From positions 211,625 to 275,624 of the forward strand of contig NZ_LMDY01000016.1 in NCBI RefSeq assembly GCF_001425905.1: a DNA stretch of 64,000 nt, in the 5' to 3' direction. Both the position numbers and the translations under genes were made by a program. Source of the DNA: Methylibium sp. Root1272. Its GTDB lineage: Bacteria; Pseudomonadota; Gammaproteobacteria; Burkholderiales; Burkholderiaceae_C. This document shows, in pieces, positions 1 to 64,000 of this stretch. Numbering within the stretch: position 1 is the stretch's first letter; each line of letters opens with the position of its first letter. The notes beneath the pieces are model-generated. The model searched no databases, was not told where the DNA came from, and saw nothing but the letters and a program-made list of their open reading frames with translations.

Positions 1-34
1 GCAGGCCCGGCTCGGCCCGTGCCGCTAAAAAATA

Positions 35-62
35 CCCCGCCCGATGCAGGCATCGGGCGGGG
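35..62 (-). terminator. Rho-independent terminator, minus strand
   Basis: A perfect 12-bp inverted repeat (CCCCGCCCGATG, positions 35-46, against 51-62) encloses a 4-nt loop. On the minus strand it is followed directly by TATTTTTTAG, the T-run of an intrinsic terminator. It therefore ends transcripts coming from the right, and the only minus-strand candidate there is the small gene at 130-387. Confidence 0.85.
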
Positions 63-129
63 TGCAGGGGCCAGCCCATCAGGCGCGGCAACGCCAGGCT
101 CGCCCAGAGGGACACGGGGGAAAACGGAG

Positions 130-387
130 TCAGCGACGGGGCCGGAGAACGGCCCGTGGGGTGCGGCAGCGAAGCGCTGCCAGCGACGCCGGTCCGGCGC
201 TCGCCAGGGCCGCGAGGCGACCGAAGGCCGCCGATGCGGCAGGGCCCGGCGCGGCGTTCCGAACCGCGAAAGTACCGCGCGCTCGTGCACACTGCGTCGG
301 CATATCAGCGGACGGCATCGCGCGCATCACGGGCCGGCCGCTCGGCACGCCGCTCGCTGGGCGTAGGGCCTCCATCCGGGCCTGCAT
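130..387 (-). CDS. Small hypothetical protein (85 aa)
   Basis: I do not recognise this protein. It starts with ATG at 387, preceded by a strong AAGGAGAG Shine-Dalgarno (positions 394-401) at good spacing. It ends 68 bp before a textbook intrinsic terminator on the same strand, so it looks like a complete monocistronic unit. The product has 85 residues rich in Ala, Arg and Pro, with four Met in the first 30 and two Cys (about residues 33 and 75). It has no clear membrane segment or domain. It is divergent to the histidine kinase gene, with only 30 bp between the two starts, so the promoters must overlap the coding starts. The biased composition could also mean a leader or an RNA gene with a fortuitous frame. 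Confidence 0.5.
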   Translation of the reverse strand: MQARMEALRPASGVPSGRPVMRAMPSADMPTQCARARGTFAVRNAAPGPAASAAFGRLAALASAGPASLAALRCRTPRAVLRPRR

Positions 388-417
388 CGTCGCTCTCTCC
401 TTGCTGCTTCGTTGGTG

Positions 418-1983
418 ATGACTCGTCCTGATTCTGTGGTGCTTCCTCCCGCCGGTACGCCGGGAGTTCTTCCCGACGTACCGGCCGCGCCGGCGCCGCT
501 GGAGCTGCCGCGCCTGGTGATGCGCGGCGCGCTGGTGGTGGTGCTGGGGGCGCTGCTGCTCGCGCTGCTGGTGGGGCTGTGGCGGGCCCGCGAGGACATG
601 CGCGACGAGCTCTCGGGCGCGCTGGCCCAGGCCGAGATGAGCGCCCTGCTGATCGCCGCCAGCACGATCGACGACGACGAACTGGTGGCCGCCGTGCGCG
701 CGCTGCGCGACGCCGGCGGTTCGCGCCACCTCGACGTGCGGCTGCTCGACGGCGCCGGCCAGGTGCGGCTGGAGCCCAAGCCCGAGCCGCCGGCTTCGGC
801 CGTGCTGGGCCTGCTGGTGCAGCTGAACCGCGTGCTGTTCGCGCCGCCGCGGCCGCAGACCGTGGCGGCGGCGCTGCCGCGGCCGGACGGGCCGGCCTGG
901 CAGGTGCAGTGGATCGCCTCGCACGACAGCGAACAGCGCGAGTCGCTGGTGCAGCTGGTGGAGATGATGAGCCTGCTGGCCGGCTGCGGCCTGCTGATGC
1001 TGGGGGTGATGCACTGGCGCGTGCGGCGTTCGTTCCGCGCGCTCGCGCCGCTGCTGTCGGCCATCGAACAGGTGGAGCGGCAGGACCTGAGCGAAGTGCG
1101 CGCGCTGCCGGCCATGCCGATCCGCGAGCTGGACGTGATAGCCCACGCGCTGCGCCACCTGGCCGGTGCGCTGGAGGAGGCCGAGGCCCGCCGCCGCCTG
1201 CTGGGCGCGCAGGTGCTGACGCTGCAGGAAGACGAGCGCAACCACCTGGCCCGCGAGCTGCACGACGAACTGGGCCAGCACCTGACCGCGCTGCGCGTGG
1301 ACGCGAGCTGGCTGCAACGCCGGCTGAGCGGCGAACCCGAACTCGCGGCGGTGGTGGCCGGCATGAGCGAGCACTGCTCGCGCATCCAGAGCGAGGTGCG
1401 GGCGCTGCTGACGCGACTGCGACCGCTGGGCACCGCGGAGAACGCGCAAGCCGACGGCGGCGAGAGCGTGGAACGCCTGCGCGTGCTGCTGGAGACGCTG
1501 GTGCAGGCCTGGGTGCAGTCGCCGGGCCGCAGCACGCGCTACACGCTGGCCTTCGACAGCGTGGGGCTCGACGACGGCGACCGCCTGCCGCGCGAACTGG
1601 TGCTCACCGTGTACCGCATCAGCCAGGAGGCGCTGACCAACGTGGCCCGGCACGCCCGGGCGAGCGAGGCGCGGCTGAGCGTGCGCATCGAACGCGCGCC
1701 CGGCGCCGCCACGGCCCTGCTGGACTGGGCGGTGGAAGACGACGGCTGCGGGCTCGACGACGCCGGCGCCTGGCAGCGCGGCAACGGCCTGGCCGGCGTG
1801 AAGGACCGCGTGTGGTCGGCCGGCGGCGACCTGGAATGGCAGCCCGCGTCCGTGGCGGCGGCGGGCGCCGGCGGCCCCGGCTTGAAGCTGCATGCACGGC
1901 TGCCCTTTGCCGTGATCGACGGCAGCAACGTCAACAACATCAGCACCCAGACAAGCGCTGAACAGCAGGAGAGAACGTCGTGA
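418..1983 (+). CDS. NarL-family sensor histidine kinase
   Basis: Membrane sensor kinase of 521 aa that should phosphorylate the adjacent NarL-type regulator. A hydrophobic segment at about residues 38-60 and a second near 185-205 enclose a short periplasmic loop without a recognised sensor fold, followed by a linker. The HisKA_3 dimerisation box has ARELHDELGQ with the phospho-accepting His282. The ATP-binding domain shows the N box (QEALTNVARHA) and G box (DDGCGLDD, GLAGVKDR). The start is uncertain: TTG 412, GTG 415 and ATG 418 are all in frame without a good Shine-Dalgarno, and a later GTG/ATG just before the first membrane segment (about 517-520) is possible. The 3' end overlaps the regulator start by 4 bp, so the two are translationally coupled. 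The signal is unknown. Similar pairs regulate PQQ-alcohol oxidation in pseudomonads, but that link is only inference from proximity to pqq. Confidence 0.9.
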   Translation: MTRPDSVVLPPAGTPGVLPDVPAAPAPLELPRLVMRGALVVVLGALLLALLVGLWRAREDMRDELSGALAQAEMSALLIAASTIDDDELVAAVRALRDAGGSRHLDVRLLDGAGQVRLEPKPEPPASAVLGLLVQLNRVLFAPPRPQTVAAALPRPDGPAWQVQWIASHDSEQRESLVQLVEMMSLLAGCGLLMLGVMHWRVRRSFRALAPLLSAIEQVERQDLSEVRALPAMPIRELDVIAHALRHLAGALEEAEARRRLLGAQVLTLQEDERNHLARELHDELGQHLTALRVDASWLQRRLSGEPELAAVVAGMSEHCSRIQSEVRALLTRLRPLGTAENAQADGGESVERLRVLLETLVQAWVQSPGRSTRYTLAFDSVGLDDGDRLPRELVLTVYRISQEALTNVARHARASEARLSVRIERAPGAATALLDWAVEDDGCGLDDAGAWQRGNGLAGVKDRVWSAGGDLEWQPASVAAAGAGGPGLKLHARLPFAVIDGSNVNNISTQTSAEQQERTS

Positions 1984-2642
1984 CCGTGAGCCAAATGCCC
2001 GGGCCCTTGCGTGTGGCGCTGGCCGACGACCATGCGGTCGTGCGCGCCGGCTACCGCCGCCTGCTGGAACTGGAGGCCGATATCGCCGTGGTGGCGGAGT
2101 ACGGCGACGCCGAGTCGGCCTACAGCGCGCTGGCCGGCAACGGCGGCGACGACATCGACCTGCTGGTGCTGGACCTCTCCATGCCCGGCCGCAGCGGGCT
2201 GGAGCTGCTGCGCCGCCTGGCGCAGCGGCGGCCCGAGTTGTCCGTGCTGGTGTTCACCATGCACGACAGCGCGGCCATGCTCGACCAGTGCCTGCGCGCC
2301 GGCGCGGCGGGCTTCGTGACCAAGAGCAGCGCCCCCGAGGTGCTGGTGACGGCGGTGCGCCAGGCGGCGCGCGGCGAGATCGCACTGTCACCCGACGTGG
2401 CCGCGCTCGCGGCGCGCGCCGAGGGCGGCCCGCCGCACACCCGGCTGTCGAGCCGCGAGTTCGACATCCTGCAGCAACTGCTGGCCGGCCGCGGCGTGGA
2501 AGAGATTGCGCAGACCCTGCGCCTCAGCACCAAGACCGTGGCCAACTACCAGACGCGCATTCGGCAGGCGCTGGGGGTGGGGAGTGCGGTGGAGTTGCTG
2601 AATTACGCGCGGGAGCATGGGTTGGGGGGGCCGGGGGTGTAG
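1980..2642 (+). CDS. NarL/FixJ-type response regulator
   Basis: DNA-binding response regulator of 220 aa and partner of the upstream kinase. It starts at GTG 1980 inside the kinase stop (GTGA overlap). The receiver domain (about residues 10-125) carries the acidic pair ADDH, the phospho-acceptor Asp65 in VLDLSMPG, Thr93 and Lys115. The C-terminal LuxR-type helix-turn-helix (about residues 152-215) shows LSSREFDILQQLLAGRGVEEIA, a typical recognition region with STKTVANYQ where most relatives have STKTVSVHR. Codon use is typical of the chromosome and contrasts with the low-GC island that begins a few hundred bases downstream. Confidence 0.92.
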   Translation: MTVSQMPGPLRVALADDHAVVRAGYRRLLELEADIAVVAEYGDAESAYSALAGNGGDDIDLLVLDLSMPGRSGLELLRRLAQRRPELSVLVFTMHDSAAMLDQCLRAGAAGFVTKSSAPEVLVTAVRQAARGEIALSPDVAALAARAEGGPPHTRLSSREFDILQQLLAGRGVEEIAQTLRLSTKTVANYQTRIRQALGVGSAVELLNYAREHGLGGPGV

Positions 2643-2644
2643 GG

Positions 2645-2662
2645 CCGCGGCGCGCCTTTTTT
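2645..2662 (+). terminator. Possible terminator after the regulator gene
   Basis: Just after the stop codon a GC-only stretch containing the palindrome GGCGCGCC runs into TTTTTT (2657-2662). The stem has almost no loop, so this is a weak intrinsic terminator candidate. Confidence 0.35.
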
Positions 2663-3018
2663 GGCGAGGCCTGTGCAAGGCCGTCATCGACATCGAAGTG
2701 GGAGAAGGGCCTTGTCGGGTTCGCCTATCAACTGGCCCAGCGCCGGGTTTCATTAGGCCGTCTCACGCACCTCCGCTCCACAACAAATTGGGCGTCCTTT
2801 TCCCATGGCGAGTGGTGGAGGGATTGCGTTAGATCCGCGCAGATAACGTCCATGGCATCTAAATCTAGTTACGCGTCAACTCACCCTCAGCCGGCACTCC
2901 TCAGCAGGAATCAAAGCCTGCCGGCGGCCTACACTCACCATCAGCGTCACGTGATTGCAGCCGGTTCCGCCCACCTCTTTCGACACTCAAGTACCCACCA
3001 CTGCTCTAGCAATACCTC
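2663..3018. other. Gene-free segment at the left edge of the low-GC island
   Basis: No convincing gene lies in this 356-bp stretch. Composition drops from strongly GC-rich to mixed at about 2760. An imperfect palindrome has one arm CCTCCGCTCCAC (about 2769-2780) and the other GTGGTGGAGG near 2813-2822. It ends directly in GCGTTAGATCC, which contains GTTAGAT (2828-2834), a match to the integron core site GTTRRRY. This could be the last attC or the attI-proximal boundary of the cassette array. A second inverted GCCGGC pair lies near 2890-2925. Confidence 0.4.
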
Positions 3019-3387
3019 ATGAACGTGACCACAGTGATAACGGTACATGGCACAAGGAAGTCAGAGCGCGCTGGCGGTCTGGATGACGGCGAGGTTAGTC
3101 AGTTCACCATTGGGCCTGGCCAATACGACGCCAATGTAACCAGTCCCAGCGATCTCATCGCTCAGATTGATCGCAGCGCCTACTTGCGCGGAGAGTGGAT
3201 AGCATCCCTCCGAATCGACCACGTGGACGTTGTCGAACACATCATCGCGGAGTCCCTGAAGGAATTGCACGGTGACGTGGATGCGGTCATACAAGCCCTT
3301 TCGGAAATGGGCATGTTCTCCAACGCGGACGCCACTGATCTTCGACCGATCGTGATGATGGTCGAGAACGCACGACGCGCGGAGTAG
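3019..3387 (+). CDS. Hypothetical protein (122 aa), island gene
   Basis: Unrecognised 122-residue protein of mixed composition without Cys, signal peptide or membrane segment. The first half has short beta-like stretches (VTTVITVHGT, VSQFTIGPG) and the second half is mostly helical. It lies 2 bp before the next gene (stop 3387, ATG 3390), so the two form a pair. A/T-ending codons (AAG/AAC, GTA, ATA, TCA) are much more frequent than in the two-component genes upstream, which supports foreign origin. The start ATG 3019 has no strong Shine-Dalgarno. Confidence 0.65.
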   Translation: MNVTTVITVHGTRKSERAGGLDDGEVSQFTIGPGQYDANVTSPSDLIAQIDRSAYLRGEWIASLRIDHVDVVEHIIAESLKELHGDVDAVIQALSEMGMFSNADATDLRPIVMMVENARRAE

Positions 3388-3389
3388 CC

Positions 3390-3968
3390 ATGGAGAACAA
3401 CAGCGGCAAGCAGCTGTACACGAGCTACGAGGAGACAGAACGGGCAGCGAAGGCTATGCGAACTCGACACAATGAGAACTTCCAACCAGTCAAGGTCGAT
3501 GGAGGGTGGGTAGTTGGAGGCACTCATGTAAAGAGTAAAACGCCCTACAAGCGAGTGAAGGCGCTTGCCGACGTGCGAGCGCTCTTCGACGACATTGCTG
3601 AGTCCGTGTGCGAAGCCGATGTGGTCGCGTACTCGAATCAGATCGATGCGGAGTCGGCTGCGTCGAAGGTCAGCGAAGTCAATGGCGACGGTGAAAATTG
3701 GCAGCTGGTGTCGCTCGAAGTCATGTCTGGCCGACAGCTGCAAATGAACAACGACACGTCGTATCTCGTTCTCACTGTCGAAAGCGACAAGCAAACGCTG
3801 CGAATCCAGATGGGAGGAGCCTTTTCAAGGCACATCCCCTTGATCTCAGCTCAGGCTGAGTCTCTGCGCGGACGCAGTATCGTCTGGCATACATGGAACC
3901 CCGCACGCCAGCCTTCGAAGTGGGAGCGCAGCAAGTGGTTCTACATGATCGAGCCGGTTGATGCCTAA
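3390..3968 (+). CDS. Hypothetical protein (192 aa), island gene
   Basis: Unrecognised soluble protein of 192 aa whose gene is coupled to the preceding one with a 2-bp gap. The N-terminal 55 residues look like a small beta-alpha-beta module (about 35 residues after YTSYEETERAAKAMRTRHN, with GGWVVGGTHV). The rest is a beta-rich region with LVSLEVMSG, SYLVLTVES and a C-terminal IVWHTWNP. No catalytic motif is evident. The stop codon sits inside GCCTAAT (3963-3969), an R''-like box, 11 bp before GTTGGAA. That is the arrangement of a cassette gene running into a shortened attC. Confidence 0.65.
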   Translation: MENNSGKQLYTSYEETERAAKAMRTRHNENFQPVKVDGGWVVGGTHVKSKTPYKRVKALADVRALFDDIAESVCEADVVAYSNQIDAESAASKVSEVNGDGENWQLVSLEVMSGRQLQMNNDTSYLVLTVESDKQTLRIQMGGAFSRHIPLISAQAESLRGRSIVWHTWNPARQPSKWERSKWFYMIEPVDA

Positions 3969-3986
3969 TTAAGTCAGACGTTGGAA
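3963..3986 (+). repeat. Collapsed attC-like junction
   Basis: GCCTAAT overlaps the stop codon of the upstream gene and is followed after 10 bases by GTTGGAA, preceded by CAGAC as in many attC L' boxes. The usual central hairpin is missing, so this could be an attC that lost its middle, or chance. The GTTGGAA box deviates from GTTRRRY at the last base. Confidence 0.35.
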
Positions 3987-4057
3987 GGTCCACTGCCTCT
4001 CACGTACGCGCCAAGTAGGTGGCTGAGTATCATCAGTCCGTCGCTAGGAGCCTCACC

Positions 4058-4288
4058 ATGCCGGATGTCGTCGCTGACCTCGCTGAACAAGCCCGCAGCC
4101 TTCCTGCCGAGGAACGCTCGCGCCTCGTTGACCTTCTCATCGAGTCGCTTCACGACTCGCCTATGGCCGAGGTCGAGGCTGCGTGGGCCAAGGAGATCGA
4201 GCGCTGTGTGGCCGCCTACGAGCGCGGAGAGGTGCAGACCTACGCCGCCGAAGATGTCTTTGCGGAAGCGCGGCGTATCGCCCCGTGA
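4058..4288 (+). CDS. Addiction-module antitoxin (PF09720-like)
   Basis: Small acidic protein of 76 aa matching the putative addiction-module component family that pairs with ParE/RelE-type toxins. It has the typical N-terminal helical region (VVADLAEQARSLPAEERSRL, then LIESL) and the middle AEVEAAWAKEIERCVAAYERGE, with a C-terminal region that in the family wraps around the toxin. ATG 4058 is chosen over the longer frame from 4019 because AGGAG lies 7 bp upstream and family members start here. The stop overlaps the toxin start by 4 bp (GTGA). The partner toxin is truncated, so the antitoxin is now an orphan unless another copy exists. Confidence 0.85.
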   Translation: MPDVVADLAEQARSLPAEERSRLVDLLIESLHDSPMAEVEAAWAKEIERCVAAYERGEVQTYAAEDVFAEARRIAP

Positions 4289-4377
4289 AACTCGCTCGCT
4301 TCACGAGTGAAGCCCGGTCGGAATTGCTGGCGCAGACGGTCTACTACGAGACCATCCGCAAGGGGTTTGGCGTTAGA
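4285..4377 (+). pseudogene. Truncated ParE/RelE-like toxin
   Basis: From GTG 4285 the frame reads VKLARFTSEARSELLAQ, then VYYETIRKGFGVR, the N-terminal 31 residues of a ParE/RelE-superfamily toxin that is normally about 95-100 aa. Similarity stops at the sequence GTTAGAC (4372-4378). After this the frame continues to 4548 with unrelated residues that are out of phase with the next real gene. The catalytic and core strands are missing, so the toxin should be inactive. The break falls on an integron-type core site, which suggests cassette recombination at a secondary site, or deletion, inside the toxin. Confidence 0.75.
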
Positions 4378-4378
4378 C
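4372..4378 (+). other. Integron core site GTTAGAC
   Basis: Exact match to the attC R' consensus GTTRRRY, preceded by GGC. It marks the point where toxin homology ends and the next cassette, carrying the gene at 4407, appears to begin (TTAGACCCACTG). No hairpin arm precedes it because the upstream sequence is still toxin coding. Confidence 0.5.
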
Positions 4379-4406
4379 CCACTGCGCGGCTAAGGAAGGT
4401 CTCATC

Positions 4407-4976
4407 ATGGGCATCCAACACAACGAGCGCGATCCACATTGGAACTACTTCCTCGCTCTCGAGGAAGATGTTGGTCGCCTATCTCGATGGATCGAATTCA
4501 GCGCGGTCAATGAATCCACTTACTCGATTGAACTCGCGCGTCTGCTGATGGCCGCCGCCGCCGAGGCTGATGTGGTTTCCAAGAGAATTTGCCGCCGACT
4601 TGATCCTGACAGCGGAGCAAAGAGCATCAATGCCTATCAGCGTGTCATTCTTTCGGCCTATCCACGATTGCCGGAAGTAAAAGTTCCAATGCCGAGGTTC
4701 GGCATGTTGTTCACACCATGGAAAGAGTGGGAAAAGCCAGAATCTCCGCCTTTTTGGTGGACGGCGAATAACAAGGTCAAGCACCATCGACAGGAACACT
4801 TCGCGGACGCAAACCTGAAGAATGTCCTCAACGCCACCGCCGGCTTGTTACTTCTTCTGGCCATCAGCTACGACCACGTTGTTAAGGTCATCAAGCCTGC
4901 ACCAATGCTTTTTCTGCCTAAAGAGTACGCCTCAGTCAGTGGCAATGAGCTTCACATTGTTTGGAGCGGCGATTGA
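4407..4976 (+). CDS. Hypothetical protein (189 aa), cassette gene
   Basis: Unrecognised protein of 189 aa starting 29 bp after the GTTAGAC core site; GGAAGG lies about 10 bp upstream of ATG 4407. It appears mostly helical (ELARLLMAAAAEADVVSKRIC), followed by an aromatic- and Pro-rich stretch (FTPWKEWEKPESPPFWW) and NKVKHHRQEHF, a cluster of Lys, His and Arg that could be functional. A C-terminal hydrophobic helix AGLLLLLAISYDHVV follows. The helical layout with a conserved-looking K-H-H-R stretch vaguely recalls HEPN-type proteins, but the RxxxxH motif is not clearly present. I make no functional call. Confidence 0.65.
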   Translation: MGIQHNERDPHWNYFLALEEDVGRLSRWIEFSAVNESTYSIELARLLMAAAAEADVVSKRICRRLDPDSGAKSINAYQRVILSAYPRLPEVKVPMPRFGMLFTPWKEWEKPESPPFWWTANNKVKHHRQEHFADANLKNVLNATAGLLLLLAISYDHVVKVIKPAPMLFLPKEYASVSGNELHIVWSGD

Positions 4977-5094
4977 GACCTGATCTCTTCGAGAAAGGGC
5001 CTTCACCGATTGGCGGCACTCCATGTTGCAGTATTGTTCGATCCACGTGGCCGGCCGCTTCTTGATCGCTCAGACCAAACGCTGAACGTTATGA
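4977..5094 (+). repeat. Putative long attC
   Basis: Between two cassette genes lies about 118 bp with imperfectly complementary arms: CTGATCTCTTCGAGAAAGGGCC near 4980-5001 pairs partly with GGCCGGCCGCTTCTTGATCGC around 5049-5070. It ends in GCTGAACGTTATGA, where GTTATGA (5088-5094) resembles the R' core. The next gene starts at the ATG within that core, a position common in cassettes. The match to the consensus is loose. Confidence 0.4.
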
Positions 5095-5621
5095 AAATCC
5101 GAGCCATCAGTAATTCGGATGAAGTTGACGAGCTAGTGACTGCCATCACTATATCGGCAGAGCGGGCGCTCGCCGATATCGACAAAAGTGTTTCAGTGAA
5201 CCGCGGGCTTCAGGCACTTTGGTCCATGAAGTTCACGCCCGTCGGCTGTGACCCTCTAAATGCAGAGTTGCCTCTCAATCTCATCGAACAAATCAACCAG
5301 ACGTTCACCTATTTGGCATCAGCGAAGGCCGTGAGGCAGCTTCTTGAGCTACATCCAACGCTGGCGCCGTTTACGGTGAATCTCGGCACATCGCCCGGGT
5401 CTGATATTGAGAGTTCTTGCGGTTTGTTGGCTGCCGAGGTTTTCGCTGCAGTGAATACATCGAACAACCGAAAGCTCGCTCGAGATCGGGCGAAGGTCAG
5501 CCAAACCAGCGCTCAGTTCAAGTACGTCTTTTTTATGTGCCCAGGCGTTGGGTCGGGCCGCCAGACCGAGTCAGAGCGGGAAGTGGGAGTCGAAGTCTGG
5601 TCAGTAGGCGGCGAGCTATGA
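5091..5621 (+). CDS. Hypothetical protein (176 aa), cassette gene
   Basis: Unrecognised protein of 176 aa. ATG 5091 lies two bases into the presumed cassette (G^TTATGA), so the longer frame from 5010 is rejected because it would run through the attC. The product is soluble. The C-terminal half, SDIESSCGLLAAEVFAAV followed by NNRKLARDRAKV and a beta strand FKYVFFMCP, has acidic and Lys residues spaced loosely like a nuclease-type D...E...K core. This is too weak to call. The gene ends just before an attC-like element. Confidence 0.65.
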   Translation: MKIRAISNSDEVDELVTAITISAERALADIDKSVSVNRGLQALWSMKFTPVGCDPLNAELPLNLIEQINQTFTYLASAKAVRQLLELHPTLAPFTVNLGTSPGSDIESSCGLLAAEVFAAVNTSNNRKLARDRAKVSQTSAQFKYVFFMCPGVGSGRQTESEREVGVEVWSVGGEL

Positions 5622-5622
5622 C

Positions 5623-5680
5623 GCCTGACCCTTCATTCCTGCGGTCCGTCTTCTGCGGCGGCTGCTGTCAAACGTAGAGC
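5623..5680 (+). repeat. attC-like site (58 bp)
   Basis: GCCTGACCCTTCATTCCTGC opens the site directly after the stop codon and GTCAAACGTAGAGC closes it. The core GTAGAGC (5674-5680) lacks one T of GTTAGAGC. The TAGAGC of this core is matched by the complementary GCTCTAAC at the end of the next cassette (6413-6420), which supports a cassette boundary here. Confidence 0.6.
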
Positions 5681-5696
5681 GCTGCAAATACAAGCT

Positions 5697-6419
5697 ATGA
5701 AGATCGTCGCGTTGAACCTAAACCATAAAGCCAGTCTGCGCGCGATCAAGCCGCGTTTGGTCGAGGGCATTGAAAAGTTTCACCCAGACGTACTCACTCT
5801 CAATGAGTACGTTCACGGCGACACTAGAGCCGCGCTTCTGGATGCAATGGCGCATATCGGGCTAATCCATGTGCTTTTCTCGGAGCGTTTGAACGAAAAT
5901 AATCAAGTTCTCATTGCCAGTCGGACCCCTTTGACTATTGGTGATCTTCTTGGTCCTGACACTGCCGACAAAGGTGGAGAGTCGAACTTTCTTCACGTCA
6001 TGCTGCCGCACGTTGGCATGGAAATAGTGGGCGTACGTGCGCCCGCATATAAAACAAGCGGCGAACTTCGGATTTACTGGCAGGGACTCATCGAAATCGT
6101 TCGCTCATCGAAGCAACGAAGAATCTTGTTCGTTGGCGATCTGAACGCCGATCCTGATAGAGGGCGAAGCGTTGGCGCCTTAGCTTTGACAGGTTTGCGC
6201 TCAGACGGTTGGACCGTTCCATCCCCGTCCGGCCCCTGGAGTCACGTTTCAGGTAGCCGAATAGACCATGCCATCGCTGCTCCGAGCCTTTCAGTGGAGA
6301 GTGCTGAATACGTGACCGAGATCGGCAGCGTTTCTATTGCTTCGAAAAATAAGGAATCGGCAATATCTGACCATGCAGCCCTTGTGGTTCAAGTGCGCAC
6401 CTCGGTCAATGCGCTCTAA
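5697..6419 (+). CDS. Endonuclease/exonuclease/phosphatase-fold protein
   Basis: Metal-dependent phosphoesterase of the EEP superfamily (DNase I/exonuclease III fold), 240 aa. Family motifs appear in order: N-terminal strand MKIVALNLNH, the metal-binding Glu in TLNEYVHG, the GDLNADP motif near residues 150-156, SRIDHAIAAP near residue 191, and the C-terminal SDHAALVVQV with the catalytic His. All expected catalytic residues are present, so it should be active on a nucleic acid or other phosphodiester or phosphomonoester. It is cytoplasmic, with no signal peptide. It is the sole gene of a cassette bounded by 5675 and 6420. Its stop TAA is part of the downstream attC. Confidence 0.85.
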   Translation: MKIVALNLNHKASLRAIKPRLVEGIEKFHPDVLTLNEYVHGDTRAALLDAMAHIGLIHVLFSERLNENNQVLIASRTPLTIGDLLGPDTADKGGESNFLHVMLPHVGMEIVGVRAPAYKTSGELRIYWQGLIEIVRSSKQRRILFVGDLNADPDRGRSVGALALTGLRSDGWTVPSPSGPWSHVSGSRIDHAIAAPSLSVESAEYVTEIGSVSIASKNKESAISDHAALVVQVRTSVNAL

Positions 6420-6488
6420 CCAATTGTTCCAGTGGCCACCTCCGGTGCCCGCTGAACTCAAACTACAAGAGCTTCCTCGTCGTTGGGC
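6413..6488 (+). repeat. attC site (best in the array)
   Basis: R''-type GCTCTAAC overlaps the upstream stop codon and is followed by CAATTGTTCCAGTGG, which resembles the common attC L'' box AATTCGTTCAAGCGG. The complementary CCGCTGAACTCAAAC is present at about 6450-6464. The canonical core does not follow directly. After a 17-base insertion the sequence GTTGGGC (6482-6488) matches GTTRRRY and begins the next cassette. The extra bases could be a fused remnant of another attC. Confidence 0.7.
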
Positions 6489-6500
6489 GTTGCCGTAAAA

Positions 6501-7028
6501 ATGAGATTCACCCTCGTTCTGAAAGCACGCATCCCGGTTGGCGGCGGAGCCGCGGAGCAGATCCGCTCCAATACAGAGCTTCAGTCCCAACTTGCCGCCT
6601 TGCATACGGTCACGGGGAAGCGTTACTCGCAGAGCAACAACCTGATTATTGGCGACACAAAGTTCACTTCCATCCTGCCGCTGGCTTGGGTATGTTCGGT
6701 GGAGATCATCTTGGTGCGCGCTACACCTCATACGAATATCAGCGGACTCGCAGACATCGACAACACACTAAAGACCCTGTTTGACGCGCTTTGCGCGCCA
6801 GCCGGAGGCAGTTCACCAAAGGGCATTGGGTTTCAGCAAACTCGTTATGTCGTCGCGCTTGAAGACAAGCAGTTTTCAAGCGTCACCGCGTCGTCCGACC
6901 ATCACTGGGGTGCCAAGAGCGACGACGATCTGACGATCATCCGTGTTGTGACTCAGGAGACACCGATTGACGACCTGGTTTCGCTCGGCGGACAGAGCTT
7001 CTCGACGATCCGGAAGAATGTCTTCTGA
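6501..7028 (+). CDS. Cassette protein with RusA-like motif
   Basis: Protein of 175 aa starting at ATG 6501, 18 bp into the cassette. The longer frame from TTG 6483 would read the attC core. The N-terminal strand MRFTLVLKARIPVGGG, the acidic motif DIDNTLKTLFDAL and the later ALEDKQFSSV mirror RusA Holliday-junction resolvases (catalytic Asp-x-Asp-Asn...Lys...Asp-Ala-Leu, then a third Asp). The protein is longer than E. coli RusA (120 aa) and has an extra segment. If real, it would be a structure-specific endonuclease carried by a cassette. Annotation as hypothetical is the safe alternative. Confidence 0.55.
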   Translation: MRFTLVLKARIPVGGGAAEQIRSNTELQSQLAALHTVTGKRYSQSNNLIIGDTKFTSILPLAWVCSVEIILVRATPHTNISGLADIDNTLKTLFDALCAPAGGSSPKGIGFQQTRYVVALEDKQFSSVTASSDHHWGAKSDDDLTIIRVVTQETPIDDLVSLGGQSFSTIRKNVF

Positions 7029-7112
7029 TCTCGGGTCGACTCCTAGCCTTGAAAAAAGCTTCCCAGAGTCGAGCCGTTGATGACAGGTCGATTCGCAAGG
7101 TCGAAGTCGATC

Positions 7113-7166
7113 GAACGTGTCCGATGGGCAAACGCAGCGGCTTTCGCCCATCGAGCGCTTTCGTTC
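7113..7166. repeat. Imperfect hairpin at the right edge of the island
   Basis: CGATGGGC (7122-7129) pairs with GCCCATCG (7146-7153), and an outer GAACG (7113-7117) pairs with CGTTC (7162-7166). This gives a two-step stem like an attC, but without a convincing GTTRRRY core. It lies between the last cassette gene and the chromosomal lipoprotein gene and may be a degenerate attC or a terminator without a T-run. Confidence 0.35.
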
Positions 7167-7206
7167 CACTCGATTCGGCGTACAGGTCTCGGCCTGTAAG
7201 CCTTCC

Positions 7207-7971
7207 TCAGCCCTCGTCCACCAACTCCATCACCAGCCGCCCCCCAAACACCAACCCACTCGAACCCACCAACTCCTCGCGCTCCAGCCGCACCAGGCCC
7301 ACGCCGGGGCAGTACCACTCGCGCGCCACGATGGGCACGTCGCGCCAGCCGCCCACCGAGCTGGAGAAGATGCGCAACTGGCCGTTGCCTTCCACCTTGG
7401 TGCAGCCGGTGTAGCGGCGGCCGTCGGCTTCCACCGCGGCGTCGACCGCGGTGATGCTGAACAGCATGGGCACCGCCGGGTGGCGGTGGCGGGTCTCGCG
7501 CGGGAAATTGGTGTTCTCCAGCAGCAGGTAGGGTGCGGTGTCGGTCTGCCACTGCGTGCCCACGGTGTAGGGCGCCTTCAGCACGTAGCGGCGCGTGGCG
7601 TCGGGCTGCGGCTCGGCGTCGAGCTCGCTCTTGCTGGCCACGCGGTAGATGCCGGTGTCGTCGGCGCGCAGCCAGTAGTCGGCGCCGCCGTCGCTGTGGC
7701 GGTGCCAGGCCGGGCCGGGCTCGGCGGCCTGCTCCACGGTCAGCGTGTCCTTGGCCAGCGTGCGCAGCGTGATGGTCTCCTGCTCGCGCGTGTTGTCTTC
7801 CAGCTCGGTCACTGAGCGGTAGACCCAGGAGCGGCCGGGCTCCAGCGGGAACAGGTTGGCCGCGGCGGGCGGCTGGCCGCAGCCGGCCGTCAGCAGCAGC
7901 GCGGCTGCTGCGCACAGCAGGCCGGGCGCGAGAAGAGCGCGGCGCGTCATGCTCGTGCTCGTCATCATCAT
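7207..7971 (-). CDS. Putative lipoprotein
   Basis: Lipoprotein of 254 aa and unknown function. The N-terminus has Arg residues, a hydrophobic stretch and the lipobox LTAGC with Cys31 (counted from the first Met), so it should be anchored in the outer or inner membrane facing the periplasm. The mature part is beta-rich and contains FPLEPGRSWVYR, a start common to periplasmic lipoproteins that bind other envelope proteins. Three consecutive ATG codons (7971, 7968, 7965) overlap the stop of the upstream gene, showing translational coupling. It is the last gene of the four-gene ExbB/ExbD-like run and ends near the edge of the low-GC island. Confidence 0.75.
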   Translation of the reverse strand: MMMTSTSMTRRALLAPGLLCAAAALLLTAGCGQPPAAANLFPLEPGRSWVYRSVTELEDNTREQETITLRTLAKDTLTVEQAAEPGPAWHRHSDGGADYWLRADDTGIYRVASKSELDAEPQPDATRRYVLKAPYTVGTQWQTDTAPYLLLENTNFPRETRHRHPAVPMLFSITAVDAAVEADGRRYTGCTKVEGNGQLRIFSSSVGGWRDVPIVAREWYCPGVGLVRLEREELVGSSGLVFGGRLVMELVDEG

Positions 7972-8462
7972 TTCTCCGGCAGCTGCGGCTTGGGCAGGTC
8001 GCGGATCTTCACGTTCTGCTCGTCGCGCCCGGGGCGCAGCCAGGCCAGACCCTTGCGGCCGGCCTTGGGTTCGGAGGTGCCGAGCTGGCTCACGCCTTGG
8101 CGGGCCTTCTTCATGCCCTCGTTGAGCAGCGCGTGCAGGTCCTTGGCATAGGGCAGCTTGTAGGCGCGCGGCTCGAGCGCGGGCTTGCCGTCTTCTATGC
8201 GGTTCACCCAGACATACAGCGCGCCGGGGTGCGAGTTGCTCGGTTCGTCGATCACGGCCGCCAGCAAGATGAAGCGCGGCGGCAGCGCCTCGTCGGCCGG
8301 CAGGCCCCACACCGCCTGCAGCACCGCGGAGCCGTGGAAGTAGAGCACCGTCACGCCCGCCACCAGCAGGCCCTTCAGCCAGGCGGGCCAGCGCGAGTAC
8401 AGAAGTGCCAGCGCGGTCAGGGCCAGCAGCGCGGCGTAGGTGATGGCAATGGAGAGTGTCAT
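7968..8462 (-). CDS. Small membrane protein (164 aa)
   Basis: Unknown protein with two N-terminal transmembrane helices (about residues 5-22 and 30-50, the latter GLLVAGVTVLYFHGSAVLQ). A soluble C-terminal half is rich in Lys and Pro (YVWVNRIEDGKPALEPRAYKLPY). It lies between the ExbD-like and lipoprotein genes, with a 13-bp gap upstream and a 4-bp overlap downstream, so it belongs to the same transcript. The C-terminal tail ends in charged residues without a known motif. It may be an accessory subunit of the energised complex encoded next to it, but no homologue is recognised. Confidence 0.7.
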   Translation of the reverse strand: MTLSIAITYAALLALTALALLYSRWPAWLKGLLVAGVTVLYFHGSAVLQAVWGLPADEALPPRFILLAAVIDEPSNSHPGALYVWVNRIEDGKPALEPRAYKLPYAKDLHALLNEGMKKARQGVSQLGTSEPKAGRKGLAWLRPGRDEQNVKIRDLPKPQLPEK

Positions 8463-8475
8463 GGCAGGGGCCGGA

Positions 8476-9081
8476 TCAGATGGGCTGCACCAGGGTCTTG
8501 GGCAGGGTGTTGATGTTGTTCACGCTGCCGTCGGGCAGCATGGTGAAGCGCAATGCCGTGACCTCGTCGCCCTTGCGGGCCAGCTGCGCGGTGCCGTAGT
8601 ACACGACCTCGGCGCGCGGGTTCACCTTCACCAGCGACACGGTGGCCTCCACCGGCTCGCCGTTCTTGGTTTCGTAGTACTGCAGGTTCACCGTGTACTC
8701 GCCCGGCGCAATGCCGCGCAGCGTGACCACTTCCTGGTTCAGCGGGTTCACGATCTGCTTGCCGTTGACCACGATGGTGTCGTTGGCCAGGCCGCGGTCG
8801 TCTCGGTCCAGGTGCATCAGCCCGGCCTCGCGGGCGCGGAACCACACCAGATCGCCGGCCGGGTCCTGCACCCAGGTGTCCAGGTCGTTCGGGTTGTTGT
8901 CGGGCCAGCTCACGGTGATGATGAACTCGGCCTTGGCCGGTATGTCACCGGCCTTCAGCGCCTTCGGGTTCATCGCCAGCAGCGCGATGATGAAGCAGAA
9001 GACGAAGGCGATGAGCATGTTGAACAACATGTCGTAGAACGGGTCGACCTCGACCTCGCGCTGACGACGCCTGCGGCTCAT
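8476..9081 (-). CDS. ExbD/TolR-like membrane protein with beta-rich C-terminus
   Basis: Protein of 201 aa with a basic N-terminus (MSRRRRQREVEVDPFYD) leading into one transmembrane helix (LFNMLIAFVFCFIIALLAM). This is the ExbD/TolR layout, with Asp residues just before or at the start of the helix that could conduct protons. The remaining 165 residues are a periplasmic beta-rich domain (ITVSWPDNNPNDLDTWVQDP, ..GEYTVNLQYYET) resembling the YfaP/DUF2135 beta-sandwich rather than the usual ExbD periplasmic fold. It overlaps the ExbB-like gene by 4 bp (ATGA). The pair presumably forms a proton-motive-force driven module whose target is unknown. Confidence 0.75.
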   Translation of the reverse strand: MSRRRRQREVEVDPFYDMLFNMLIAFVFCFIIALLAMNPKALKAGDIPAKAEFIITVSWPDNNPNDLDTWVQDPAGDLVWFRAREAGLMHLDRDDRGLANDTIVVNGKQIVNPLNQEVVTLRGIAPGEYTVNLQYYETKNGEPVEATVSLVKVNPRAEVVYYGTAQLARKGDEVTALRFTMLPDGSVNNINTLPKTLVQPI

Positions 9082-9812
9082 GCGCGCTTCTCGGCCGCCG
9101 CGGCGGCAGTGGCGGCCTCTTCACGCGCGGCGGCGCCTTGGGCCAGGCCGTGGCGCTGCGTGTCGGACACCAGCGCGTCTGCATAGCGGTCCAGGCGCGT
9201 GAGCTGCAGCCCCAGCAGGATGTTGCCCACCAGGCCCACCATGGTGGTCAGCAGCGCGATGCCCAGGCCCGAGGTCAGGCTCTTCAGCAGCGCCTGCGAC
9301 TGGGCGGCGTCGAAGCTCTCGGTCTGGCCGATCTGGATCGCGAGGATGGAGAAGCCGATCACCTTGCCCAGCAGCCCGAGCTTGAGCTGGATGCCGTTGA
9401 CCCACCACGCGGTGGCGTGCGGGCCGTGGGTCTGCTCCATCAGCACGTCGAGCGGTGCGTCGGCGTCGGTGGGGCGTTGCGCCAGCGCGGCCCAGTAGGC
9501 GGCGGCCCAGCCGTCGCCGTCGCGCCGGCCGCTGGTGATGGCGTGGTGCAGCGCGGCGCGCTGCTGCTGCAGCTCGCGGGCGCGCCGGCCGGCCCACAGC
9601 GACGCGGCGACGAAGATGATGATGATCACCAGCGTGAGGCCGGTCGGGTCGGAGCTCAGCAGCAGGCCCCACACGCCGCGCACGCCGAGCAGCCAGGTGC
9701 CGAAGCCCAGCAGCCCGATCAGCGCCAGCCACTCCAGCCAGATCGGCTCGGGCAGGCCGCTGGCGCGCAGTGTGCCGCCGGGCCGGCGGGCCGCGTCGGT
9801 GGCGGCCGTCAT
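9078..9812 (-). CDS. MotA/TolQ/ExbB-type proton channel protein
   Basis: Inner-membrane protein of 244 aa with about four hydrophobic segments (residues ~25-50, 57-75, ~140-160, ~175-200). The last, TSGLGIALLTTMVGLVGNILLGLQL, carries the Thr- and Gly-rich pattern of the TolQ/ExbB/MotA channel helix. A cytoplasmic helical loop of about 60 residues separates segments 2 and 3. ATG 9812 is chosen as the first good start; the frame is open further upstream but reads across the intergenic region. It is first in a four-gene run (spacings -4, +13, -4 bp) downstream of the PQQ/ABC genes. It probably energises the adjacent ExbD-like protein. Confidence 0.8.
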   Translation of the reverse strand: MTAATDAARRPGGTLRASGLPEPIWLEWLALIGLLGFGTWLLGVRGVWGLLLSSDPTGLTLVIIIIFVAASLWAGRRARELQQQRAALHHAITSGRRDGDGWAAAYWAALAQRPTDADAPLDVLMEQTHGPHATAWWVNGIQLKLGLLGKVIGFSILAIQIGQTESFDAAQSQALLKSLTSGLGIALLTTMVGLVGNILLGLQLTRLDRYADALVSDTQRHGLAQGAAAREEAATAAAAAEKRA

Positions 9813-10018
9813 GCGGCTTGCGTCCTGCGCAGGGGGATCGGTGTCCGGATCGTCCGGGTGAGCTTGGACCGCATGGCTGCCTCCGTCGTGTCGGTGGGGT
9901 GTCCCGACCGCGGGCGGCAGGCCGGCCCGGCGGTCGCGGTGATTGTTAGCCAGGCCCTGCCGTTTGGTGCAGGGCAGTTTGCCCGACCGCGGGATGGCGC
10001 CTGTCGTTCGGCCCGGCC
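9813..10018. other. 206-bp gap with short repeats and a hairpin
   Basis: The sequence CCCGACCGCGGG occurs twice in direct orientation (9903-9914 and 9982-9993). Between the copies, GCCCTGC (9954-9960) and GCAGGGC (9969-9975) form a 7-bp stem with an 8-nt loop. There is no T-run on the minus strand, so this is a weak terminator at best. The gap may hold the promoter of the ExbB-like run, but I see no clear -35/-10. Confidence 0.4.
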
Positions 10019-10840
10019 TCAGCCGCCGCGTTTGGCGAGCTGCCCGAAGCCGCGCTGCGGGTCGTAGCCCCAGCACGCCAGCGTGAAGAACACGCCCAGG
10101 CAGCCGAGCACCACCCAGGGCGCGATGCCCGGGTCCTGGCCGTAGAGCGCCAGGCGCATCCATTCCACGGCGTGCGTGAAAGGGTTGAGCCGGGCCACTA
10201 GGTAGATCCACTGCACGCCCGAGGCCTGCAGTTGCTGCAGCGGGTAGAGCGCGGTCGACAGGAAGTACATCGGGAAGATGACGAAGTTCATCGTGCCGGC
10301 AAAGTTCTCCAGCTGCCGGATGTGCACCGACAGCAGCAGGCCCAGCGCGCCCAGCATCAGCGCGGCGGCCAGCAGCGCGAGCAGCGCATGCAGGCCGCCG
10401 GCCCAGCCCGCCGGCAGGTCGGTGCCGATCAGCAGCGCCACCGCCACGAAGGCCAGCGCCTGCAGCGCCGACAGCAGCGCGGTGGCGCACAGCTTGCAGA
10501 ACAGCAGCCAGGGCCGCGGCAGCGGCGCGGTGAGCAGCAGGCGCATCAGGCCCATCTCGCGGTCGTACACCATCGACAGCGAGGACTGCATGCCGTTGAA
10601 CAGCAGCACCATGCCCACCAGGCCGGGCACGATGTACACGTCGTAGGGCTGCTGCAGCGAAGCGTCGGCCACATGGCGGAAGCCGGCCGCGAACACCGCC
10701 AGCCACAGCAGCGGCCGCACCAGCGCCGACAGCAGCCGGCCGGTCTGCTGCGAGAACTTCAACAGCTCGCGCATCACGATGGCGCGCAGCGCCTGCAGCG
10801 CATGCGCCGGTCCGCGGCGTCGCTCCTGGGGCTCGCTCAC
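10019..10840 (-). CDS. ABC-2 type permease, PQQ-alcohol system
   Basis: Membrane subunit of 273 aa of an ABC-2 exporter. It has about six hydrophobic segments (RPLLWLAVFAAGF, YIVPGLVGMVLLFNGMQ, LLSALQALAFVAVALLIG, the following LLALLAAALMLGALGLLLS, MNFVIFPMYFLSTALYP, WVVLGCLGVFFTLACW). Family features are YDREMGLMRLLLTAPLPR and the NPFTHAVEWMR stretch near the C-terminus. It resembles the PedC-type permease that accompanies PQQ-dependent alcohol dehydrogenases. GTG 10840 overlaps the stop of the ATPase gene by 4 bp. The substrate is unknown. Confidence 0.85.
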   Translation of the reverse strand: MSEPQERRRGPAHALQALRAIVMRELLKFSQQTGRLLSALVRPLLWLAVFAAGFRHVADASLQQPYDVYIVPGLVGMVLLFNGMQSSLSMVYDREMGLMRLLLTAPLPRPWLLFCKLCATALLSALQALAFVAVALLIGTDLPAGWAGGLHALLALLAAALMLGALGLLLSVHIRQLENFAGTMNFVIFPMYFLSTALYPLQQLQASGVQWIYLVARLNPFTHAVEWMRLALYGQDPGIAPWVVLGCLGVFFTLACWGYDPQRGFGQLAKRGG

Positions 10841-11586
10841 GCGGCCTCCCGCATCGCCGGTCCACTCGTTCCGCTGGTGCGGGCGATGAAGCCCTGCTCC
10901 AGCGTGGCGCCGCCCAGGGCCGCCGTCACGTCGGCCGGCGTGCCGTCGGCCAGCAGCCGGCCCTGGTGCAGCACCAGCACGCGGTCGGCCGGCTCGGCTT
11001 CCTCGACCCAGTGCGTGGCCCACAGCACGCAGACGCCGCGCGTGCGCACGTCCTCGCGCAGCGCGGCCAGCAGGTCGTGGCGGGATTTCGGGTCCAGGCC
11101 CACGGTGGCCTCGTCCATCAGCAGCACCTCGGGGCGGTGCAGGCCGGCGCGCACCAGCTCCACCTTGCGGCGGTTGCCGCCCGACAGCTCGCGCGCCTTG
11201 CGGTCCAGGTCGGCCGCGGCGATGCCGAGGCGTGCGCTGTCGGCGGCGATGCGCTCGCGGGCCAGCGCGCGCGGCAGGCCGTGCAGGTCGGCGTGGAACA
11301 GCAGGTTGCGGCGCACGCTCAGGTCGAGGTCGAGCGAGATCTGCTGGAACACCACGCCGATGTGGCGAAGCGCGGCCGGCGCGTCGTGGCGCAGCGAGTG
11401 GCCGGCCACCTCGACCTCGCCCTCGTCAGCGGCGAACAGACCGGTGAGCACCTGGAACAGCGTGGACTTGCCGGCGCCGTTGGGGCCCAGCAGCGCGGTG
11501 AACTCGCCGGGGCGCAGCGCGAGGCTCAGCGACTGCAGCGCCGCGCGCTCGCCGTAGCGCTTGGTGAGGCCGCTGACGCTCAGCAT
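10837..11586 (-). CDS. ABC transporter ATPase, PQQ-alcohol system
   Basis: Cytoplasmic ATPase of 249 aa that pairs with the downstream permease. It shows Walker A GPNGAGKST, Q-loop FQQ, signature LSGGNRRKVELVRA, Walker B VLLMDEATVGLD and the switch His in WATHWVEE. The LSGGNRRK signature and the TVGLDP follow-up are typical of the subgroup found with PQQ-dependent alcohol dehydrogenase genes. It starts at ATG 11586, 40 bp after the pqqE stop, and overlaps the permease by 4 bp. Location directly after pqqE ties it to the PQQ/alcohol regulon. The exported compound is not known. Confidence 0.9.
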   Translation of the reverse strand: MLSVSGLTKRYGERAALQSLSLALRPGEFTALLGPNGAGKSTLFQVLTGLFAADEGEVEVAGHSLRHDAPAALRHIGVVFQQISLDLDLSVRRNLLFHADLHGLPRALARERIAADSARLGIAAADLDRKARELSGGNRRKVELVRAGLHRPEVLLMDEATVGLDPKSRHDLLAALREDVRTRGVCVLWATHWVEEAEPADRVLVLHQGRLLADGTPADVTAALGGATLEQGFIARTSGTSGPAMREAA

Positions 11587-11626
11587 CGCGGGCCGATCTC
11601 GCGGCGGGCGAGGCCGGGGCGGCGCA

Positions 11627-12898
11627 TCACCGCGTCTCGGCGGCGGCGGGCTCGGTGTCGTGCTGCGGGCCGTGCCCGTCGTCGGACAGCGTGCGCGAGT
11701 TCGCGTCGGTGCGGTACCAGAGGTCGCCGCTGCGCGCCGCGCCGGGCACGAAGCGCAGCGGCTGCGGCGTGGCGCTGAGCGCGCTGCCGGCCTGGGCCAC
11801 CGCGGCATCGAGGGCGGCGTCGATCAGGTGGCGGTCGGGGCTCTTCGGGCACACCGGGTCGGTGGCCGCCGCGTCGCCGGTGACGAGGAAGGCCTGGCAG
11901 CGACAGCCACCGTGGTCGACCGGGTGCTGGTCGCAGCTCAGGCAGGTGTCGCTCATCCACGACGTGCCGCGGTAGCGGTTGAAGGCGTCGCTGTCGCGCC
12001 AGATGCTGGAGATGCTGTGCTCGGTGACCTTGGGGAAATCGAAGCCCGGCAGCATGCGCGCACTGTGGCAGGGCAGGGCCGTGCCGTCGGGCGCGATCAC
12101 CATGAACACCGCGCCCCAGCCGGCCATGCAGGGCTTGGGCTTGGCGTCCACGTAGTCGGGCGACACCCACAGGATCTTCATGCGGCCGGCCAGCCGCTGG
12201 CGGTGGCTGTCGACGATGGCCTCGGCGGCGTGCAACTCGTCGGGCGTGGGCATCAGCGCGGCGCGGTTGAGCCAGGCCCAGCCGTAGTACTGGGTGTTCG
12301 CCAGCTCCAGGAAATCGGCGCCCATGGCTTCGGCCATGCCGATGATGCGGTCCACGTGCGGCAGGTTGTAGCGGTGCATCACGCAGTTCAGCACCATCGG
12401 GTAGCCGAGCGACTTGATGATGGCGGCGACCTTGTTCTTGTGGTCGAAGGTGCGGGTGGACGACAGGAAGTCGTTCAGCTCCTTGGTGGAGTCCTGGAAA
12501 CTCAGCTGGATGTGGTCGAGCCCGGCGTCCTTCAGCGCGCGCGCGCGCTTCTCGGTCAGGCCGATGCCGGAGGTGATGAGGTTGGTGTAGTAGCCGAGCT
12601 GGCGGGCCTCGGCCACCAGCTCCTCCAGGTCGTCGCGCAGCAGCGGCTCGCCGCCCGAGAAGCCAAGCTGTACCGCGCCCATCTTGCGGGCCTCGCGGAA
12701 CACGCGCTTCCAGTCCTCGGTGCCGATCTCGCTCAGGTGGTCGGCGTAGTCGGTCGGGTTGGAGCAGAACACGCAGTGCAGCGGGCACTTGTACGTGAGC
12801 TCCGCGAGCAGCCACATCGGCGCACCGGGCGCAGACCGGAGCTGGCCCGAGGGCACGCCCATGTCGTGCACTTCCTCAGACGATCCAGTTGCGTTCAT
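11627..12898 (-). CDS. pqqE: PqqA peptide cyclase (radical SAM)
   Basis: Radical SAM/SPASM enzyme that links the Glu and Tyr side chains of PqqA in PQQ synthesis. The 423-aa protein has the SAM-cluster motif CPLHCVFC (Cys38, 42, 45), GFSGGEPLLRDD, and a C-terminal SPASM region with CHSARMLPGF and the Cys-rich CLSCDQHP, GGCRCQAF and VCPKSP. ATG 12898 overlaps pqqD by 23 bp; a later ATG at 12862 is a possible alternative. The C-terminus extends about 40 residues beyond typical PqqE. It works together with PqqD, encoded immediately upstream. Confidence 0.97.
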   Translation of the reverse strand: MNATGSSEEVHDMGVPSGQLRSAPGAPMWLLAELTYKCPLHCVFCSNPTDYADHLSEIGTEDWKRVFREARKMGAVQLGFSGGEPLLRDDLEELVAEARQLGYYTNLITSGIGLTEKRARALKDAGLDHIQLSFQDSTKELNDFLSSTRTFDHKNKVAAIIKSLGYPMVLNCVMHRYNLPHVDRIIGMAEAMGADFLELANTQYYGWAWLNRAALMPTPDELHAAEAIVDSHRQRLAGRMKILWVSPDYVDAKPKPCMAGWGAVFMVIAPDGTALPCHSARMLPGFDFPKVTEHSISSIWRDSDAFNRYRGTSWMSDTCLSCDQHPVDHGGCRCQAFLVTGDAAATDPVCPKSPDRHLIDAALDAAVAQAGSALSATPQPLRFVPGAARSGDLWYRTDANSRTLSDDGHGPQHDTEPAAAETR

Positions 12899-13145
12899 AG
12901 GCGTGTTGCAGAAAGTCGTCGACGTCACCGCGCAGTCCCTCGGCGCTGAAGCTGCGCTCGAGGTCGGCCGTGATCTCGATCACGCTCGCCTTGCCGTCGC
13001 AGCGCTTGAGGATCTCGCTGGCCGGTCCGTTGAGCTTGACCAGGCCCTCGGGGTAGAGCAGCACCCAGCAGTCCTGCGCGGGCTCGAACTGCAGGCGGTA
13101 CATCGGCGCGAGGCGCGGGCAGGCGGTGTCGGCGACAGCGCTCAT
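12876..13145 (-). CDS. pqqD: PqqA-binding chaperone PqqD
   Basis: Small carrier (89 aa) that binds the PqqA peptide and presents it to PqqE. The winged-helix-like PqqD fold is recognisable in [36 protein letters not shown] and the C-terminal [18 protein letters not shown] 13145 overlaps the pqqC stop by 4 bp (ATGA), and the end overlaps pqqE by 23 bp, a tight coupling that fits stoichiometric complex formation. Length is close to the family norm of about 90 aa. Confidence 0.96.
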
Positions 13146-13885
13146 GGTCGGCGGTCCTCCGGCAGGTCGTCGGGGTAGGCGCGCTCCACGGCGTCGAGCA
13201 TCGACCACAGCACGTCGAGCTTGAACTGCAGGATCTCGATGGCACGCTCCTGTTTCGCACGGGTGTCGCCGAACGCGATGGCGACCTCGAGCCCGTGCTC
13301 CACGTCGCGCTGCGCCAGCGGGATGCGGCTGCGGAAATAGGCCAGGCCCTCGGCGGCGATCCACGGGTACATGCTGGGCCAGCCGGCCAGCCGGTCGGCG
13401 TGGATCTTGGGCGCGAACATCTCGGTCAGCGAGGAGATCACGCCCTCGCGCCAGGGCGCGCGGCGCGCGAAGTTCACGTAGGCATCGACCGCGAAGCGCA
13501 CGCCGGGCTGCACGTGGCGGTGCGACCAGAGGTCGTCGCGGCTCAGGCCTACGGCCATGCCCAGGCGCGTCCAGGTCTCGATGCCGCCGGCGTTGGGACC
13601 CTCGTGGTCGCCATGGCCATCGTGGTCGAGCATGCGCTCGATCCAGCGGCGCCGCGTGGCGCGGTCCTCGCAATTGGCCATGACCGCGGCGTCCTTCATC
13701 GGGATCGCCTGCTGGTAGTAGAAGCGGTTGGCCACCCAGCCGCGCACCTGGAAGGGCTGCAGCGCGCCGCTGTTGAGCCGCTTGTTGAAGGCGTGGTGGA
13801 TGTGATAGCCGGACTCCTTGGCGCGCAGGCGCGCCTCGAACTCGGCGGGGGACCAGGGCGGGGCGAGCGACTTCTCACCAGTCAC
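13142..13885 (-). CDS. pqqC: PQQ synthase PqqC
   Basis: Cofactor-independent oxidase that closes the ring and performs the final oxidation to PQQ. The 247-aa all-helical protein has [37 protein letters not shown] and the C-terminal [15 protein letters not shown] that typify PqqC. GTG 13885 is used as start because it sits in the pqqB stop (GTGA overlap) and gives the usual family length near 250 aa; the longer frame upstream would read through pqqB. It is coupled downstream to pqqD. Confidence 0.97.
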
Positions 13886-14814
13886 AAAACGATCTCCATG
13901 CCGTCGTGCGCCACCTCGATCCCGCGGCGCGCCAGTTCGGCGCGCTCGGTGCCGTAGTCGTCGAGGATGGGGTTGCTGTTGTTGATGTGGATCAGCAGCT
14001 TGCGGTGGGCGCCGGTGCGGTCGAGCGCGTCCATCATGCCGCCGCGCTGCGGCGAGCCGCTCTGCGGCAGGTGGCCCATGTCGGCGGCGAACTTGCTGCC
14101 CAGGCCGGCCTGCACCATCTCGTCCTCGGTCCAGAAGGTGCCGTCGACCAACAGGCAGTCGGCGTCGCGCATCCACTCCAGTTCCACGTCGCCCACGTCG
14201 GCCAGGCCCGGTGCGTAGAACAGCCGCTTGCCGGTCATGCGGTCGGTGACCTCGAGCGCGATGTTGTCACCCACCTTGGGGTCGTGGCGGTGCGGCGAAT
14301 ACGGCGGCGCCTTGCCCGGAATGGCGACGGCGCGGAAGCGCAGCGTCTCGAAGCCGTCGACGCTGAACTCGGCCACGCGCTGCTCGCCGGCCACCGGCAG
14401 CATGTGCCAGTGCACGCCGCAGTAGTGGTCCAGCACGGTGAGGATGGGCAGGCCGGTGGTGAGGTCTTCGAACACGCAGGGCGTCACGTACAGCTCGATG
14501 GGAGGGCCCTCGCGCAGGCTGAGCAGGCCGGTCGCGTGGTCGATCTGTGCATCCATCAACACCACCGCCTTGATCGGTGAATCGCGCAGGCCGTGCTTCG
14601 GGTGCAGCGCGGGCTGTACCCGCAGTTGCTGGCCGATGTCGGGCGAGGCGTTCAGCAGCACCCAGCGCTGGCCGTCGGGAGAGATGGCGATCGAACTCTG
14701 CGTGCGCGGCCGGATCAGCCGCGTGCCGCTGCGCGCGGCGGCGCACATCGCGCAGTTGCAGTTCCACTGCGGGCAGCCGCCGCCCGCGCCGGAGCCCAGT
14801 ACCAGCACCTTCAT
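13882..14814 (-). CDS. pqqB: PQQ biosynthesis hydroxylase PqqB
   Basis: Metallo-beta-lactamase-fold protein (310 aa) involved in tyrosine hydroxylation of the crosslinked PqqA-derived intermediate. The N-terminus [19 protein letters not shown] with the CNCAMC zinc cluster is diagnostic. ATG 14814 gives this start; the frame is open further upstream but without conservation. It is the first gene of the operon. In the about 280 bp before it I cannot find pqqA: no short minus-strand frame encodes a peptide with the Glu-x3-Tyr core. pqqA must therefore be elsewhere in the genome or be very divergent. Confidence 0.97.
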
Positions 14815-15097
14815 GGCGCACTCCGGCGTCTGCCGCGCCGCTCGATCAGCAAAAACATCGGTCCCCTCGTCTTGTTCTGTCCAGCGCGAGATCGCGCACA
14901 CTGCGAGCTCGAACCCGAACGCTACTCGCGCCCCGAAGGCAACGCCAGTCGATCATGATTTTCTTCCGAGCCACGGATGGGGCCTTGCGTATGCCGCGCA
15001 GGGCGTCCGTGTTACGGCCACGTGCTCGATGGTTGCCGCCATCGATGGACGGAGGTTCGCGCACGCCGGACGACGGCCGCAACCCCGCATTGACCCT

Positions 15098-16078
15098 GTG
15101 AGCCGCAGCGACGATCCGGGGCAAACCCTCGCCCCCGCCGCCCTGCCGGCCGGCGACTGGCTGGCGCCTGCGGACGGGCATCGGGTCTGGTGGTGCGAAG
15201 GCGGTGACCCGGCGGGCCTGCCGGTGCTGATCGTGCACGGCGGCCCGGGGGGCGCCAGCCGCCTCGAGCCGGCGCGCTGGTTCGACGGCCTGCCAGTGCG
15301 CTGGATCGCGATCGACCAGCGCGGCTGCGGCCGCAGCGAGCCGCTCGGCCAGACCGCCGGCAACGACCTGGGCGCGCTGCTCGACGACATGGAGCGCCTG
15401 CGCGCCCGCCTCGGCCTGTCGGGCTGGGCGGTGGCGGGCGGCTCCTGGGGCGCCTGCGTGGCGCTGGCCTACGCCGCGCGGCAGCCGCAGGCGCTGCGTG
15501 GCTTGCTGCTGCGCAGCCCCTTCCTCGGCACGCCGGCCGAGACGCGACGCTACATCGCCGGTTGGCTGCCCTGGCTGGGCGGCGCAGGCCGGGACTGGCT
15601 GGGCGAGGCCGCCGCGGAGGCCGTGGCCGCGTTGTATCAGGCAGAACCGGGGTTGCTCCACATTGGCGCAATGCAGGCCGACGAGCGGATCGCCCGTGCC
15701 TGGTCGGCGTTCGACGATGCGCAATCGGCGCCGGGTGGGGTCGCGGCGAGCGGCGCATGCTGCGATCCCGCCGCCTTGCCGGCCGCGACGCCGCAGCTGA
15801 TGGCTTCGTGGCGCGTCCACGCCCACTACGCCGCCGCGTCCTGGGGGGTGGCGGGCGCCGGTGCGGCGGGTGTGCCGGCGCTGAACACCGGTGTGCCGGT
15901 CAGCCTGGTCTGGGGCGCGGCCGACGCGACCTGTGATCCGGCCGTGGCCCGGGCGCTGGCGGCGGCGCTGCCGGAGGCCCTGTCGAACGAGGTGCCGGAG
16001 GCCGGTCACCGCATGAGCGATCCCCGGTTGGCGCCCGCCTTGCGTGCTGCCGCGCGCGACTGGGCGCTGCGGTGCTGA
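15098..16078 (+). CDS. Prolyl aminopeptidase-like alpha/beta hydrolase
   Basis: Serine hydrolase of the proline iminopeptidase (S33) type, about 326 aa. It shows the oxyanion-hole motif HGGPGGASR, DQRGCGRSEPL, the nucleophile elbow GGSWGACVAL, a catalytic Asp in WGAADATCDP and a His in EAGHRMSD. The helical cap is present. The start is uncertain: GTG 15098 (chosen, family-like N-terminus) or ATG 15029. Neither has a clear Shine-Dalgarno. It is divergent to pqqB. Some PQQ loci carry peptidase genes for processing PqqA, so a role there is possible but unproven; ordinary peptide degradation is equally likely. Confidence 0.85.
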   Translation: MSRSDDPGQTLAPAALPAGDWLAPADGHRVWWCEGGDPAGLPVLIVHGGPGGASRLEPARWFDGLPVRWIAIDQRGCGRSEPLGQTAGNDLGALLDDMERLRARLGLSGWAVAGGSWGACVALAYAARQPQALRGLLLRSPFLGTPAETRRYIAGWLPWLGGAGRDWLGEAAAEAVAALYQAEPGLLHIGAMQADERIARAWSAFDDAQSAPGGVAASGACCDPAALPAATPQLMASWRVHAHYAAASWGVAGAGAAGVPALNTGVPVSLVWGAADATCDPAVARALAAALPEALSNEVPEAGHRMSDPRLAPALRAAARDWALRC

Positions 16079-16084
16079 GCCCAC

Positions 16085-16109
16085 CCCTCTCCCCTCAGGC
16101 GGGAGAGGG
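16085..16109. repeat. GC-rich dispersed repeat / convergent terminator
   Basis: CCCTCTCCC (16085-16093) and GGGAGAGGG (16101-16109) form a 9-bp stem with a 7-nt loop. The flanking GGGTGAGGGCC extends it to the well-known CCCTCACCCC-ACCCTCTCCC type of intergenic repeat in Proteobacteria. It lies between two convergent genes and could end both transcripts. Confidence 0.6.
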
Positions 16110-16148
16110 TCGGGGTGAGGGCCGGTCGTCAGTCGCTCAGACCGCCGG

Positions 16149-18281
16149 TCATTCCGGCTCGCGCCAGCGCAATTTGCGGTAGATGGTGTTGCGGCTGATG
16201 CCCAGGCGCTTGGAGGCCACGGAGATGTTGCCGTCGGCGGCGTCCACGGCGTGGCGGATCATCTCGCGCTCGAGCTCCTCGAGCGTCTTGCCGCTGCTGT
16301 CGATGCCCGCCGCCGGGGCACGCGCCGCACCCGACGCGGAGGCCGCGGCCGTGCCGCTGGCCGGCGTCGCGCGCAGCAGGGCTTCCTCCAGGAAATCGTC
16401 CGACAGGTGCTCGCGGGTGATCACGGTCTCGCCGGCGGCCATCACGGCGGCGGTGTGCAGCACGTTCGCCAGCTGACGCAGGTTGCCGGGCCAGTCGTAG
16501 CGCTGCAGCAGGGCCTCGACGTCCGCGGCCAGCATGAGCTGCGCGCCGGGTGCCTCGTCGGCCAGCAGCCGGCGCACCAGGGCCATCAGGTCGGAGCGCT
16601 CGCGCAGCGGCGGCAGCTTCACCGCCAGGCCGTTGAGCCGGTAGTAGAGGTCCTCGCGGATGCGGTGGGTGTCGATCAGCTCGCGCGGGTTGCGGTCGGT
16701 GGCGCCGATCAGCGCCAGATCGACGTCCTGCGGCTGCAGCGCGCCCAGCGGCGTGACCTGGCGCTCCTGCAGCACGCGCAGCAGGCGCGCCTGCAGCCCG
16801 AGCGGCAGGCCGCCGATCTCGTCGAGGAAGAGCGTGCCGCCGGAGGCCTGCACCAGCTTGCCGACCGCGCCCTTGCGCCGCGCGCCCGGGAACACCCCTT
16901 CGGCGTAGCCCAGCAGTTCGGCTTCCAACTGCGCCTCGGGTGTCGAGGCGCACTGGACCGAGATGAAGGGCCGGTGCGCCCGCCGCGATTCGCGGTGGAT
17001 GGCGCGGGCCAGCATCTCCTTGCCGCTGCCGGCTTCGCCGAGGATCAGCACCGGGATGTCGCGGTCGAGCACGCGCTTCAGCTTGGAGATCAACGACTCG
17101 ACCTGCAGGTCGCCGGTGAGCAGCCGCGCGAAGGTGACTTCGGGTTCCGGGGTGGCTTCGGCCGTTGCCCCGCCTTCGACCGCGGTGGCCGGCCGGGAGC
17201 TCCGCAACACGGTGTCGCGGGCGGTCGCGGCCGGCGGCGTCGGGCTGTCTTCTTCTTCGGCGGCGAGCGTGGCAGTGGCGCCGTCGGTCCCCGCGTCGCG
17301 CGCGCCGCCGCCCGTGCCGGTCCATTGACCGGGCCACAGCGGCCAGTTGCAGCGCGCCTGCACATGCACCGTCTGACCGTTGGGCAGCGCCATGCGCATC
17401 GGGGCCCCCATCAGCGCGCGGCCACGGTCGACGATGGCGCCGAGCGGCGTGCCCAGCAGGCTGGCCACGGTGTGCATGCGCAGCGCGGCGCCGCTCATGC
17501 CCAGCAGGTCGAGCGCGCTGCGGTTGGCGCCGAGCAGTCGGCCGTCGCGGTCGATCGCGAGGATGCCTTCGAGCAGCGTGCCGATGAACTCCATGCGCGG
17601 GTGGATGTGCAGCCGCAGCGCGTCGCTGAAGTCGTCGTTCAGCCAGTGGTTCTCGATCATGCGCGCCGACATCTTCACCAGCCCCATGGTGTGCTGGTGG
17701 TAGCCGCGCCGGTCGCCCGACACGTCGAGCACGCCGAGGATGTTGCCGCGCGGGTCGAGGATGGGCGCGGCCTGGCAGGTCAGGAAGTGGTTGGCGTGCA
17801 TGAAGTGCTCGTCGGCATGCACCAGCACCGCGGTCTCGTCGACCAGCGCGGTGCCCATGCCGTTGGTGCCCTTGGTGCACTCGGCCCAGTTCACGCCGGG
17901 CGCCAGCGCCACCTTGCCGGCCTTCTCGAGGAAGTCCTCGTCGCCGATGGAGTGGAGGATGGTGCCCTGCGCGTCGGTCAGCACGACCATGCTCTGGGTC
18001 TTCACGATCTGGTCGAACAGCAGTTCCATCACCGGCGCCGCGTGGGCGAACAGGCGGCGGTTGCGCTCGCGGGTGATGGTGAAATCGGCGCGCCCGAGCG
18101 GGGTGTAGTCGGGCGCGCCGATGCGGCTCAGGCCCAGCGCGGCACAGCGCTCGTGGGACTCGTTGATCGACAGCACGTGCTCGCCGTCGAGGGGCAGGGC
18201 GCTGGCGATCGGCCGCTGGGCCGCCTCTTCGCGGCGGCGGCGGCTGGTGGTCGGGTTGGGATGCACGCTGGGGATCGACAT
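16149..18281 (-). CDS. AcoR-type transcriptional activator
   Basis: Regulator of 710 aa divergent to the aor operon and its likely controller. An N-terminal GAF-like sensor (about residues 60-240, with NWAECTKGTNGMGTAL and ILGVLDVSGD) is followed by a PAS-like domain (about 250-330). After a low-complexity linker comes an AAA+ domain with Walker A GEAGSGKE and Walker B GGTLFLDEIGGLP. The C-terminal Fis-type helix-turn-helix reads DGNISVASKRLGISRNTIYRK. The sigma54-contacting loop, normally GAFTGA, reads GVFPGA (residues 462-467). This may prevent sigma54 activation, so the protein could act differently from classical enhancer-binding proteins. Its effector may be an aldehyde or acid, by analogy with AcoR. 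Confidence 0.88.
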   Translation of the reverse strand: MSIPSVHPNPTTSRRRREEAAQRPIASALPLDGEHVLSINESHERCAALGLSRIGAPDYTPLGRADFTITRERNRRLFAHAAPVMELLFDQIVKTQSMVVLTDAQGTILHSIGDEDFLEKAGKVALAPGVNWAECTKGTNGMGTALVDETAVLVHADEHFMHANHFLTCQAAPILDPRGNILGVLDVSGDRRGYHQHTMGLVKMSARMIENHWLNDDFSDALRLHIHPRMEFIGTLLEGILAIDRDGRLLGANRSALDLLGMSGAALRMHTVASLLGTPLGAIVDRGRALMGAPMRMALPNGQTVHVQARCNWPLWPGQWTGTGGGARDAGTDGATATLAAEEEDSPTPPAATARDTVLRSSRPATAVEGGATAEATPEPEVTFARLLTGDLQVESLISKLKRVLDRDIPVLILGEAGSGKEMLARAIHRESRRAHRPFISVQCASTPEAQLEAELLGYAEGVFPGARRKGAVGKLVQASGGTLFLDEIGGLPLGLQARLLRVLQERQVTPLGALQPQDVDLALIGATDRNPRELIDTHRIREDLYYRLNGLAVKLPPLRERSDLMALVRRLLADEAPGAQLMLAADVEALLQRYDWPGNLRQLANVLHTAAVMAAGETVITREHLSDDFLEEALLRATPASGTAAASASGAARAPAAGIDSSGKTLEELEREMIRHAVDAADGNISVASKRLGISRNTIYRKLRWREPE

Positions 18282-18694
18282 CGAAGCCTTCCTTTCATGC
18301 CGCCATCGGCGGCCAGTGTCTCGTGCGAGAGGGGACCCCTCGCCCGGCGAACGGATCAGCGCCAGATCGGGTGTGGACCTTCACATTCATTGTCAGCCTG
18401 CCGATCCTAGGAGATATGGAAATCTTGTTCAATTTCGACGCAGGCCTGGGCGGCGCGGTCAGAGCCTCCGGGCGTGCCCGGTGATACGCGAGGGAGCGAC
18501 CGCTGGATGCTCCCACTTTTCGGTCGGCATGCTGCATGGGAGCAATTGTTCTGCGCTGGATCAGGGTAAGCACCGGATATGAAGTGGGGTGTTCAATCCA
18601 GAACATAGGCAGACTTGTTCCTAGCGCAGGGGCGGATTTGCCCGCGCGTCCGGAATGCCGACCCGATCACGAACCGCCAGCGGAGACGCCAGCC
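18282..18694. promoter_or_regulatory. Divergent regulatory region acoR-like / aor
   Basis: This 413-bp gene-free region contains the palindrome GAGGGGACCCCTC (18329-18341). An inverted repeat GGGAGC-N11-GCTCCC lies near 18491-18513, followed by a further GGGAGC copy at 18538, a plausible activator-binding array. A loose -24/-12-like match, TGG (18557-18559) with GC (18570-18571), lies downstream. A 22-codon frame with a good AGGAGAT Shine-Dalgarno starts at ATG 18417 but resembles nothing known. AT content is locally high (18410-18440 and 18540-18620). Confidence 0.5.
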
Positions 18695-19171
18695 ATGCAG
18701 AAGACCCTTCACCTTGACCCCGAGAAGTGCACTGGCTGTCTGCAGTGCGAGATGGCTTGCTCGTTCGAGAACTACGGCGTCTACGCGCCGAGCAAGTCGC
18801 GCATCAAGGTGTTCGACTTCCATCACACCGGTCGCAAGGTCCCGTACACCTGCACGCAGTGCGACGAGGCCTGGTGCCTGCATGCCTGCCCGGTCGAGGC
18901 CATCACGATCGACGGTGCCACCGGCGCCAAGATCGTCAACGAGACCACCTGCGTGGGCTGCAAGGTCTGCACCATCAGCTGCCCGTTCGGCACGATCAAC
19001 TACGTGCAGGAGACCGGCAAGGTCCAGAAGTGCGACCTGTGCGGCGGCGAGCCGGCCTGTGCCGAGGCCTGCCCGACCGGCGCCATCACCTACGTCGATG
19101 CCAACTGGACCGGCCTGAACAAGATGCAGGCCTGGGCCGACAAGCTCGGCAACCAGAACGCTGCGGCTTGA
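18695..19171 (+). CDS. aorA: Aldehyde oxidoreductase Fe-S subunit AorA
   Basis: Polyferredoxin-type electron-transfer subunit of 158 aa related to DmsB/HycB. It has four Cys groups: CTGCLQCEMAC (Cys12, 15, 18, 22), CTQCDEAWCLHACP, CVGCKVCTISCPFG, and CDLCGGEPACAEACPTGA, enough for four [4Fe-4S] clusters. In the Aromatoleum-type tungsten aldehyde oxidoreductase this subunit wires the catalytic subunit to the FAD subunit. ATG 18695 is chosen by family start; the longer frame runs into the regulatory region. The gene is 10 bp before aorB. Confidence 0.9.
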   Translation: MQKTLHLDPEKCTGCLQCEMACSFENYGVYAPSKSRIKVFDFHHTGRKVPYTCTQCDEAWCLHACPVEAITIDGATGAKIVNETTCVGCKVCTISCPFGTINYVQETGKVQKCDLCGGEPACAEACPTGAITYVDANWTGLNKMQAWADKLGNQNAAA

Positions 19172-19181
19172 GGAGAACACT

Positions 19182-21029
19182 ATGTCTTGGGCTGGAAAGA
19201 TCCTTCGCGTCAACCTCACCGCCGGTACCGTTTCCTCGGAGCCGCTGAACATGGAATGGGCGCGCGCCTACCTGGGCTCGCGCGGCATGGCCACCAAGTA
19301 CCTCGTCAGCGAGATCGACCCCAAGGTCGACCCGCTGGCACCGGAGAACAAGATCATCTGGGCGACCGGCCCGCTGACCGGCACGATGGCCTCGACCGGC
19401 GGCCGCTACACCGTGGTCACCAAGGGCCCGCTGACCGGCGCGATCGCCTGCTCCAACTCGGGTGGCTACTGGGGCGCCGAGCTCAAGTTCGCCGGCTGGG
19501 ACATGGTGATCTTCGAAGGCAAGTCGGCCAAGCCGGTCTACCTGTCGATCGAGGACGACAAGGCCGAACTGCGTGATGCTTCCCACCTGTGGGGCAAGAG
19601 CGTCTGGCAGACCGAGGAGATCATCAAGAAGCAGCACCAGGACCCGCTGACCCGCGTGTCGAGCATCGGCCTGGCCGGCGAGAACGGCGTGCTGTACGCG
19701 GCGGTGGTCAACGACCTGCACCGCGCGGCCGGCCGCTCGGGCGTGGGCGCGGTGATGGGCTCGAAGAACCTGAAGGCCATCGCGGTGCGCGGCACCAAGG
19801 GCGTCGGCAACGTGGCGAACCCGAAGGAATTCATGCGGGTGACCTTCGAGAAGAAGAAGATCCTCGCCGACAACGCCGTCACCGGCCAGGGCCTGCCGAC
19901 CTACGGCACCCAGGTGCTGATGAACGTGATCAACGAGATCGGCGCCTCGCCGACGCGCAACCACCGCGACGTGCAGTTCGAGGGCGCCAAGGACATCTCC
20001 GCCGAGGCGATGGCCACGCCGCGCAAGACCGACGGCAAGAAGCCGCTGGTCACCAACCAGGCCTGCTTCGGCTGCACCATCGCCTGCGGGCGCATCCAGA
20101 AGATCGACCAGAGCCACTTCTCGGTCGAGAACAAGCCGCAGTACTGGGGCGCCTCCGGCGGCCTGGAGTACGAGGCGGCCTGGGCGCTCGGCAACGCCAA
20201 CGGCGTGAACGACCTCGACGCGCTGCAGTACGCCAACGTGCTGTGCAACGAGCAGGGCATGGACCCGATCTCCTTCGGCGCGACCATCGGCGCGGTGATG
20301 GAGCTCTACGAGATGGGTGTGCTGACCAAGGAGCAGCTCGGCACCGACGCACCGTTCGGTTCGGCGCGGGCCTTGGTGCACTTTGCCGAGATGACCGCGC
20401 AGGGCGTGGGCTTCGGCAAGGAGATCGGACTGGGCTCGGCGCGGCTGACCGCGAAGTACGGTCACCCCGACCTGAGCATGAGCGTCAAGGGCCAGGAGTT
20501 CCCGGCCTACGACAGCCGCGGCATCCAGGGCATGGGCCTGGCCTACGCGACCTCGAACCGTGGCGCCTGCCATCTGCGCGGCTACACGGTCGCCTCGGAA
20601 GTGCTGGGCATCCCGGTCAAGACCGACCCGCTGGTGGCCGAGGGCAAGCCGGAGCTGGTGAAGGCCTTCCAGGACGCGACCGCGGCCTTCGACTCGGCCG
20701 GCATCTGCATCTTCACCAGCTTCGCCTGGGGCCTGGCCGATGTGCAGCCGCAGGTCGCGGCCGCCTGCGGCGAGGAGTTCACGCTCGAGAAGCTCAACGA
20801 GATCGGCGAGCGCGTGTGGAACATGGAGCGCGACTTCAACAACAAGGCCGGCTTCACGGCGAAGGACGACACGCTGCCCAAGCGCCTGCTGACCGAGCCG
20901 GCGAAGACCGGGCCGGCCAAGGGCCTGGTCAACAAGCTGCCGGAGATGCTGCCGCTGTACTACGAGGTGCGCGGCTGGGACGCCGGTGGCCAGCTCAAGC
21001 CCGAGACGCGCGCCCGCCTGGGCCTGTAA
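19182..21029 (+). CDS. aorB: Tungsten aldehyde:acceptor oxidoreductase AorB
   Basis: Catalytic subunit (615 aa) that oxidises aldehydes to acids at a tungsten (or molybdenum) bis-metallopterin centre, normally in the cytoplasm of anaerobic or facultative bacteria. The AOR N-domain (GKILRVNLTAGTVSSEPL, GSRGMATKYL) and the pterin-binding regions are intact. The [4Fe-4S] ligands are ACFGCTIACG (Cys295, 298, 302) and a distal Cys509 in GICIFTS. AGGAG precedes ATG 19182. Length matches the family (about 605-620 aa). It follows aorA directly, as in the Aromatoleum/Thauera operons. It suggests the host can synthesise the W-cofactor and live with low oxygen. Confidence 0.95.
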   Translation: MSWAGKILRVNLTAGTVSSEPLNMEWARAYLGSRGMATKYLVSEIDPKVDPLAPENKIIWATGPLTGTMASTGGRYTVVTKGPLTGAIACSNSGGYWGAELKFAGWDMVIFEGKSAKPVYLSIEDDKAELRDASHLWGKSVWQTEEIIKKQHQDPLTRVSSIGLAGENGVLYAAVVNDLHRAAGRSGVGAVMGSKNLKAIAVRGTKGVGNVANPKEFMRVTFEKKKILADNAVTGQGLPTYGTQVLMNVINEIGASPTRNHRDVQFEGAKDISAEAMATPRKTDGKKPLVTNQACFGCTIACGRIQKIDQSHFSVENKPQYWGASGGLEYEAAWALGNANGVNDLDALQYANVLCNEQGMDPISFGATIGAVMELYEMGVLTKEQLGTDAPFGSARALVHFAEMTAQGVGFGKEIGLGSARLTAKYGHPDLSMSVKGQEFPAYDSRGIQGMGLAYATSNRGACHLRGYTVASEVLGIPVKTDPLVAEGKPELVKAFQDATAAFDSAGICIFTSFAWGLADVQPQVAAACGEEFTLEKLNEIGERVWNMERDFNNKAGFTAKDDTLPKRLLTEPAKTGPAKGLVNKLPEMLPLYYEVRGWDAGGQLKPETRARLGL

Positions 21030-21072
21030 GCCGCGGCCGGGCGCCGCGGGCGCCGATGAAGAGAGAGAACGC

Positions 21073-22491
21073 ATGAGACACCTGATCCTCGGCGCCGGCC
21101 CCGCCGGCGTCATCGCGGCCGAGACGATCCGCAAGCACGCGCCCTACGACAGCATCACCCTCGTCGGTGACGAGCCGGAGCCGCCGTACTCGCGCATGGC
21201 GATTCCCTACCTGCTGATCGGCAAGGTGGGTGAGGACGGGACCTACCTGCGGCGCGACGCGGACCAGTTCCGCAAGCTCAATATCACGGTGCTGCGCCAG
21301 CGCGCGACCCACGTCGATGCCGCGCGGCGCACCGTGACGCTCGACAACGGCAGCATCCTCGGCTTCGACAAGCTGCTCATCGCCACCGGCTCGAAGCCGG
21401 TGCGCCCGCCGATTCCCGGCATGGACCTGCCGGGCGTGCAGCCGTGCTGGACGCTGGAGAACGCGCGCCACATCGCCGAACTGGCGCAGCCGGGCGCCAA
21501 GGTGCTGCAGATGGGCGCCGGCTTCATCGGCTGCATCATCATGGAAGCGCTGGCGTTGCGCGGCGTGGAGCTGACGGTCGTGGAGATGGGCGACCGCATG
21601 GTGCCTCGCATGATGGGGCCGGCCGCCGGCAACATGATCAAGGCCTGGTGCGAGAAGAAGGGCGTGCGCGTCTTCACCGGCACCCGCGTCGAGGCGATCG
21701 AGGCGGCGCCGTCGACCGTGGCCGAGCCGGCCGCGGCGGCACCGGCCTCGGCCGAGGGGGGATTCATCGCCCGCGCGGCGGCGATGCTCGGCCTCGGCAG
21801 CAAGAGCCCGGCTCCGCCCGCGCCCGAGTGGCGCGAAACGGCCCCGGCGCCGCGCGGCAGCGCGATGCGGGTGCGCCTGTCGAACGGGCAGACGGTCGAG
21901 GCCGACCTGGTGATCAGCGCCACCGGGGTGAAGCCCAATGTCGCCTTCCTGAAGGACTCCGGCATCGAGTGCGGCCAGGGCGTGCTGGCCGACGAGCGCC
22001 TGCAGACCAACGTGCCGGGCATCTACACCGCCGGCGACTGCGCCGAGGCCTTCGACCTAGCGACGAAGGCGCGCGTCATCAGCGCGATCCAGCCCAACGC
22101 CGCCGACCAGGCCTACGTGGCCGCGATGAACATGCTCGAACGCGGCGCGGTGCTCAAGCGCGTGCCGCAGATCAACGTGCTCGACACGCTGGGCCTGATC
22201 TCGGCCAGCTTCGGCGACTGGCAGGGCGTGCCCGGCGGGCAGCAGATCGAACTCACCGACCTCGAGGGCTTCAAGCTGCTCAGCCTGCAGTTCGACGCGG
22301 ACCGGCTGGTCGGCTGCAACAGCATCGGCTGGACCGAGCACGTCGGCGTGATGCGCGGGCTGGTGGAGGGCCGTGTGAGGCTCGGCGACTGGAAGGAGCG
22401 GCTGATCGCCGACCCGACGCGCCTGACCGAGGCCTACATCGCGCAGGGGCAGGCGCAGGAGCGCTGGGCCCAGGCCGGCGCCCACGTGTGA
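21073..22491 (+). CDS. aorC: FAD/NADH oxidoreductase subunit AorC
   Basis: Flavoprotein of 472 aa that couples the aldehyde oxidoreductase to NAD+. It shows the FAD-binding GAGPAGVIAAE, the LIATGSKPVRPP signature, a second dinucleotide fold (LQMGAGFIGCIIMEALA) and the C-terminal FAD motif GIYTAGDCAEAFD. It belongs to the pyridine nucleotide-disulphide oxidoreductase family, without redox-active disulphide Cys. Between the NADH domain and its last strand is an unusual insertion (about residues 216-270) rich in Ala, Pro and Ser, with GGFIARAAAMLGLGSK in it. ATG 21073 follows GAGAGA; the longer frame overlaps aorB. Confidence 0.9.
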   Translation: MRHLILGAGPAGVIAAETIRKHAPYDSITLVGDEPEPPYSRMAIPYLLIGKVGEDGTYLRRDADQFRKLNITVLRQRATHVDAARRTVTLDNGSILGFDKLLIATGSKPVRPPIPGMDLPGVQPCWTLENARHIAELAQPGAKVLQMGAGFIGCIIMEALALRGVELTVVEMGDRMVPRMMGPAAGNMIKAWCEKKGVRVFTGTRVEAIEAAPSTVAEPAAAAPASAEGGFIARAAAMLGLGSKSPAPPAPEWRETAPAPRGSAMRVRLSNGQTVEADLVISATGVKPNVAFLKDSGIECGQGVLADERLQTNVPGIYTAGDCAEAFDLATKARVISAIQPNAADQAYVAAMNMLERGAVLKRVPQINVLDTLGLISASFGDWQGVPGGQQIELTDLEGFKLLSLQFDADRLVGCNSIGWTEHVGVMRGLVEGRVRLGDWKERLIADPTRLTEAYIAQGQAQERWAQAGAHV

Positions 22492-22516
22492 GCCGGTTCC
22501 GGGCGATGATCGCCGC

Positions 22517-22771
22517 ATGAAGATCAGCTTCAAGCTCTACGCCACGCTCACCGACTACCTGCCCGCCGAGGCCCGCAGCGGCAACCGGGTCGAGCTCGAC
22601 ATCGCACCGTCGGCCACCATCGCGGACGTGATCGCGCCCTATGGCCTGCCGATGAAGCTGGTGCATCTGGTGCTCGTCAACGGCCACTACGTGGCGCCCG
22701 AGGATCGCGCCGCGCGCACCTTCCAGGAGGGCGACGTCCTGGCGATCTGGCCGCCGATCGCCGGAGGGTGA
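22517..22771 (+). CDS. aorD: MoaD/ThiS-like protein AorD
   Basis: Ubiquitin-fold sulphur-carrier type protein of 84 aa ending in the conserved double glycine (WPPIAGG). This is the end that MoeB-type enzymes adenylate and thiocarboxylate for pterin dithiolene sulphur transfer. The sequence KISFKLYATLTDYLPAE and VNGHYVAPEDRAARTFQEGD fits MoaD. Its place right after the AOR genes indicates a dedicated role in tungstopterin assembly for AorB. The stop overlaps the next start. Confidence 0.85.
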   Translation: MKISFKLYATLTDYLPAEARSGNRVELDIAPSATIADVIAPYGLPMKLVHLVLVNGHYVAPEDRAARTFQEGDVLAIWPPIAGG

Positions 22772-23073
22772 TGCAGGCGCGCTATCCGCCGCGCTTCGAG
22801 CGCGAGATGGGCTGCACCGAGGCCGAATGGCTCGGCTGGCTGCCCGGCGCCTGTGGCGCGCGGTCGGTCGATCTGGCGGGTGACGCCACGGCGCAGGTGA
22901 GCCTCGGCGAGGGCGTGCTCGACCTGAACTGGTCGCCGCTGCCGGACCGGCAGATCGCACTGATGCGCCTGCCGCGGCTTGCGGTGAATTTCAGCTTCAC
23001 GGCCGTCGACGAGGCGGACCGGGAGCGCTTCATGCGCTACTTCGACCTCTTCATGCAGCGCGGCGGCGGCTGA
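22771..23073 (+). CDS. aorE: Small AOR-operon protein AorE
   Basis: Protein of about 100 aa found as the last gene of aor operons; its function is not established. The sequence (MQARYPPRFEREMGCTEAEW, then LPGACGARSVDL) reads like a small alpha/beta cytosolic protein with two Cys and no metal motif beyond them. ATG 22771 overlaps the aorD stop (TGATG); GTG 22768 is the alternative. GGAGG lies immediately before. The tight coupling with the MoaD-like gene suggests a part in cofactor maturation, which is inference. The naming follows gene order only. Confidence 0.65.
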   Translation: MQARYPPRFEREMGCTEAEWLGWLPGACGARSVDLAGDATAQVSLGEGVLDLNWSPLPDRQIALMRLPRLAVNFSFTAVDEADRERFMRYFDLFMQRGGG

Positions 23074-23118
23074 AGAGCGCCGAGGGGCCGTCGACCACGA
23101 CGGCCCGCTCCGCCTGCC

Positions 23119-24552
23119 TCAGGCCGCCTTCGGTGCGTACCCGAGCACGGCCTTGACTTCCAGGAACTCGCCGAAGGCGTGGTCGCCCCACTCGCGGCCG
23201 TTGCCCGACTGCTTGAAGCCGCCGAAGGGCGCCTTGAAGTCGAGCGGCACGCTGTTGATGTTCACCTGGCCGGCGCGCAAGCGCGACGCGACCTTGCGCG
23301 TCGCCTCGGGGTCGGTGCCCGACACGTAGGCCGCCAGGCCATAAGGTGTGTCGTTGCCGATCTCGACGGCCTGGTCCACCGTGTCGTAGCCCAGGATGGT
23401 CAGCACCGGCCCGAAGATCTCCTCGCGCGCCACCGTCATCTGGTTGTTCACGTTGCCCAGCACGGTGGGCTTCACGTAGTAGCCGGTCTCCAGACCCTTG
23501 GGCTTGCCCGGACCGCCGGCGACCACGGTGGCGCCTTCCTCGATGCCCTTGTGGATCAGCGTCTGGATCTTGTCCCACTGCGTGGCCGAGATCACCGGGC
23601 CGAGGGCCGCGCCGCTGGCAGGGTCGCCCACCGTGGTGGCCTCGGCGGCCTCCTTGGCGATGGCCAGCGCCTCGGCCAGGCGCGAGTTCGGCACCAGCAT
23701 GCGTGTGGGGGCATTGCACGACTGGCCGGAGTTGAGCATCACGCCCTGCACGCCGGCGGTGATGGCGTGCTTGAAATCGGCGTCGGGCAGGATGATGTTG
23801 GGCGACTTGCCGCCCAGTTCCTGGTGCACCCGCTTCACCGTCGGGGCGGCGTTGCGGGCCACCTCGACACCGGCGCGCGTCGAGCCGGTGAACGAGACCA
23901 TGTCGACTTCGGGGTGGCTGGACAGTGCTGCGCCCACGATCGGGCCGTCGCCGTTGACCAGGTTGAACACGCCGGCCGGCACGCCCGCCGCGTGCAGGAT
24001 CTCGGTCCACAGGTAGGCCGAGAACGGTGCGATCTCGGACGGCTTGAGCACCATCGTGCAACCCACCGCCAGCGCCGGCGCGACCTTGCAGGCGATCTGG
24101 TTGACCGGCCAGTTCCACGGCGTGATGAAGCCGCAGACGCCGATCGGCTCCTTGACCATCAGCGTGGTGTCGCGCAGTTCCTGGAACTTGTAGTTCTTCA
24201 GCACGTCGAGCGCGATCTGCAGGTGGGCGATGCCCATCGCCGCCTGGGCGTCCTTCGACAGCGCGACCGGCGCACCCATCTCCTCGGTGATGGCCGCGGC
24301 CATGTCGGCGTAGCGCTTCTTGTACTCGACGATGATGCGCTCGAGCAGCGCGACGCGCTCGGCCACGCTGGTCTGCGAGTAGCTCGCGAAGGCCTTGCGC
24401 GCGGCCTTCACCGCATGGTCGACATCGGCGGCCGAACCCATCGAGATGCGGCCCGCCGACGCTTCGGTGGCCGGGTTGACGACATCGAGGCTCTTGGCCT
24501 TGACCGGATCGACCCAATGGCCATCGATGTAGAACTTGAGGTAGTCGCGCAT
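23119..24552 (-). CDS. NAD(P)-dependent aldehyde dehydrogenase
   Basis: Aldehyde dehydrogenase superfamily enzyme of 477 aa that oxidises aldehydes to acids with NAD(P)+. It shows PWNWPVNQIACKVAPAL, FTGSTRAG (nucleotide fold), the general-base Glu in QELGGKSPN and the catalytic Cys279 in SGQSCNAPTR. EEIFGPVL and PFGGFKQSGNGREWG complete the signature. ATG 24552 is chosen by family alignment; the longer frame adds 25 unconserved residues. It is convergent to the aor operon, so the locus offers both a tungsten and an NAD route for the same substrate class. A -24-like TGGCAC lies 47 bp upstream. Confidence 0.95.
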   Translation of the reverse strand: MRDYLKFYIDGHWVDPVKAKSLDVVNPATEASAGRISMGSAADVDHAVKAARKAFASYSQTSVAERVALLERIIVEYKKRYADMAAAITEEMGAPVALSKDAQAAMGIAHLQIALDVLKNYKFQELRDTTLMVKEPIGVCGFITPWNWPVNQIACKVAPALAVGCTMVLKPSEIAPFSAYLWTEILHAAGVPAGVFNLVNGDGPIVGAALSSHPEVDMVSFTGSTRAGVEVARNAAPTVKRVHQELGGKSPNIILPDADFKHAITAGVQGVMLNSGQSCNAPTRMLVPNSRLAEALAIAKEAAEATTVGDPASGAALGPVISATQWDKIQTLIHKGIEEGATVVAGGPGKPKGLETGYYVKPTVLGNVNNQMTVAREEIFGPVLTILGYDTVDQAVEIGNDTPYGLAAYVSGTDPEATRKVASRLRAGQVNINSVPLDFKAPFGGFKQSGNGREWGDHAFGEFLEVKAVLGYAPKAA

Positions 24553-24588
24553 GGGGGCTTGCTCCAGGAAGGGATGAAACAACATCGG

Positions 24589-24604
24589 AAAAAGGACGGT
24601 GCCA
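24589..24604 (-). promoter_or_regulatory. Possible sigma54-type promoter of the aldehyde dehydrogenase
   Basis: On the minus strand the sequence TGGCACCGTCCTTTTT has a perfect -24 element (TGGCAC) with correct spacing to a poor -12 element (TTTTT where TTGCA is expected). It lies 37 bp before the start codon. A sigma70 promoter cannot be excluded. Confidence 0.3.
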
Positions 24605-24771
24605 CGTGCGGAACCTGGTTCGTTCACCAGCGTCGTATCGACCCTGCAGGCCTTGCGGTCTTGCCGTCGTCGATCCGTGGGTCGCCCTCGATGGTCAGGG
24701 CGCGATGTTCAAACAACCGTGACGTGCCGAAGCCACCCGCACGGGTAGTTTTTCTGGCGAAAATTTCGTAG

Positions 24772-24957
24772 TTACCCTCGCTCTGCTCGTCGAGCAGGGC
24801 CTTGAGGGCGGTCGGCCGCACACGTCGACGCAGGAAGATCCCGGCCGCGGACCATCGCGGCGCGCGCCTCGTCCAGCACGTCGAGCAACTCGAGCGCCAG
24901 CCGATAGGCCTGCTCGAGCGCTTCGGCCAGCGCCAGTTCTGTTTCGCGCGTCGGCAT
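24772..24957 (-). CDS. Small hypothetical protein (61 aa)
   Basis: Helical small protein (MPTRETELALAEALEQAYRL, then ALELLDVLDEARAAMVRG) followed by a basic Ala/Arg/Pro-rich tail. The first 40 residues make one amphipathic helix with Leu/Ala periodicity, a possible dimer coil. ATG 24957 lies 10 bp after the TauE gene stop, so it is probably co-transcribed. No homologue is recognised. The sequence could be a genuine accessory protein or a spurious frame. Confidence 0.45.
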   Translation of the reverse strand: MPTRETELALAEALEQAYRLALELLDVLDEARAAMVRGRDLPASTCAADRPQGPARRAERG

Positions 24958-24967
24958 GCCGGTTCCG

Positions 24968-25711
24968 CTACGGAGTCGATCTGAACAGCATCGCAATGCC
25001 GAGCAGGACGAACATCGCATAGAGCGCTCGCTGGAAGGTCTCAGCCGGCATGCGCCGCCGCAGCCGGGTGCCGGCCCACAGGCCTGCGAATGCGGCGAGC
25101 AGCGCGACGCCGCTGGCCGTCATGTCCGGCGTGGCGGTGCCCGGAGCTGCCGTCCACAGCACGATCGCCAGCGCGACGGTCGCTACCGTGAAGCTGAGGC
25201 CCAGGGCCTGGATCAACTCGTCCTTGTCCATCTGCAGTGATTGCAGGTAGGGCACCATCGGCAGCACGAACACGCCGGTGGCCGCGGTCAGCACGCCGGA
25301 CAGGCTGCCGGCCAGCGCGCCCAGCCAGGCCTCGTGACGACGCGCCGGGCGCGGCAACGCAGGCCTGACCAGCCCCCACGCGCCATACACCACCAGTACC
25401 GCGCCGAGCGCGGCCCGCGGCCCGCGGCCTGCGCCGGCGAGGCTCGGCAAGGGGCTGAAGACGGTGAAGCACAGCAGGCCCGCCCACATCGGCCAGAGCC
25501 GGCGGCACAGGGCGCGCCAGCGCGGGCCGGCGCATTGCGCCAGGTTCGTGGCCAGCGAGGGCCACACCATCAGCGTGGCCGCGGCGGCCGGTGGCATCAC
25601 CAGTCCGAGCAGTGCCATCGAGACGGTCGGCAGCCCCAGGCCCGACACGCCCTTGACGCCGCCGGCCAGCGCGAAGATCACGCCGATGACGGCGAGCAGT
25701 CCGATGTCCAT
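24968..25711 (-). CDS. TauE/SafE-family membrane permease
   Basis: Integral membrane protein of 247 aa with about seven or eight hydrophobic helices in two repeats, as in the sulfite exporter TauE/SafE family. Family marks are GGVKGVSGLGLPTVSMALL near the N-terminus and its second-repeat counterpart LAGSLSGVLTAATGVFVLP. It likely exports a small anionic organosulphur or organic acid across the inner membrane; the substrate is unknown. MDIG at 25711 is preferred over the upstream ATG at 25747. It is divergent to a LysR gene, which likely controls it. Confidence 0.85.
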   Translation of the reverse strand: MDIGLLAVIGVIFALAGGVKGVSGLGLPTVSMALLGLVMPPAAAATLMVWPSLATNLAQCAGPRWRALCRRLWPMWAGLLCFTVFSPLPSLAGAGRGPRAALGAVLVVYGAWGLVRPALPRPARRHEAWLGALAGSLSGVLTAATGVFVLPMVPYLQSLQMDKDELIQALGLSFTVATVALAIVLWTAAPGTATPDMTASGVALLAAFAGLWAGTRLRRRMPAETFQRALYAMFVLLGIAMLFRSTP

Positions 25712-25785
25712 GCCGGCATCGTCGCGGTGCGGTCGCGTGGTGTCCATCGCGCAGCGGCGCAGCTATCCTCCGGCAACCGCGAAGG

Positions 25786-26709
25786 ATGATGAAGCCGATG
25801 GCCCGAGCCCGCACTGCAACAAGTTTCCGCATCGACCCCTTCGATCTGCGCCTGTTCGGCGCCGTCGCCGAGGCGGGTTCGATCACGGCGGGCGCGCGCG
25901 AGATGCACCTGTCGCTGTCCGCCGCCAGTGCGCGCCTGCAGCACCTGGAACACGCGCTCGGCGCCGCGCTGCTGGTGCGGTCGAAGCAGGGTGTGGTGCC
26001 GACCGATGCAGGGCACACGCTGCGGCGGCACGCCGGGCGGCTGCAGCGCGAGATGGAGGCGCTGCATGCCGAGATGTCGGCCCATGCCCATGGCGTGCGC
26101 AGCACGGTGCGCGTGCTGTGCAACACGGCGGCGATGACCGAGTACCTGCCGGCCTTGCTGGGGCGCTTCCTGGTCGCCCATCCGGACATCGACGTGGACC
26201 TTCGTGAGCTCGGCAGCGCGGACGTGCTGCGGGCGATGCGACAGGAGAACGCCGACATCGGCATCGTGGCGGACTACGTCGACACCGAAGGCCTGATCAC
26301 GCGCGTGTTTCGCGAGGACCGCCTGGTGGTGCTGCAACCGGTGCGGAGCGGCAGGGCGGGGCGGCGCGCGCTGCGCTTCGCCGATGTGATCGACCAGCCC
26401 TTCGTCGGCCTGCCCGCCGAGAGCGGCCTGAGCCGCTTCCTGCAGGGTCAGGCGCTGCGCCAGGGGCGCGGACTGCACCACCGCGTGCGCGTGCGCAGCC
26501 TCGACGCGGTGGCCGGTCTGGTGGCCGACGGGGTCGGTGTCGCGGTGGTGCCGGCCGCGGCCGCCGCGCGGCTGGCGACCTCGCGCATCATCGTGCGGCC
26601 CCTGACGGACGCCTGGGCGACGCGCCGGCTGCTGCTGTGCACGACCGACGATGCGAACCCGGGCGCCGGATCAGCCGCGTTGCTGCGTTTTCTCTCGGAC
26701 GCGTCCTAG
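25786..26709 (+). CDS. LysR-family transcriptional regulator
   Basis: DNA-binding regulator of 307 aa. The N-terminal winged helix-turn-helix reads DLRLFGAVAEAGSITAGARE, HLSLSAASARLQHLEHALGAAL, the classical LysR pattern. The effector-binding domain (about residues 100-300) has the two-lobed periplasmic-binding-protein layout (VRVLCNTAAMTEYLPALLGRF, then DIGIVADYVD). Starts at 25786, 25789 or 25798 are possible. It is divergent to the TauE-type permease, a gene pair seen repeatedly in Burkholderiales. Its stop codon overlaps the cydB stop on the other strand by 4 bp. Confidence 0.9.
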   Translation: MMKPMARARTATSFRIDPFDLRLFGAVAEAGSITAGAREMHLSLSAASARLQHLEHALGAALLVRSKQGVVPTDAGHTLRRHAGRLQREMEALHAEMSAHAHGVRSTVRVLCNTAAMTEYLPALLGRFLVAHPDIDVDLRELGSADVLRAMRQENADIGIVADYVDTEGLITRVFREDRLVVLQPVRSGRAGRRALRFADVIDQPFVGLPAESGLSRFLQGQALRQGRGLHHRVRVRSLDAVAGLVADGVGVAVVPAAAAARLATSRIIVRPLTDAWATRRLLLCTTDDANPGAGSAALLRFLSDAS

Positions 26710-27701
26710 CCGTAGCGCAATTCGGTGGCCTTGCCCCAGAACACGCGGTAGGAGAACACGGTGTAGGCCGCGATCGCCGGCACCGAGATGCAGACACCGA
26801 TGAGGATGACCTTCAGCGCGGCCGGGCTGCTGGCGGCCTGCCAGATCGTCAGCTGGTCGATCACGACGAAGGGATAGATGCTGTAGGCCAGTCCGAGGAA
26901 GCCGAACACGAACACCGCGATCAGCAGCACGAAGGGCAGCCAGCACAGTTCCTTGCGAACGATGGGCTGGTCGAGCACGAGGCGGGTGGTGACGAGCGCG
27001 ATGGCGGTCGTGAGCGGAATGGCCAGCAGCGCGATGATGGCCGGCAGCTCGAACCAGCGGTCGCGCACCGTCGCGCTGATCCACGGCGTGGCCAGCGAGA
27101 TCAGCACCATGCCGCCGACCACCGGCCACCAGGCCAGCTTGGCCCATCGGATGGCCTTGCGCTGCAGATCGCCTTCGGTCTTCATGATCAGCCAGGCCGC
27201 GCCGAGCAGCACGTAGGCCGCCGGCAGCGCGAAGGCGATCGCTGCGGCGAACACCGGGTAGTTCCAGCCCTGGCCGAAGCCGCTGATGTAGCGGCCGAGC
27301 ATCCAGCCCTGCGACATCGACGCGAGCAGCGAGCCGGCGAAGAACAGCCGGTCCCAGGTGGCCTTGTGCACGTCCTTGGCCTTGACACGGAAGTCGAAGG
27401 CCACGCCGCGCAGCATCAGGCCGATCAGCATCAGCGTGACCGGTAGGTAGAGCTGCGACAGCACCAGGCCGTGGGCCTTGGGGAAGGCGATCAGCAGGAT
27501 GCCGATGCCCAGCACCAGCCAGGTCTCGTTGGCGTCCCAGAACGGGCCGATCGAGGCGATCAGCACGTCCTTCTCGGTGGCATTGGCGCGCGGCATCAGC
27601 AGGCCGACACCGAGGTCGTAGCCGTCGCTGACGACGTAGACGAGCATCGAGATGCCCATCAGCGCCATGAAGATCAGTGGCAGCGATTGATCGAACGTCA
27701 T
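26706..27701 (-). CDS. cydB: Cytochrome bd-type quinol oxidase subunit II
   Basis: Membrane subunit of 331 aa with about eight or nine helices. Family features are YVVSDGYDLGVGLL, PFWDANETWLVLGIGILLIAFP, RGVAFDFRVK and the C-terminal FSYRVFWGKATELRYG. It carries no heme ligands itself but forms the oxidase with CydA. ATG 27701 overlaps the cydA stop by 4 bp. The sequence places it with the cyanide-insensitive (CIO/CioB) branch rather than the E. coli CydB. No cydX or cydDC was seen next to it. Confidence 0.95.
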   Translation of the reverse strand: MTFDQSLPLIFMALMGISMLVYVVSDGYDLGVGLLMPRANATEKDVLIASIGPFWDANETWLVLGIGILLIAFPKAHGLVLSQLYLPVTLMLIGLMLRGVAFDFRVKAKDVHKATWDRLFFAGSLLASMSQGWMLGRYISGFGQGWNYPVFAAAIAFALPAAYVLLGAAWLIMKTEGDLQRKAIRWAKLAWWPVVGGMVLISLATPWISATVRDRWFELPAIIALLAIPLTTAIALVTTRLVLDQPIVRKELCWLPFVLLIAVFVFGFLGLAYSIYPFVVIDQLTIWQAASSPAALKVILIGVCISVPAIAAYTVFSYRVFWGKATELRYG

Positions 27702-29080
27702 GTGGCACTCCCCTTGGCCAGTGCGGCGGCGGCGCGGCCCTTGGCCTGCTCGAGCGCGTCGGGCTGGATCACGTCTTCGGGCTTCTCGGCCATGTACTTG
27801 AGCACGCTGACGTAGGCCACGATCAGCGCGAGGTAGAGCGTCACGTACAGTGCGAGGCTGAGGGCGATCATCGAGGAAGGCACGTTGGTCGCGGCCACGT
27901 CGGCGGTGCGCAGCAGGCCGTAGACGATGAAGGGCTGGCGGCCGATCTCGGTCACGTACCAGCCCGCCACGGTAGCGATCCAGCCGGAGAAGGTCATGCC
28001 CGCCAGCACCCACAGCAGCCCGCGCGACAGGCGTTGCGGCGCCCAGCCAGCGCGGCGCCCCATCCACCAGCCGGCCCAGCTCACCAGCAGCATCAGCACG
28101 CCCACGCCGACCATCACGCGGAAGGCGAAGAACAGCGGCGCGGCCGGCGGGTGCGCGTCGGGGAAGTCGTTCAGGCCCTTGATCTCGCCGTCGGCATCGT
28201 GGGTCAGGATCAGGCTCGCCATCTTCGGGATCGCGATCTCGAAGTGGTTGGTGCGGGCCTTGTCGTCGGGCACCGCGAACAGCAGCAGCGGCGCGCCTTT
28301 CTCGGTCTCCCACACGCCCTCCATCGCGGCGATCTTCTGCGGCTGGTGGTGCAGGGTGTTGAGGCCATGCAGGTCGCCGACGAAGATCTGCACCGGGATC
28401 AGCAGCGCCGCGACGGTGAGCCCGACGCGCAGCACCTTGGGCGCCGAGCGCTCGGCCTGGCCGCGCAGCAGCTGCCAGGCGCTCAGCCCGGCCATCAGGA
28501 AGGCGCAGGTCAGTGCAGACGCCAGCAGCATGTGGGTGAAGCGGTAGGGGAAGGACGGGTTGAACAGCACCTCGGCCCAGCTCTTGACGTGGAACACGCC
28601 GTCGATCACCTCGTGGCCGGCGGGCGTCTGCATCCAGGAGTTCAGTGCCAGGATCCAGAATGCGCTGACGGTGGTGCCGAAGGCGACGAAGAAGCTCGCC
28701 ATCATGTGGATGCGCTCGCTGACGCGGCCGTGGCCGAACAGCATCACGCCCAGGAAGCCGGCCTCGAGGAAGAAGGCCGTGAGCACCTCGTAGCCGAGCA
28801 GCGGCCCGGCCACGTTGCCGGCCTTCTCCATGAAGCCCGGCCAGTTGGTGCCGAACTGGAAGCTCATGGTGATGCCGCTCACCACGCCGAGCGCGAAGCT
28901 CAGCGCGAACACCTTGGTCCAGAAGCGGTAGGCCGCGAGCCAGGCGCCGTCGCGGGTGCGCAGCCAGCGCCAGCGGAAGAACAGCAGCAGCCAGCCCAGC
29001 GCGATGGTGATCGTCGGGAACAGGATGTGGAAGGTGATGTTGGCGGCGAACTGCGCGCGCGCGAGGATCAGCGGGTCCAT
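27698..29080 (-). CDS. cydA: Cytochrome bd-type quinol oxidase subunit I
   Basis: Catalytic subunit (460 aa) that oxidises quinol and reduces oxygen to water at hemes b558, b595 and d. His18 (NITFHILFP) is the b595 ligand, GYEVLTAFFLEAGFLG carries the conserved Glu residues, and FRVMVGVGVLM includes the Met ligand region. The quinol loop (about residues 240-310) is short, which marks the CIO-type enzymes that resist cyanide. The usual GRQPW motif reads GRQPF here. It is 24 bp after the GbsR-like regulator gene and in the same direction, so the three likely form one operon used at low oxygen. Confidence 0.95.
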   Translation of the reverse strand: MDPLILARAQFAANITFHILFPTITIALGWLLLFFRWRWLRTRDGAWLAAYRFWTKVFALSFALGVVSGITMSFQFGTNWPGFMEKAGNVAGPLLGYEVLTAFFLEAGFLGVMLFGHGRVSERIHMMASFFVAFGTTVSAFWILALNSWMQTPAGHEVIDGVFHVKSWAEVLFNPSFPYRFTHMLLASALTCAFLMAGLSAWQLLRGQAERSAPKVLRVGLTVAALLIPVQIFVGDLHGLNTLHHQPQKIAAMEGVWETEKGAPLLLFAVPDDKARTNHFEIAIPKMASLILTHDADGEIKGLNDFPDAHPPAAPLFFAFRVMVGVGVLMLLVSWAGWWMGRRAGWAPQRLSRGLLWVLAGMTFSGWIATVAGWYVTEIGRQPFIVYGLLRTADVAATNVPSSMIALSLALYVTLYLALIVAYVSVLKYMAEKPEDVIQPDALEQAKGRAAAALAKGSAT

Positions 29081-29104
29081 GCGGTCGGTCCTTTCAGATC
29101 GGAG

Positions 29105-29671
29105 TCAACGCGGCTCGGGCGGCGGCGCGGCGGGCCTCGCCTTGCGGGCGAACTCCAGCAGCCGCTGAACTTTAGAGCCCATCTTCATCAGCTGGGAGAG
29201 GGTTTTCGCATCGAGCTTCTGGACGTCGTCGAACCAGGTGCTCATCAGCTCGATCAGTTCGTGCATGCCGCGCAGGCGCTGCTGCGCGATGCGGTCGGCC
29301 TCGCTGGTCGGCGTCTCGAGCAGCGCGCTGCGCAGCATCGTCAGCGTGGGTTCGATCTCGCGGCGCCGGCGCTCCTCGGCGAGCGTGCGGAAGATCTCCC
29401 AGGCATCGGTCGGGGCCTCGAAGTATTCGCGCCGATCGCCGGACAGGTGGCGCAACCGGACCAGCCGCCAGGCCTGCAACTCCTTCAGCCCCATGCTGAC
29501 GTTGGAGCGCGAGAACTCCAGTTGCTCGGCGATGTCGTCCGCATGCAGCGGCGCCGGCGACACGAAGATCAACGCGTAGATCTGTCCGACCGTGCGGTTG
29601 ATGCCCCAGCGGCTGCCCATCTCGCCGAAGTGCGAGACGAAGCTGTGGACGAGAGGGGACAGCGTGCTCAT
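29105..29671 (-). CDS. GbsR/MarR-type transcriptional regulator
   Basis: Winged-helix regulator of 188 aa. The DNA-binding part (about residues 15-95) contains HADDIAEQLEFSRSNVSMGL, KELQAWRLVRLRHLSGDRREYF, typical of the GbsR branch of MarR proteins. The C-terminal half (about 105-175) is helical and should dimerise or bind an effector. It is the first gene before cydAB with only 24 bp separation and sits just downstream of a perfect 30-bp palindrome (29703-29732). This suggests autoregulation and control of the oxidase. The signal is unknown. Confidence 0.88.
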   Translation of the reverse strand: MSTLSPLVHSFVSHFGEMGSRWGINRTVGQIYALIFVSPAPLHADDIAEQLEFSRSNVSMGLKELQAWRLVRLRHLSGDRREYFEAPTDAWEIFRTLAEERRRREIEPTLTMLRSALLETPTSEADRIAQQRLRGMHELIELMSTWFDDVQKLDAKTLSQLMKMGSKVQRLLEFARKARPAAPPPEPR

Positions 29672-29702
29672 GCGGTGGGTGCGGAAGGTGATCGAAGTCT
29701 AG

Positions 29703-29732
29703 CTGAATTTTCAGTAATTACTGAAAATTCAG
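29703..29732. promoter_or_regulatory. Perfect 30-bp palindrome, likely operator
   Basis: The left half CTGAATTTTCAGTAA is followed immediately by its exact reverse complement. Inside it TGAATTTTCA and TGAAAATTCA form two overlapping 10-bp dyads, so two regulator dimers could bind. It lies 31 bp upstream of the GbsR-like start, is strikingly AT-rich for this genome, and is also within reach of the divergent coaBC promoter. Confidence 0.85.
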
Positions 29733-29849
29733 ACTGTACCGAATGTGGTGGCGAGCGCGTGCCCTCGCGCGAGCGGCGGTGCCGGGCGGCCGCGATAATC
29801 GCGCCCATCCGGCGGCTCGACGAGCGGCCTCGACGACGAAAGCCTCACG

Positions 29850-31094
29850 ATGACCGATCGCCCCGAGCCTGGCGGTGACCTCGCGAACCGGCAGCTCGTG
29901 CTGGGACTGAGCGGCGGCGTGGCCTGCTACAAGGCGGCCGAGCTGCTGCGCTTGCTGGTCAAGGCCGGGGCCAGCGTGCGGGTGGTGATGACCGATGCCG
30001 CGCAGCAGTTCATCACGCCGGTGACGATGCAGGCGCTGTCGGGCCAGCCCGTGCTGACCAGCCAGTGGGACGCCGGCGAGCCGAACAACATGGCGCACAT
30101 CAACCTCACGCGCGATGCCGACGCGGTGATCGTCGCGCCGGCCAGTGCCGACCTGATGGCCAAGCTGGCCCAGGGCCGGGCCGACGAACTGCTGAGCCTG
30201 CTGTGTCTGGCGCGCCCCATCGCCCGCTGCCCGCTGCTGCTGGCTCCGGCGATGAACCGCGAGATGTGGTCGCACCCGGCCACCCAGCGCAACCTGGCGC
30301 AGCTGCGGGCCGATGGCGCGACGGTGCTCGGGCCGGCGAATGGCGACCAGGCCTGCGGCGAGGTCGGCGACGGCCGCATGCTCGAGGCCGCCGAACTGTT
30401 CGAGGACATCGTGGCGCAGCTCGCGCCCAAGCCGCTGGCCGGCGAGCGCGTGCTGATCACCGCCGGGCCGACCTTCGAGGCGATCGATCCGGTGCGCGGG
30501 CTCACCAACCGCTCCAGCGGCAAGATGGGTTTCGCGCTGGCGCGTGCCGCGCGCGAGGCCGGTGCCGAGGTCACGCTGGTGGCCGGCCCGGTGCACCTGC
30601 CCACGCCGCGCGGCGTGCGGCGCATCGACGTGCAGAGCGCCGAGCAGATGCTCGCGGCCGTGCTGCCGCTGGCCGCGACGCACGGCATCTTCGTCGCCAC
30701 GGCCGCGGTCGCCGACTGGCGTCCGGCGCGGCTGGCCGAGCACAAGATCAAGAAGGACGGCAAGAAGCAGGCGCCGAGCTTCGAGCTCACCGAGAACACC
30801 GACATCCTGGCCACCGTGGCGGCACTGCCGAAGCCGCCGTACTGCGTCGGCTTCGCGGCCGAGAGCGAGCAGCTCGCCGTGCACGCGCGTGCCAAGCTCG
30901 AGCGAAAGAAGCTGCCGCTGGTGGTGGGCAACCTCGGGCCGGCCACCTTCGGCCGCGACGACAACGCGCTGCTGCTGGTCGACGCGCAGGGCGAGCAGCC
31001 ACTGCCGGCCGACGGCGGCACGGCCGACAAGCTCACGCTGGCGCGTGCGCTGGTGGCCGAGATCGCGCGGCGCCGCGCCACCCTGGATATCTGA
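29850..31094 (+). CDS. coaBC: Bifunctional PPC synthetase/decarboxylase
   Basis: Coenzyme A enzyme of 414 aa that joins 4'-phosphopantothenate to Cys and decarboxylates the product. The N-terminal flavin CoaC half (to about 190) has [47 protein letters not shown] and the reactive Cys in [13 protein letters not shown]. The CoaB half has [36 protein letters not shown] and KIKKDGKK. It lies 4 bp before dut, an arrangement frequent in Proteobacteria. Confidence 0.97.
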
Positions 31095-31098
31095 ACCC

Positions 31099-31548
31099 AT
31101 GACGACGATCGACGTGAAAGTGCTGGACCCGCGCATGGCGGACCAACTGCCCGCCTATGCCACTCCGGGCAGCGCCGGCCTCGACCTGCGCGCCTGCCTC
31201 GACGCGCCGCTGTTGCTCGAGCCCGGGCAGACGCAGCTGATCCCGACCGGCCTGTCCATCCACATCGGCGACCCGGGCCTGGCCGCGGTGATCCTGCCGC
31301 GCTCGGGGTTGGGCCACAAGCACGGCATCGTGCTTGGCAACCTGGTCGGGTTGATCGACTCAGACTACCAGGGACCGCTGATGGTGAGCTGCTGGAACCG
31401 CGGGCCGGTCGCCTTCACGGTGCAGCCGCTCGAACGCATCGCGCAACTGGTGATCGTGCCGGTGGTGCAGGCAAGCTTCCGGGTCGTCGACGACTTCGGC
31501 GCCTCGGAGCGCGGCGAGGGCGGTTTCGGTTCGACCGGCAAGCGCTGA
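31099..31548 (+). CDS. dut: dUTP diphosphatase
   Basis: Trimeric dUTPase of 149 aa that hydrolyses dUTP to dUMP, keeping uracil out of DNA and feeding dTMP synthesis. The five motifs are visible: [10 protein letters not shown] (1), [10 protein letters not shown] (2), [13 protein letters not shown] (3), [10 protein letters not shown] (4) and the C-terminal [11 protein letters not shown] arm (5). The start ATG 31099 follows the coaBC stop by 4 bp. All catalytic residues appear intact, including the Asp in IDSDYQG. Confidence 0.97.
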
Positions 31549-31577
31549 CGGCCCGAAGCGCGCGCAGCGCGGCCGGC

Positions 31578-32099
31578 TCAGTGCAACTGCGGTGAGGGCG
31601 GCACCGCGCTCAGCACCGAGAGCACCGAGGTGGAGACCGACCCGTGCTCGACCTCTTCGTCGCTGGCCGCGCGCACGTCGCGCACCTTGAGCGCGAGAAC
31701 CAGGGCGATGCCGGCCAGCGGGTGGTTGCCGTCGAGCACCACGTGGCTGTCGTAGACCTCGGTGATCGTGTAGACGGTATCGAGCGGCAGGTCGCGCGTG
31801 GTCGTGCCCTCGGGCGGCCCGTCGAACTGCATGCCGGCCTCGATGTGCTCGGGGAACACGCTGCGTTCCTCGAAGAACACCAGGTCGGCGTCGTAGTCGC
31901 CGAAAGCGTGCTCGGGCTCCAGATGCAGCGTGGCCTCGAAGCCTTCGGACTGGCCGACGATCGATTCCTCGACCTTGGCCAGCAGGTCGTCGCCACCGAC
32001 GAAGAACTCCACCGGCTCGGCCAGTTCGTCGATCAGCTGACCGTGCGCATCTTCGAGCCGCCAGGTCAGACTGACGACGCAGGGGGGCGTGATTTGCAT
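31578..32099 (-). CDS. FKBP-type peptidyl-prolyl isomerase (SlyD-like)
   Basis: Prolyl isomerase/chaperone of 173 aa in the SlyD/FkpB group. It has VSLTWRLEDAHGQLIDELAEP, VEFFVGGDDLLAKVEESIVG and the insert-in-flap GFEATLHLEPEHAFGDYDADLVF. Unlike E. coli SlyD it lacks a His/Cys-rich metal tail and ends VPPSPQLH. ATG 32099 is chosen; 32126 gives a short extension. It is divergent to the oxygenase gene with only 25 bp between the starts. Confidence 0.92.
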   Translation of the reverse strand: MQITPPCVVSLTWRLEDAHGQLIDELAEPVEFFVGGDDLLAKVEESIVGQSEGFEATLHLEPEHAFGDYDADLVFFEERSVFPEHIEAGMQFDGPPEGTTTRDLPLDTVYTITEVYDSHVVLDGNHPLAGIALVLALKVRDVRAASDEEVEHGSVSTSVLSVLSAVPPSPQLH

Positions 32100-32124
32100 G
32101 AAAGGATGATCGCACAATGAGGCC

Positions 32125-33273
32125 ATGCCCCTGCCTCCCGCCATCGATACGCCGACCCCGTTGCTGGGCGCCCTGAGCCCGCGCCGGTTCATGCGCCGCC
32201 ACTGGCAGAAGCAGCCGCTGCTGATCCGCCAGGCGCTGCCCGGCATGCCCCCGCCGCTGGGTCGCAGCGCGCTGTTCACGCTGGCCGGCAACGAGGATGT
32301 CGAGTCGCGCCTGATCGTGCGGCAGCGCGATCGCTGGACCCTGCGTTCGGGGCCGTTGCCGCGCCGCGCGCTGCCGCCGGTTTCGCAGGCCGGCTGGACC
32401 TTGCTGGTGCAGGGCCTGGACCTGCACGTGCCGGCGGCGCGCGAACTGCTGTCGATGTTTCGCTTCGTGCCCGAAGCGCGGCTCGACGACCTGATGCTGT
32501 CCTGGGCCAGCGACGGCGGCGGTGTCGGCCCCCATGTCGACTCCTACGACGTGTTCCTGCTGCAGGTGCAGGGCCGGCGCCGCTGGCGCATCGCGCCACC
32601 GGGCGACGACACGCTGAGGCCGGATCTGCCGCTGAAGATCCTGGCGCACTTCGTCCCGCAACAGGAGTGGCTGCTCGAACCCGGCGACATGCTCTACCTG
32701 CCGCCCGGCTGGGGGCACGACGGTGTGGCCGAAGGCGAGTGCATGACCGCGTCGATCGGTTTCCGCGCCCCGGCGCGCGGCGAACTGGCGCGCGAGGTAC
32801 TGGGCCGACTGCTCGAGCGCGAGGACGAGGCGCCGCGGGTGCTGTACCGCGATGCAGCCCAGCCGGCGACCGATGCGCCGGGGCGCATCCCCGAGGCGCT
32901 GCAGCGCTTTGCGGCCGATGCGGTGTCGCGCGCGCTGCGCGATCCGCGGGCGCTGCAGGCGGCGCTGGGCGAGGCGCTCACCGAGCCGAAGCCGCACGTC
33001 TGGTTCGCACCGCCGGCCGAAGTGGCGGCGCTCGGCTCCGGCGTTCGCCTGGACCCGCGCACGCGCATGATGTACGACGCAGCCCATGTGTTCGTGAATG
33101 GCGAGTCCTGGCGCGCCGCGGGGCGCGATGCCGCATTGATGCGCCGGCTCGCCGACCGGCGCGCGTTGTCGACACGCGAATTGGAGCGGGCCAGCGAGCC
33201 TGCACGGGAGTTGTTGACGCAGTGGGCCGAAGACGGCTGGCTGCAGGTCGTGGGAGACGAGGATGACTGCTGA
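32125..33273 (+). CDS. roxA: JmjC/cupin ribosomal protein oxygenase (RoxA/YcfD type)
   Basis: Fe(II)/2-oxoglutarate-dependent arginine hydroxylase of 382 aa that in E. coli modifies ribosomal protein L16. The double-stranded beta-helix carries the iron ligands His137 and Asp139 (GPHVDSYDVF) and His198 (PPGWGHDGV). N-terminal FMRRHWQKQPLLIR is the family signature, and the C-terminal winged-helix region (LSTRELERASEPARELLTQW) mediates dimerisation in relatives. The start is close to the divergent FKBP gene. The 3' end overlaps the next gene by 11 bp. Confidence 0.93.
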   Translation: MPLPPAIDTPTPLLGALSPRRFMRRHWQKQPLLIRQALPGMPPPLGRSALFTLAGNEDVESRLIVRQRDRWTLRSGPLPRRALPPVSQAGWTLLVQGLDLHVPAARELLSMFRFVPEARLDDLMLSWASDGGGVGPHVDSYDVFLLQVQGRRRWRIAPPGDDTLRPDLPLKILAHFVPQQEWLLEPGDMLYLPPGWGHDGVAEGECMTASIGFRAPARGELAREVLGRLLEREDEAPRVLYRDAAQPATDAPGRIPEALQRFAADAVSRALRDPRALQAALGEALTEPKPHVWFAPPAEVAALGSGVRLDPRTRMMYDAAHVFVNGESWRAAGRDAALMRRLADRRALSTRELERASEPARELLTQWAEDGWLQVVGDEDDC

Positions 33274-33793
33274 ACCGACCGATGGATCGCAGGAGGATGC
33301 GCCGGCGCCTGCCGGTGGCACGCAGGTGATCGACACGCGCGAGGGCTTCGCCCGAGCCGTGCTGGCCGCACTGGACGAGTGTGCGGAGGCCGGAGCACAG
33401 CATCTCTGGTTGTGCGACCGTGACTTCGCCCGCTGGCCGCTCGGGCAGCCCGCGGTGATCGAGGCGCTGACACGCTGGGCCGGCTCGCGACGCCGGCTCA
33501 CCGTACTGGCCGCCGGTTACGACGGCTTCGCGCAGCGCTTTCCGCGCTGGGTCCACTGGCGGCGCCAGTGGTCGCACATCGTCCAGTGCCTGGCGGTCCA
33601 CGAGGAAGTGGCCGACAAGCTGCCGACGCTGCTGTTCGCGCCGGAACGGGTGGCCGTCCGCTTGCACGATGGCGAGCGCTACCGGGGCCGGATCTACCGC
33701 GAGACGGCGGATCTGGTGTCCTGTCGAGAACTCGTTGAGGCGCTTTTGCAACGAGCCGACGACAGCTTCCCTGTGACGACCTTGGGTCTATGA
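33263..33793 (+). CDS. Conserved hypothetical protein (176 aa)
   Basis: Cytosolic protein of unknown function that follows roxA in many Burkholderiales (inference from general gene order). It overlaps roxA by 11 bp. Features are an acidic N-terminus, RRRLTVLAAGYDGFAQRFPRW, VHWRRQWSHIVQCLAVHEEVA, and LLFAPERVAVRLHDGERYRG, an alternation of strands and helices that resembles a phospholipase-D-like or DUF-type single domain without the HKD motif. It has two Cys near the middle and one near the end. No activity can be inferred. Confidence 0.8.
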   Translation: MTAEPTDGSQEDAPAPAGGTQVIDTREGFARAVLAALDECAEAGAQHLWLCDRDFARWPLGQPAVIEALTRWAGSRRRLTVLAAGYDGFAQRFPRWVHWRRQWSHIVQCLAVHEEVADKLPTLLFAPERVAVRLHDGERYRGRIYRETADLVSCRELVEALLQRADDSFPVTTLGL

Positions 33794-33932
33794 GGGTATG
33801 CACCATGTTCGGGATACACTCTTGGGCTAGGCATGGGGCTGCTCGAGCGGCCCTGGTCTTTGTCAGGAACTCGACGTTGTTCGGCGGGTTCCGCCACACC
33901 GGTGTTATTTGAACCCTTCGTTTGAGGACCTC

Positions 33933-34226
33933 ATGATGAAAAAATCGCTCCTGCTTGCCACGCTGATCGCTGCTGCCGCCCTCGCCGCTTGCGGCAAGAA
34001 GGAAGAAGTCGCGACCGCCGTTGACGCTGCGGCGTCGGCGACCGCCCAGGCGGCTTCGGCTGCCACCGATGCGGCTTCGGCTGCGGCTACCGCTGCGACG
34101 TCGGCTGCCGCTGCGGCGACCGACGCGGCTGCTTCGGCGGCTGCCGGTGCTGCAGCAGGCGCTGCGGATGCCGCTTCGGCTGCCGGCGCTGCTGCTTCGG
34201 CCGCCATCGACGCTGCCAAGAAGTAA
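33933..34226 (+). CDS. Alanine-rich small lipoprotein
   Basis: Lipoprotein of 97 aa. The signal MMKKSLLLATLIAAAALAAC ends in a lipobox with Cys20 and is followed by GKKEEVATAVDAAA. More than half of the mature residues are Ala, arranged in repeated Ala/Ser/Thr/Asp units (AASAATDAASAAATAATS) that should form one long helix or coiled coil, ending in DAAKK, which resembles the C-terminal Lys of Braun lipoprotein. GAGGAC precedes ATG 33933. It stands alone with its own promoter region and a strong terminator, suggesting high expression. It could be an Lpp-like envelope spacer, which is inference. Confidence 0.85.
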   Translation: MMKKSLLLATLIAAAALAACGKKEEVATAVDAAASATAQAASAATDAASAAATAATSAAAAATDAAASAAAGAAAGAADAASAAGAAASAAIDAAKK

Positions 34227-34281
34227 GTGCAAGCAGGAGGGTGACGGGGCGCAGGCCCCGATCGCTCTTCTGTTCAGGAAG

Positions 34282-34305
34282 CCGCCCTACGGGGCGGTTT
34301 TTTTT
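34282..34305 (+). terminator. Intrinsic terminator after the Ala-rich lipoprotein
   Basis: CCGCCC (34282-34287), loop TACG, GGGCGG (34292-34297), followed by eight T (34298-34305). This is a textbook rho-independent terminator and supports monocistronic, strong transcription of the lipoprotein gene. Confidence 0.95.
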
Positions 34306-34329
34306 CGCCCCACGGATACCCTGTCCGGC

Positions 34330-35097
34330 TCAGGCCAGGTCCAGCCAGGCGAAACCCTGGCGCGCACTGGCCACCACGATGTCGGCGGCGTCGGTGCCGA
34401 CCGCCGCGGCCAGCGCGGTGGCGGCCAGCTCCGGGCGGTTGTTCTGCTGGCTCAGGTGGGCCGCGACCACATGGCGCAGGCCGGCGTGCCGGCAGGCCGC
34501 CAGCACCTCGGCCGCGGTGTCGTTCGCCAGGTGGCCCAGGCGCCCGCCGACGCGGGCCTTCAACGAGGCCGGGTAGCTCGAGGTCGCCAGCAGATCGCGG
34601 TCGTGATTGCACTCCAGCAGCAGTGCATCGCAGCCTTGCAATGCACCCAGAAGGTGCGCCGTGATCGAGCCGGCGTCGGTGAGCACGCCCAGGCGGTGGT
34701 TGCCGTCGGTGCAACTCAGCTGCAGCGGCTCGGCGGCGTCGTGGGGCACGGTGTAGGGAGACAGCTCGAGGTCGCCCACCGCGACAGGGGCCCCGTCACT
34801 CACGAAGTGCAGCAGGTCGTCGTCGAGCTCGGGGGCGCCGATCGCGCGCCAGGTGCCGCGACTCATCCACAACGGCAGACGGTGGCGCCGGGCCAGGCTC
34901 AGGGCGCAGCCGATGTGGTCGCCGTGCTCGTGGGTGACGAACAGGGCCGTGATGTCGCTCGCGGCCAGACCGAGGCGGCCGAGCCGCAGCGCCAGTTCCT
35001 TGAGCGTGAAGCCGCAGTCGATCAGCAGGCGCGTTCCGCCTGCCTCCACCAGCGTGGCATTGCCGGTGCTGCCGCTGCCGAGGCTGCAAAAGCGCAT
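34330..35097 (-). CDS. MBL-fold hydrolase (YycJ/WalJ-like)
   Basis: Metallo-beta-lactamase fold protein of 255 aa. MRFCSLGSGSTGNATLVEAG is the typical N-terminus; THEHGDHIG is the HxHxDH metal motif. Further ligands are in VPHDAAEPL, LTDAGSI, LECNHD and the C-terminal AAHLSQQNN. Related YycJ/WalJ proteins act as exonucleases or phosphodiesterases in double-strand-break repair or cell-wall control; which one applies is unclear. It is the last gene of the dapA-bamC-MBL run, 38 bp after bamC. Confidence 0.9.
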   Translation of the reverse strand: MRFCSLGSGSTGNATLVEAGGTRLLIDCGFTLKELALRLGRLGLAASDITALFVTHEHGDHIGCALSLARRHRLPLWMSRGTWRAIGAPELDDDLLHFVSDGAPVAVGDLELSPYTVPHDAAEPLQLSCTDGNHRLGVLTDAGSITAHLLGALQGCDALLLECNHDRDLLATSSYPASLKARVGGRLGHLANDTAAEVLAACRHAGLRHVVAAHLSQQNNRPELAATALAAAVGTDAADIVVASARQGFAWLDLA

Positions 35098-35135
35098 GGC
35101 CGCGGCCGCCGAACCCGACGTTCAGGCCGCCGTCG

Positions 35136-36305
35136 TCACTTCAGGTCGGTGGCCAGCAGTTCCAGGATGCGCTGGGCGGCGTCGCCGGTCTCGGAGGCGC
35201 CCTGGTTGTTCAGCACCGTCACCAGCGTCGAATCCGCCTGGCTCTTCACCGCGATGCGGTAGCGCGCCAGGCCGCCCTGCGTGGCCGCGTCCTTCTTGCC
35301 GCCACCGAACAGCTTGCTGAAGAAGCCGGGCTCGTCCTTGCCGGCTTGCGCCTGGTCGACATAGCGCACGTAGTACAGACCTTGGGCGCGGTCGCGGTCC
35401 TCGACCGTGAAGCCGCTGCGGTCCAGCGCCAGGCCGACGCGCCGCCATGCGCGGTCGAAGCCCTCGTCGACCTGCAGCCCGGTGCCGGAGCCGGCCAGCA
35501 GCCGTGCACGGGCGGCAGGCGGCACCGGGGCGGCCGAGGCGGCCGCCGCTGCGGCTTCGGCGGCCTTGGCCTGCTCTTCCTTGGCACCGAGCTTGAGCAT
35601 CAGGCGCGACAGCATCACCGCCTCCAGATCGGGGTCGGCTGGGCGCGGCTGCCATACCGTGGAATCCTTGCGCTCGCTGGTGTAGACCTCGACCATGCCG
35701 CGGTGGCTGATGTAGATCTCGGTGCCGCCCTCGGCCGTGCGCTCCAGGCGGGTGCGGTAGCGATCCCGCTCGCCGGTGTCGTAGACGGAATCGAACACCT
35801 TGCCGATCGTGCCGCGGATGATGTCCTGCGGCAGCTTGGCGCGGTTCTCGGCCCAGTTGGTTTCCATCAGGCCGGTGTCGCGCTGTTCGAGATCGAGCTG
35901 GAAGCCGCGTTCCTGCCAGAAGGCCTGCAGTTGCGGCCACAGTTGCTCGGGTGTCTGACGCGTGGCCAGCCAGCGTTGGCTGCCGGCGCGCTCGAGGCGG
36001 ACATCGCCGACCACGCTGGGCGCGACGCTCGCGGCCGTGCCGGCGGCCGTGGGCGCCGAACTGTTCGGCGCCGGCGTCTGCAGGGTCGACGCGCTGATCG
36101 TGCCGCTGGCGGTCTGGTAGCGCTGATCGGGCGAGAGCTGGGTGAGGTCGGGCGGGATCTCGAGCGAGACGGATTTCGCCCCCTTGGTCTTGTAGTCGAC
36201 CTTGTCGCCTTCCAGCGCAGTGTTGATCGTGCAGGCCGACAGGCCGGACGCCACCGCGATCAGCAGCAGACGGGCAGGAACGTTGAATCGACTTTGGAAA
36301 CTCAC
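35136..36305 (-). CDS. bamC: Outer membrane assembly lipoprotein BamC
   Basis: Lipoprotein (389 aa) of the BAM complex that inserts outer-membrane proteins. The signal ends at Cys25 (GLSACTIN). An unstructured N-terminal segment with KSVSLEIPPDLTQL, the BamD-binding lasso, is followed by two helix-grip domains (about residues 100-230 and 270-385: QRWLATRQTPEQLWPQLQ, and AWRRVGLALDRSGFTVED). An Ala-rich linker (about residues 245-270) joins them. The position after dapA matches the enterobacterial dapA-nlpB order. Confidence 0.93.
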   Translation of the reverse strand: MSFQSRFNVPARLLLIAVASGLSACTINTALEGDKVDYKTKGAKSVSLEIPPDLTQLSPDQRYQTASGTISASTLQTPAPNSSAPTAAGTAASVAPSVVGDVRLERAGSQRWLATRQTPEQLWPQLQAFWQERGFQLDLEQRDTGLMETNWAENRAKLPQDIIRGTIGKVFDSVYDTGERDRYRTRLERTAEGGTEIYISHRGMVEVYTSERKDSTVWQPRPADPDLEAVMLSRLMLKLGAKEEQAKAAEAAAAAASAAPVPPAARARLLAGSGTGLQVDEGFDRAWRRVGLALDRSGFTVEDRDRAQGLYYVRYVDQAQAGKDEPGFFSKLFGGGKKDAATQGGLARYRIAVKSQADSTLVTVLNNQGASETGDAAQRILELLATDLK

Positions 36306-36414
36306 GGGAGGCTTCTCCGGGGATCGGGCTGGGCAACAAGCCGCCTGGGCGGCGGGGCAGGGGAGCGCAAGGGGTCGTGGGTGAAGCAGCGGTGCGGTTC
36401 CGGATGTCGAAGCG

Positions 36415-37296
<882 letters not shown>

Positions 37297-37355
37297 GGGG
37301 GATCCTCTGAATCCTGGGATTTTAGCCAGCCGCGGCAACGAGGCTGACGCAGCGG

Positions 37356-37943
37356 CTACAAGGGATAACGCGGTGGCCCGGCCGACGCCGCCGCGCCGGG
37401 GTTCGCCTCGTGCACGGCGGCGATGCGCTGCACGAAGCGCAGCGGCGTCTCCAGCGTGCCGTCCTCGTAGCCCAGCACGCGCCAACCACCGCCGGCGCCG
37501 CGCACGGCGTCCAGCAGTTCGCCCGGCCGCAGCAGGAAGTCGGGGTTCGACGGCTTGCCGACGGTCTGGTTGCCGAGCGCGAATGTTTCGTAGATCAGGC
37601 GGCCGTCGGGCGCCACGCAGTCGAGGATCGCCGGCAGCAGCGGCCTCCACAGGTAATTGGTGACGATCACCACATCGAAGGTGCGGCCCTCCAGCGGCCA
37701 CGGACCGGACTCGATGTCGGCGGTGATCAGCTCGGCCTGCGGGCAGGCGGCCGCCAGATCCTCGAGGGCCGCCGCGTCGCGGTCCACGCCGGTGACGTGC
37801 TGCCCTTGCGCCGCGAGCCAGCGCAGATGCCGGCCGGAACCGCAGGCCAGGTCGAGCACGCGACGTCCGGCCGGAAGCGCGCGCGTCCAGCGCACCACCC
37901 AGGGCGACGCCATGAGCCCGCCATGCAGCGATGCCGCGGTCAT
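37356..37943 (-). CDS. Class I SAM-dependent methyltransferase
   Basis: Methyltransferase-like protein of 195 aa. Motif [20 protein letters not shown] binds SAM, acidic GVDRDAAAL follows at strand 2, and [15 protein letters not shown] is motif IV. It resembles the TehB-type small methyltransferases. The substrate is unknown. It lies 59 bp upstream of dapA in the same orientation and 1 bp downstream of the small membrane protein gene, so it may be part of a longer transcript. Confidence 0.85.
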
Positions 37944-37944
37944 C

Positions 37945-38096
37945 CTAGAAGCAGCTCCACACGCGGTTGGCCAGGTCGACCACCAGGTCAGGCTGCAGAT
38001 AGGCCATGAACACCGCGGTCAATGCGGCCGCGGCCGCGGCCCAGACCAGCATTCGCTTGAACGAGAGTGCTCTCATCGCGGCCGTGCCACCACGTG

Positions 38097-38100
<4 letters not shown>
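37945..38100 (-). CDS. Small single-pass membrane protein (51 aa)
   Basis: The frame begins at ATG 38100 inside the stop of the MFS gene (ATGA overlap) and ends 1 bp before the methyltransferase start. The sequence has a basic start (MTRGGTAAMRALSFKR), one hydrophobic helix (MLVWAAAAAALTAVFMAYLQ) and a short tail LANRVWSCF. This matches a family of short proteins seen beside transporter genes in Burkholderiales. The function is unknown. Confidence 0.7.
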
Positions 38101-41458
<3,358 letters not shown>

Positions 41459-41497
41459 GTCGGACAGGTTGACAATCGCCGTGAAGGAGCACGCCAC

Positions 41498-42172
41498 ATG
41501 AGCATGTTCGATCCAGCCGCGTTCTTGTCGACTCTGAAATCCGCCGTCAATGCGTTTCAGCTTCGTCAAGTCGAGGCAGCGATTCCCAAGGTGCCGCTTC
41601 GGGCCGAGCATGTGGCGAATTGCAGGCTGTTGCTCAATCGCCAGGCCTTGTTGCATGAACTCCCGACCCGAAGCGTCTGCGCCGAGATCGGCGTCGATCA
41701 GGGTGATTTCACGGACGCCATTCTTCGCGTTGCGCAGCCGAGCCAACTGCATCTGGTCGATACCTGGGGGAGCAGGCGCTACAACGAAACCAAGTTCGAG
41801 CAGGTGCGCAATCGTTTCGCGCGGGAACTGCAGTCGGGCACGGTGGTGATCCACCGCAAGCTCTCGCTGGAAGCCGTGTCCGATTTCGAGGATGCGTGTT
41901 TCGACTGGATCTACCTGGACACCACGCACGCCTACGAGCTGACGGCGCAGGAGCTGCGCGCCTATGCCGCCAAGATCAAACCGGGCGGTTTGATGTGCGG
42001 GCACGATTACTCGATGGGCAACTGGATCAAGGCGTATCGGTATGGCGTCATCGAGGCTGTGCACGAATTCTGTGTGACGGATGGCTGGGAACTGGTCTAC
42101 CTGACCCTCGAGCCGATCGAGTGCCAGAGTTTCTCGATCCGCCGTATCGCCGCGCCCGTGAGGGCGAGCTGA
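41498..42172 (+). CDS. Class I SAM methyltransferase between parE and parC
   Basis: Protein of 224 aa with a Rossmann-type core: VCAEIGVDQGDFTDAILRV (SAM loop), HLVDTWGSRRYNE, DFEDACFDWIYLDTTHAYE, LKPGG-like KIKPGGLMCGHDYSMG. It belongs to the Methyltransf_24-like family often found with glycan or small-molecule modification. Codon use is less GC-biased than in parE and parC (TTG, AAC, ATT, CAA), suggesting later acquisition. It starts 39 bp after parE with GAAGGAG upstream. No partner gene is visible. Confidence 0.82.
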   Translation: MSMFDPAAFLSTLKSAVNAFQLRQVEAAIPKVPLRAEHVANCRLLLNRQALLHELPTRSVCAEIGVDQGDFTDAILRVAQPSQLHLVDTWGSRRYNETKFEQVRNRFARELQSGTVVIHRKLSLEAVSDFEDACFDWIYLDTTHAYELTAQELRAYAAKIKPGGLMCGHDYSMGNWIKAYRYGVIEAVHEFCVTDGWELVYLTLEPIECQSFSIRRIAAPVRAS

Positions 42173-42421
42173 GGCTGGCTCGGCCCAGGGCCCGCTTGCC
42201 ACGGGACCGAGGTCCCGCGCCGGTAGACTCGCAGTCTGACCCGTGCCAGTTCGATGGGCATCGCTGTTGAGCATGGCCCGACGCCGTCGGCCAACAGCAA
42301 GGTCGTACGCCTGCCTCGCTGCCAGCACGACGGCGTGCAGGCGCTCTGCCCCTCACAGGCAAGATGAGCGCTGCGAGCCGCTGGTCCAGCGCCATCCATA
42401 GACCCGCATCCTTCTTTCTGC
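42173..42421. other. 249-bp spacer before parC
   Basis: The segment holds no convincing gene. CGGGACC (42202-42208) and GGTCCCG (42211-42217) form a 7-bp stem, and GCTGTTG (42263-42269) with CAACAGC (42292-42298) frames an imperfect longer hairpin. Neither has a T-run. A parC promoter must lie here, but no clear -35/-10 is visible. Confidence 0.4.
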
Positions 42422-44731
<2,310 letters not shown>

Positions 44732-44759
44732 GCGTTTTGCCGGCGGCTGCTGGAGCCGA

Positions 44760-45113
44760 TCACTTGCCGCGTGCGGCCCGGCGCGGACGCGCCGGTGTGC
44801 CGGCCGGTGGACGGGACGCGGCGGTCTTGCGCGTCACGCTGCGGCGGTGCGGGGCCGTGGGGGTCGCCGCCACGCGCAGCGGCACCGCGGCGGGCGGGCT
44901 GGGCGGTACGACGGGCCGCGCGGGCACGGCCCCCGGCAGGCCGGGCCAGGCGAGGCGCCAGTAGCGCCACCAGGCCTCGGTCGCCTCGGCGGCCTGCTGC
45001 CACAGCACGCGCTGTGTCTCGGCGAGCGCCTGCGGTGTCCACAGCGCGGCATCGCGTGTGGGCGACGGCACGCTGTCGCCATCGGGAAACCAGAAGCGAT
45101 GCCAGGGGGTCAT
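44760..45113 (-). CDS. Hypothetical protein (117 aa)
   Basis: Unrecognised protein. The N-terminal 60 residues are Trp-rich (MTPWHRFWFPDGDSV, TQRVLWQQAAEATEAWWRYWRLAWP) and probably one amphipathic helix. The C-terminal half is a basic Pro/Ala/Arg-rich tail (RPVVPPSPPAAVPL, PARPRRAARGK). Such an aromatic helix with a basic tail could bind membranes, granules or nucleic acids. ATG 45113 fits; an upstream in-frame start exists. It is convergent to parC with a 28-bp gap and lies 76 bp downstream of dsbB. Confidence 0.6.
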   Translation of the reverse strand: MTPWHRFWFPDGDSVPSPTRDAALWTPQALAETQRVLWQQAAEATEAWWRYWRLAWPGLPGAVPARPVVPPSPPAAVPLRVAATPTAPHRRSVTRKTAASRPPAGTPARPRRAARGK

Positions 45114-45189
45114 GGCCCATCTCCTACGGCGCAGCACTGCGCCTCGACGGTCAGCATAGTCCCCGCGCGTGACCGGGTCTTGACCGGGA

Positions 45190-45717
45190 TCAGGAGCGCA
45201 GCTTGCGGTGCCACAGCAGCAGCGCCGCCGTGAGCCCGATCAATGCGAACAGCAGGCCACTCCACACCTCGAAGGGCTGGCCCAGCAGCCGGGCCGACGC
45301 CGCCTCGGCGCAGGTGGCCGTCACCTGGAACAGCCAGGGCACTGCGGTCTCCAGCCCGGTGACGCTCAGGAAGCGATCGGCGAGCGTGAACGCGCAGCTG
45401 CTGTCCTTGGCCGCGACCTGGTGCTGGAACACGGCCGATGCGATGCCGCCCACCGACAGCGCGAGGACCAGCCCGCTCGTCACCACCGTCACCGCACACA
45501 CCGGTGCGGCCCAGCCGATCAGCGCGACCCCGGCGATCGCGAGATAGAGCACGCGCTGGAAGATGCACCAGGGGCAGGGCAGCATGCCGAAAACGTGCTG
45601 CGCGACCAGCGCGCCGCCGACCGCGGCGATGCAGGCCAGCGCCACCAGCGCGAGCACGCCGCGCGGCAGCCGATGGAACACGCTGGCGTGATGCAGGCGC
45701 GCGGTCGCAACGTTCAC
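45190..45717 (-). CDS. dsbB: Disulfide bond formation protein B
   Basis: Inner-membrane quinone-linked oxidase (175 aa) that reoxidises DsbA. It has four helices, the CPWC pair (Cys48, Cys51) in the first periplasmic loop and a second pair, Cys108 and Cys136, in the next loop. GTG 45717 overlaps the ridA stop by 4 bp. The partner dsbA is not in the window. Confidence 0.93.
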   Translation of the reverse strand: MNVATARLHHASVFHRLPRGVLALVALACIAAVGGALVAQHVFGMLPCPWCIFQRVLYLAIAGVALIGWAAPVCAVTVVTSGLVLALSVGGIASAVFQHQVAAKDSSCAFTLADRFLSVTGLETAVPWLFQVTATCAEAASARLLGQPFEVWSGLLFALIGLTAALLLWHRKLRS

Positions 45718-46178
45718 GCAGCCACCTCGGCGATCAGCTCGATCTCGACGCAGGCGCCCAACGGCAATTGCGCCACGCCGAAGGCGCTGCGGGCGTGGGC
45801 GCCGCGGTCGGCACCGAACACCTCGCCGATCAGCTCGGAGGCGCCATTGGTCACCAGGTGGTGCTCGGTGTAGGTGGGCGCGCTGTTGACGAGGCTCATC
45901 AGCTTGACGATGCGCACCACGCGTTCCAGGTCGCCGCCGACCGCGGCGTTCAGCGTGCCCAGCAGGTCGATCGCCACGGCCCGTGCGGCGGCCTTGCCGG
46001 TGTCGGTGTTCATGTCGGTGCCCAGTTGGCCGACGTGCGGCTTGCCCTCGCGCTTGGCGATGTGGCCGGACAGGAAAACCAGGTTGCCGCTGCGCACGAA
46101 GGGCACGTAGGCGGCGGCCGGCACGGCGACCGGCGGCAGCACGATACCGAGGTCTTTGAGACGTTGCTGGATCGACAT
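45714..46178 (-). CDS. RidA family reactive-intermediate deaminase
   Basis: Protein of 154 aa of the YjgF/YER057c/UK114 group (Rid subfamily). Relevant motifs are NLVFLSGHIAKREGKPHVGQLG, ERVVRIVKLMSLVNSAPTYTEH, and the C-terminal ARSAFGVAQLPLGACVEIEL with the conserved Arg and the catalytic-site Pro/Gly. It likely removes enamine/imine intermediates from PLP chemistry. Some Rid subgroups lack deaminase activity, so activity is inferred. It is coupled with dsbB. Confidence 0.9.
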   Translation of the reverse strand: MSIQQRLKDLGIVLPPVAVPAAAYVPFVRSGNLVFLSGHIAKREGKPHVGQLGTDMNTDTGKAAARAVAIDLLGTLNAAVGGDLERVVRIVKLMSLVNSAPTYTEHHLVTNGASELIGEVFGADRGAHARSAFGVAQLPLGACVEIELIAEVAA

Positions 46179-46279
46179 GATGGAGGCTCCTTTTCGCGGG
46201 CGACGATCCTACCGCGCGGCCCGTCACCCCAGTCGTGCAGGGCCTGCCGGTCGGCGCATCGGCTTCCTACACTCGACCG

Positions 46280-48820
46280 ATGCCCTCGTTTCCGCCGCTG
46301 CCGGGCCTGCGACTGCTGGCCGCCGGTGCCGGTGTGGTGCTGGGATCGTCCCTGCAGTTGCAGCAGGCCCGGCTGTGGCTGCCGGTTCACTACACCGCGC
46401 TCTCGGCGCTGGGCCTCGCGGTGTTGGTTCTGCTGTTCGGCCTCGATCGTCGCGGTCCGCTGCGAGGAAAGGCCCACGTGCTTGCGCTGGCCATCGTGCC
46501 GGCCCTGGCCGCGGCGAGTTTCGGCGTGACGGGCCTGCGCGCTGGCGAGCGCCTGGCCGAGCAACTGCCGGCCGAACTCGAGGGCCGCGATCTCGCGGTG
46601 ATCGGCGTGATCGCCGGGCTGCCGCAGCGCTCGCCCGAGGCCTGGCGATTCCACTTCGAGCCGCATTCGGCGCGCATCGGCGACCGCGTGATCGATCTGC
46701 CGTCCCGCTTCTCGCTCGGCTGGTACGCCACGCCCGACGGCGCCGAACTGCCCGCGCTGCGCGCCGGCCAGCGCTGGCAGCTCACGCTGCGCCTGAAGCG
46801 CCCCCACGGCCTGTCGAATCCGCACGGCTTCGACTACGAGCTCCATCTCTTCGAGCAGGGTGTGCGCGCCACCGGCTCGGTGCGCACGGTGCACGACACG
46901 CCCAACCGCCTGCTCGGAGACGGCGAGGGCCACGTCGTCGACCGCCTGCGGCAATCGGTGCGCGACGCGATCACGGCGCGCGTGGCCGATGCCTCGTCGG
47001 CCGGCGTGCTGGCCGCGCTGGCGGTGGGCGACCAGGCCGCGATCGAGCGCGACGACTGGGCGCTCTATCGCCAGACCGGCGTCGCACACCTCATGTCCAT
47101 CAGCGGCCTGCATGTCACGATGTTCGCGTGGCTCGCGGGTCTGGGCGTGGACGCACTGTGGCGTCGCAGCCGCCGTGCGATGGGGGCCTGCCCGGCGCCG
47201 CTGGCAGCGCGCTGGGGCGGCCTGGCGGCGGCCTGCGCCTATGCAGTGTTCGCTGGCTGGGGTGTGCCGGCGCAGCGCACGGTGCTGATGCTGGCCAGCG
47301 TCGTCATCCTGGGGGCGGCCGGATTGCGCTGGAGCTGGCCGCTGGTCTGGACGGCGGCCATGGTCGTCGTGACCGCGATCGATCCCTGGGCCCTGCTGCA
47401 GCCGGGCTACTGGCTGTCCTTCGCGGCCGTCGGCCTGTTGCTGGCCTCGGGCGAGGCGCGCGGACTGGTCGCAGCCACCAGCGGGCTGGCGACGGAACCG
47501 ATGCGGCTGCGCTGGCAGGGCGCTGCGGCGTGGCTGGTCCGGCTGCTGTCCGGCGGTCTGCGCACGCAGGCCATCGCGACGCTGGGTCTCGCACCCTTGA
47601 CGCTGGTGTTCTTCCAGCAGTTGTCGCTGGTCGGCTTTGCCGCCAACCTGGTCGCCATCCCCGTCATCACGCTCGGCGTCACGCCGCTGGCGCTGCTGGG
47701 CGTGCTGCTGCCGCCGTTGTGGGGGCCGGCAGCCTGGACGGTGGCGCAGCTGAACGCCGGGCTGCAGTGGCTGGCCACGCCGGACTGGGCGGTCTGGTCC
47801 GTACCGGCCGCCGCACCGTGGGCCGTGGCCTTCGGCCTGCTCGGCGCCGCGCTCGCCCTGCTGCCGTTGCCCTGGACGCTGCGGGCCCTCGGCCTGCCGC
47901 TGCTGCTGCCCCTGCTCGCGCCCGCCGTGCCGCGGCCGGCAGAGGGCGCCTATGACATGACGGTGATCGACGTCGGCCAGGGGACTTCGGTGCTGCTGCG
48001 CACCGCGCGCCACGCGCTGCTCTACGACACCGGGCCGCAGTACGCGCGCGAAGCCGATGCCGGCGGGCGGGTGCTGCTGCCGCTGCTGCGCTCGCTGGGC
48101 GAGGAACGCCTGGACCTGCTGATGCTCAGCCACCGCGACAGCGACCACGTGGGCGGCGCGGCCACCGTGCTGCGCGGCCTGCCGGTGACGCGCCTGGCGA
48201 GTTCGCTCGAGGCGGGCCATGGCCTGCTGGCGCTGGCCGGCGCGCTGGGCGTCGATCGTGAGCCCTGCGTCGCGGGCCGGCAATGGACCTGGGACGGCGT
48301 GCAGTTCGAGCTGCTGCACCCGACCGCCGAGGCCCTGGCGTCGGCAGAGCGGGTGAAGACGCGGCCCAACACCCTGAGCTGCGTGCTGCGGGTCAGCGGC
48401 CGCTGGGGTGGGCAGGTGCACACGGTACTGCTGACCGGCGACCTGGAGCGCGAGCAGGAGGCGCGCCTGGTGGCCCAGCACGGCCGGGCGCTGGCGAGCG
48501 AGGTGCTGCTGGTCCCTCACCATGGCAGCAAGACCTCGTCCAGCGCGGCCTTCCTCGACGCGGTGGCGCCGCGCATGGCGGTCGTGCAGGCCGGCTATCG
48601 CAACCGTTTCGGCCATCCGGCACCCGAGGTGCTGGCGCGTTATGCCGCGCGCGGTATCGAGGTCCTCGACAGCCCGCGCTGCGGTGCCTGGCGCTTCGGG
48701 CCGATGGGCGCCGCCTGCTGGCGTCCACAGGTCCGGCGCTATTGGCATCATCCTGACGCTGACAGCACGCACAATGGCGTGGAAGTTGCTAACCCTGTCG
48801 GGCCGGAATCGACCGACTGA
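46280..48820 (+). CDS. comEC: DNA uptake channel ComEC
   Basis: Membrane channel (846 aa) for single-stranded DNA during natural transformation. It comprises an N-terminal DUF4131 region, the Competence domain with about eight to ten helices (TGVAHLMSISGLHVTMFAWLAG is its hallmark), and a C-terminal metallo-beta-lactamase domain with VIDVGQGTSVLLRT and SHRDSDHVGGA. The MBL motif is complete, so the nuclease-like domain may be active. ATG 46280 is preferred over the longer frame. Confidence 0.95.
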   Translation: MPSFPPLPGLRLLAAGAGVVLGSSLQLQQARLWLPVHYTALSALGLAVLVLLFGLDRRGPLRGKAHVLALAIVPALAAASFGVTGLRAGERLAEQLPAELEGRDLAVIGVIAGLPQRSPEAWRFHFEPHSARIGDRVIDLPSRFSLGWYATPDGAELPALRAGQRWQLTLRLKRPHGLSNPHGFDYELHLFEQGVRATGSVRTVHDTPNRLLGDGEGHVVDRLRQSVRDAITARVADASSAGVLAALAVGDQAAIERDDWALYRQTGVAHLMSISGLHVTMFAWLAGLGVDALWRRSRRAMGACPAPLAARWGGLAAACAYAVFAGWGVPAQRTVLMLASVVILGAAGLRWSWPLVWTAAMVVVTAIDPWALLQPGYWLSFAAVGLLLASGEARGLVAATSGLATEPMRLRWQGAAAWLVRLLSGGLRTQAIATLGLAPLTLVFFQQLSLVGFAANLVAIPVITLGVTPLALLGVLLPPLWGPAAWTVAQLNAGLQWLATPDWAVWSVPAAAPWAVAFGLLGAALALLPLPWTLRALGLPLLLPLLAPAVPRPAEGAYDMTVIDVGQGTSVLLRTARHALLYDTGPQYAREADAGGRVLLPLLRSLGEERLDLLMLSHRDSDHVGGAATVLRGLPVTRLASSLEAGHGLLALAGALGVDREPCVAGRQWTWDGVQFELLHPTAEALASAERVKTRPNTLSCVLRVSGRWGGQVHTVLLTGDLEREQEARLVAQHGRALASEVLLVPHHGSKTSSSAAFLDAVAPRMAVVQAGYRNRFGHPAPEVLARYAARGIEVLDSPRCGAWRFGPMGAACWRPQVRRYWHHPDADSTHNGVEVANPVGPESTD

Positions 48821-48856
48821 CACCGGCACGCACTGCCCGTCCCGAAGGAGAGTCTC

Positions 48857-51800
48857 TTGTCGATTCACGTCGCGCTGAACCACGTCACGCACTACCGCTA
48901 TGACCGGCGCGTTGCGCTCGGCCCCCAGGTGGTCCGCCTGCGCCCGGCGCCACATTGCCGCACACCGATCCTCAGCTACTCGCTGCGCGTCGAGCCTGTC
49001 GATCATTTCGTCAACTGGCAACAGGACCCGTTCGCGAACTACCTGGCGCGTCTGGTGTTCCCCGAAAAGACCACCGAGTTCAAGATCACCGTCGATCTCG
49101 TCGCCGAGATGTCGGTCTACAACCCCTTCGACTTCTTCCTCGAACCCAGCGCCGAGAATTTCCCCTTCAGCTACGAAGAGGGCCTCAAGCGCGAACTCGC
49201 GCCCTACCTCGTGACCGGCGAGCCGACGCCGCGCTTCAAGGCCTTCGTCGACAGCGTGCCGCGCAAGACGCAGCGCACCATCGACTTCCTGGTCGGCCTG
49301 AACCAGCGCCTGCAGAGCGACATCAGCTACCTGATCCGCATGGAGCCCGGCGTGCAGACGCCCGAGCAGACGCTGGAGAACCGTTCGGGCTCCTGCCGCG
49401 ACACCGGCTGGCTGATGGTGCAGGCGCTGCGCCACATGGGCCTGGCGGCGCGCTTCGTGTCGGGCTACCTGATCCAGCTCAAGCCCGACGTGAAGGCGCT
49501 CGACGGCCCGAGCGGCGCCGAGACCGATTTCACCGATCTGCACGCCTGGTGCGAGGTCTACCTGCCGGGGGCCGGCTGGATCGGCCTCGATCCCACCTCG
49601 GGCCTGATGGCCGGCGAGGGCCACATCCCGGTGGCCTGCACGCCCGAGCCGTCGAGCGCGGCGCCGGTCGAGGGTGGCGTCGACGAGAGCGAGGTCGTGT
49701 TCACCCACTCGATGAGCGTCTCCCGCATCCACGAATCGCCGCGCGTGACCAAGCCGTATACCGAAGAGCAGTGGGGCGAGGTGCTGTCGCTCGGCGAGCA
49801 GGTCGACCTGCAGCTGAAGGCGCAGGACGTGCGACTCACACAGGGCGGCGAGCCGACCTTCGTATCGGTCTACGACCGCGAAGGCGCCGAGTGGAACACC
49901 GCCGCACTCGGTCCGACGAAGCGCGGCTTCGCCAACGAACTGGTGCAACGCCTGCGCGCGCGCTACGGTGTGGGCGGCTTCCTGCACTTCGGCCAGGGCA
50001 AGTGGTACCCGGGCGAGCAGCTGCCGCGCTGGGCGCTGAGCATCTTCTGGCGCGCCGACGGCGAACCGTGCTGGATCGACCCCACCCTGTTCGCCGACGA
50101 GCGCCAGCCCACCGGCTACAGCGAGGTCGAGTCCAAGGCCTTCATCGAGCTGCTGGCGCGCAAGCTCGGCCTGGCCACCGACTACATCCAGGCCGGCTAC
50201 GAGGACACCTGGTACTACCTGTGGCGCGAGCGCCGCCTGCCGGTCAACGTCGATCCCTTCGATGCGCGGCTCGACGACGAACTGGAGCGCGCCCGCCTGC
50301 GCAAGGTGTTCGACCAGGGGTTGACCAAGGTCGTCGGCTACATGCTGCCGATCAAGCGCGAGCCGGGCGCGCCGGGCCTGGTCGGGCCGAGCTGGACCAC
50401 TGGCCCGTGGTTCTTCCGTGACGAGCGCATGTACCTGATGCCCGGCGATTCGCCGATGGGCTACCGGCTGCCGCTCGATTCGCTGCCCTGGGTCACCAAG
50501 GGCGACTTTCCTTACCTGATCGATGCCGATCCATTCGCGCCGGCCGGGCGACTGCGCTCGGTCGCCGCGCTGCGGGCGCAGTACGGCGAGCACGCCTTCC
50601 GCGGGGCCGATGCCGATGCGGCCGGTCTGGCCAGCGGCGACGCCAGCGCTTCGGCGCTGGCCGGGGCCGCGGCAATTGGTGCCGGCGGCCTGGGCGGCGC
50701 GCCGGGTGTGGCGCAGCCTGCTGGCGCGGGCCTGGGTGCTGGCGCTGGCGCCGGTGCGAGCGGTTCGCCGCGCGCTGCCGCGGCCCGCCACGGTCTGACG
50801 CATGCGCCGGCCCGCTTCGAATCGGCGGCCTGGATCACGCGGACCGCGATGTGCGTCGAGGTGCGAGGCGGCATCCTGTACGTCTTCATGCCGCCGCTGG
50901 AACTGCTGGACGACTACCTCGACCTGCTGTCCGCGGTGGAGGCCACGGCCGCGGCGCTGGGCATCAAGCTCGTGCTCGAGGGCTATCCGCCGCCGCGCGA
51001 CGTGCGGCTGAAGATGCTGCAGGTGACGCCCGATCCCGGCGTGATCGAGGTCAACATCCATCCGGCCTCGAGCTGGGAGCAACTGGTCGACCACACCGAG
51101 TTCCTCTACGAGGCGGCGCACGAGACGCGCCTGTCGACCGAGAAGTTCATGCTCGACGGCCGCCACACCGGCACCGGCGGCGGCAACCACTTCGTGCTCG
51201 GTGGTGCGACACCGGGCGACAGCCCCTTCCTGCGCCGGCCCGACCTGCTGGCGAGCCTGCTGGCCTACTGGCACAACCACCCCAGCCTGTCCTACCTGTT
51301 CTCGGGCATGTTCATCGGCCCGACCAGCCAGGCGCCACGCATCGACGAGGCGCGCAACGACCAGGTGTTCGAACTCGAGATCGCGCTGAAGGAGATCGAG
51401 AACCAGACCTCGCGCTTCGGCCAGGTGCCGCCGTGGATGGTCGACCGGAGCTTGCGCAACATCCTGATCGACGTCACCGGCAACACCCACCGCGCCGAGT
51501 TCTGCATCGACAAGATGTACTCGCCGGACGGCCCCACCGGCCGCCTGGGCCTGCTGGAACTGCGCGCCTTCGAGATGCCGCCGCACGCGCGCATGAGCCT
51601 CGTGCAGCAGCTGCTGCTGCGCGCGATGATCGCGCGCTTCTGGCGCACGCCCTACACCGGCGGCAGCACCACGCGGCTCACGCGCTGGGGCACCGAGCTG
51701 CACGACCGCTTCCTGCTGCCGACCTTCGTGCAGATGGACTTCGCCGACGTGCTGGCCGAACTGCGCCAGGACGGCTTCGCCTTCGATCCGGCCTGGTTCG

Positions 51801-52360
51801 CGCCGCACTTCGAGTTCCGCTTCCCGATCATCGGCGAGGTCACGGTGGCCGGCATCGAGCTGACGGTGCGGACCGCGCTCGAGCCCTGGCACGTGATGGG
51901 CGAGGAGGGTGCGCCCGGCGGCACCGTGCGCTATGTCGATTCGTCGCTGGAGCGCGTGGAGGTCAAGGCGACCGGTCTGAACGGCAACCGCCACGTGGTC
52001 ACCGTCAACGGCTGGGCGCTGCCGCTGCAGCCCACCGGCCGGGTCGGGGAGTTCGTGGCGGGCGTGCGCTACAAGGCCTGGGCGCCGCCGTCGGCACTGC
52101 ACCCGACGATCCCCGGCCATGCGCCGCTCACCTTCGACATCGTCGACAGCTGGATGAGCCGTTCGATCGGGGGCTGCCGCTATCATGTGGCGCATCCTGG
52201 TGGTCGCAACCATGACAGCTTCCCGGTCAACGCCTACGAGGCCGAAAGCCGACGGCTGGCGCGCTTCTTCAAGCTCGATCACACGCCGGGCAAGATGAAG
52301 GTCCAGCCGGCCCAACCGAGTCGCGAGTTTCCCTTCACCCTCGATCTGCGCCACCTCTGA
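48857..52360 (+). CDS. Transglutaminase-like/DUF2126 fusion protein
   Basis: Large cytosolic protein (1167 aa). Residues 1-290 form a bacterial transglutaminase N-domain plus protease-like fold with intact triad Cys180 (RSGSCRD), His229 (DLHAWC) and Asp245 (GLDPTSG). Residues about 310-1165 are DUF2126 (COG4196; QGGEPTFVSVYDREGAEWN, RLPVNVDPFD, GGGNHFVLGG, EKFMLDGRHTGTGGG). A Gly/Ala-rich linker occupies about residues 584-650. It starts at TTG 48857 with AAGGAG 7 bp before. It is first in a run with two ATP-grasp and two alpha-E proteins. Together they resemble a predicted peptide-synthesis/peptide-modification system of unknown product. Confidence 0.9.
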   Translation: MSIHVALNHVTHYRYDRRVALGPQVVRLRPAPHCRTPILSYSLRVEPVDHFVNWQQDPFANYLARLVFPEKTTEFKITVDLVAEMSVYNPFDFFLEPSAENFPFSYEEGLKRELAPYLVTGEPTPRFKAFVDSVPRKTQRTIDFLVGLNQRLQSDISYLIRMEPGVQTPEQTLENRSGSCRDTGWLMVQALRHMGLAARFVSGYLIQLKPDVKALDGPSGAETDFTDLHAWCEVYLPGAGWIGLDPTSGLMAGEGHIPVACTPEPSSAAPVEGGVDESEVVFTHSMSVSRIHESPRVTKPYTEEQWGEVLSLGEQVDLQLKAQDVRLTQGGEPTFVSVYDREGAEWNTAALGPTKRGFANELVQRLRARYGVGGFLHFGQGKWYPGEQLPRWALSIFWRADGEPCWIDPTLFADERQPTGYSEVESKAFIELLARKLGLATDYIQAGYEDTWYYLWRERRLPVNVDPFDARLDDELERARLRKVFDQGLTKVVGYMLPIKREPGAPGLVGPSWTTGPWFFRDERMYLMPGDSPMGYRLPLDSLPWVTKGDFPYLIDADPFAPAGRLRSVAALRAQYGEHAFRGADADAAGLASGDASASALAGAAAIGAGGLGGAPGVAQPAGAGLGAGAGAGASGSPRAAAARHGLTHAPARFESAAWITRTAMCVEVRGGILYVFMPPLELLDDYLDLLSAVEATAAALGIKLVLEGYPPPRDVRLKMLQVTPDPGVIEVNIHPASSWEQLVDHTEFLYEAAHETRLSTEKFMLDGRHTGTGGGNHFVLGGATPGDSPFLRRPDLLASLLAYWHNHPSLSYLFSGMFIGPTSQAPRIDEARNDQVFELEIALKEIENQTSRFGQVPPWMVDRSLRNILIDVTGNTHRAEFCIDKMYSPDGPTGRLGLLELRAFEMPPHARMSLVQQLLLRAMIARFWRTPYTGGSTTRLTRWGTELHDRFLLPTFVQMDFADVLAELRQDGFAFDPAWFAPHFEFRFPIIGEVTVAGIELTVRTALEPWHVMGEEGAPGGTVRYVDSSLERVEVKATGLNGNRHVVTVNGWALPLQPTGRVGEFVAGVRYKAWAPPSALHPTIPGHAPLTFDIVDSWMSRSIGGCRYHVAHPGGRNHDSFPVNAYEAESRRLARFFKLDHTPGKMKVQPAQPSREFPFTLDLRHL

Positions 52361-52377
52361 GTCTCGATCCCGCCGCC

Positions 52378-55050
52378 GTGCAGCAGTCTTCGCTCGAATT
52401 CGACGCTTCCGGCGGCTGGCATTCCGATGCGGTGCTGCACGGCGTGCTTCACGCCGCGCGGCGGGCCGATCCGGGCCACTACGACGAACTGTTGCAGGAC
52501 ACCGGTCAGGCGCTGCGCGAGCGCTGGCAACACTTCTTCGAGCTGCTGGGCGCCGACGGGCTGAGCGGCCTGGACCGGCGCGCCGGCCAGATCGCGCAAC
52601 AGATCCACCGCAACGGCGTGACCTACAACGTCCACCAGCCGGCCGGCGTCGGCGGCGAGAGCGTCAAGCGGCCGTGGTCGCTGGGCGTGCTGCCGCTGCT
52701 GATCGAGCCGGCCGACTGGCAGGTGATCGAGGCCGGCATCGCCCAGCGCGCGCGCCTGCTCGAGGCGATGCTGGCCGACTGCTACGGGCCGCAGCACCTG
52801 CTGCAAGAGGGACTGCTGCCCCCGGCCCTCGTGCTGGGCCATCCGAGCTACCTGCGGCCGCTGCACGGCATTGCGCCGGCCGGCGGGGTGCGGCTGCATG
52901 TGCTGGCCTTCGACATCGCGCGCGGGCCCGGTGGCGAGTGGTCGGTGGTGTCGCAGCGCAGCCAGGCGCCGTCCGGTCTGGGCTATGTGCTGGAGAACCG
53001 GCTGATCGTGTCGCGCCAGTTCCCCGAGGCCTTCCGCGAGCTGCGCGTCGAGCACATCGCCTCGAGCTACCGCAGCCTGCTCGACTCGCTGCTCGGGCCG
53101 GCCTCGGTGATCGCCGCGGCCGACGGCAGCGCGACGCCACGCCTCGCGCTGCTGACCCCGGGACCCTACAACGAGACCTATTTCGAGCAGGCCTACCTGG
53201 CGCGCTACCTCGGCTTGCCGCTGGTCGAGGGCGGCGACCTGACGGTGCGCGACGACCGCCTCTACCTGAAGACCGTGCAGGGCCTGGAGCCGGTGCACGG
53301 CCTGCTGCGGCGGCTGGACGACATCTGGTGCGATCCGCTCGAACTGCGCGCCGACTCCGCCCTCGGCGTGCCGGGTCTTCTGCAGGTGCTGCGCGCCGGC
53401 CGGCTGGTGATGGCCAATGCGCTGGGCACGGGTTTCGTCGAGTCGCCGGGCATGCTGGGCTTCATGCCGGCGATCTCGCGGCGCTTGCTCGGCGAGCCGC
53501 TGGCGTTGCCGGCACTGGCCAGCTGGTGGTGCGGCGAGGGCGCGGCCTGGCGGGCCACCCGCGGCGAACTGGCGGCCCGCGTGATCCGGCCCACCTACCA
53601 GGGTGTGCGGGGCCGCAGCTTCGAGCCGCAGATCGGCGGCACGCTGCCGCCGGCCGCGCACGAGCAATGGCGCGCGCGCATCGAGGCCGAGCCCGACGCC
53701 TACACGCTGCAGCGCTACCTGCCGTTCTCGCAGACGCCGTGGTGGGAGTCGGGCAGCTTCCTGCCGCGAACGGCGATGCTGCGCGTCTATGCCATCGCCG
53801 ACGGCCGCGGTGGCTACCGCGTGCTGCCCGGGGGCATGACGCGCATCGCGGCGCGCGATCCGCACATCGTGTCGATGCAGCACGGCGGCGCCAGCCTCGA
53901 CACCTGGGTGCTGCGCGAGGGCGCGGTCGACACCTACTCCATGTTGCCGCAGCGCCTGCGGCCGGAGGAGATCGCGGTGCACCAGCGGCCGGTGTCGAGC
54001 CGCACCGCCGAGAACCTGTTCTGGATGGGGCGCTACACCGAACGCACCGAGCAGCTGGTGCGGCTGGCGCTGGCCACCGCGGCACTGGTCGAGGACGACG
54101 ACGACACGCCGTCGGCGGTGCTCGACGCGATCTCCGAGCTGACGCAGCGCAGTGGCCTGGCACCGACCGGCGTGCCGTCGCTGACGCAGTCGCCGCGGGT
54201 GTTCGAGCGCTCGGTGGTCGCCGCGCTGGCCGACCCCGAAGACCACCACAGCATCGCCTACAACCTGGCCGCGCTCGACCGCGTGGCCGGATCCTTGCGC
54301 GAGCGCCTGTCGATCGAGCACGGGCGCCTGGTCCGCTCGATGGTCGAAGACTTCCACGCCCGGGTCACGAGGGCAATGACGCCGGTACCCGCCGGCAACG
54401 ACGACGAGGATGGCGAGAGCGAGCAGGCGATTCCGGCCGTGCCCGGGCTCGCCACCGACACGATGCGTGGCGCGCTCGAGCACCTGGCGAGCCAGCTCGC
54501 GGCGGTGACAGGCGCACAGAGCGACCGCATGACGCGCGACGATGGCTGGCGCCTGCTGACCGTCGGGCGCCAGGCCGAGCGCCTGATCGCGATGAGCGGC
54601 ACGCTGCGCTGCTTCTTCGAGGCTGGCGCGGTGCACAGCGCCCACGGCTTCGACCTGCTGCTCGACCTGTTCGACAGCAGCCTGACCTACCGCGCGCGCT
54701 ATCCCGGCCGCCAGGAGGCGCTGGCGCTGCTCGACCTGCTGGTCATCGACCCGGCCAACCCGCGCGCGCTGGGCTGCGTGCTGCGCCGCCTTCGCACCGA
54801 GCTGGCCAAGCTGCCCGGCAGCGCGGGTTCGGTGGAGGAGATGCTGGGTCTGCTGCCGCCGTTCGGCGTCGGCACGACGCTGGTCGAGCTGTGCCGCAAG
54901 GCCGAGCCCGGCCAGGAGTCGGGGGTCGACGACGAGCTGGTGGTCGCGCTCGCCGACCGCCTGGCCGAAGCCGGAGCGCGGCTCTCCGACGACGTGGGGC
55001 GGCGCTATTTCGCGCTCGCCGGCCTGCATGAACAGCATCTTTCGGTCTGA
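52378..55050 (+). CDS. ATP-grasp/alpha-E fusion protein
   Basis: 890-residue fusion. The first about 520 residues are the circularly permuted ATP-grasp (COG2308; NGVTYNV, GLGYVLENRLIVSRQFPEAF, LLTPGPYNETYFEQAYLARYLGLPLVEGGDL, PGGMTRIA). From about residue 535 follows the helical alpha-E domain (COG2307), beginning SSRTAENLFWMGRYTERTEQL. GTG 52378 starts 17 bp after the DUF2126 gene. The next gene overlaps by 23 bp. In most genomes the two domains are separate genes, as they are again at 56061-58477, so this locus holds both forms. Confidence 0.9.
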   Translation: MQQSSLEFDASGGWHSDAVLHGVLHAARRADPGHYDELLQDTGQALRERWQHFFELLGADGLSGLDRRAGQIAQQIHRNGVTYNVHQPAGVGGESVKRPWSLGVLPLLIEPADWQVIEAGIAQRARLLEAMLADCYGPQHLLQEGLLPPALVLGHPSYLRPLHGIAPAGGVRLHVLAFDIARGPGGEWSVVSQRSQAPSGLGYVLENRLIVSRQFPEAFRELRVEHIASSYRSLLDSLLGPASVIAAADGSATPRLALLTPGPYNETYFEQAYLARYLGLPLVEGGDLTVRDDRLYLKTVQGLEPVHGLLRRLDDIWCDPLELRADSALGVPGLLQVLRAGRLVMANALGTGFVESPGMLGFMPAISRRLLGEPLALPALASWWCGEGAAWRATRGELAARVIRPTYQGVRGRSFEPQIGGTLPPAAHEQWRARIEAEPDAYTLQRYLPFSQTPWWESGSFLPRTAMLRVYAIADGRGGYRVLPGGMTRIAARDPHIVSMQHGGASLDTWVLREGAVDTYSMLPQRLRPEEIAVHQRPVSSRTAENLFWMGRYTERTEQLVRLALATAALVEDDDDTPSAVLDAISELTQRSGLAPTGVPSLTQSPRVFERSVVAALADPEDHHSIAYNLAALDRVAGSLRERLSIEHGRLVRSMVEDFHARVTRAMTPVPAGNDDEDGESEQAIPAVPGLATDTMRGALEHLASQLAAVTGAQSDRMTRDDGWRLLTVGRQAERLIAMSGTLRCFFEAGAVHSAHGFDLLLDLFDSSLTYRARYPGRQEALALLDLLVIDPANPRALGCVLRRLRTELAKLPGSAGSVEEMLGLLPPFGVGTTLVELCRKAEPGQESGVDDELVVALADRLAEAGARLSDDVGRRYFALAGLHEQHLSV

Positions 55051-55987
55051 GCCTCAGGCGCCGTCGCCGCGTCCGGCCGACGCCCTTCGCGGGCCGGTCG
55101 AGCTGGAGGTCGTGCACGTCACCGAATACCGCTATTCCAGCCCGGTCGAGCTGGCGCAGCACATCGCCGTGCTGCGGCCGCGCGACGAGGCCGCACAACA
55201 GCTTCTGGGCTTCGAGATGGAGATCGAGCCGGCGCCGGCGCAGCAGCACGACGACTGCGACGTCTACGGCAACAGCCGCCGCGTGTTCACGCTGACGGCT
55301 TCGCACCAGCACCTGCGGGTCTGCGCCACCAGCCGCGTGCGCGCCCACGCGCCCGAGCGCCCGCCGGCCGCGGCGCTGCCCTGGGAGGCCTGCCGCGCCC
55401 ACTGGCGCTACGAGTCGGGCCGCCCGCTGGACGCGGCGGTCGAGTTCACCTTTCCGTCCACGCTGGTGCCGCACCACGCCGTGCTGCGTGACTGGGCCCT
55501 GCCGTCCTTCCCGCCGGGCCGCGGCATCGACGAGGCGGCCACCGAGCTGATGCACCGGCTGCACGCCGATTTCACCTACGCGCCGCACAGCACCGAGGTC
55601 GGCACGCCGGTGCTGCAGGCCTTCGAGCAGCGGCGCGGCGTGTGCCAGGACTTCGCCCACGTGATGATCGGCAGCCTGCGGGCGCTCGGCCTGTCGGCCC
55701 GCTACGTCAGCGGCTACCTGCTGACCGAGCCGCCGCCCGGCCAGCCGGCGTTGCAGGGAGCCGATGCCTCGCATGCCTGGGTGGCGGTGGCGGTGCCGCG
55801 CGAGGACGGCTCGGCGGACTGGCTGGAGCTCGACCCGACCAACGATTGCGAGGCCGGCCTGACCCATGTGCGCCTCGCACTGGGGCGCGACTATGCCGAC
55901 GTGACGCCGCTGTGCGGCGTGATCCGTGGTGGCGGCCGCCACCAGCTCGATGTGCGCGTCGGGACGCGCGTGGTGCCCGCAGCATGA
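55028..55987 (+). CDS. Transglutaminase-like protein
   Basis: Papain-like transglutaminase/protease (319 aa; COG1305). An N-terminal beta domain (EVVHVTEYRYSSPVEL, HIAVLRPRD) precedes the catalytic core with Cys206 (GVCQDFAH), His249 (ASHAWVAV) and Asp269 (ELDPTND), so the triad is complete. It has no signal peptide, which indicates a cytosolic role. It overlaps the upstream ATP-grasp/alpha-E gene by 23 bp. It probably hydrolyses or transfers amide bonds on the product of the neighbouring ligases. Confidence 0.92.
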   Translation: MNSIFRSEPQAPSPRPADALRGPVELEVVHVTEYRYSSPVELAQHIAVLRPRDEAAQQLLGFEMEIEPAPAQQHDDCDVYGNSRRVFTLTASHQHLRVCATSRVRAHAPERPPAAALPWEACRAHWRYESGRPLDAAVEFTFPSTLVPHHAVLRDWALPSFPPGRGIDEAATELMHRLHADFTYAPHSTEVGTPVLQAFEQRRGVCQDFAHVMIGSLRALGLSARYVSGYLLTEPPPGQPALQGADASHAWVAVAVPREDGSADWLELDPTNDCEAGLTHVRLALGRDYADVTPLCGVIRGGGRHQLDVRVGTRVVPAA

Positions 55988-56060
55988 GCCCGCTTCGACC
56001 GGCAAAAGCGGGCTGCTTGGCACAATCTCTGCTAGCTCCAGTCTCAGCGTGGGAGACACG

Positions 56061-57497
56061 ATGAAGAAGTTCTACGACGAGATGCATGCCAACGGCGACA
56101 AAGTGCGCGAGCACTACGCCGGCTACGAACGCTGGCTCGCCCAGCAACCGCACGAGTCCATGAAGGGCCACCGCGACGAGGCGGAGATGATCTTCCGCCG
56201 CGTCGGCATCACCTTCGCGGTCTACGGCGCGAAGGACGAGGACGGCTCCGGCACCGAGCGGCTGATCCCCTTCGACCTGATCCCGCGCATCATCCCTGCG
56301 CAGGAATGGCGCGAGATGGAGAAGGGCCTGAAGCAGCGCGTCAACGCGCTCAATCGCTTCATCCACGACGTCTACCACGACCAGGAGATCATCAAGGCCG
56401 GCATCGTGCCGGGCGAGCAGGTCTTCAAGAACGCACAGTTCCGCCCCGAGATGATGGGTGTGGACGTGCCGGGCAACGTGTACTCGCAGATCGCCGGCAT
56501 CGACATCGTGCGTGCCGCCAACCCGGACGGCTCGGGCAACTACTACGTGCTCGAGGACAACCTGCGCGTGCCCAGCGGCGTGAGCTACATGCTCGAGAAC
56601 CGCAAGATGATGATGCGGCTGTTCCCCGAGCTGTTCAGCAGCCACCGCGTCGCGCCGGTCGCTCACTATCCCGACCTGCTGCTCGACACCCTGCGCGCCG
56701 TGGCGCCGCCCGGCGTGGCCGAGCCGACCGTGGTGGTCATGACGCCGGGCATGTACAACTCGGCCTACTTCGAGCACGCCTTCCTGGCGCAGCAGATGGG
56801 CGTGGAGCTGGTCGAAGGACAGGACCTGTTCGTCAAGGACAACTACCTGTACATGCGCACCACGCAGGGCCCGCGCCGCGTCGACGTGATCTACCGGCGC
56901 ATCGACGACGACTTCCTCGACCCCAAGGCCTTCCGCGCCGACTCGACCATCGGCTGCGCCGGCCTGCTGTCGGTCTACCGCGCCGGCAACGTGAATCTGT
57001 GCAACGCCATCGGCACCGGCGTGGCTGACGACAAGTCGATCTACCCCTACGTGCCGAAGATGATCGAGTTCTACCTCGGCGAGAAGCCGATCCTGAACAA
57101 CGTGCCGACCTACCAGTGCCGCGAGAGCGAGGACCTGCAGTACGTGCTGGCTCACCTGGGCGAACTGGTCGTGAAGGAAGTGCACGGCGCCGGCGGCTAC
57201 GGCATGCTGGTCGGCCCGGCCGCCAGCAAGGCGGAGATCGAGGAGTTCCGCGTGCAACTGGTCGCGAACCCCAACAACTACATCGCGCAGCCCACGCTCG
57301 CGCTGTCGACCTGCCCCACCTTCGTGGAGAGCGGCATCGCGCCGCGCCACATCGACCTGCGGCCCTTCGTACTTTCGGGCAAGACGGTGCAGATGGTCCC
57401 GGGCGGGCTGACGCGGGTGGCGTTGAAGGAAGGCTCCCTGGTCGTCAACTCGTCGCAGGGCGGCGGGACCAAGGACACCTGGATGCTCGAAGCGTGA
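56061..57497 (+). CDS. Circularly permuted ATP-grasp protein
   Basis: Stand-alone ATP-grasp ligase of 478 aa (COG2308). Motifs are GVTFAVYG-like VGITFAVYGAKDED, EDNLRVPSGVSYMLENRKMM, VVVMTPGMYNSAYFEHAFLAQQMGVELVEG, IYRRIDDDFLDP, NAIGTGVADDKSIYPYVPKM, and the C-terminal KEVHGAGGYGMLVGP with ATP-binding residues. ATG 56061 follows GGGAGACACG. It is paralogous to the N-terminal part of the 52378 protein (about 30 percent by eye). It probably forms an amide bond to a small carboxylate or peptide. Confidence 0.93.
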   Translation: MKKFYDEMHANGDKVREHYAGYERWLAQQPHESMKGHRDEAEMIFRRVGITFAVYGAKDEDGSGTERLIPFDLIPRIIPAQEWREMEKGLKQRVNALNRFIHDVYHDQEIIKAGIVPGEQVFKNAQFRPEMMGVDVPGNVYSQIAGIDIVRAANPDGSGNYYVLEDNLRVPSGVSYMLENRKMMMRLFPELFSSHRVAPVAHYPDLLLDTLRAVAPPGVAEPTVVVMTPGMYNSAYFEHAFLAQQMGVELVEGQDLFVKDNYLYMRTTQGPRRVDVIYRRIDDDFLDPKAFRADSTIGCAGLLSVYRAGNVNLCNAIGTGVADDKSIYPYVPKMIEFYLGEKPILNNVPTYQCRESEDLQYVLAHLGELVVKEVHGAGGYGMLVGPAASKAEIEEFRVQLVANPNNYIAQPTLALSTCPTFVESGIAPRHIDLRPFVLSGKTVQMVPGGLTRVALKEGSLVVNSSQGGGTKDTWMLEA

Positions 57498-57520
57498 GCC
57501 GGGCCTGAGGAGACACGACC

Positions 57521-58477
57521 ATGTTGTCAAGAACCGCAGACCACCTGTTCTGGATGGCCCGCTACACCGAGCGCGCGGAGAACACCGCCCGCATGCTCGA
57601 CGTGAACTACCAGACCTCGCTGCTGCCGCAGTCCAGCGAGGCCACCGAGCAGGGCTGGCGCGGCCTGCTCAGCATCAGCGAGCTGACGCACGACTACCAC
57701 CGCCTGCACGACAGCGTGAACCCGCACGAAGTCATGGAATTCATGGTGTGCGACGAGTCCAACCCGTCGAGCATCCACTCCTGCCTGCGCGCGGCGCGCG
57801 AGAACGCCCGCGCGGTGCGCGGCACGCTGACCACCGAGGTGTGGGAGACCGCCAACACCACCTGGCTGGAATTCAAGCGCCTGATCGCCGATGGCAGCTT
57901 CAAGCGCGATCCGGCCGACTTCTTCGAGTGGGTGAAGTTCCGCTCGCACCTGTCGCGCGGCGTGACGCTGGGCACGATGCTGCAGGACGAGAGCTTTCAC
58001 TTCCTGCGCATCGGCACCTTCCTCGAGCGAGCCGACAACACCGCGCGCCTGCTCGACGTGAAATTCCACGGCGCGCAGTCCGAGTTCTTCGGCGTGCGCG
58101 AGCAGCGCGAGCCGGTCGAGGTCGACTTCTACTACTGGAGCGCGATCCTGCGCTCGGTGTCGGGCTTCGAGGTCTACCGCAAGGTCTACCGCAACGTGAT
58201 CCGCCCCGAGAAGGTGGCCGAACTGCTGATCCTGCGGCCCGACATGCCGCGCTCGCTGGCGGCCTGCATGGACGAGGTGGTCGGCAACCTGAAGATGGTG
58301 GCGAACGAGCAGAGCGGCGAGACGCTGCGTCGCGCCGGCCGGCTGCGCGCCGACCTGAGCTTCGGTCGCATCGACGAGATCCTCGCCACCGGCCTGCATG
58401 CGTTCCTCACGCAGTTCCTCGACCGCGTCGGCGACCTGGGCGTTGGCATCAGCCGCGACTTCCTGGTGCCGGTCTGA
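57521..58477 (+). CDS. Alpha-E domain protein
   Basis: All-helical protein of 318 aa (COG2307). It starts LSRTADHLFWMARYTERAEN, the conserved Glu/Arg pattern of the alpha-E family, and has ERADNTARLLDVKFH in the middle. It is always encoded beside the ATP-grasp protein and may act as a partner or carrier; no enzyme activity is known. It lies 23 bp after the ATP-grasp gene and ends the five-gene run. It is paralogous to the C-terminal half of the 52378 fusion. Confidence 0.92.
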   Translation: MLSRTADHLFWMARYTERAENTARMLDVNYQTSLLPQSSEATEQGWRGLLSISELTHDYHRLHDSVNPHEVMEFMVCDESNPSSIHSCLRAARENARAVRGTLTTEVWETANTTWLEFKRLIADGSFKRDPADFFEWVKFRSHLSRGVTLGTMLQDESFHFLRIGTFLERADNTARLLDVKFHGAQSEFFGVREQREPVEVDFYYWSAILRSVSGFEVYRKVYRNVIRPEKVAELLILRPDMPRSLAACMDEVVGNLKMVANEQSGETLRRAGRLRADLSFGRIDEILATGLHAFLTQFLDRVGDLGVGISRDFLVPV

Positions 58478-58484
58478 CACGGAC

Positions 58485-58502
58485 GCAGCCCGTCTGGGCT
58501 GC
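58485..58502. terminator. Hairpin between convergent alpha-E and ffs
   Basis: GCAGCCC (58485-58491) and GGGCTGC (58496-58502) form a 7-bp stem with the loop GTCT. No T-run follows on either strand. It lies between two convergent units and may serve both. Confidence 0.55.
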
Positions 58503-58524
58503 GTGGTGCGAAGGGAAGAGGGTG

Positions 58525-58618
58525 ACGAGCCCGACCCCGGCACTGGAGGCTAACGGTTAGGGCTGCTTCGTTCCCGACCTGACCCGGTTGGCCGCGCCCC
58601 CATGCGGGGAGGCCCGTC
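58525..58618 (-). ncRNA. ffs: 4.5S signal recognition particle RNA
   Basis: On the minus strand the sequence contains GGTCAGGTCGGGAACGAAGC followed by AGCCC, the conserved SRP RNA domain IV (symmetric loop and GNAR-type apical part) that binds Ffh. The flanks GGGCCTCCCCGCATGGGGGC and GCCGGGGTCGGGCTC are complementary and close the long hairpin. Length is about 95 nt, as in other betaproteobacteria. Exact ends are estimated from the pairing. Confidence 0.9.
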
Positions 58619-58673
58619 ACCGTGGATTGTAGGTGACGGGTCGGGCGTCGCCGGATCGAAGGGTGAAAGGCCG

Positions 58674-59789
58674 TCAGCGCAACTGCAGGTCGTCGTCGCC
58701 GAACCGCACGCCGATCGGCTCGATCAGCAACTGCTTCGGACCCGCCTCGACCGTGCCCGCCACCCAGGCGGCAACACCTTGCTCGCGTGCGACCTCGACG
58801 GTGCGCTGTGCATCGGCGGCCTTCACGAACAGCGCGAAGCCGGCGCCCATGTTCAGCGTGCTGTAGGCCTCGCGCGCGTCGTGGCCGGCGTGCTCGGCGA
58901 TGAAGCTCAGCACCGGCGGCACCGGTGGCACGGTGTGGATGCGGTAGGTGTGCGTGGCCGGGTGGCGCAGCAGCTTGCGCCAGCCGTGGCCGGTGATGTT
59001 GGCGCTGTAGTGCGGCACGATCTGCGCGTCCCACAGCGCCTCGGTCACCGGCGAGTACAGCGTGGTCGGCGCGAGCAGCGCCTCGCCGTAGTTCAGGCCC
59101 GGCGCCACCTCGGTGAGGTAGCCCTGCGGCAGGCGTTCGACCAGCTTGCGCGCGAGGCTCAGGCCGTTGGCATGGATACCGCTGGAGGCGAGCAGCACGA
59201 TCGCGTCGCCCGGTGCCAGCGCATCGCCGACCGACAGCCGCGACTTCGGATTGATCAGCCCGGTGCAGGAGGCCGCGAGGTCGATGCGGCCGGCCTCCAC
59301 GATGCCGGCCAGCGCCGGCGTCTCGCCGCCGCCCCAGGCCACGCCGCAGGTGTCGCAGGCCTGCTTCCAGCCCGCCACCAGCGCCTGGGCGCGCTGCGCG
59401 TCGGCGAACCATTCGCTGCCGCCTGCTGCCCAGTAGGCCTGCACCACCAGCGGCGTGGCGCCGACGGTGATCAGGTCGTTGATCGCCATCGCGATGGTGT
59501 CCTGCGCGATGCCGGCGTAATAGCTCTGGCCGGTCAGCGCCTTCATCTCGTCGGCGACGAGTGCCTTCGAGCCCAGGCATTCGACGATGCTGGCCAGGTA
59601 GAACGGCCCGACGTCGACCACGTAGGCCGACTCTCCGCGCGACGCGGCCACTTCGCCGAAGCCGTGCGCGGCGAGGTTCTTCGCGGTGTCCTTGGCGGCG
59701 CGTTGCGCGGCCACTTTCAGCGGGTCGATCAGGTCGTAGTTGACGCCGGCCTGTTCGTAGCTCAGCGGAGGGGGTGGGGGCGTGGTCAT
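58674..59789 (-). CDS. AIR synthase-related protein (PurM-like fold)
   Basis: PurM-superfamily protein of 371 aa. Its PurM/ThiL/SelD fold is visible in PLSYEQAGVNYDLID, GGGETPALAGIV, DAIVLLASSGIHANGLSLAR, SANITGHGWRKLLRHP and TLNMGAGFALF. It is longer than canonical PurM (about 345 aa) and lacks the standard KxxVGTK stretch; DVGPFYLAS replaces it. It may still form AIR, or process another ATP-dependent substrate. It sits between ffs and dnaX, away from other purine genes. Confidence 0.8.
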   Translation of the reverse strand: MTTPPPPPLSYEQAGVNYDLIDPLKVAAQRAAKDTAKNLAAHGFGEVAASRGESAYVVDVGPFYLASIVECLGSKALVADEMKALTGQSYYAGIAQDTIAMAINDLITVGATPLVVQAYWAAGGSEWFADAQRAQALVAGWKQACDTCGVAWGGGETPALAGIVEAGRIDLAASCTGLINPKSRLSVGDALAPGDAIVLLASSGIHANGLSLARKLVERLPQGYLTEVAPGLNYGEALLAPTTLYSPVTEALWDAQIVPHYSANITGHGWRKLLRHPATHTYRIHTVPPVPPVLSFIAEHAGHDAREAYSTLNMGAGFALFVKAADAQRTVEVAREQGVAAWVAGTVEAGPKQLLIEPIGVRFGDDDLQLR

Positions 59790-59910
59790 GGTCGGCAGGG
59801 CGGGGTGCCCGAAGAGCGGGTGGCGCGGCGCGGGCAGGCCGCGGACTCGCCCCGATTATCCGGCACCCCTGCGGCCGGGGGCTTCCACCCCGGCCGGTAA
59901 ACTGCCGCGC

Positions 59911-61743
59911 ATGAGCACCCTGGTCCTGGCCCGCAAGTACCGCCCGCGCCACTTCGGCGAGATGGTCGGCCAAGAGCACGTGGTGCAGGCGCTGGCCAAT
60001 GCACTCACTTCTCAGCGGCTGCATCACGCCTACCTGTTCACCGGCACGCGCGGTGTCGGCAAGACCACGGTGTCGCGCATCCTGGCGAAGAGCCTCAACT
60101 GCACCGGGCCCGACGGCCAGGGCGGCATCACTGCGCATCCCTGCGGCGTGTGCCCGGCCTGCCGCGACATCGACGCCGGCCGCTTCGTCGACTACACCGA
60201 ACTCGATGCGGCCTCGAACCGCGGCGTCGACGAGATCTCGCAGTTGCTGGAGCAATCGGCCTACAAGCCGGTGGTGGGGCGCTTCAAGGTCTTCATGATC
60301 GACGAAGTGCACATGCTCTCCAGCACCGCCTTCAACGCGATGCTCAAGACGCTGGAGGAGCCGCCCGAGTACCTGAAGTTCGTGCTGGCGACCACCGACC
60401 CGCAGAAGGTGCCGGTCACGGTGCTGTCGCGCTGCCTGCAGTTCAACCTGCGGCCGATGGCGCCCGAGACGGTGCTGGCGCACCTGGAGCAGGTGCTGGC
60501 GGCCGAAGGCATCGCGGCCGAACCGGGTGCGCTGCGACTGCTGGCGCGTGGTGCCCACGGCTCGATGCGAGATGCGCTGTCGCTGACCGACCAGGCCATC
60601 GCCTTCGGTGCCGGCACGCTCCAGGAAGCTGGTGTGCGCCAGATGATGGGCGCCGTGGGCCGCAGCCACGTCTATGCGCTGATCGACGCGCTCGCCGCCG
60701 GTGACGGCGCCGGCGTGGTGGCGACCACCGATGCCTTGCGAGCCGAGGGCCTGTCGGCCGAGGGCGCGCTGGAGGAGATGGCGGTGGTGCTGCAGCAGCT
60801 CGCGTTGCTGCAGGTCGTGCCCGATGCGCTGGACGCCGCCGATCCCGACACCGCGGCACTCGCGCAGCGCGCCGGCCTGCTGCCGGCCGACGAGACGCAG
60901 CTGCTCTACAGCATCGCGCTGCACGGCCGCGCCGAGCTGGCGCTGGCGCCCGACGAATACAGCGGCCTGGTGATGGTGCTGCTGCGCATGCTGGCGTTCC
61001 GGCCTCCGGGTGCGGCGCGTGCCGAGACGGTGGTGCGGCCGGGCCAGGCCGCGCCCGCAGCTGCACCGCCTGCCACGGTCGCTGTCGTGCGCGGCCCGGC
61101 GCCTGCGGTACCGCTGGTGCGTTCGTCGGCGACCGCCAGCCTCGCCGTGGCGCCGCCCGCCAAGGCGGACCCGGTGCCGCCCCCACCGGCCGCGTCCGGC
61201 CCGGCCAGCGTGCCGCCGTGGGAGGAGGACATCCCGCTGGCGGAGGAATCGTCCTTGCCCTCGGTCGCGATGGCGTCGCGCGCCGCGGCGCCGACCGCCG
61301 CACGGGGCGATGCGGCCGGCAGTCCTGCGCCGATCGAGATGACCCGTGGGCCGCTGGGCGACCGCTGGGCCGCGCTGGTGCGCCAGCTGACCGATGCGAA
61401 TGCGATCGCGGCGCTGGTGCGCGAGCTGGCGCTGCAGGCCGAGTGCGTGGCCATCGATGCCGGCGAGACGCGCCTGCGCCTGCGCGTCGAGCGCGAGAGC
61501 CTGCGCAACCCGAACCATGCCGAACGCCTGCAGGCGGCGCTGACCGCAGCGCTGGGCCATGCGGTGTCGCTCGACATCGAGGCTGGCGCGGTGAACGACA
61601 CGCCGGCGCGGCGCGATGCGGCGGCGCGCGAGCAGCGCCAGCGCGAGGCCGAGGCGCTGATCCACAACGACCCGCTGGTGCTGCAGCTCACGGCGCAGTT
61701 CAAGACGGCACGCATCGTGCCGGGGTCGATCAAACCCGTCTGA
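59911..61743 (+). CDS. dnaX: DNA polymerase III subunit gamma/tau
   Basis: Clamp-loader ATPase of 610 aa. It has Walker A GTRGVGKT (residues 45-52), zinc ligands Cys64, 78, 81 and 84, the Walker B-type DEVHMLS, and the sensor region PQKVPVTVLSRC. A Pro/Ala-rich hinge (about residues 365-480) leads to the C-terminal tau domain that binds the polymerase. No slippery AAAAAAG was noticed, so gamma may not be made by frameshift. ATG 59911 fits the family start. It lies 24 bp before ybaB. Confidence 0.96.
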   Translation: MSTLVLARKYRPRHFGEMVGQEHVVQALANALTSQRLHHAYLFTGTRGVGKTTVSRILAKSLNCTGPDGQGGITAHPCGVCPACRDIDAGRFVDYTELDAASNRGVDEISQLLEQSAYKPVVGRFKVFMIDEVHMLSSTAFNAMLKTLEEPPEYLKFVLATTDPQKVPVTVLSRCLQFNLRPMAPETVLAHLEQVLAAEGIAAEPGALRLLARGAHGSMRDALSLTDQAIAFGAGTLQEAGVRQMMGAVGRSHVYALIDALAAGDGAGVVATTDALRAEGLSAEGALEEMAVVLQQLALLQVVPDALDAADPDTAALAQRAGLLPADETQLLYSIALHGRAELALAPDEYSGLVMVLLRMLAFRPPGAARAETVVRPGQAAPAAAPPATVAVVRGPAPAVPLVRSSATASLAVAPPAKADPVPPPPAASGPASVPPWEEDIPLAEESSLPSVAMASRAAAPTAARGDAAGSPAPIEMTRGPLGDRWAALVRQLTDANAIAALVRELALQAECVAIDAGETRLRLRVERESLRNPNHAERLQAALTAALGHAVSLDIEAGAVNDTPARRDAAAREQRQREAEALIHNDPLVLQLTAQFKTARIVPGSIKPV

Positions 61744-61767
61744 CGTATCGAACCACCGGAGAACGAC

Positions 61768-62094
61768 ATGCTCAAAGGACAACTGGCCGGCCTGATGAAG
61801 CAGGCGCAGGCCATGCAGGACAACCTGAAGAAGGCGCAGGACGAACTGGCGCTGATCGAGGTCGAGGGCCAGTCGGGCGCCGGGCTCGTGAAGGTGCTGA
61901 TGACCTGCAAGCACGACGTCAAGCGCATCACCATCGACCCCAGCCTGCTGGCCGACGACAAGGACATGCTCGAGGACCTGGTGGCCGCGGCCTTCAACGA
62001 CGCCGTGCGCCGCGCGGCGGCGACCAGCGAAGAGAAGATGGGCAAGCTGACGGCGGGGATGCCGCTGCCGCCGGGCATGAAGCTGCCGTTTTGA
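61768..62094 (+). CDS. ybaB: YbaB/EbfC nucleoid-associated protein
   Basis: Small DNA-binding protein (108 aa) forming dimeric tweezers. [20 protein letters not shown] (N-terminal helix) is followed by the three-strand sheet [20 protein letters not shown] and a C-terminal helix, then [12 protein letters not shown]. It follows dnaX and precedes recR, the standard gene order. Confidence 0.95.
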
Positions 62095-62097
62095 TGG

Positions 62098-62190
62098 CTC
62101 CCCCCCGTTGTGGATGGACCACCCCCGTTGCGGCTGCGCCGCTCCCCCTCGAGGGGGCGACGCTGGCGGGCCGGCGAAGCCGGACCCGCG
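62098..62190. repeat. Burkholderiales-type intergenic repeat
   Basis: Two copies of CCCCCGTTG (62102-62110 and 62122-62130) precede the palindrome CCCCCTCGAGGGGG (62144-62157). They are followed by CCGGC-GAA-GCCGG (62171-62183), an element type found many times in the intergenic regions of Burkholderiales. It splits ybaB and recR, so recR may need its own promoter (62190-62260). Confidence 0.7.
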
Positions 62191-62260
62191 GCGTCTGTTG
62201 GGTGGACGGTGGCTTACAGCCATCGCTGCGTCGCATTCGTGATGATCGAGCTGCTGATGC

Positions 62261-62851
62261 ATGGCCACGTCCTCCTCGCTTGAGTCGCTGACCGACGCGC
62301 TGCGCCGCTTGCCGGGCGTGGGCGTGAAGTCGGCGCAGCGCATGGCCTATCACCTGCTGCAGCACGACCGCGAGGGCGCGCTGCGGCTCGCGCGTGCGCT
62401 CGAGCAGGCGGTGGCGACGGCGCGGCATTGCGAGCGCTGCAACACCTTCACCGAGGCCGAGGTGTGCAATACCTGCCTCGACCCGGCGCGCGAACGCCGG
62501 CAGTTGTGCGTGGTCGAGACGCCGGCCGACCAGGCGGCGGTCGAGCGCAGCGGCAGCTACCACGGGCTGTACTTCGTGCTGATGGGGCGGCTGAGCCCGC
62601 TCGACGGCATCGGCGTGCACGACATCGGGCTGGAGAAGCTGCTGGCCCGCGCCACCGATGGCGAGGTGCAGGAGCTGATCGTCGCCACCAACTTCACCGC
62701 CGAGGGCGAGGCCACCGCTCACGTGATCGCGCAGGCGCTGAAGGGCCGCGGGCCGAGCGTCACGCGGCTGGCGCGCGGCGTGCCGGTCGGCAGCGAACTC
62801 GAGTACGTGGACCTGGGCACCATTGCCCATGCATTGAGCGATCGACGCTAG
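62261..62851 (+). CDS. recR: Recombination mediator RecR
   Basis: DNA-binding protein of 196 aa that loads RecA with RecFO. It shows the helix-hairpin-helix [17 protein letters not shown], the zinc finger [16 protein letters not shown] and the TOPRIM segment [12 protein letters not shown] with [11 protein letters not shown] at the end. The length is the family norm. ATG 62261 follows an intergenic repeat. Confidence 0.97.
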
Positions 62852-62896
62852 GCGCGCCGCGCCGGCCTGAGTCGATCCCGACCTGGAGACGATGTG

Positions 62897-63295
62897 ATGA
62901 CAATGCTGCTTGTGAGCGTGCTGGCCGCGGCGCTGATGCCCATCGTGTGCGCCGGCATCGCCAAGAGCGGTGGCTTCGGCAAGCCGCGCGGCGAGGGCGG
63001 TTTCGACAACCATGCGCCGCGCGAGTGGCTGGCGCGCCAGGGCGGGTACCGGGCGCGTGCGAACGCGGCCCAGGCCAACTGCTTCGAGGCCTTGCCGTTC
63101 TTCGTCGGTGCGGTGGCGATCGCGCTGGCGCTCGGGGCCACAGCGGACCGCGTCGGCGCGTTGGCGCTGGTCTGGGTCGGCCTGCGGGCCGCCTTCGTGG
63201 CCTGCTACCTGGCGGATCGCGCCATGCTGCGCTCGGCGGTCTGGGCGCTGGCGCTCGCGGTCAACATCGCGATCCTGTTCGCGCCGCGCTACTGA
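62897..63295 (+). CDS. MAPEG-family membrane protein
   Basis: Integral membrane protein of 132 aa with four predicted helices, as in MAPEG enzymes (glutathione-linked eicosanoid metabolism in eukaryotes, function unclear in bacteria). Features are PREWLARQGGYRARANAAQANCFEALPFF, with the Arg/Asn/Glu positions of the glutathione site, and WVGLRAAFVACYLADRA. ATG 62897 is used with GGAG upstream; GTG 62894 is one codon earlier. Confidence 0.85.
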   Translation: MTMLLVSVLAAALMPIVCAGIAKSGGFGKPRGEGGFDNHAPREWLARQGGYRARANAAQANCFEALPFFVGAVAIALALGATADRVGALALVWVGLRAAFVACYLADRAMLRSAVWALALAVNIAILFAPRY

Positions 63296-63322
63296 CGCGG
63301 ACGCACGGCGCGGCGGCGCGCC

Positions 63323-64000
63323 TCAGCGGCTGTTGGCGGCCACGCGGTTCTTGCTCTGCGCGGTCGGTCGCGCCGCCACCGTCTTGCTCGCCGGCTTGCG
63401 CTTGGCCGCGGTCGACGTGGCCGTGCGGGTGCTGCGGGTCTTGGCCGTCGCGCCGGCGGAGCTCTTGCGGGCCGTGGCGGCCTTGCCTGGCAGGTAGAGC
63501 ACGACGGCCTGGCCGGTCTTGAAATGCGCGCTGGCGGCGACCTTGTTCCAGCCCGCCACGCTGGCGGCGCTGAGCCGGTAGCGTGCAGCGATCGAGGCGA
63601 CGCTGTCGTTCTTGCGCGCCTTCACGGTGGAGCGGCGCAGCGCCGGGGCCTCCGGCGCGAGCAGCATCGTCGCGTTGTCGGCCACGCGCTCGGACACGTC
63701 GTCGTGATGGCGGTGCGGGTGGCGCGGCACCATCAGCGTCGAGCCGGCGCGCACCAGCATGCGCGGCGGGATGCGATTGGCCTCGCGCAATTCGGCTTCG
63801 CTCATGCCCACCCGCTTGGCGGCTTCGGCCGGCTTCATCGTTGTCGGCACGACCCAGGCGGTCCAACTGGCCAGCGGGCCCTGGTAGCCGGGCAGCACGC
63901 GCACGAACTCGTTCGCGTTGTCGTAGGGCAGCAGCACCTGCGGCGTGCCGGCGGCCAGGATCACCGGCTTGTTGAGCGACGGGTTCAGCGCGTGGAACTC
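63323..64000 (-). CDS. mltD: Membrane-bound lytic transglycosylase D, C-terminal part
   Basis: The visible 3' end (225 codons) belongs to an MltD-like peptidoglycan lytic transglycosylase; the catalytic domain lies beyond the window. At the edge, FHALNPSLNKPVILAAGTPQ, VLLPYDNA is the MltD-type region before the LysM repeats. The repeats (AKRVGMSEAELREANRIP, ARYRLSAASVAGWNKVA) bind murein. The C-terminal tail is unusually basic (KTRSTRTATSTAAKRKPAS). The start is outside the window. Confidence 0.85.
   Translation of the reverse strand, partial: EFHALNPSLNKPVILAAGTPQVLLPYDNANEFVRVLPGYQGPLASWTAWVVPTTMKPAEAAKRVGMSEAELREANRIPPRMLVRAGSTLMVPRHPHRHHDDVSERVADNATMLLAPEAPALRRSTVKARKNDSVASIAARYRLSAASVAGWNKVAASAHFKTGQAVVLYLPGKAATARKSSAGATAKTRSTRTATSTAAKRKPASKTVAARPTAQSKNRVAANSR

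Follow-up and report, generated by a model that had tools for sequence, protein, structure and literature searches.

A system for peptide tagging or peptide synthesis, containing an ATP-grasp enzyme, a glutamine synthetase (GS)-like ligase, an Anbu-type peptidase, and an alpha-E protein, was reportedly predicted by Iyer et al. in 2009. The gene set described here is not new: it belongs to that system. It was found in Methylibium sp. Root1272, in a 64,000-nucleotide stretch of DNA that was analysed as a whole (the window). Like the predicted system, it comprises circularly permuted (CP) ATP-grasp, alpha-E, transglutaminase-like (TGase), and DUF2126 proteins, the last labelled a putative amidoligase in Pfam, and Anbu is encoded in the genome. 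It differs in two points: the Anbu gene is unlinked to the cluster and adjoins a mutS-like gene, and a fused and a split module are adjacent, each behind a sigma54-type box. The sequence-only reading of this DNA had referred to a comparative-genomics prediction of such sets, which does exist, and had stated that no product or target is established; none was found in the searchable literature.

In the accessible parts of the papers on the Anbu operon of Yersinia bercovieri and Pseudomonas (PMC6376114, PMC5666114), the ATP-grasp and alpha-E proteins are from the same split families as genes 4 and 5 of the present locus. The order ATP-grasp, alpha-E, TGase, and Anbu was also observed in four of seven stretches around proteasome-fold matches (L196, L197, L198, and L202). 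Unlike the operon as described there, the window contains no linked Anbu. In addition, the genome gave just two Bact_transglu_N matches, in genes 1 and 3, so that no counterpart of the third TGase belonging to the operon was detected. A published activity, which the sequence-only reading had named as evidence against it, is on record in part: the split-type ATP-grasp of Y. bercovieri released phosphate from ATP and was not stimulated by glutamine or glutamate, but the authors cannot distinguish ligation from hydrolysis (PMC6376114, available portion). According to the same portion, no specific complex of the operon proteins and Anbu was observed, nor any peptidase activity of Anbu. The genes I35_5080-5083 of Burkholderia cenocepacia H111 are also similar, their products being named DUF404/DUF407, DUF403, TGase-like, and large TGase-like proteins; this likeness is one of product names, and no fused ATP-grasp/alpha-E protein is named in the accessible part of the paper (PMC5491218).

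Anbu appeared at first to be missing from the genome when PF00227 was used, the sole match to which reads as HslV with an adjacent HslU-like frame. This was overturned by a search with an Anbu protein query, which gave a gene product that is 46% identical to the Anbu protein of L196. Among 120 genomes, Anbu and alpha-E were both present in 97, alpha-E only in 8, Anbu only in 1, and neither in 14. With a probability of about 0.55, we consider the locus to be a Burkholderiales two-module form of the predicted Anbu/alpha-E/CP ATP-grasp/GS-like amidoligase system, with one pseudo-ligase and with NtrC/sigma54 control.

The five genes are all on the forward strand between 48857 and 58477, in the order TGase-DUF2126, ATP-grasp/alpha-E fusion, TGase, ATP-grasp, and alpha-E. 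Open reading frames and Pfam matches agreed with the domains and coordinates read from the sequence. Gene 1 (48857..52360; 1167 aa) has a TTG start codon preceded by an AAGGAG-like site and contains Bact_transglu_N and Transglut_core domains with C180, H229, and D245. These are followed by the DUF2126 part (aa 276-1165; 49682..52357; 1329 bits), a putative GS-like amidoligase. Gene 2 (52378..55050) encodes a CP ATP-grasp domain (aa 106-491; CP_ATPgrasp_2, 446.4 bits) and an alpha-E domain (aa 540-878; 185.2 bits) in one fused protein. Gene 3 (55028..55987) encodes a TGase of 319 aa with the same two Pfam TGase domains and the triad C206-H249-D269. The split CP ATP-grasp (gene 4, 56061..57497; 478 aa; CP_ATPgrasp_2, 558.4 bits) and the split alpha-E (gene 5, 57521..58477; 318 aa; 339.5 bits) complete the set. 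From gene 1 to gene 5, the successive distances are 17 nt, a 23-nt overlap, 73 nt, and 23 nt. No additional Alpha-E or CP_ATPgrasp_2 copies were found in the genome beyond this locus (E ≤ 0.001). A role in anti-phage defence was rejected: the five proteins gave no PADLOC match at E ≤ 0.01 and no NCBIfam match.

The Cys-His-Asp triads seen in both TGase-like enzymes in the window are conserved in relatives, so that the earlier description of them as intact stands. In gene 1-type enzymes, Cys was present in 150, His in 149, and Asp in 149 of 151 aligned rows, the others being gaps. In gene 3-type enzymes, the respective counts were 132, 131, and 125 of 133, with one His replaced by Val, two Asp replaced by Cys, and gaps in the others.

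Two sigma54-type boxes precede the two transcription units. The first, TGGCGTGGAAGTTGCT (48775..48790, forward strand; two mismatches to TGGCAC-N5-TTGCW), is located 82 nt before the start of gene 1, upstream of which a competing two-mismatch site is present at -239. The second, TGGCACAATCTCTGCT (56018..56033, forward strand; one mismatch), is located 43 nt before the start of gene 4. It sits in the sole long gap of the cluster, that between genes 3 and 4. The pattern alone occurs at the level of chance (26 matches versus 34 expected in the window; 22 versus 22 with the reversed pattern in the genome); support for the boxes is comparative. Boxes with at most two mismatches were counted within 250 nt upstream. 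Among relatives, which are non-independent samples (the locus sets L016-L075 and L076-L155 may share source genomes), a box was found before gene 4 in 75 of 90 upstream regions, in 70 of these at 36-80 nt ahead of the start, and in 43 of 1800 shuffled regions. It was found before gene 1 in 68 of 112 regions, gene 3 in 11 of 113, gene 2 in 9 of 103, and gene 5 in none of 100. The number of regions differs between genes because three kinds of entries were excluded, namely frames shorter than 240 aa, genes whose available upstream sequence was below 250 nt, and upstream stretches identical to one another; six odd frames starting inside the fused-type alpha-E (one boxed) were also left out.

The presence of a box before gene 1 varied with the neighbouring genes. 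When no split-type alpha-E or TGase ended within 600 nt upstream, 67 of 77 copies had a box; when one did, 1 of 35 had it (67, 10, 1, and 34 in the two-by-two table). With alpha-E alone as the neighbour the four counts were 67, 14, 1, and 30, and with a limit of 1500 nt they were 66, 8, 2, and 36. Ten of the 77 stand-alone copies lacked a box. By these upstream-region counts, the -24/-12 element before both transcription units is conserved in relatives. An NtrC-like box (at most two mismatches) was present before gene 4 in 15 of 90 regions and in 1 of 270 shuffles. The corresponding values were 4 of 111 for gene 1, 0 of 113 for gene 3, 1 of 103 for gene 2, and 2 of 103 for gene 5; in the window, the best match to this box upstream of gene 4 has four mismatches. 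The genome encodes a gene with the sigma54 DNA-binding domain. No sigma70-type promoter was found in 48600-58700, and no terminator-like site between genes 3 and 4, where a candidate hairpin folded no more stably than shuffled sequences (z = -0.86), being equalled by 34 of 200. Comparison with relatives suggests that the gene set is read from a promoter type often used in nitrogen starvation. Since the boxes are conserved, nitrogen limitation would be the first condition under which to search for the product.

The literature, in its accessible portions, mostly agrees with the sigma54 reading and is divided on rpoN dependence. I35_5080-5083 of B. cenocepacia are common NtrC/sigma54 targets (PMC5491218), and PP_2685 and PP_2688 of Pseudomonas putida are higher on nitrate than on ammonium (PMC8050072). 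Under nitrogen limitation, PP_2686-2688 rose 14- to 20-fold in a P. putida rpoN mutant and 11- to 15-fold in the wild type (PMC7801951). This might mean that sigma54 is not strictly needed in P. putida, or that the strain or medium misleads. In the available table of that paper, the urt genes behave like PP_2686-2688. It should be mentioned that the Anbu-operon proteins are described, in the part of the paper at hand, as constitutive, moderate in amount, and dispensable without stress (PMC5666114).

The nitrogen-related expression in two genera, in so far as those sources cover it, would also fit a mainly catabolic set, in which an unusual amide or peptide serves as a source of nitrogen: the TGase-like proteins, as peptidases or amidases, would recover the nitrogen together with Anbu, and the ATP-grasp would activate or re-ligate the compound. 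The intact papain-type triads and the co-occurrence of Anbu are consistent with this, as is the report that, in marine metagenomes, these domains are associated with domains of urea metabolism (PMC3597751, available portion). However, ATP-dependent ligases would be costly for scavenging, which is an argument rather than data, and the lack of detected Anbu peptidase activity (PMC6376114, same portion as above) also speaks against it. We regard a catabolic set as rather unlikely.

The pseudo-ligase in our main reading is the ATP-grasp domain of gene 2. Gene 4 matches 3n6x, a putative glutathionylspermidine synthase from Methylobacillus flagellatus, over its full length (748 bits); the name was given by the depositors, and we are aware of no experimentally tested function for it. 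It keeps D148, E165, N167, K372, G376-G381, and N463, so the Lys, the glycine loop, and the D/E-x-N motif of an active ATP-grasp ligase are all present. The match of 3n6x to gene 2 is weaker (231.7 bits), and gene 2 lacks both its E-x-N and its glycine loop: S192 and R194 replace the E and N of E-x-N, and R404 replaces the Lys. The loss of ATP-binding residues that the sequence-only reading had considered for both ATP-grasps is thus seen in the fused copy, whereas the split copy is intact. Both domains of its two CP ATP-grasp ligases are present, but the fused one is without these residues. E-x-N is presumably a metal-binding motif, by homology. In a profile comparison with Escherichia coli YgiC and Gss for the metal site, no significant match was obtained; E-x-N was aligned to E-N-N of YgiC at 0.2% probability, and Gss was unaligned there.

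The same difference extends to relatives. The counts cover 110 fused and 91 split copies from the window, the family, and named Burkholderiales loci, and 36 fused and 13 split copies from phylum loci; segments shorter than 360 aa were excluded, and at most six residue kinds were given per column. The E and N of E-x-N were both kept in 104 of 104 split copies. In the alignment of the 146 fused copies, N was kept in none and E in one. The Lys was present in 104 of 104 split versus 72 of 146 fused copies, and the glycine loop of the latter is variable, with indels and gaps. Most fused copies retain the equivalents of D148, R434, and R452; at the first of these positions, 138 of 146 have D and the remainder E. 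The model of the fused protein retains the ATP-grasp fold (mean pLDDT 91.3), and its top match in a fold search was 3n6x (E = 3.6e-32; TM 0.87 by target). In a tree across the phylum, 40 fused and 28 split copies fell into separate clades, one for each kind, with printed supports of 0.845 and 1.0. This rules out a recent duplication of one ATP-grasp, and the word "tandem" in the sequence-only reading, with the duplication it implies, does not hold.

Because the fused copy lacks E-x-N and the glycine loop, we infer that it is a pseudo-ligase, predicted to be inactive, residue loss alone being no proof of inactivity. Some pseudo-kinases employ other chemistry despite lost residues. By this precedent, the fused domain might be an enzyme with altered chemistry, its SxRxQAPSG-like motif forming a metal-independent or a different phosphoryl or nucleotidyl site. 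The Asn position of E-x-N is Arg in 109 of 110 fused copies from the family and named loci and in 29 of 36 from the phylum, and the residue two positions further is Gln in 108 of 110 and 29 of 36, which is more than simple decay predicts. On the other hand, the phosphate-holding Lys and the glycine loop vary freely, with gaps, and altered chemistry seems unlikely. That both ATP-grasps are working ligases in two successive or parallel reactions, as first proposed, is very improbable: both score far above the Pfam CP_ATPgrasp_2 cut-off, and the fused copies retain the fold and most of the D148, R434, and R452 equivalents, but the E-x-N pair is lost in all 146 of them (one with E), half are without the Lys, and the glycine loop is lost with indels.

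If there is a second ligation at all, DUF2126 is a more likely site for it than the fused ATP-grasp, since Pfam labels DUF2126 a putative amidoligase and GS-family folds came first in the search with its predicted fold, although not significantly: GmaS and glutamine synthetases made up 43 of the 50 listed matches, with a best E of 0.023 (not significant) and low TM values. A sequence search of the PDB with DUF2126 gave no match at E ≤ 1. The mean column identity of DUF2126 is 53% across 52 sequences.

We propose the following chemistry, partner roles, and regulation in this organism. In the pair that forms the core module, the split ATP-grasp of gene 4 would use ATP to activate a carboxylate and couple it to an amine, and the alpha-E of gene 5 would be the partner of this ligase. 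The add-on module would consist of genes 1, 2, and 3. In it, the fused ATP-grasp is probably a scaffold, substrate-presenting, or regulatory subunit, the GS-like DUF2126 would be the remaining ATP-dependent site, and the amide may be transferred or hydrolysed by the TGase cysteines. The hydrolase would be Anbu, whose gene lies outside the cluster. When nitrogen is limiting, NtrC would activate each transcription unit through the unit's own sigma54-type box. If one ATP-grasp copy is not a ligase, gene 4 and DUF2126 are the proteins to assay, and the fused copy is one to be treated as a subunit. More tentatively, the fused protein might be a conserved pseudo-ligase, with kept fold and own motif, that works only alongside an active split pair, turning a one-ligase system into a two-stage conjugation machine controlled by nitrogen starvation, with DUF2126 and the TGases as the second stage.

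Both modules together are the rule in this bacterial family. Split-type alpha-E was also present in 77 of 80 DUF2126 genomes, and 24 genomes had split-type alpha-E without DUF2126; at the level of loci, many split pairs upstream of the fused unit were cut by the ends of the retrieved stretches. The gene set is frequent in the phylum, where DUF2126 was found in 120 of 398 drawn genomes, and it involves several kinds of chemistry at amide bonds as well as a relative of the proteasome. The fused ATP-grasp/alpha-E protein was found in 37 phylum stretches, from 27 further families. The three exceptions among the DUF2126 genomes (G008, G050, and G101) are without a split-type alpha-E of at least 220 bits. 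G101 contains a 172-residue alpha-E piece (199.5 bits) close to a contig end.

All five genes attributed to this locus by the sequence-only reading are present, each on the + strand. Gene 1 (48857-52360; 1167 aa) matches the Pfam families Bact_transglu_N, Transglut_core and DUF2126, gene 2 (52378-55050; 890 aa) CP_ATPgrasp and Alpha-E, gene 3 (55028-55987; 319 aa) Bact_transglu_N and Transglut_core, gene 4 (56061-57497; 478 aa) CP_ATPgrasp, and gene 5 (57521-58477; 318 aa) Alpha-E. Gaps of 17, 73 and 23 nt separate gene 1 from 2, gene 3 from 4 and gene 4 from 5, and the last 23 nt of gene 2 are shared with gene 3. No further Alpha-E or CP_ATPgrasp_2 match was found beyond genes 2, 4 and 5 in the organism's own genome (4.2 Mb, 19 contigs), whose two Bact_transglu_N matches are genes 1 and 3. 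Among named relatives, gene 4 has its best matches in Burkholderiales, for instance Piscinibacter, Caldimonas and Ideonella. The flanking genes look like housekeeping genes, ComEC-like upstream and PurM-like and DnaX-like downstream; these names are presumed from reading the proteins. On the - strand, an open frame of 2114 aa (46010-52354) runs opposite gene 1 and the genes next to it; high GC content, and not a real gene, is its most likely explanation.

The best-supported reading of the locus is one active ATP-grasp/alpha-E ligase (genes 4 and 5, the split pair), one glutamine synthetase-like ligase, two transglutaminase-type cysteine enzymes and a pseudo-ligase/alpha-E subunit (gene 2, in the fused module of genes 1-3), with a separate Anbu, a proteasome relative, and sigma54-type promoters. 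We computed the residues, clades, co-occurrence and boxes, and infer the chemistry, complex formation and regulation of the set.

The fused and split ATP-grasp copies were compared in 250 non-identical sequences (146 fused, 104 split) from the window and from stretches fetched around matches in relatives' genomes. Both residues of an E-x-N motif (E165 and N167 of gene 4), which we take to be a magnesium ligand as in glutathione synthetase and other ATP-grasp enzymes, are found in 104/104 split copies. In the fused copies, the Asn is found in 0/146 and the Glu in a single one, without the Asn (L164). The lysine K372 of gene 4 is kept in 104/104 split versus 72/146 fused copies, and in the latter a stretch of varying length replaces GAGGYG, the glycine loop of gene 4. 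S192 and R194 of gene 2 are in the place of E-x-N, and R404 in that of the lysine. The replacement of E-x-N is not random: Arg occupies the Asn position in 138 of the 146 fused copies. Judged by these residues, the fused ATP-grasp is degenerate. Two ATP-grasp ligases had been proposed; both domains are indeed present, but the fused copy is without E-x-N and its glycine loop is degenerate. A literature search for inactive or pseudo ATP-grasp in such wording found nothing, and the point may still be published. When profiles were compared, E-N-N of E. coli YgiC aligned with the motif, far from significance, and Gss gave no alignment there. The glycine loop of gene 4 begins in the window with Gly at position 376, where 9 of 13 split copies from outside the family have Glu; this Glu may correspond to the third residue that binds metal in glutathione synthetases.

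The model of the gene 2 protein (pLDDT 91.3) consists of an ATP-grasp and a helical domain, with 3n6x as the best fold match, followed by glutathione synthetases. The fused protein is confidently predicted to keep the ATP-grasp fold despite the residue loss. Its alpha-E part, in an alignment of 111 split and 90 fused rows, retains both E-R motifs (E555/R556 and E734/R735) but lacks many of the residues that are constant in the split form, among them R93, R97, N112, R176 and W206 (gene 5 numbering). The phylogeny suggested by the sequence-only reading, run with 40 fused copies (a random part of those available) and 28 split copies including four from Anbu operons, placed the two types in separate clades, with printed supports of 0.845 and 1.0.

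The set is widespread, and the window carries an ordinary example of it. DUF2126 occurs in 80 and Alpha-E in 105 of 120 same-family genomes. All 80 DUF2126 genomes have Alpha-E, and 77 have the split type (match of at least 220 bits); the remaining three have completeness of 65%, 93% and 93%. Split-type Alpha-E without DUF2126 was found in 24 family genomes, which argues that the fused module accompanies the split module, and not vice versa. The fused gene is present in 57 of 60 stretches fetched around DUF2126, with a separate gene 3 homologue in 56 of the 57 (about 8 kb distant in L033). The split pair is downstream, as in the window, in eight of the 60 (L023, L029, L036, L041, L049, L062, L065 and L066); elsewhere it is upstream, sometimes on the opposite strand, or outside the stretch. 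In the phylum sample DUF2126 occurs in 120/398 genomes, and the fused gene in 37 of 40 DUF2126 stretches fetched. A further transglutaminase-like gene adjoins the module in two relatives (L018 8963-9787 and L029 11105-11899).

Sigma54-type boxes (TGGCAC-N5-TTGCW with fixed GG and GC, at most 2 mismatches, 250 nt upstream of each gene) were found before 75/90 copies of gene 4 and 68/112 of gene 1, and before 11/113 of gene 3, 9/103 of gene 2 and 0/100 of gene 5. Shuffled gene 4 upstream regions had a box in 43/1800, and 70 of the 75 gene 4 boxes lie 36-80 nt upstream of the start. The gene 1 box is present in 67/77 copies without, and 1/35 copies with, a split-type alpha-E or transglutaminase-like gene ending within 600 nt upstream (Fisher p 1.3e-18, for relatives that are not independent). 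This distribution before genes 1 and 4 is expected if each transcription unit has a sigma54 promoter of its own. The window has its boxes at 56018, before gene 4 (one mismatch), and at 48775, before gene 1 (two mismatches). Against such promoters, the pattern alone is at chance level in the window, and the whole genome has 22 matches versus 22 for the reversed pattern. No good NtrC site was found before gene 4 in the window (the best has four mismatches); among relatives, an NtrC-like box with at most 2 mismatches is enriched there (15/90 versus 1/270 in shuffles). B. cenocepacia I35_5080-5083 are reported among common sigma54 and NtrC targets (PMC5491218), and P. putida PP_2685 and PP_2688 are higher on nitrate than on ammonium, in a study of a nitrogen-limitation sensor (PMC8050072). 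In another P. putida study, expression of PP_2686-2688 under nitrogen limitation rose 11- to 15-fold in the wild type and, with rpoN mutated, 14- to 20-fold (PMC7801951), which speaks against strict sigma54 control in P. putida. A Bradyrhizobium RpoN paper places a sigma54 site 247 nt upstream of an ATP-grasp gene, which is not necessarily of the present kind (PMC13207237).

A PF00227 profile search of the own genome gave only an HslV-like gene; the Anbu protein of an Anbu operon stretch (L196) as query found a 46% identical homologue on contig C4 (L206 7089-7916). It lies directly behind a gene that we take to be MutS-like from reading the protein. No sigma54-type box with at most 2 mismatches was found in the 300 nt before it (best 3), so that it would not share the control proposed for the set of five. 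In the family, Anbu and Alpha-E co-occur: of 120 genomes, 97 have both, eight Alpha-E only, one Anbu only and 14 neither. Published work describes phosphate release from ATP by a split-type ATP-grasp of an Anbu operon, with no peptidase activity or specific complex for Anbu (PMC6376114), and an operon that is expressed constitutively at a moderate level (PMC5666114). A 212-aa proteasome-fold match (L200 4965-5603) is unlike Anbu on reading, and no ATP-grasp, alpha-E or transglutaminase-like gene is near it in the 10-kb stretch.

DUF2126, a putative amidoligase in Pfam, has a mean column identity of 53% (52 sequences) versus 36% for gene 2 (58 sequences). The top fold match of its model (pLDDT 77.6) is gamma-glutamylmethylamide synthetase (GmaS); GmaS or glutamine synthetases make up 43 of the 50 matches listed, with a best E of 0.023 and 0/204 significant. 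Such weak significance might be expected if the domain were circularly permuted. A comparison with PDB sequences gave no match. With caution, DUF2126 can be regarded as the second ligase of the set. Divergent copies, in frames of about 714-751 aa with scores far below the usual, were seen at G063:C39:41221-43344, G050:C38:5519-7549 and G381:C1:3612606-3614702 (genome:contig:positions) and are possibly a separate lineage; the first of these genomes also has two Anbu matches.
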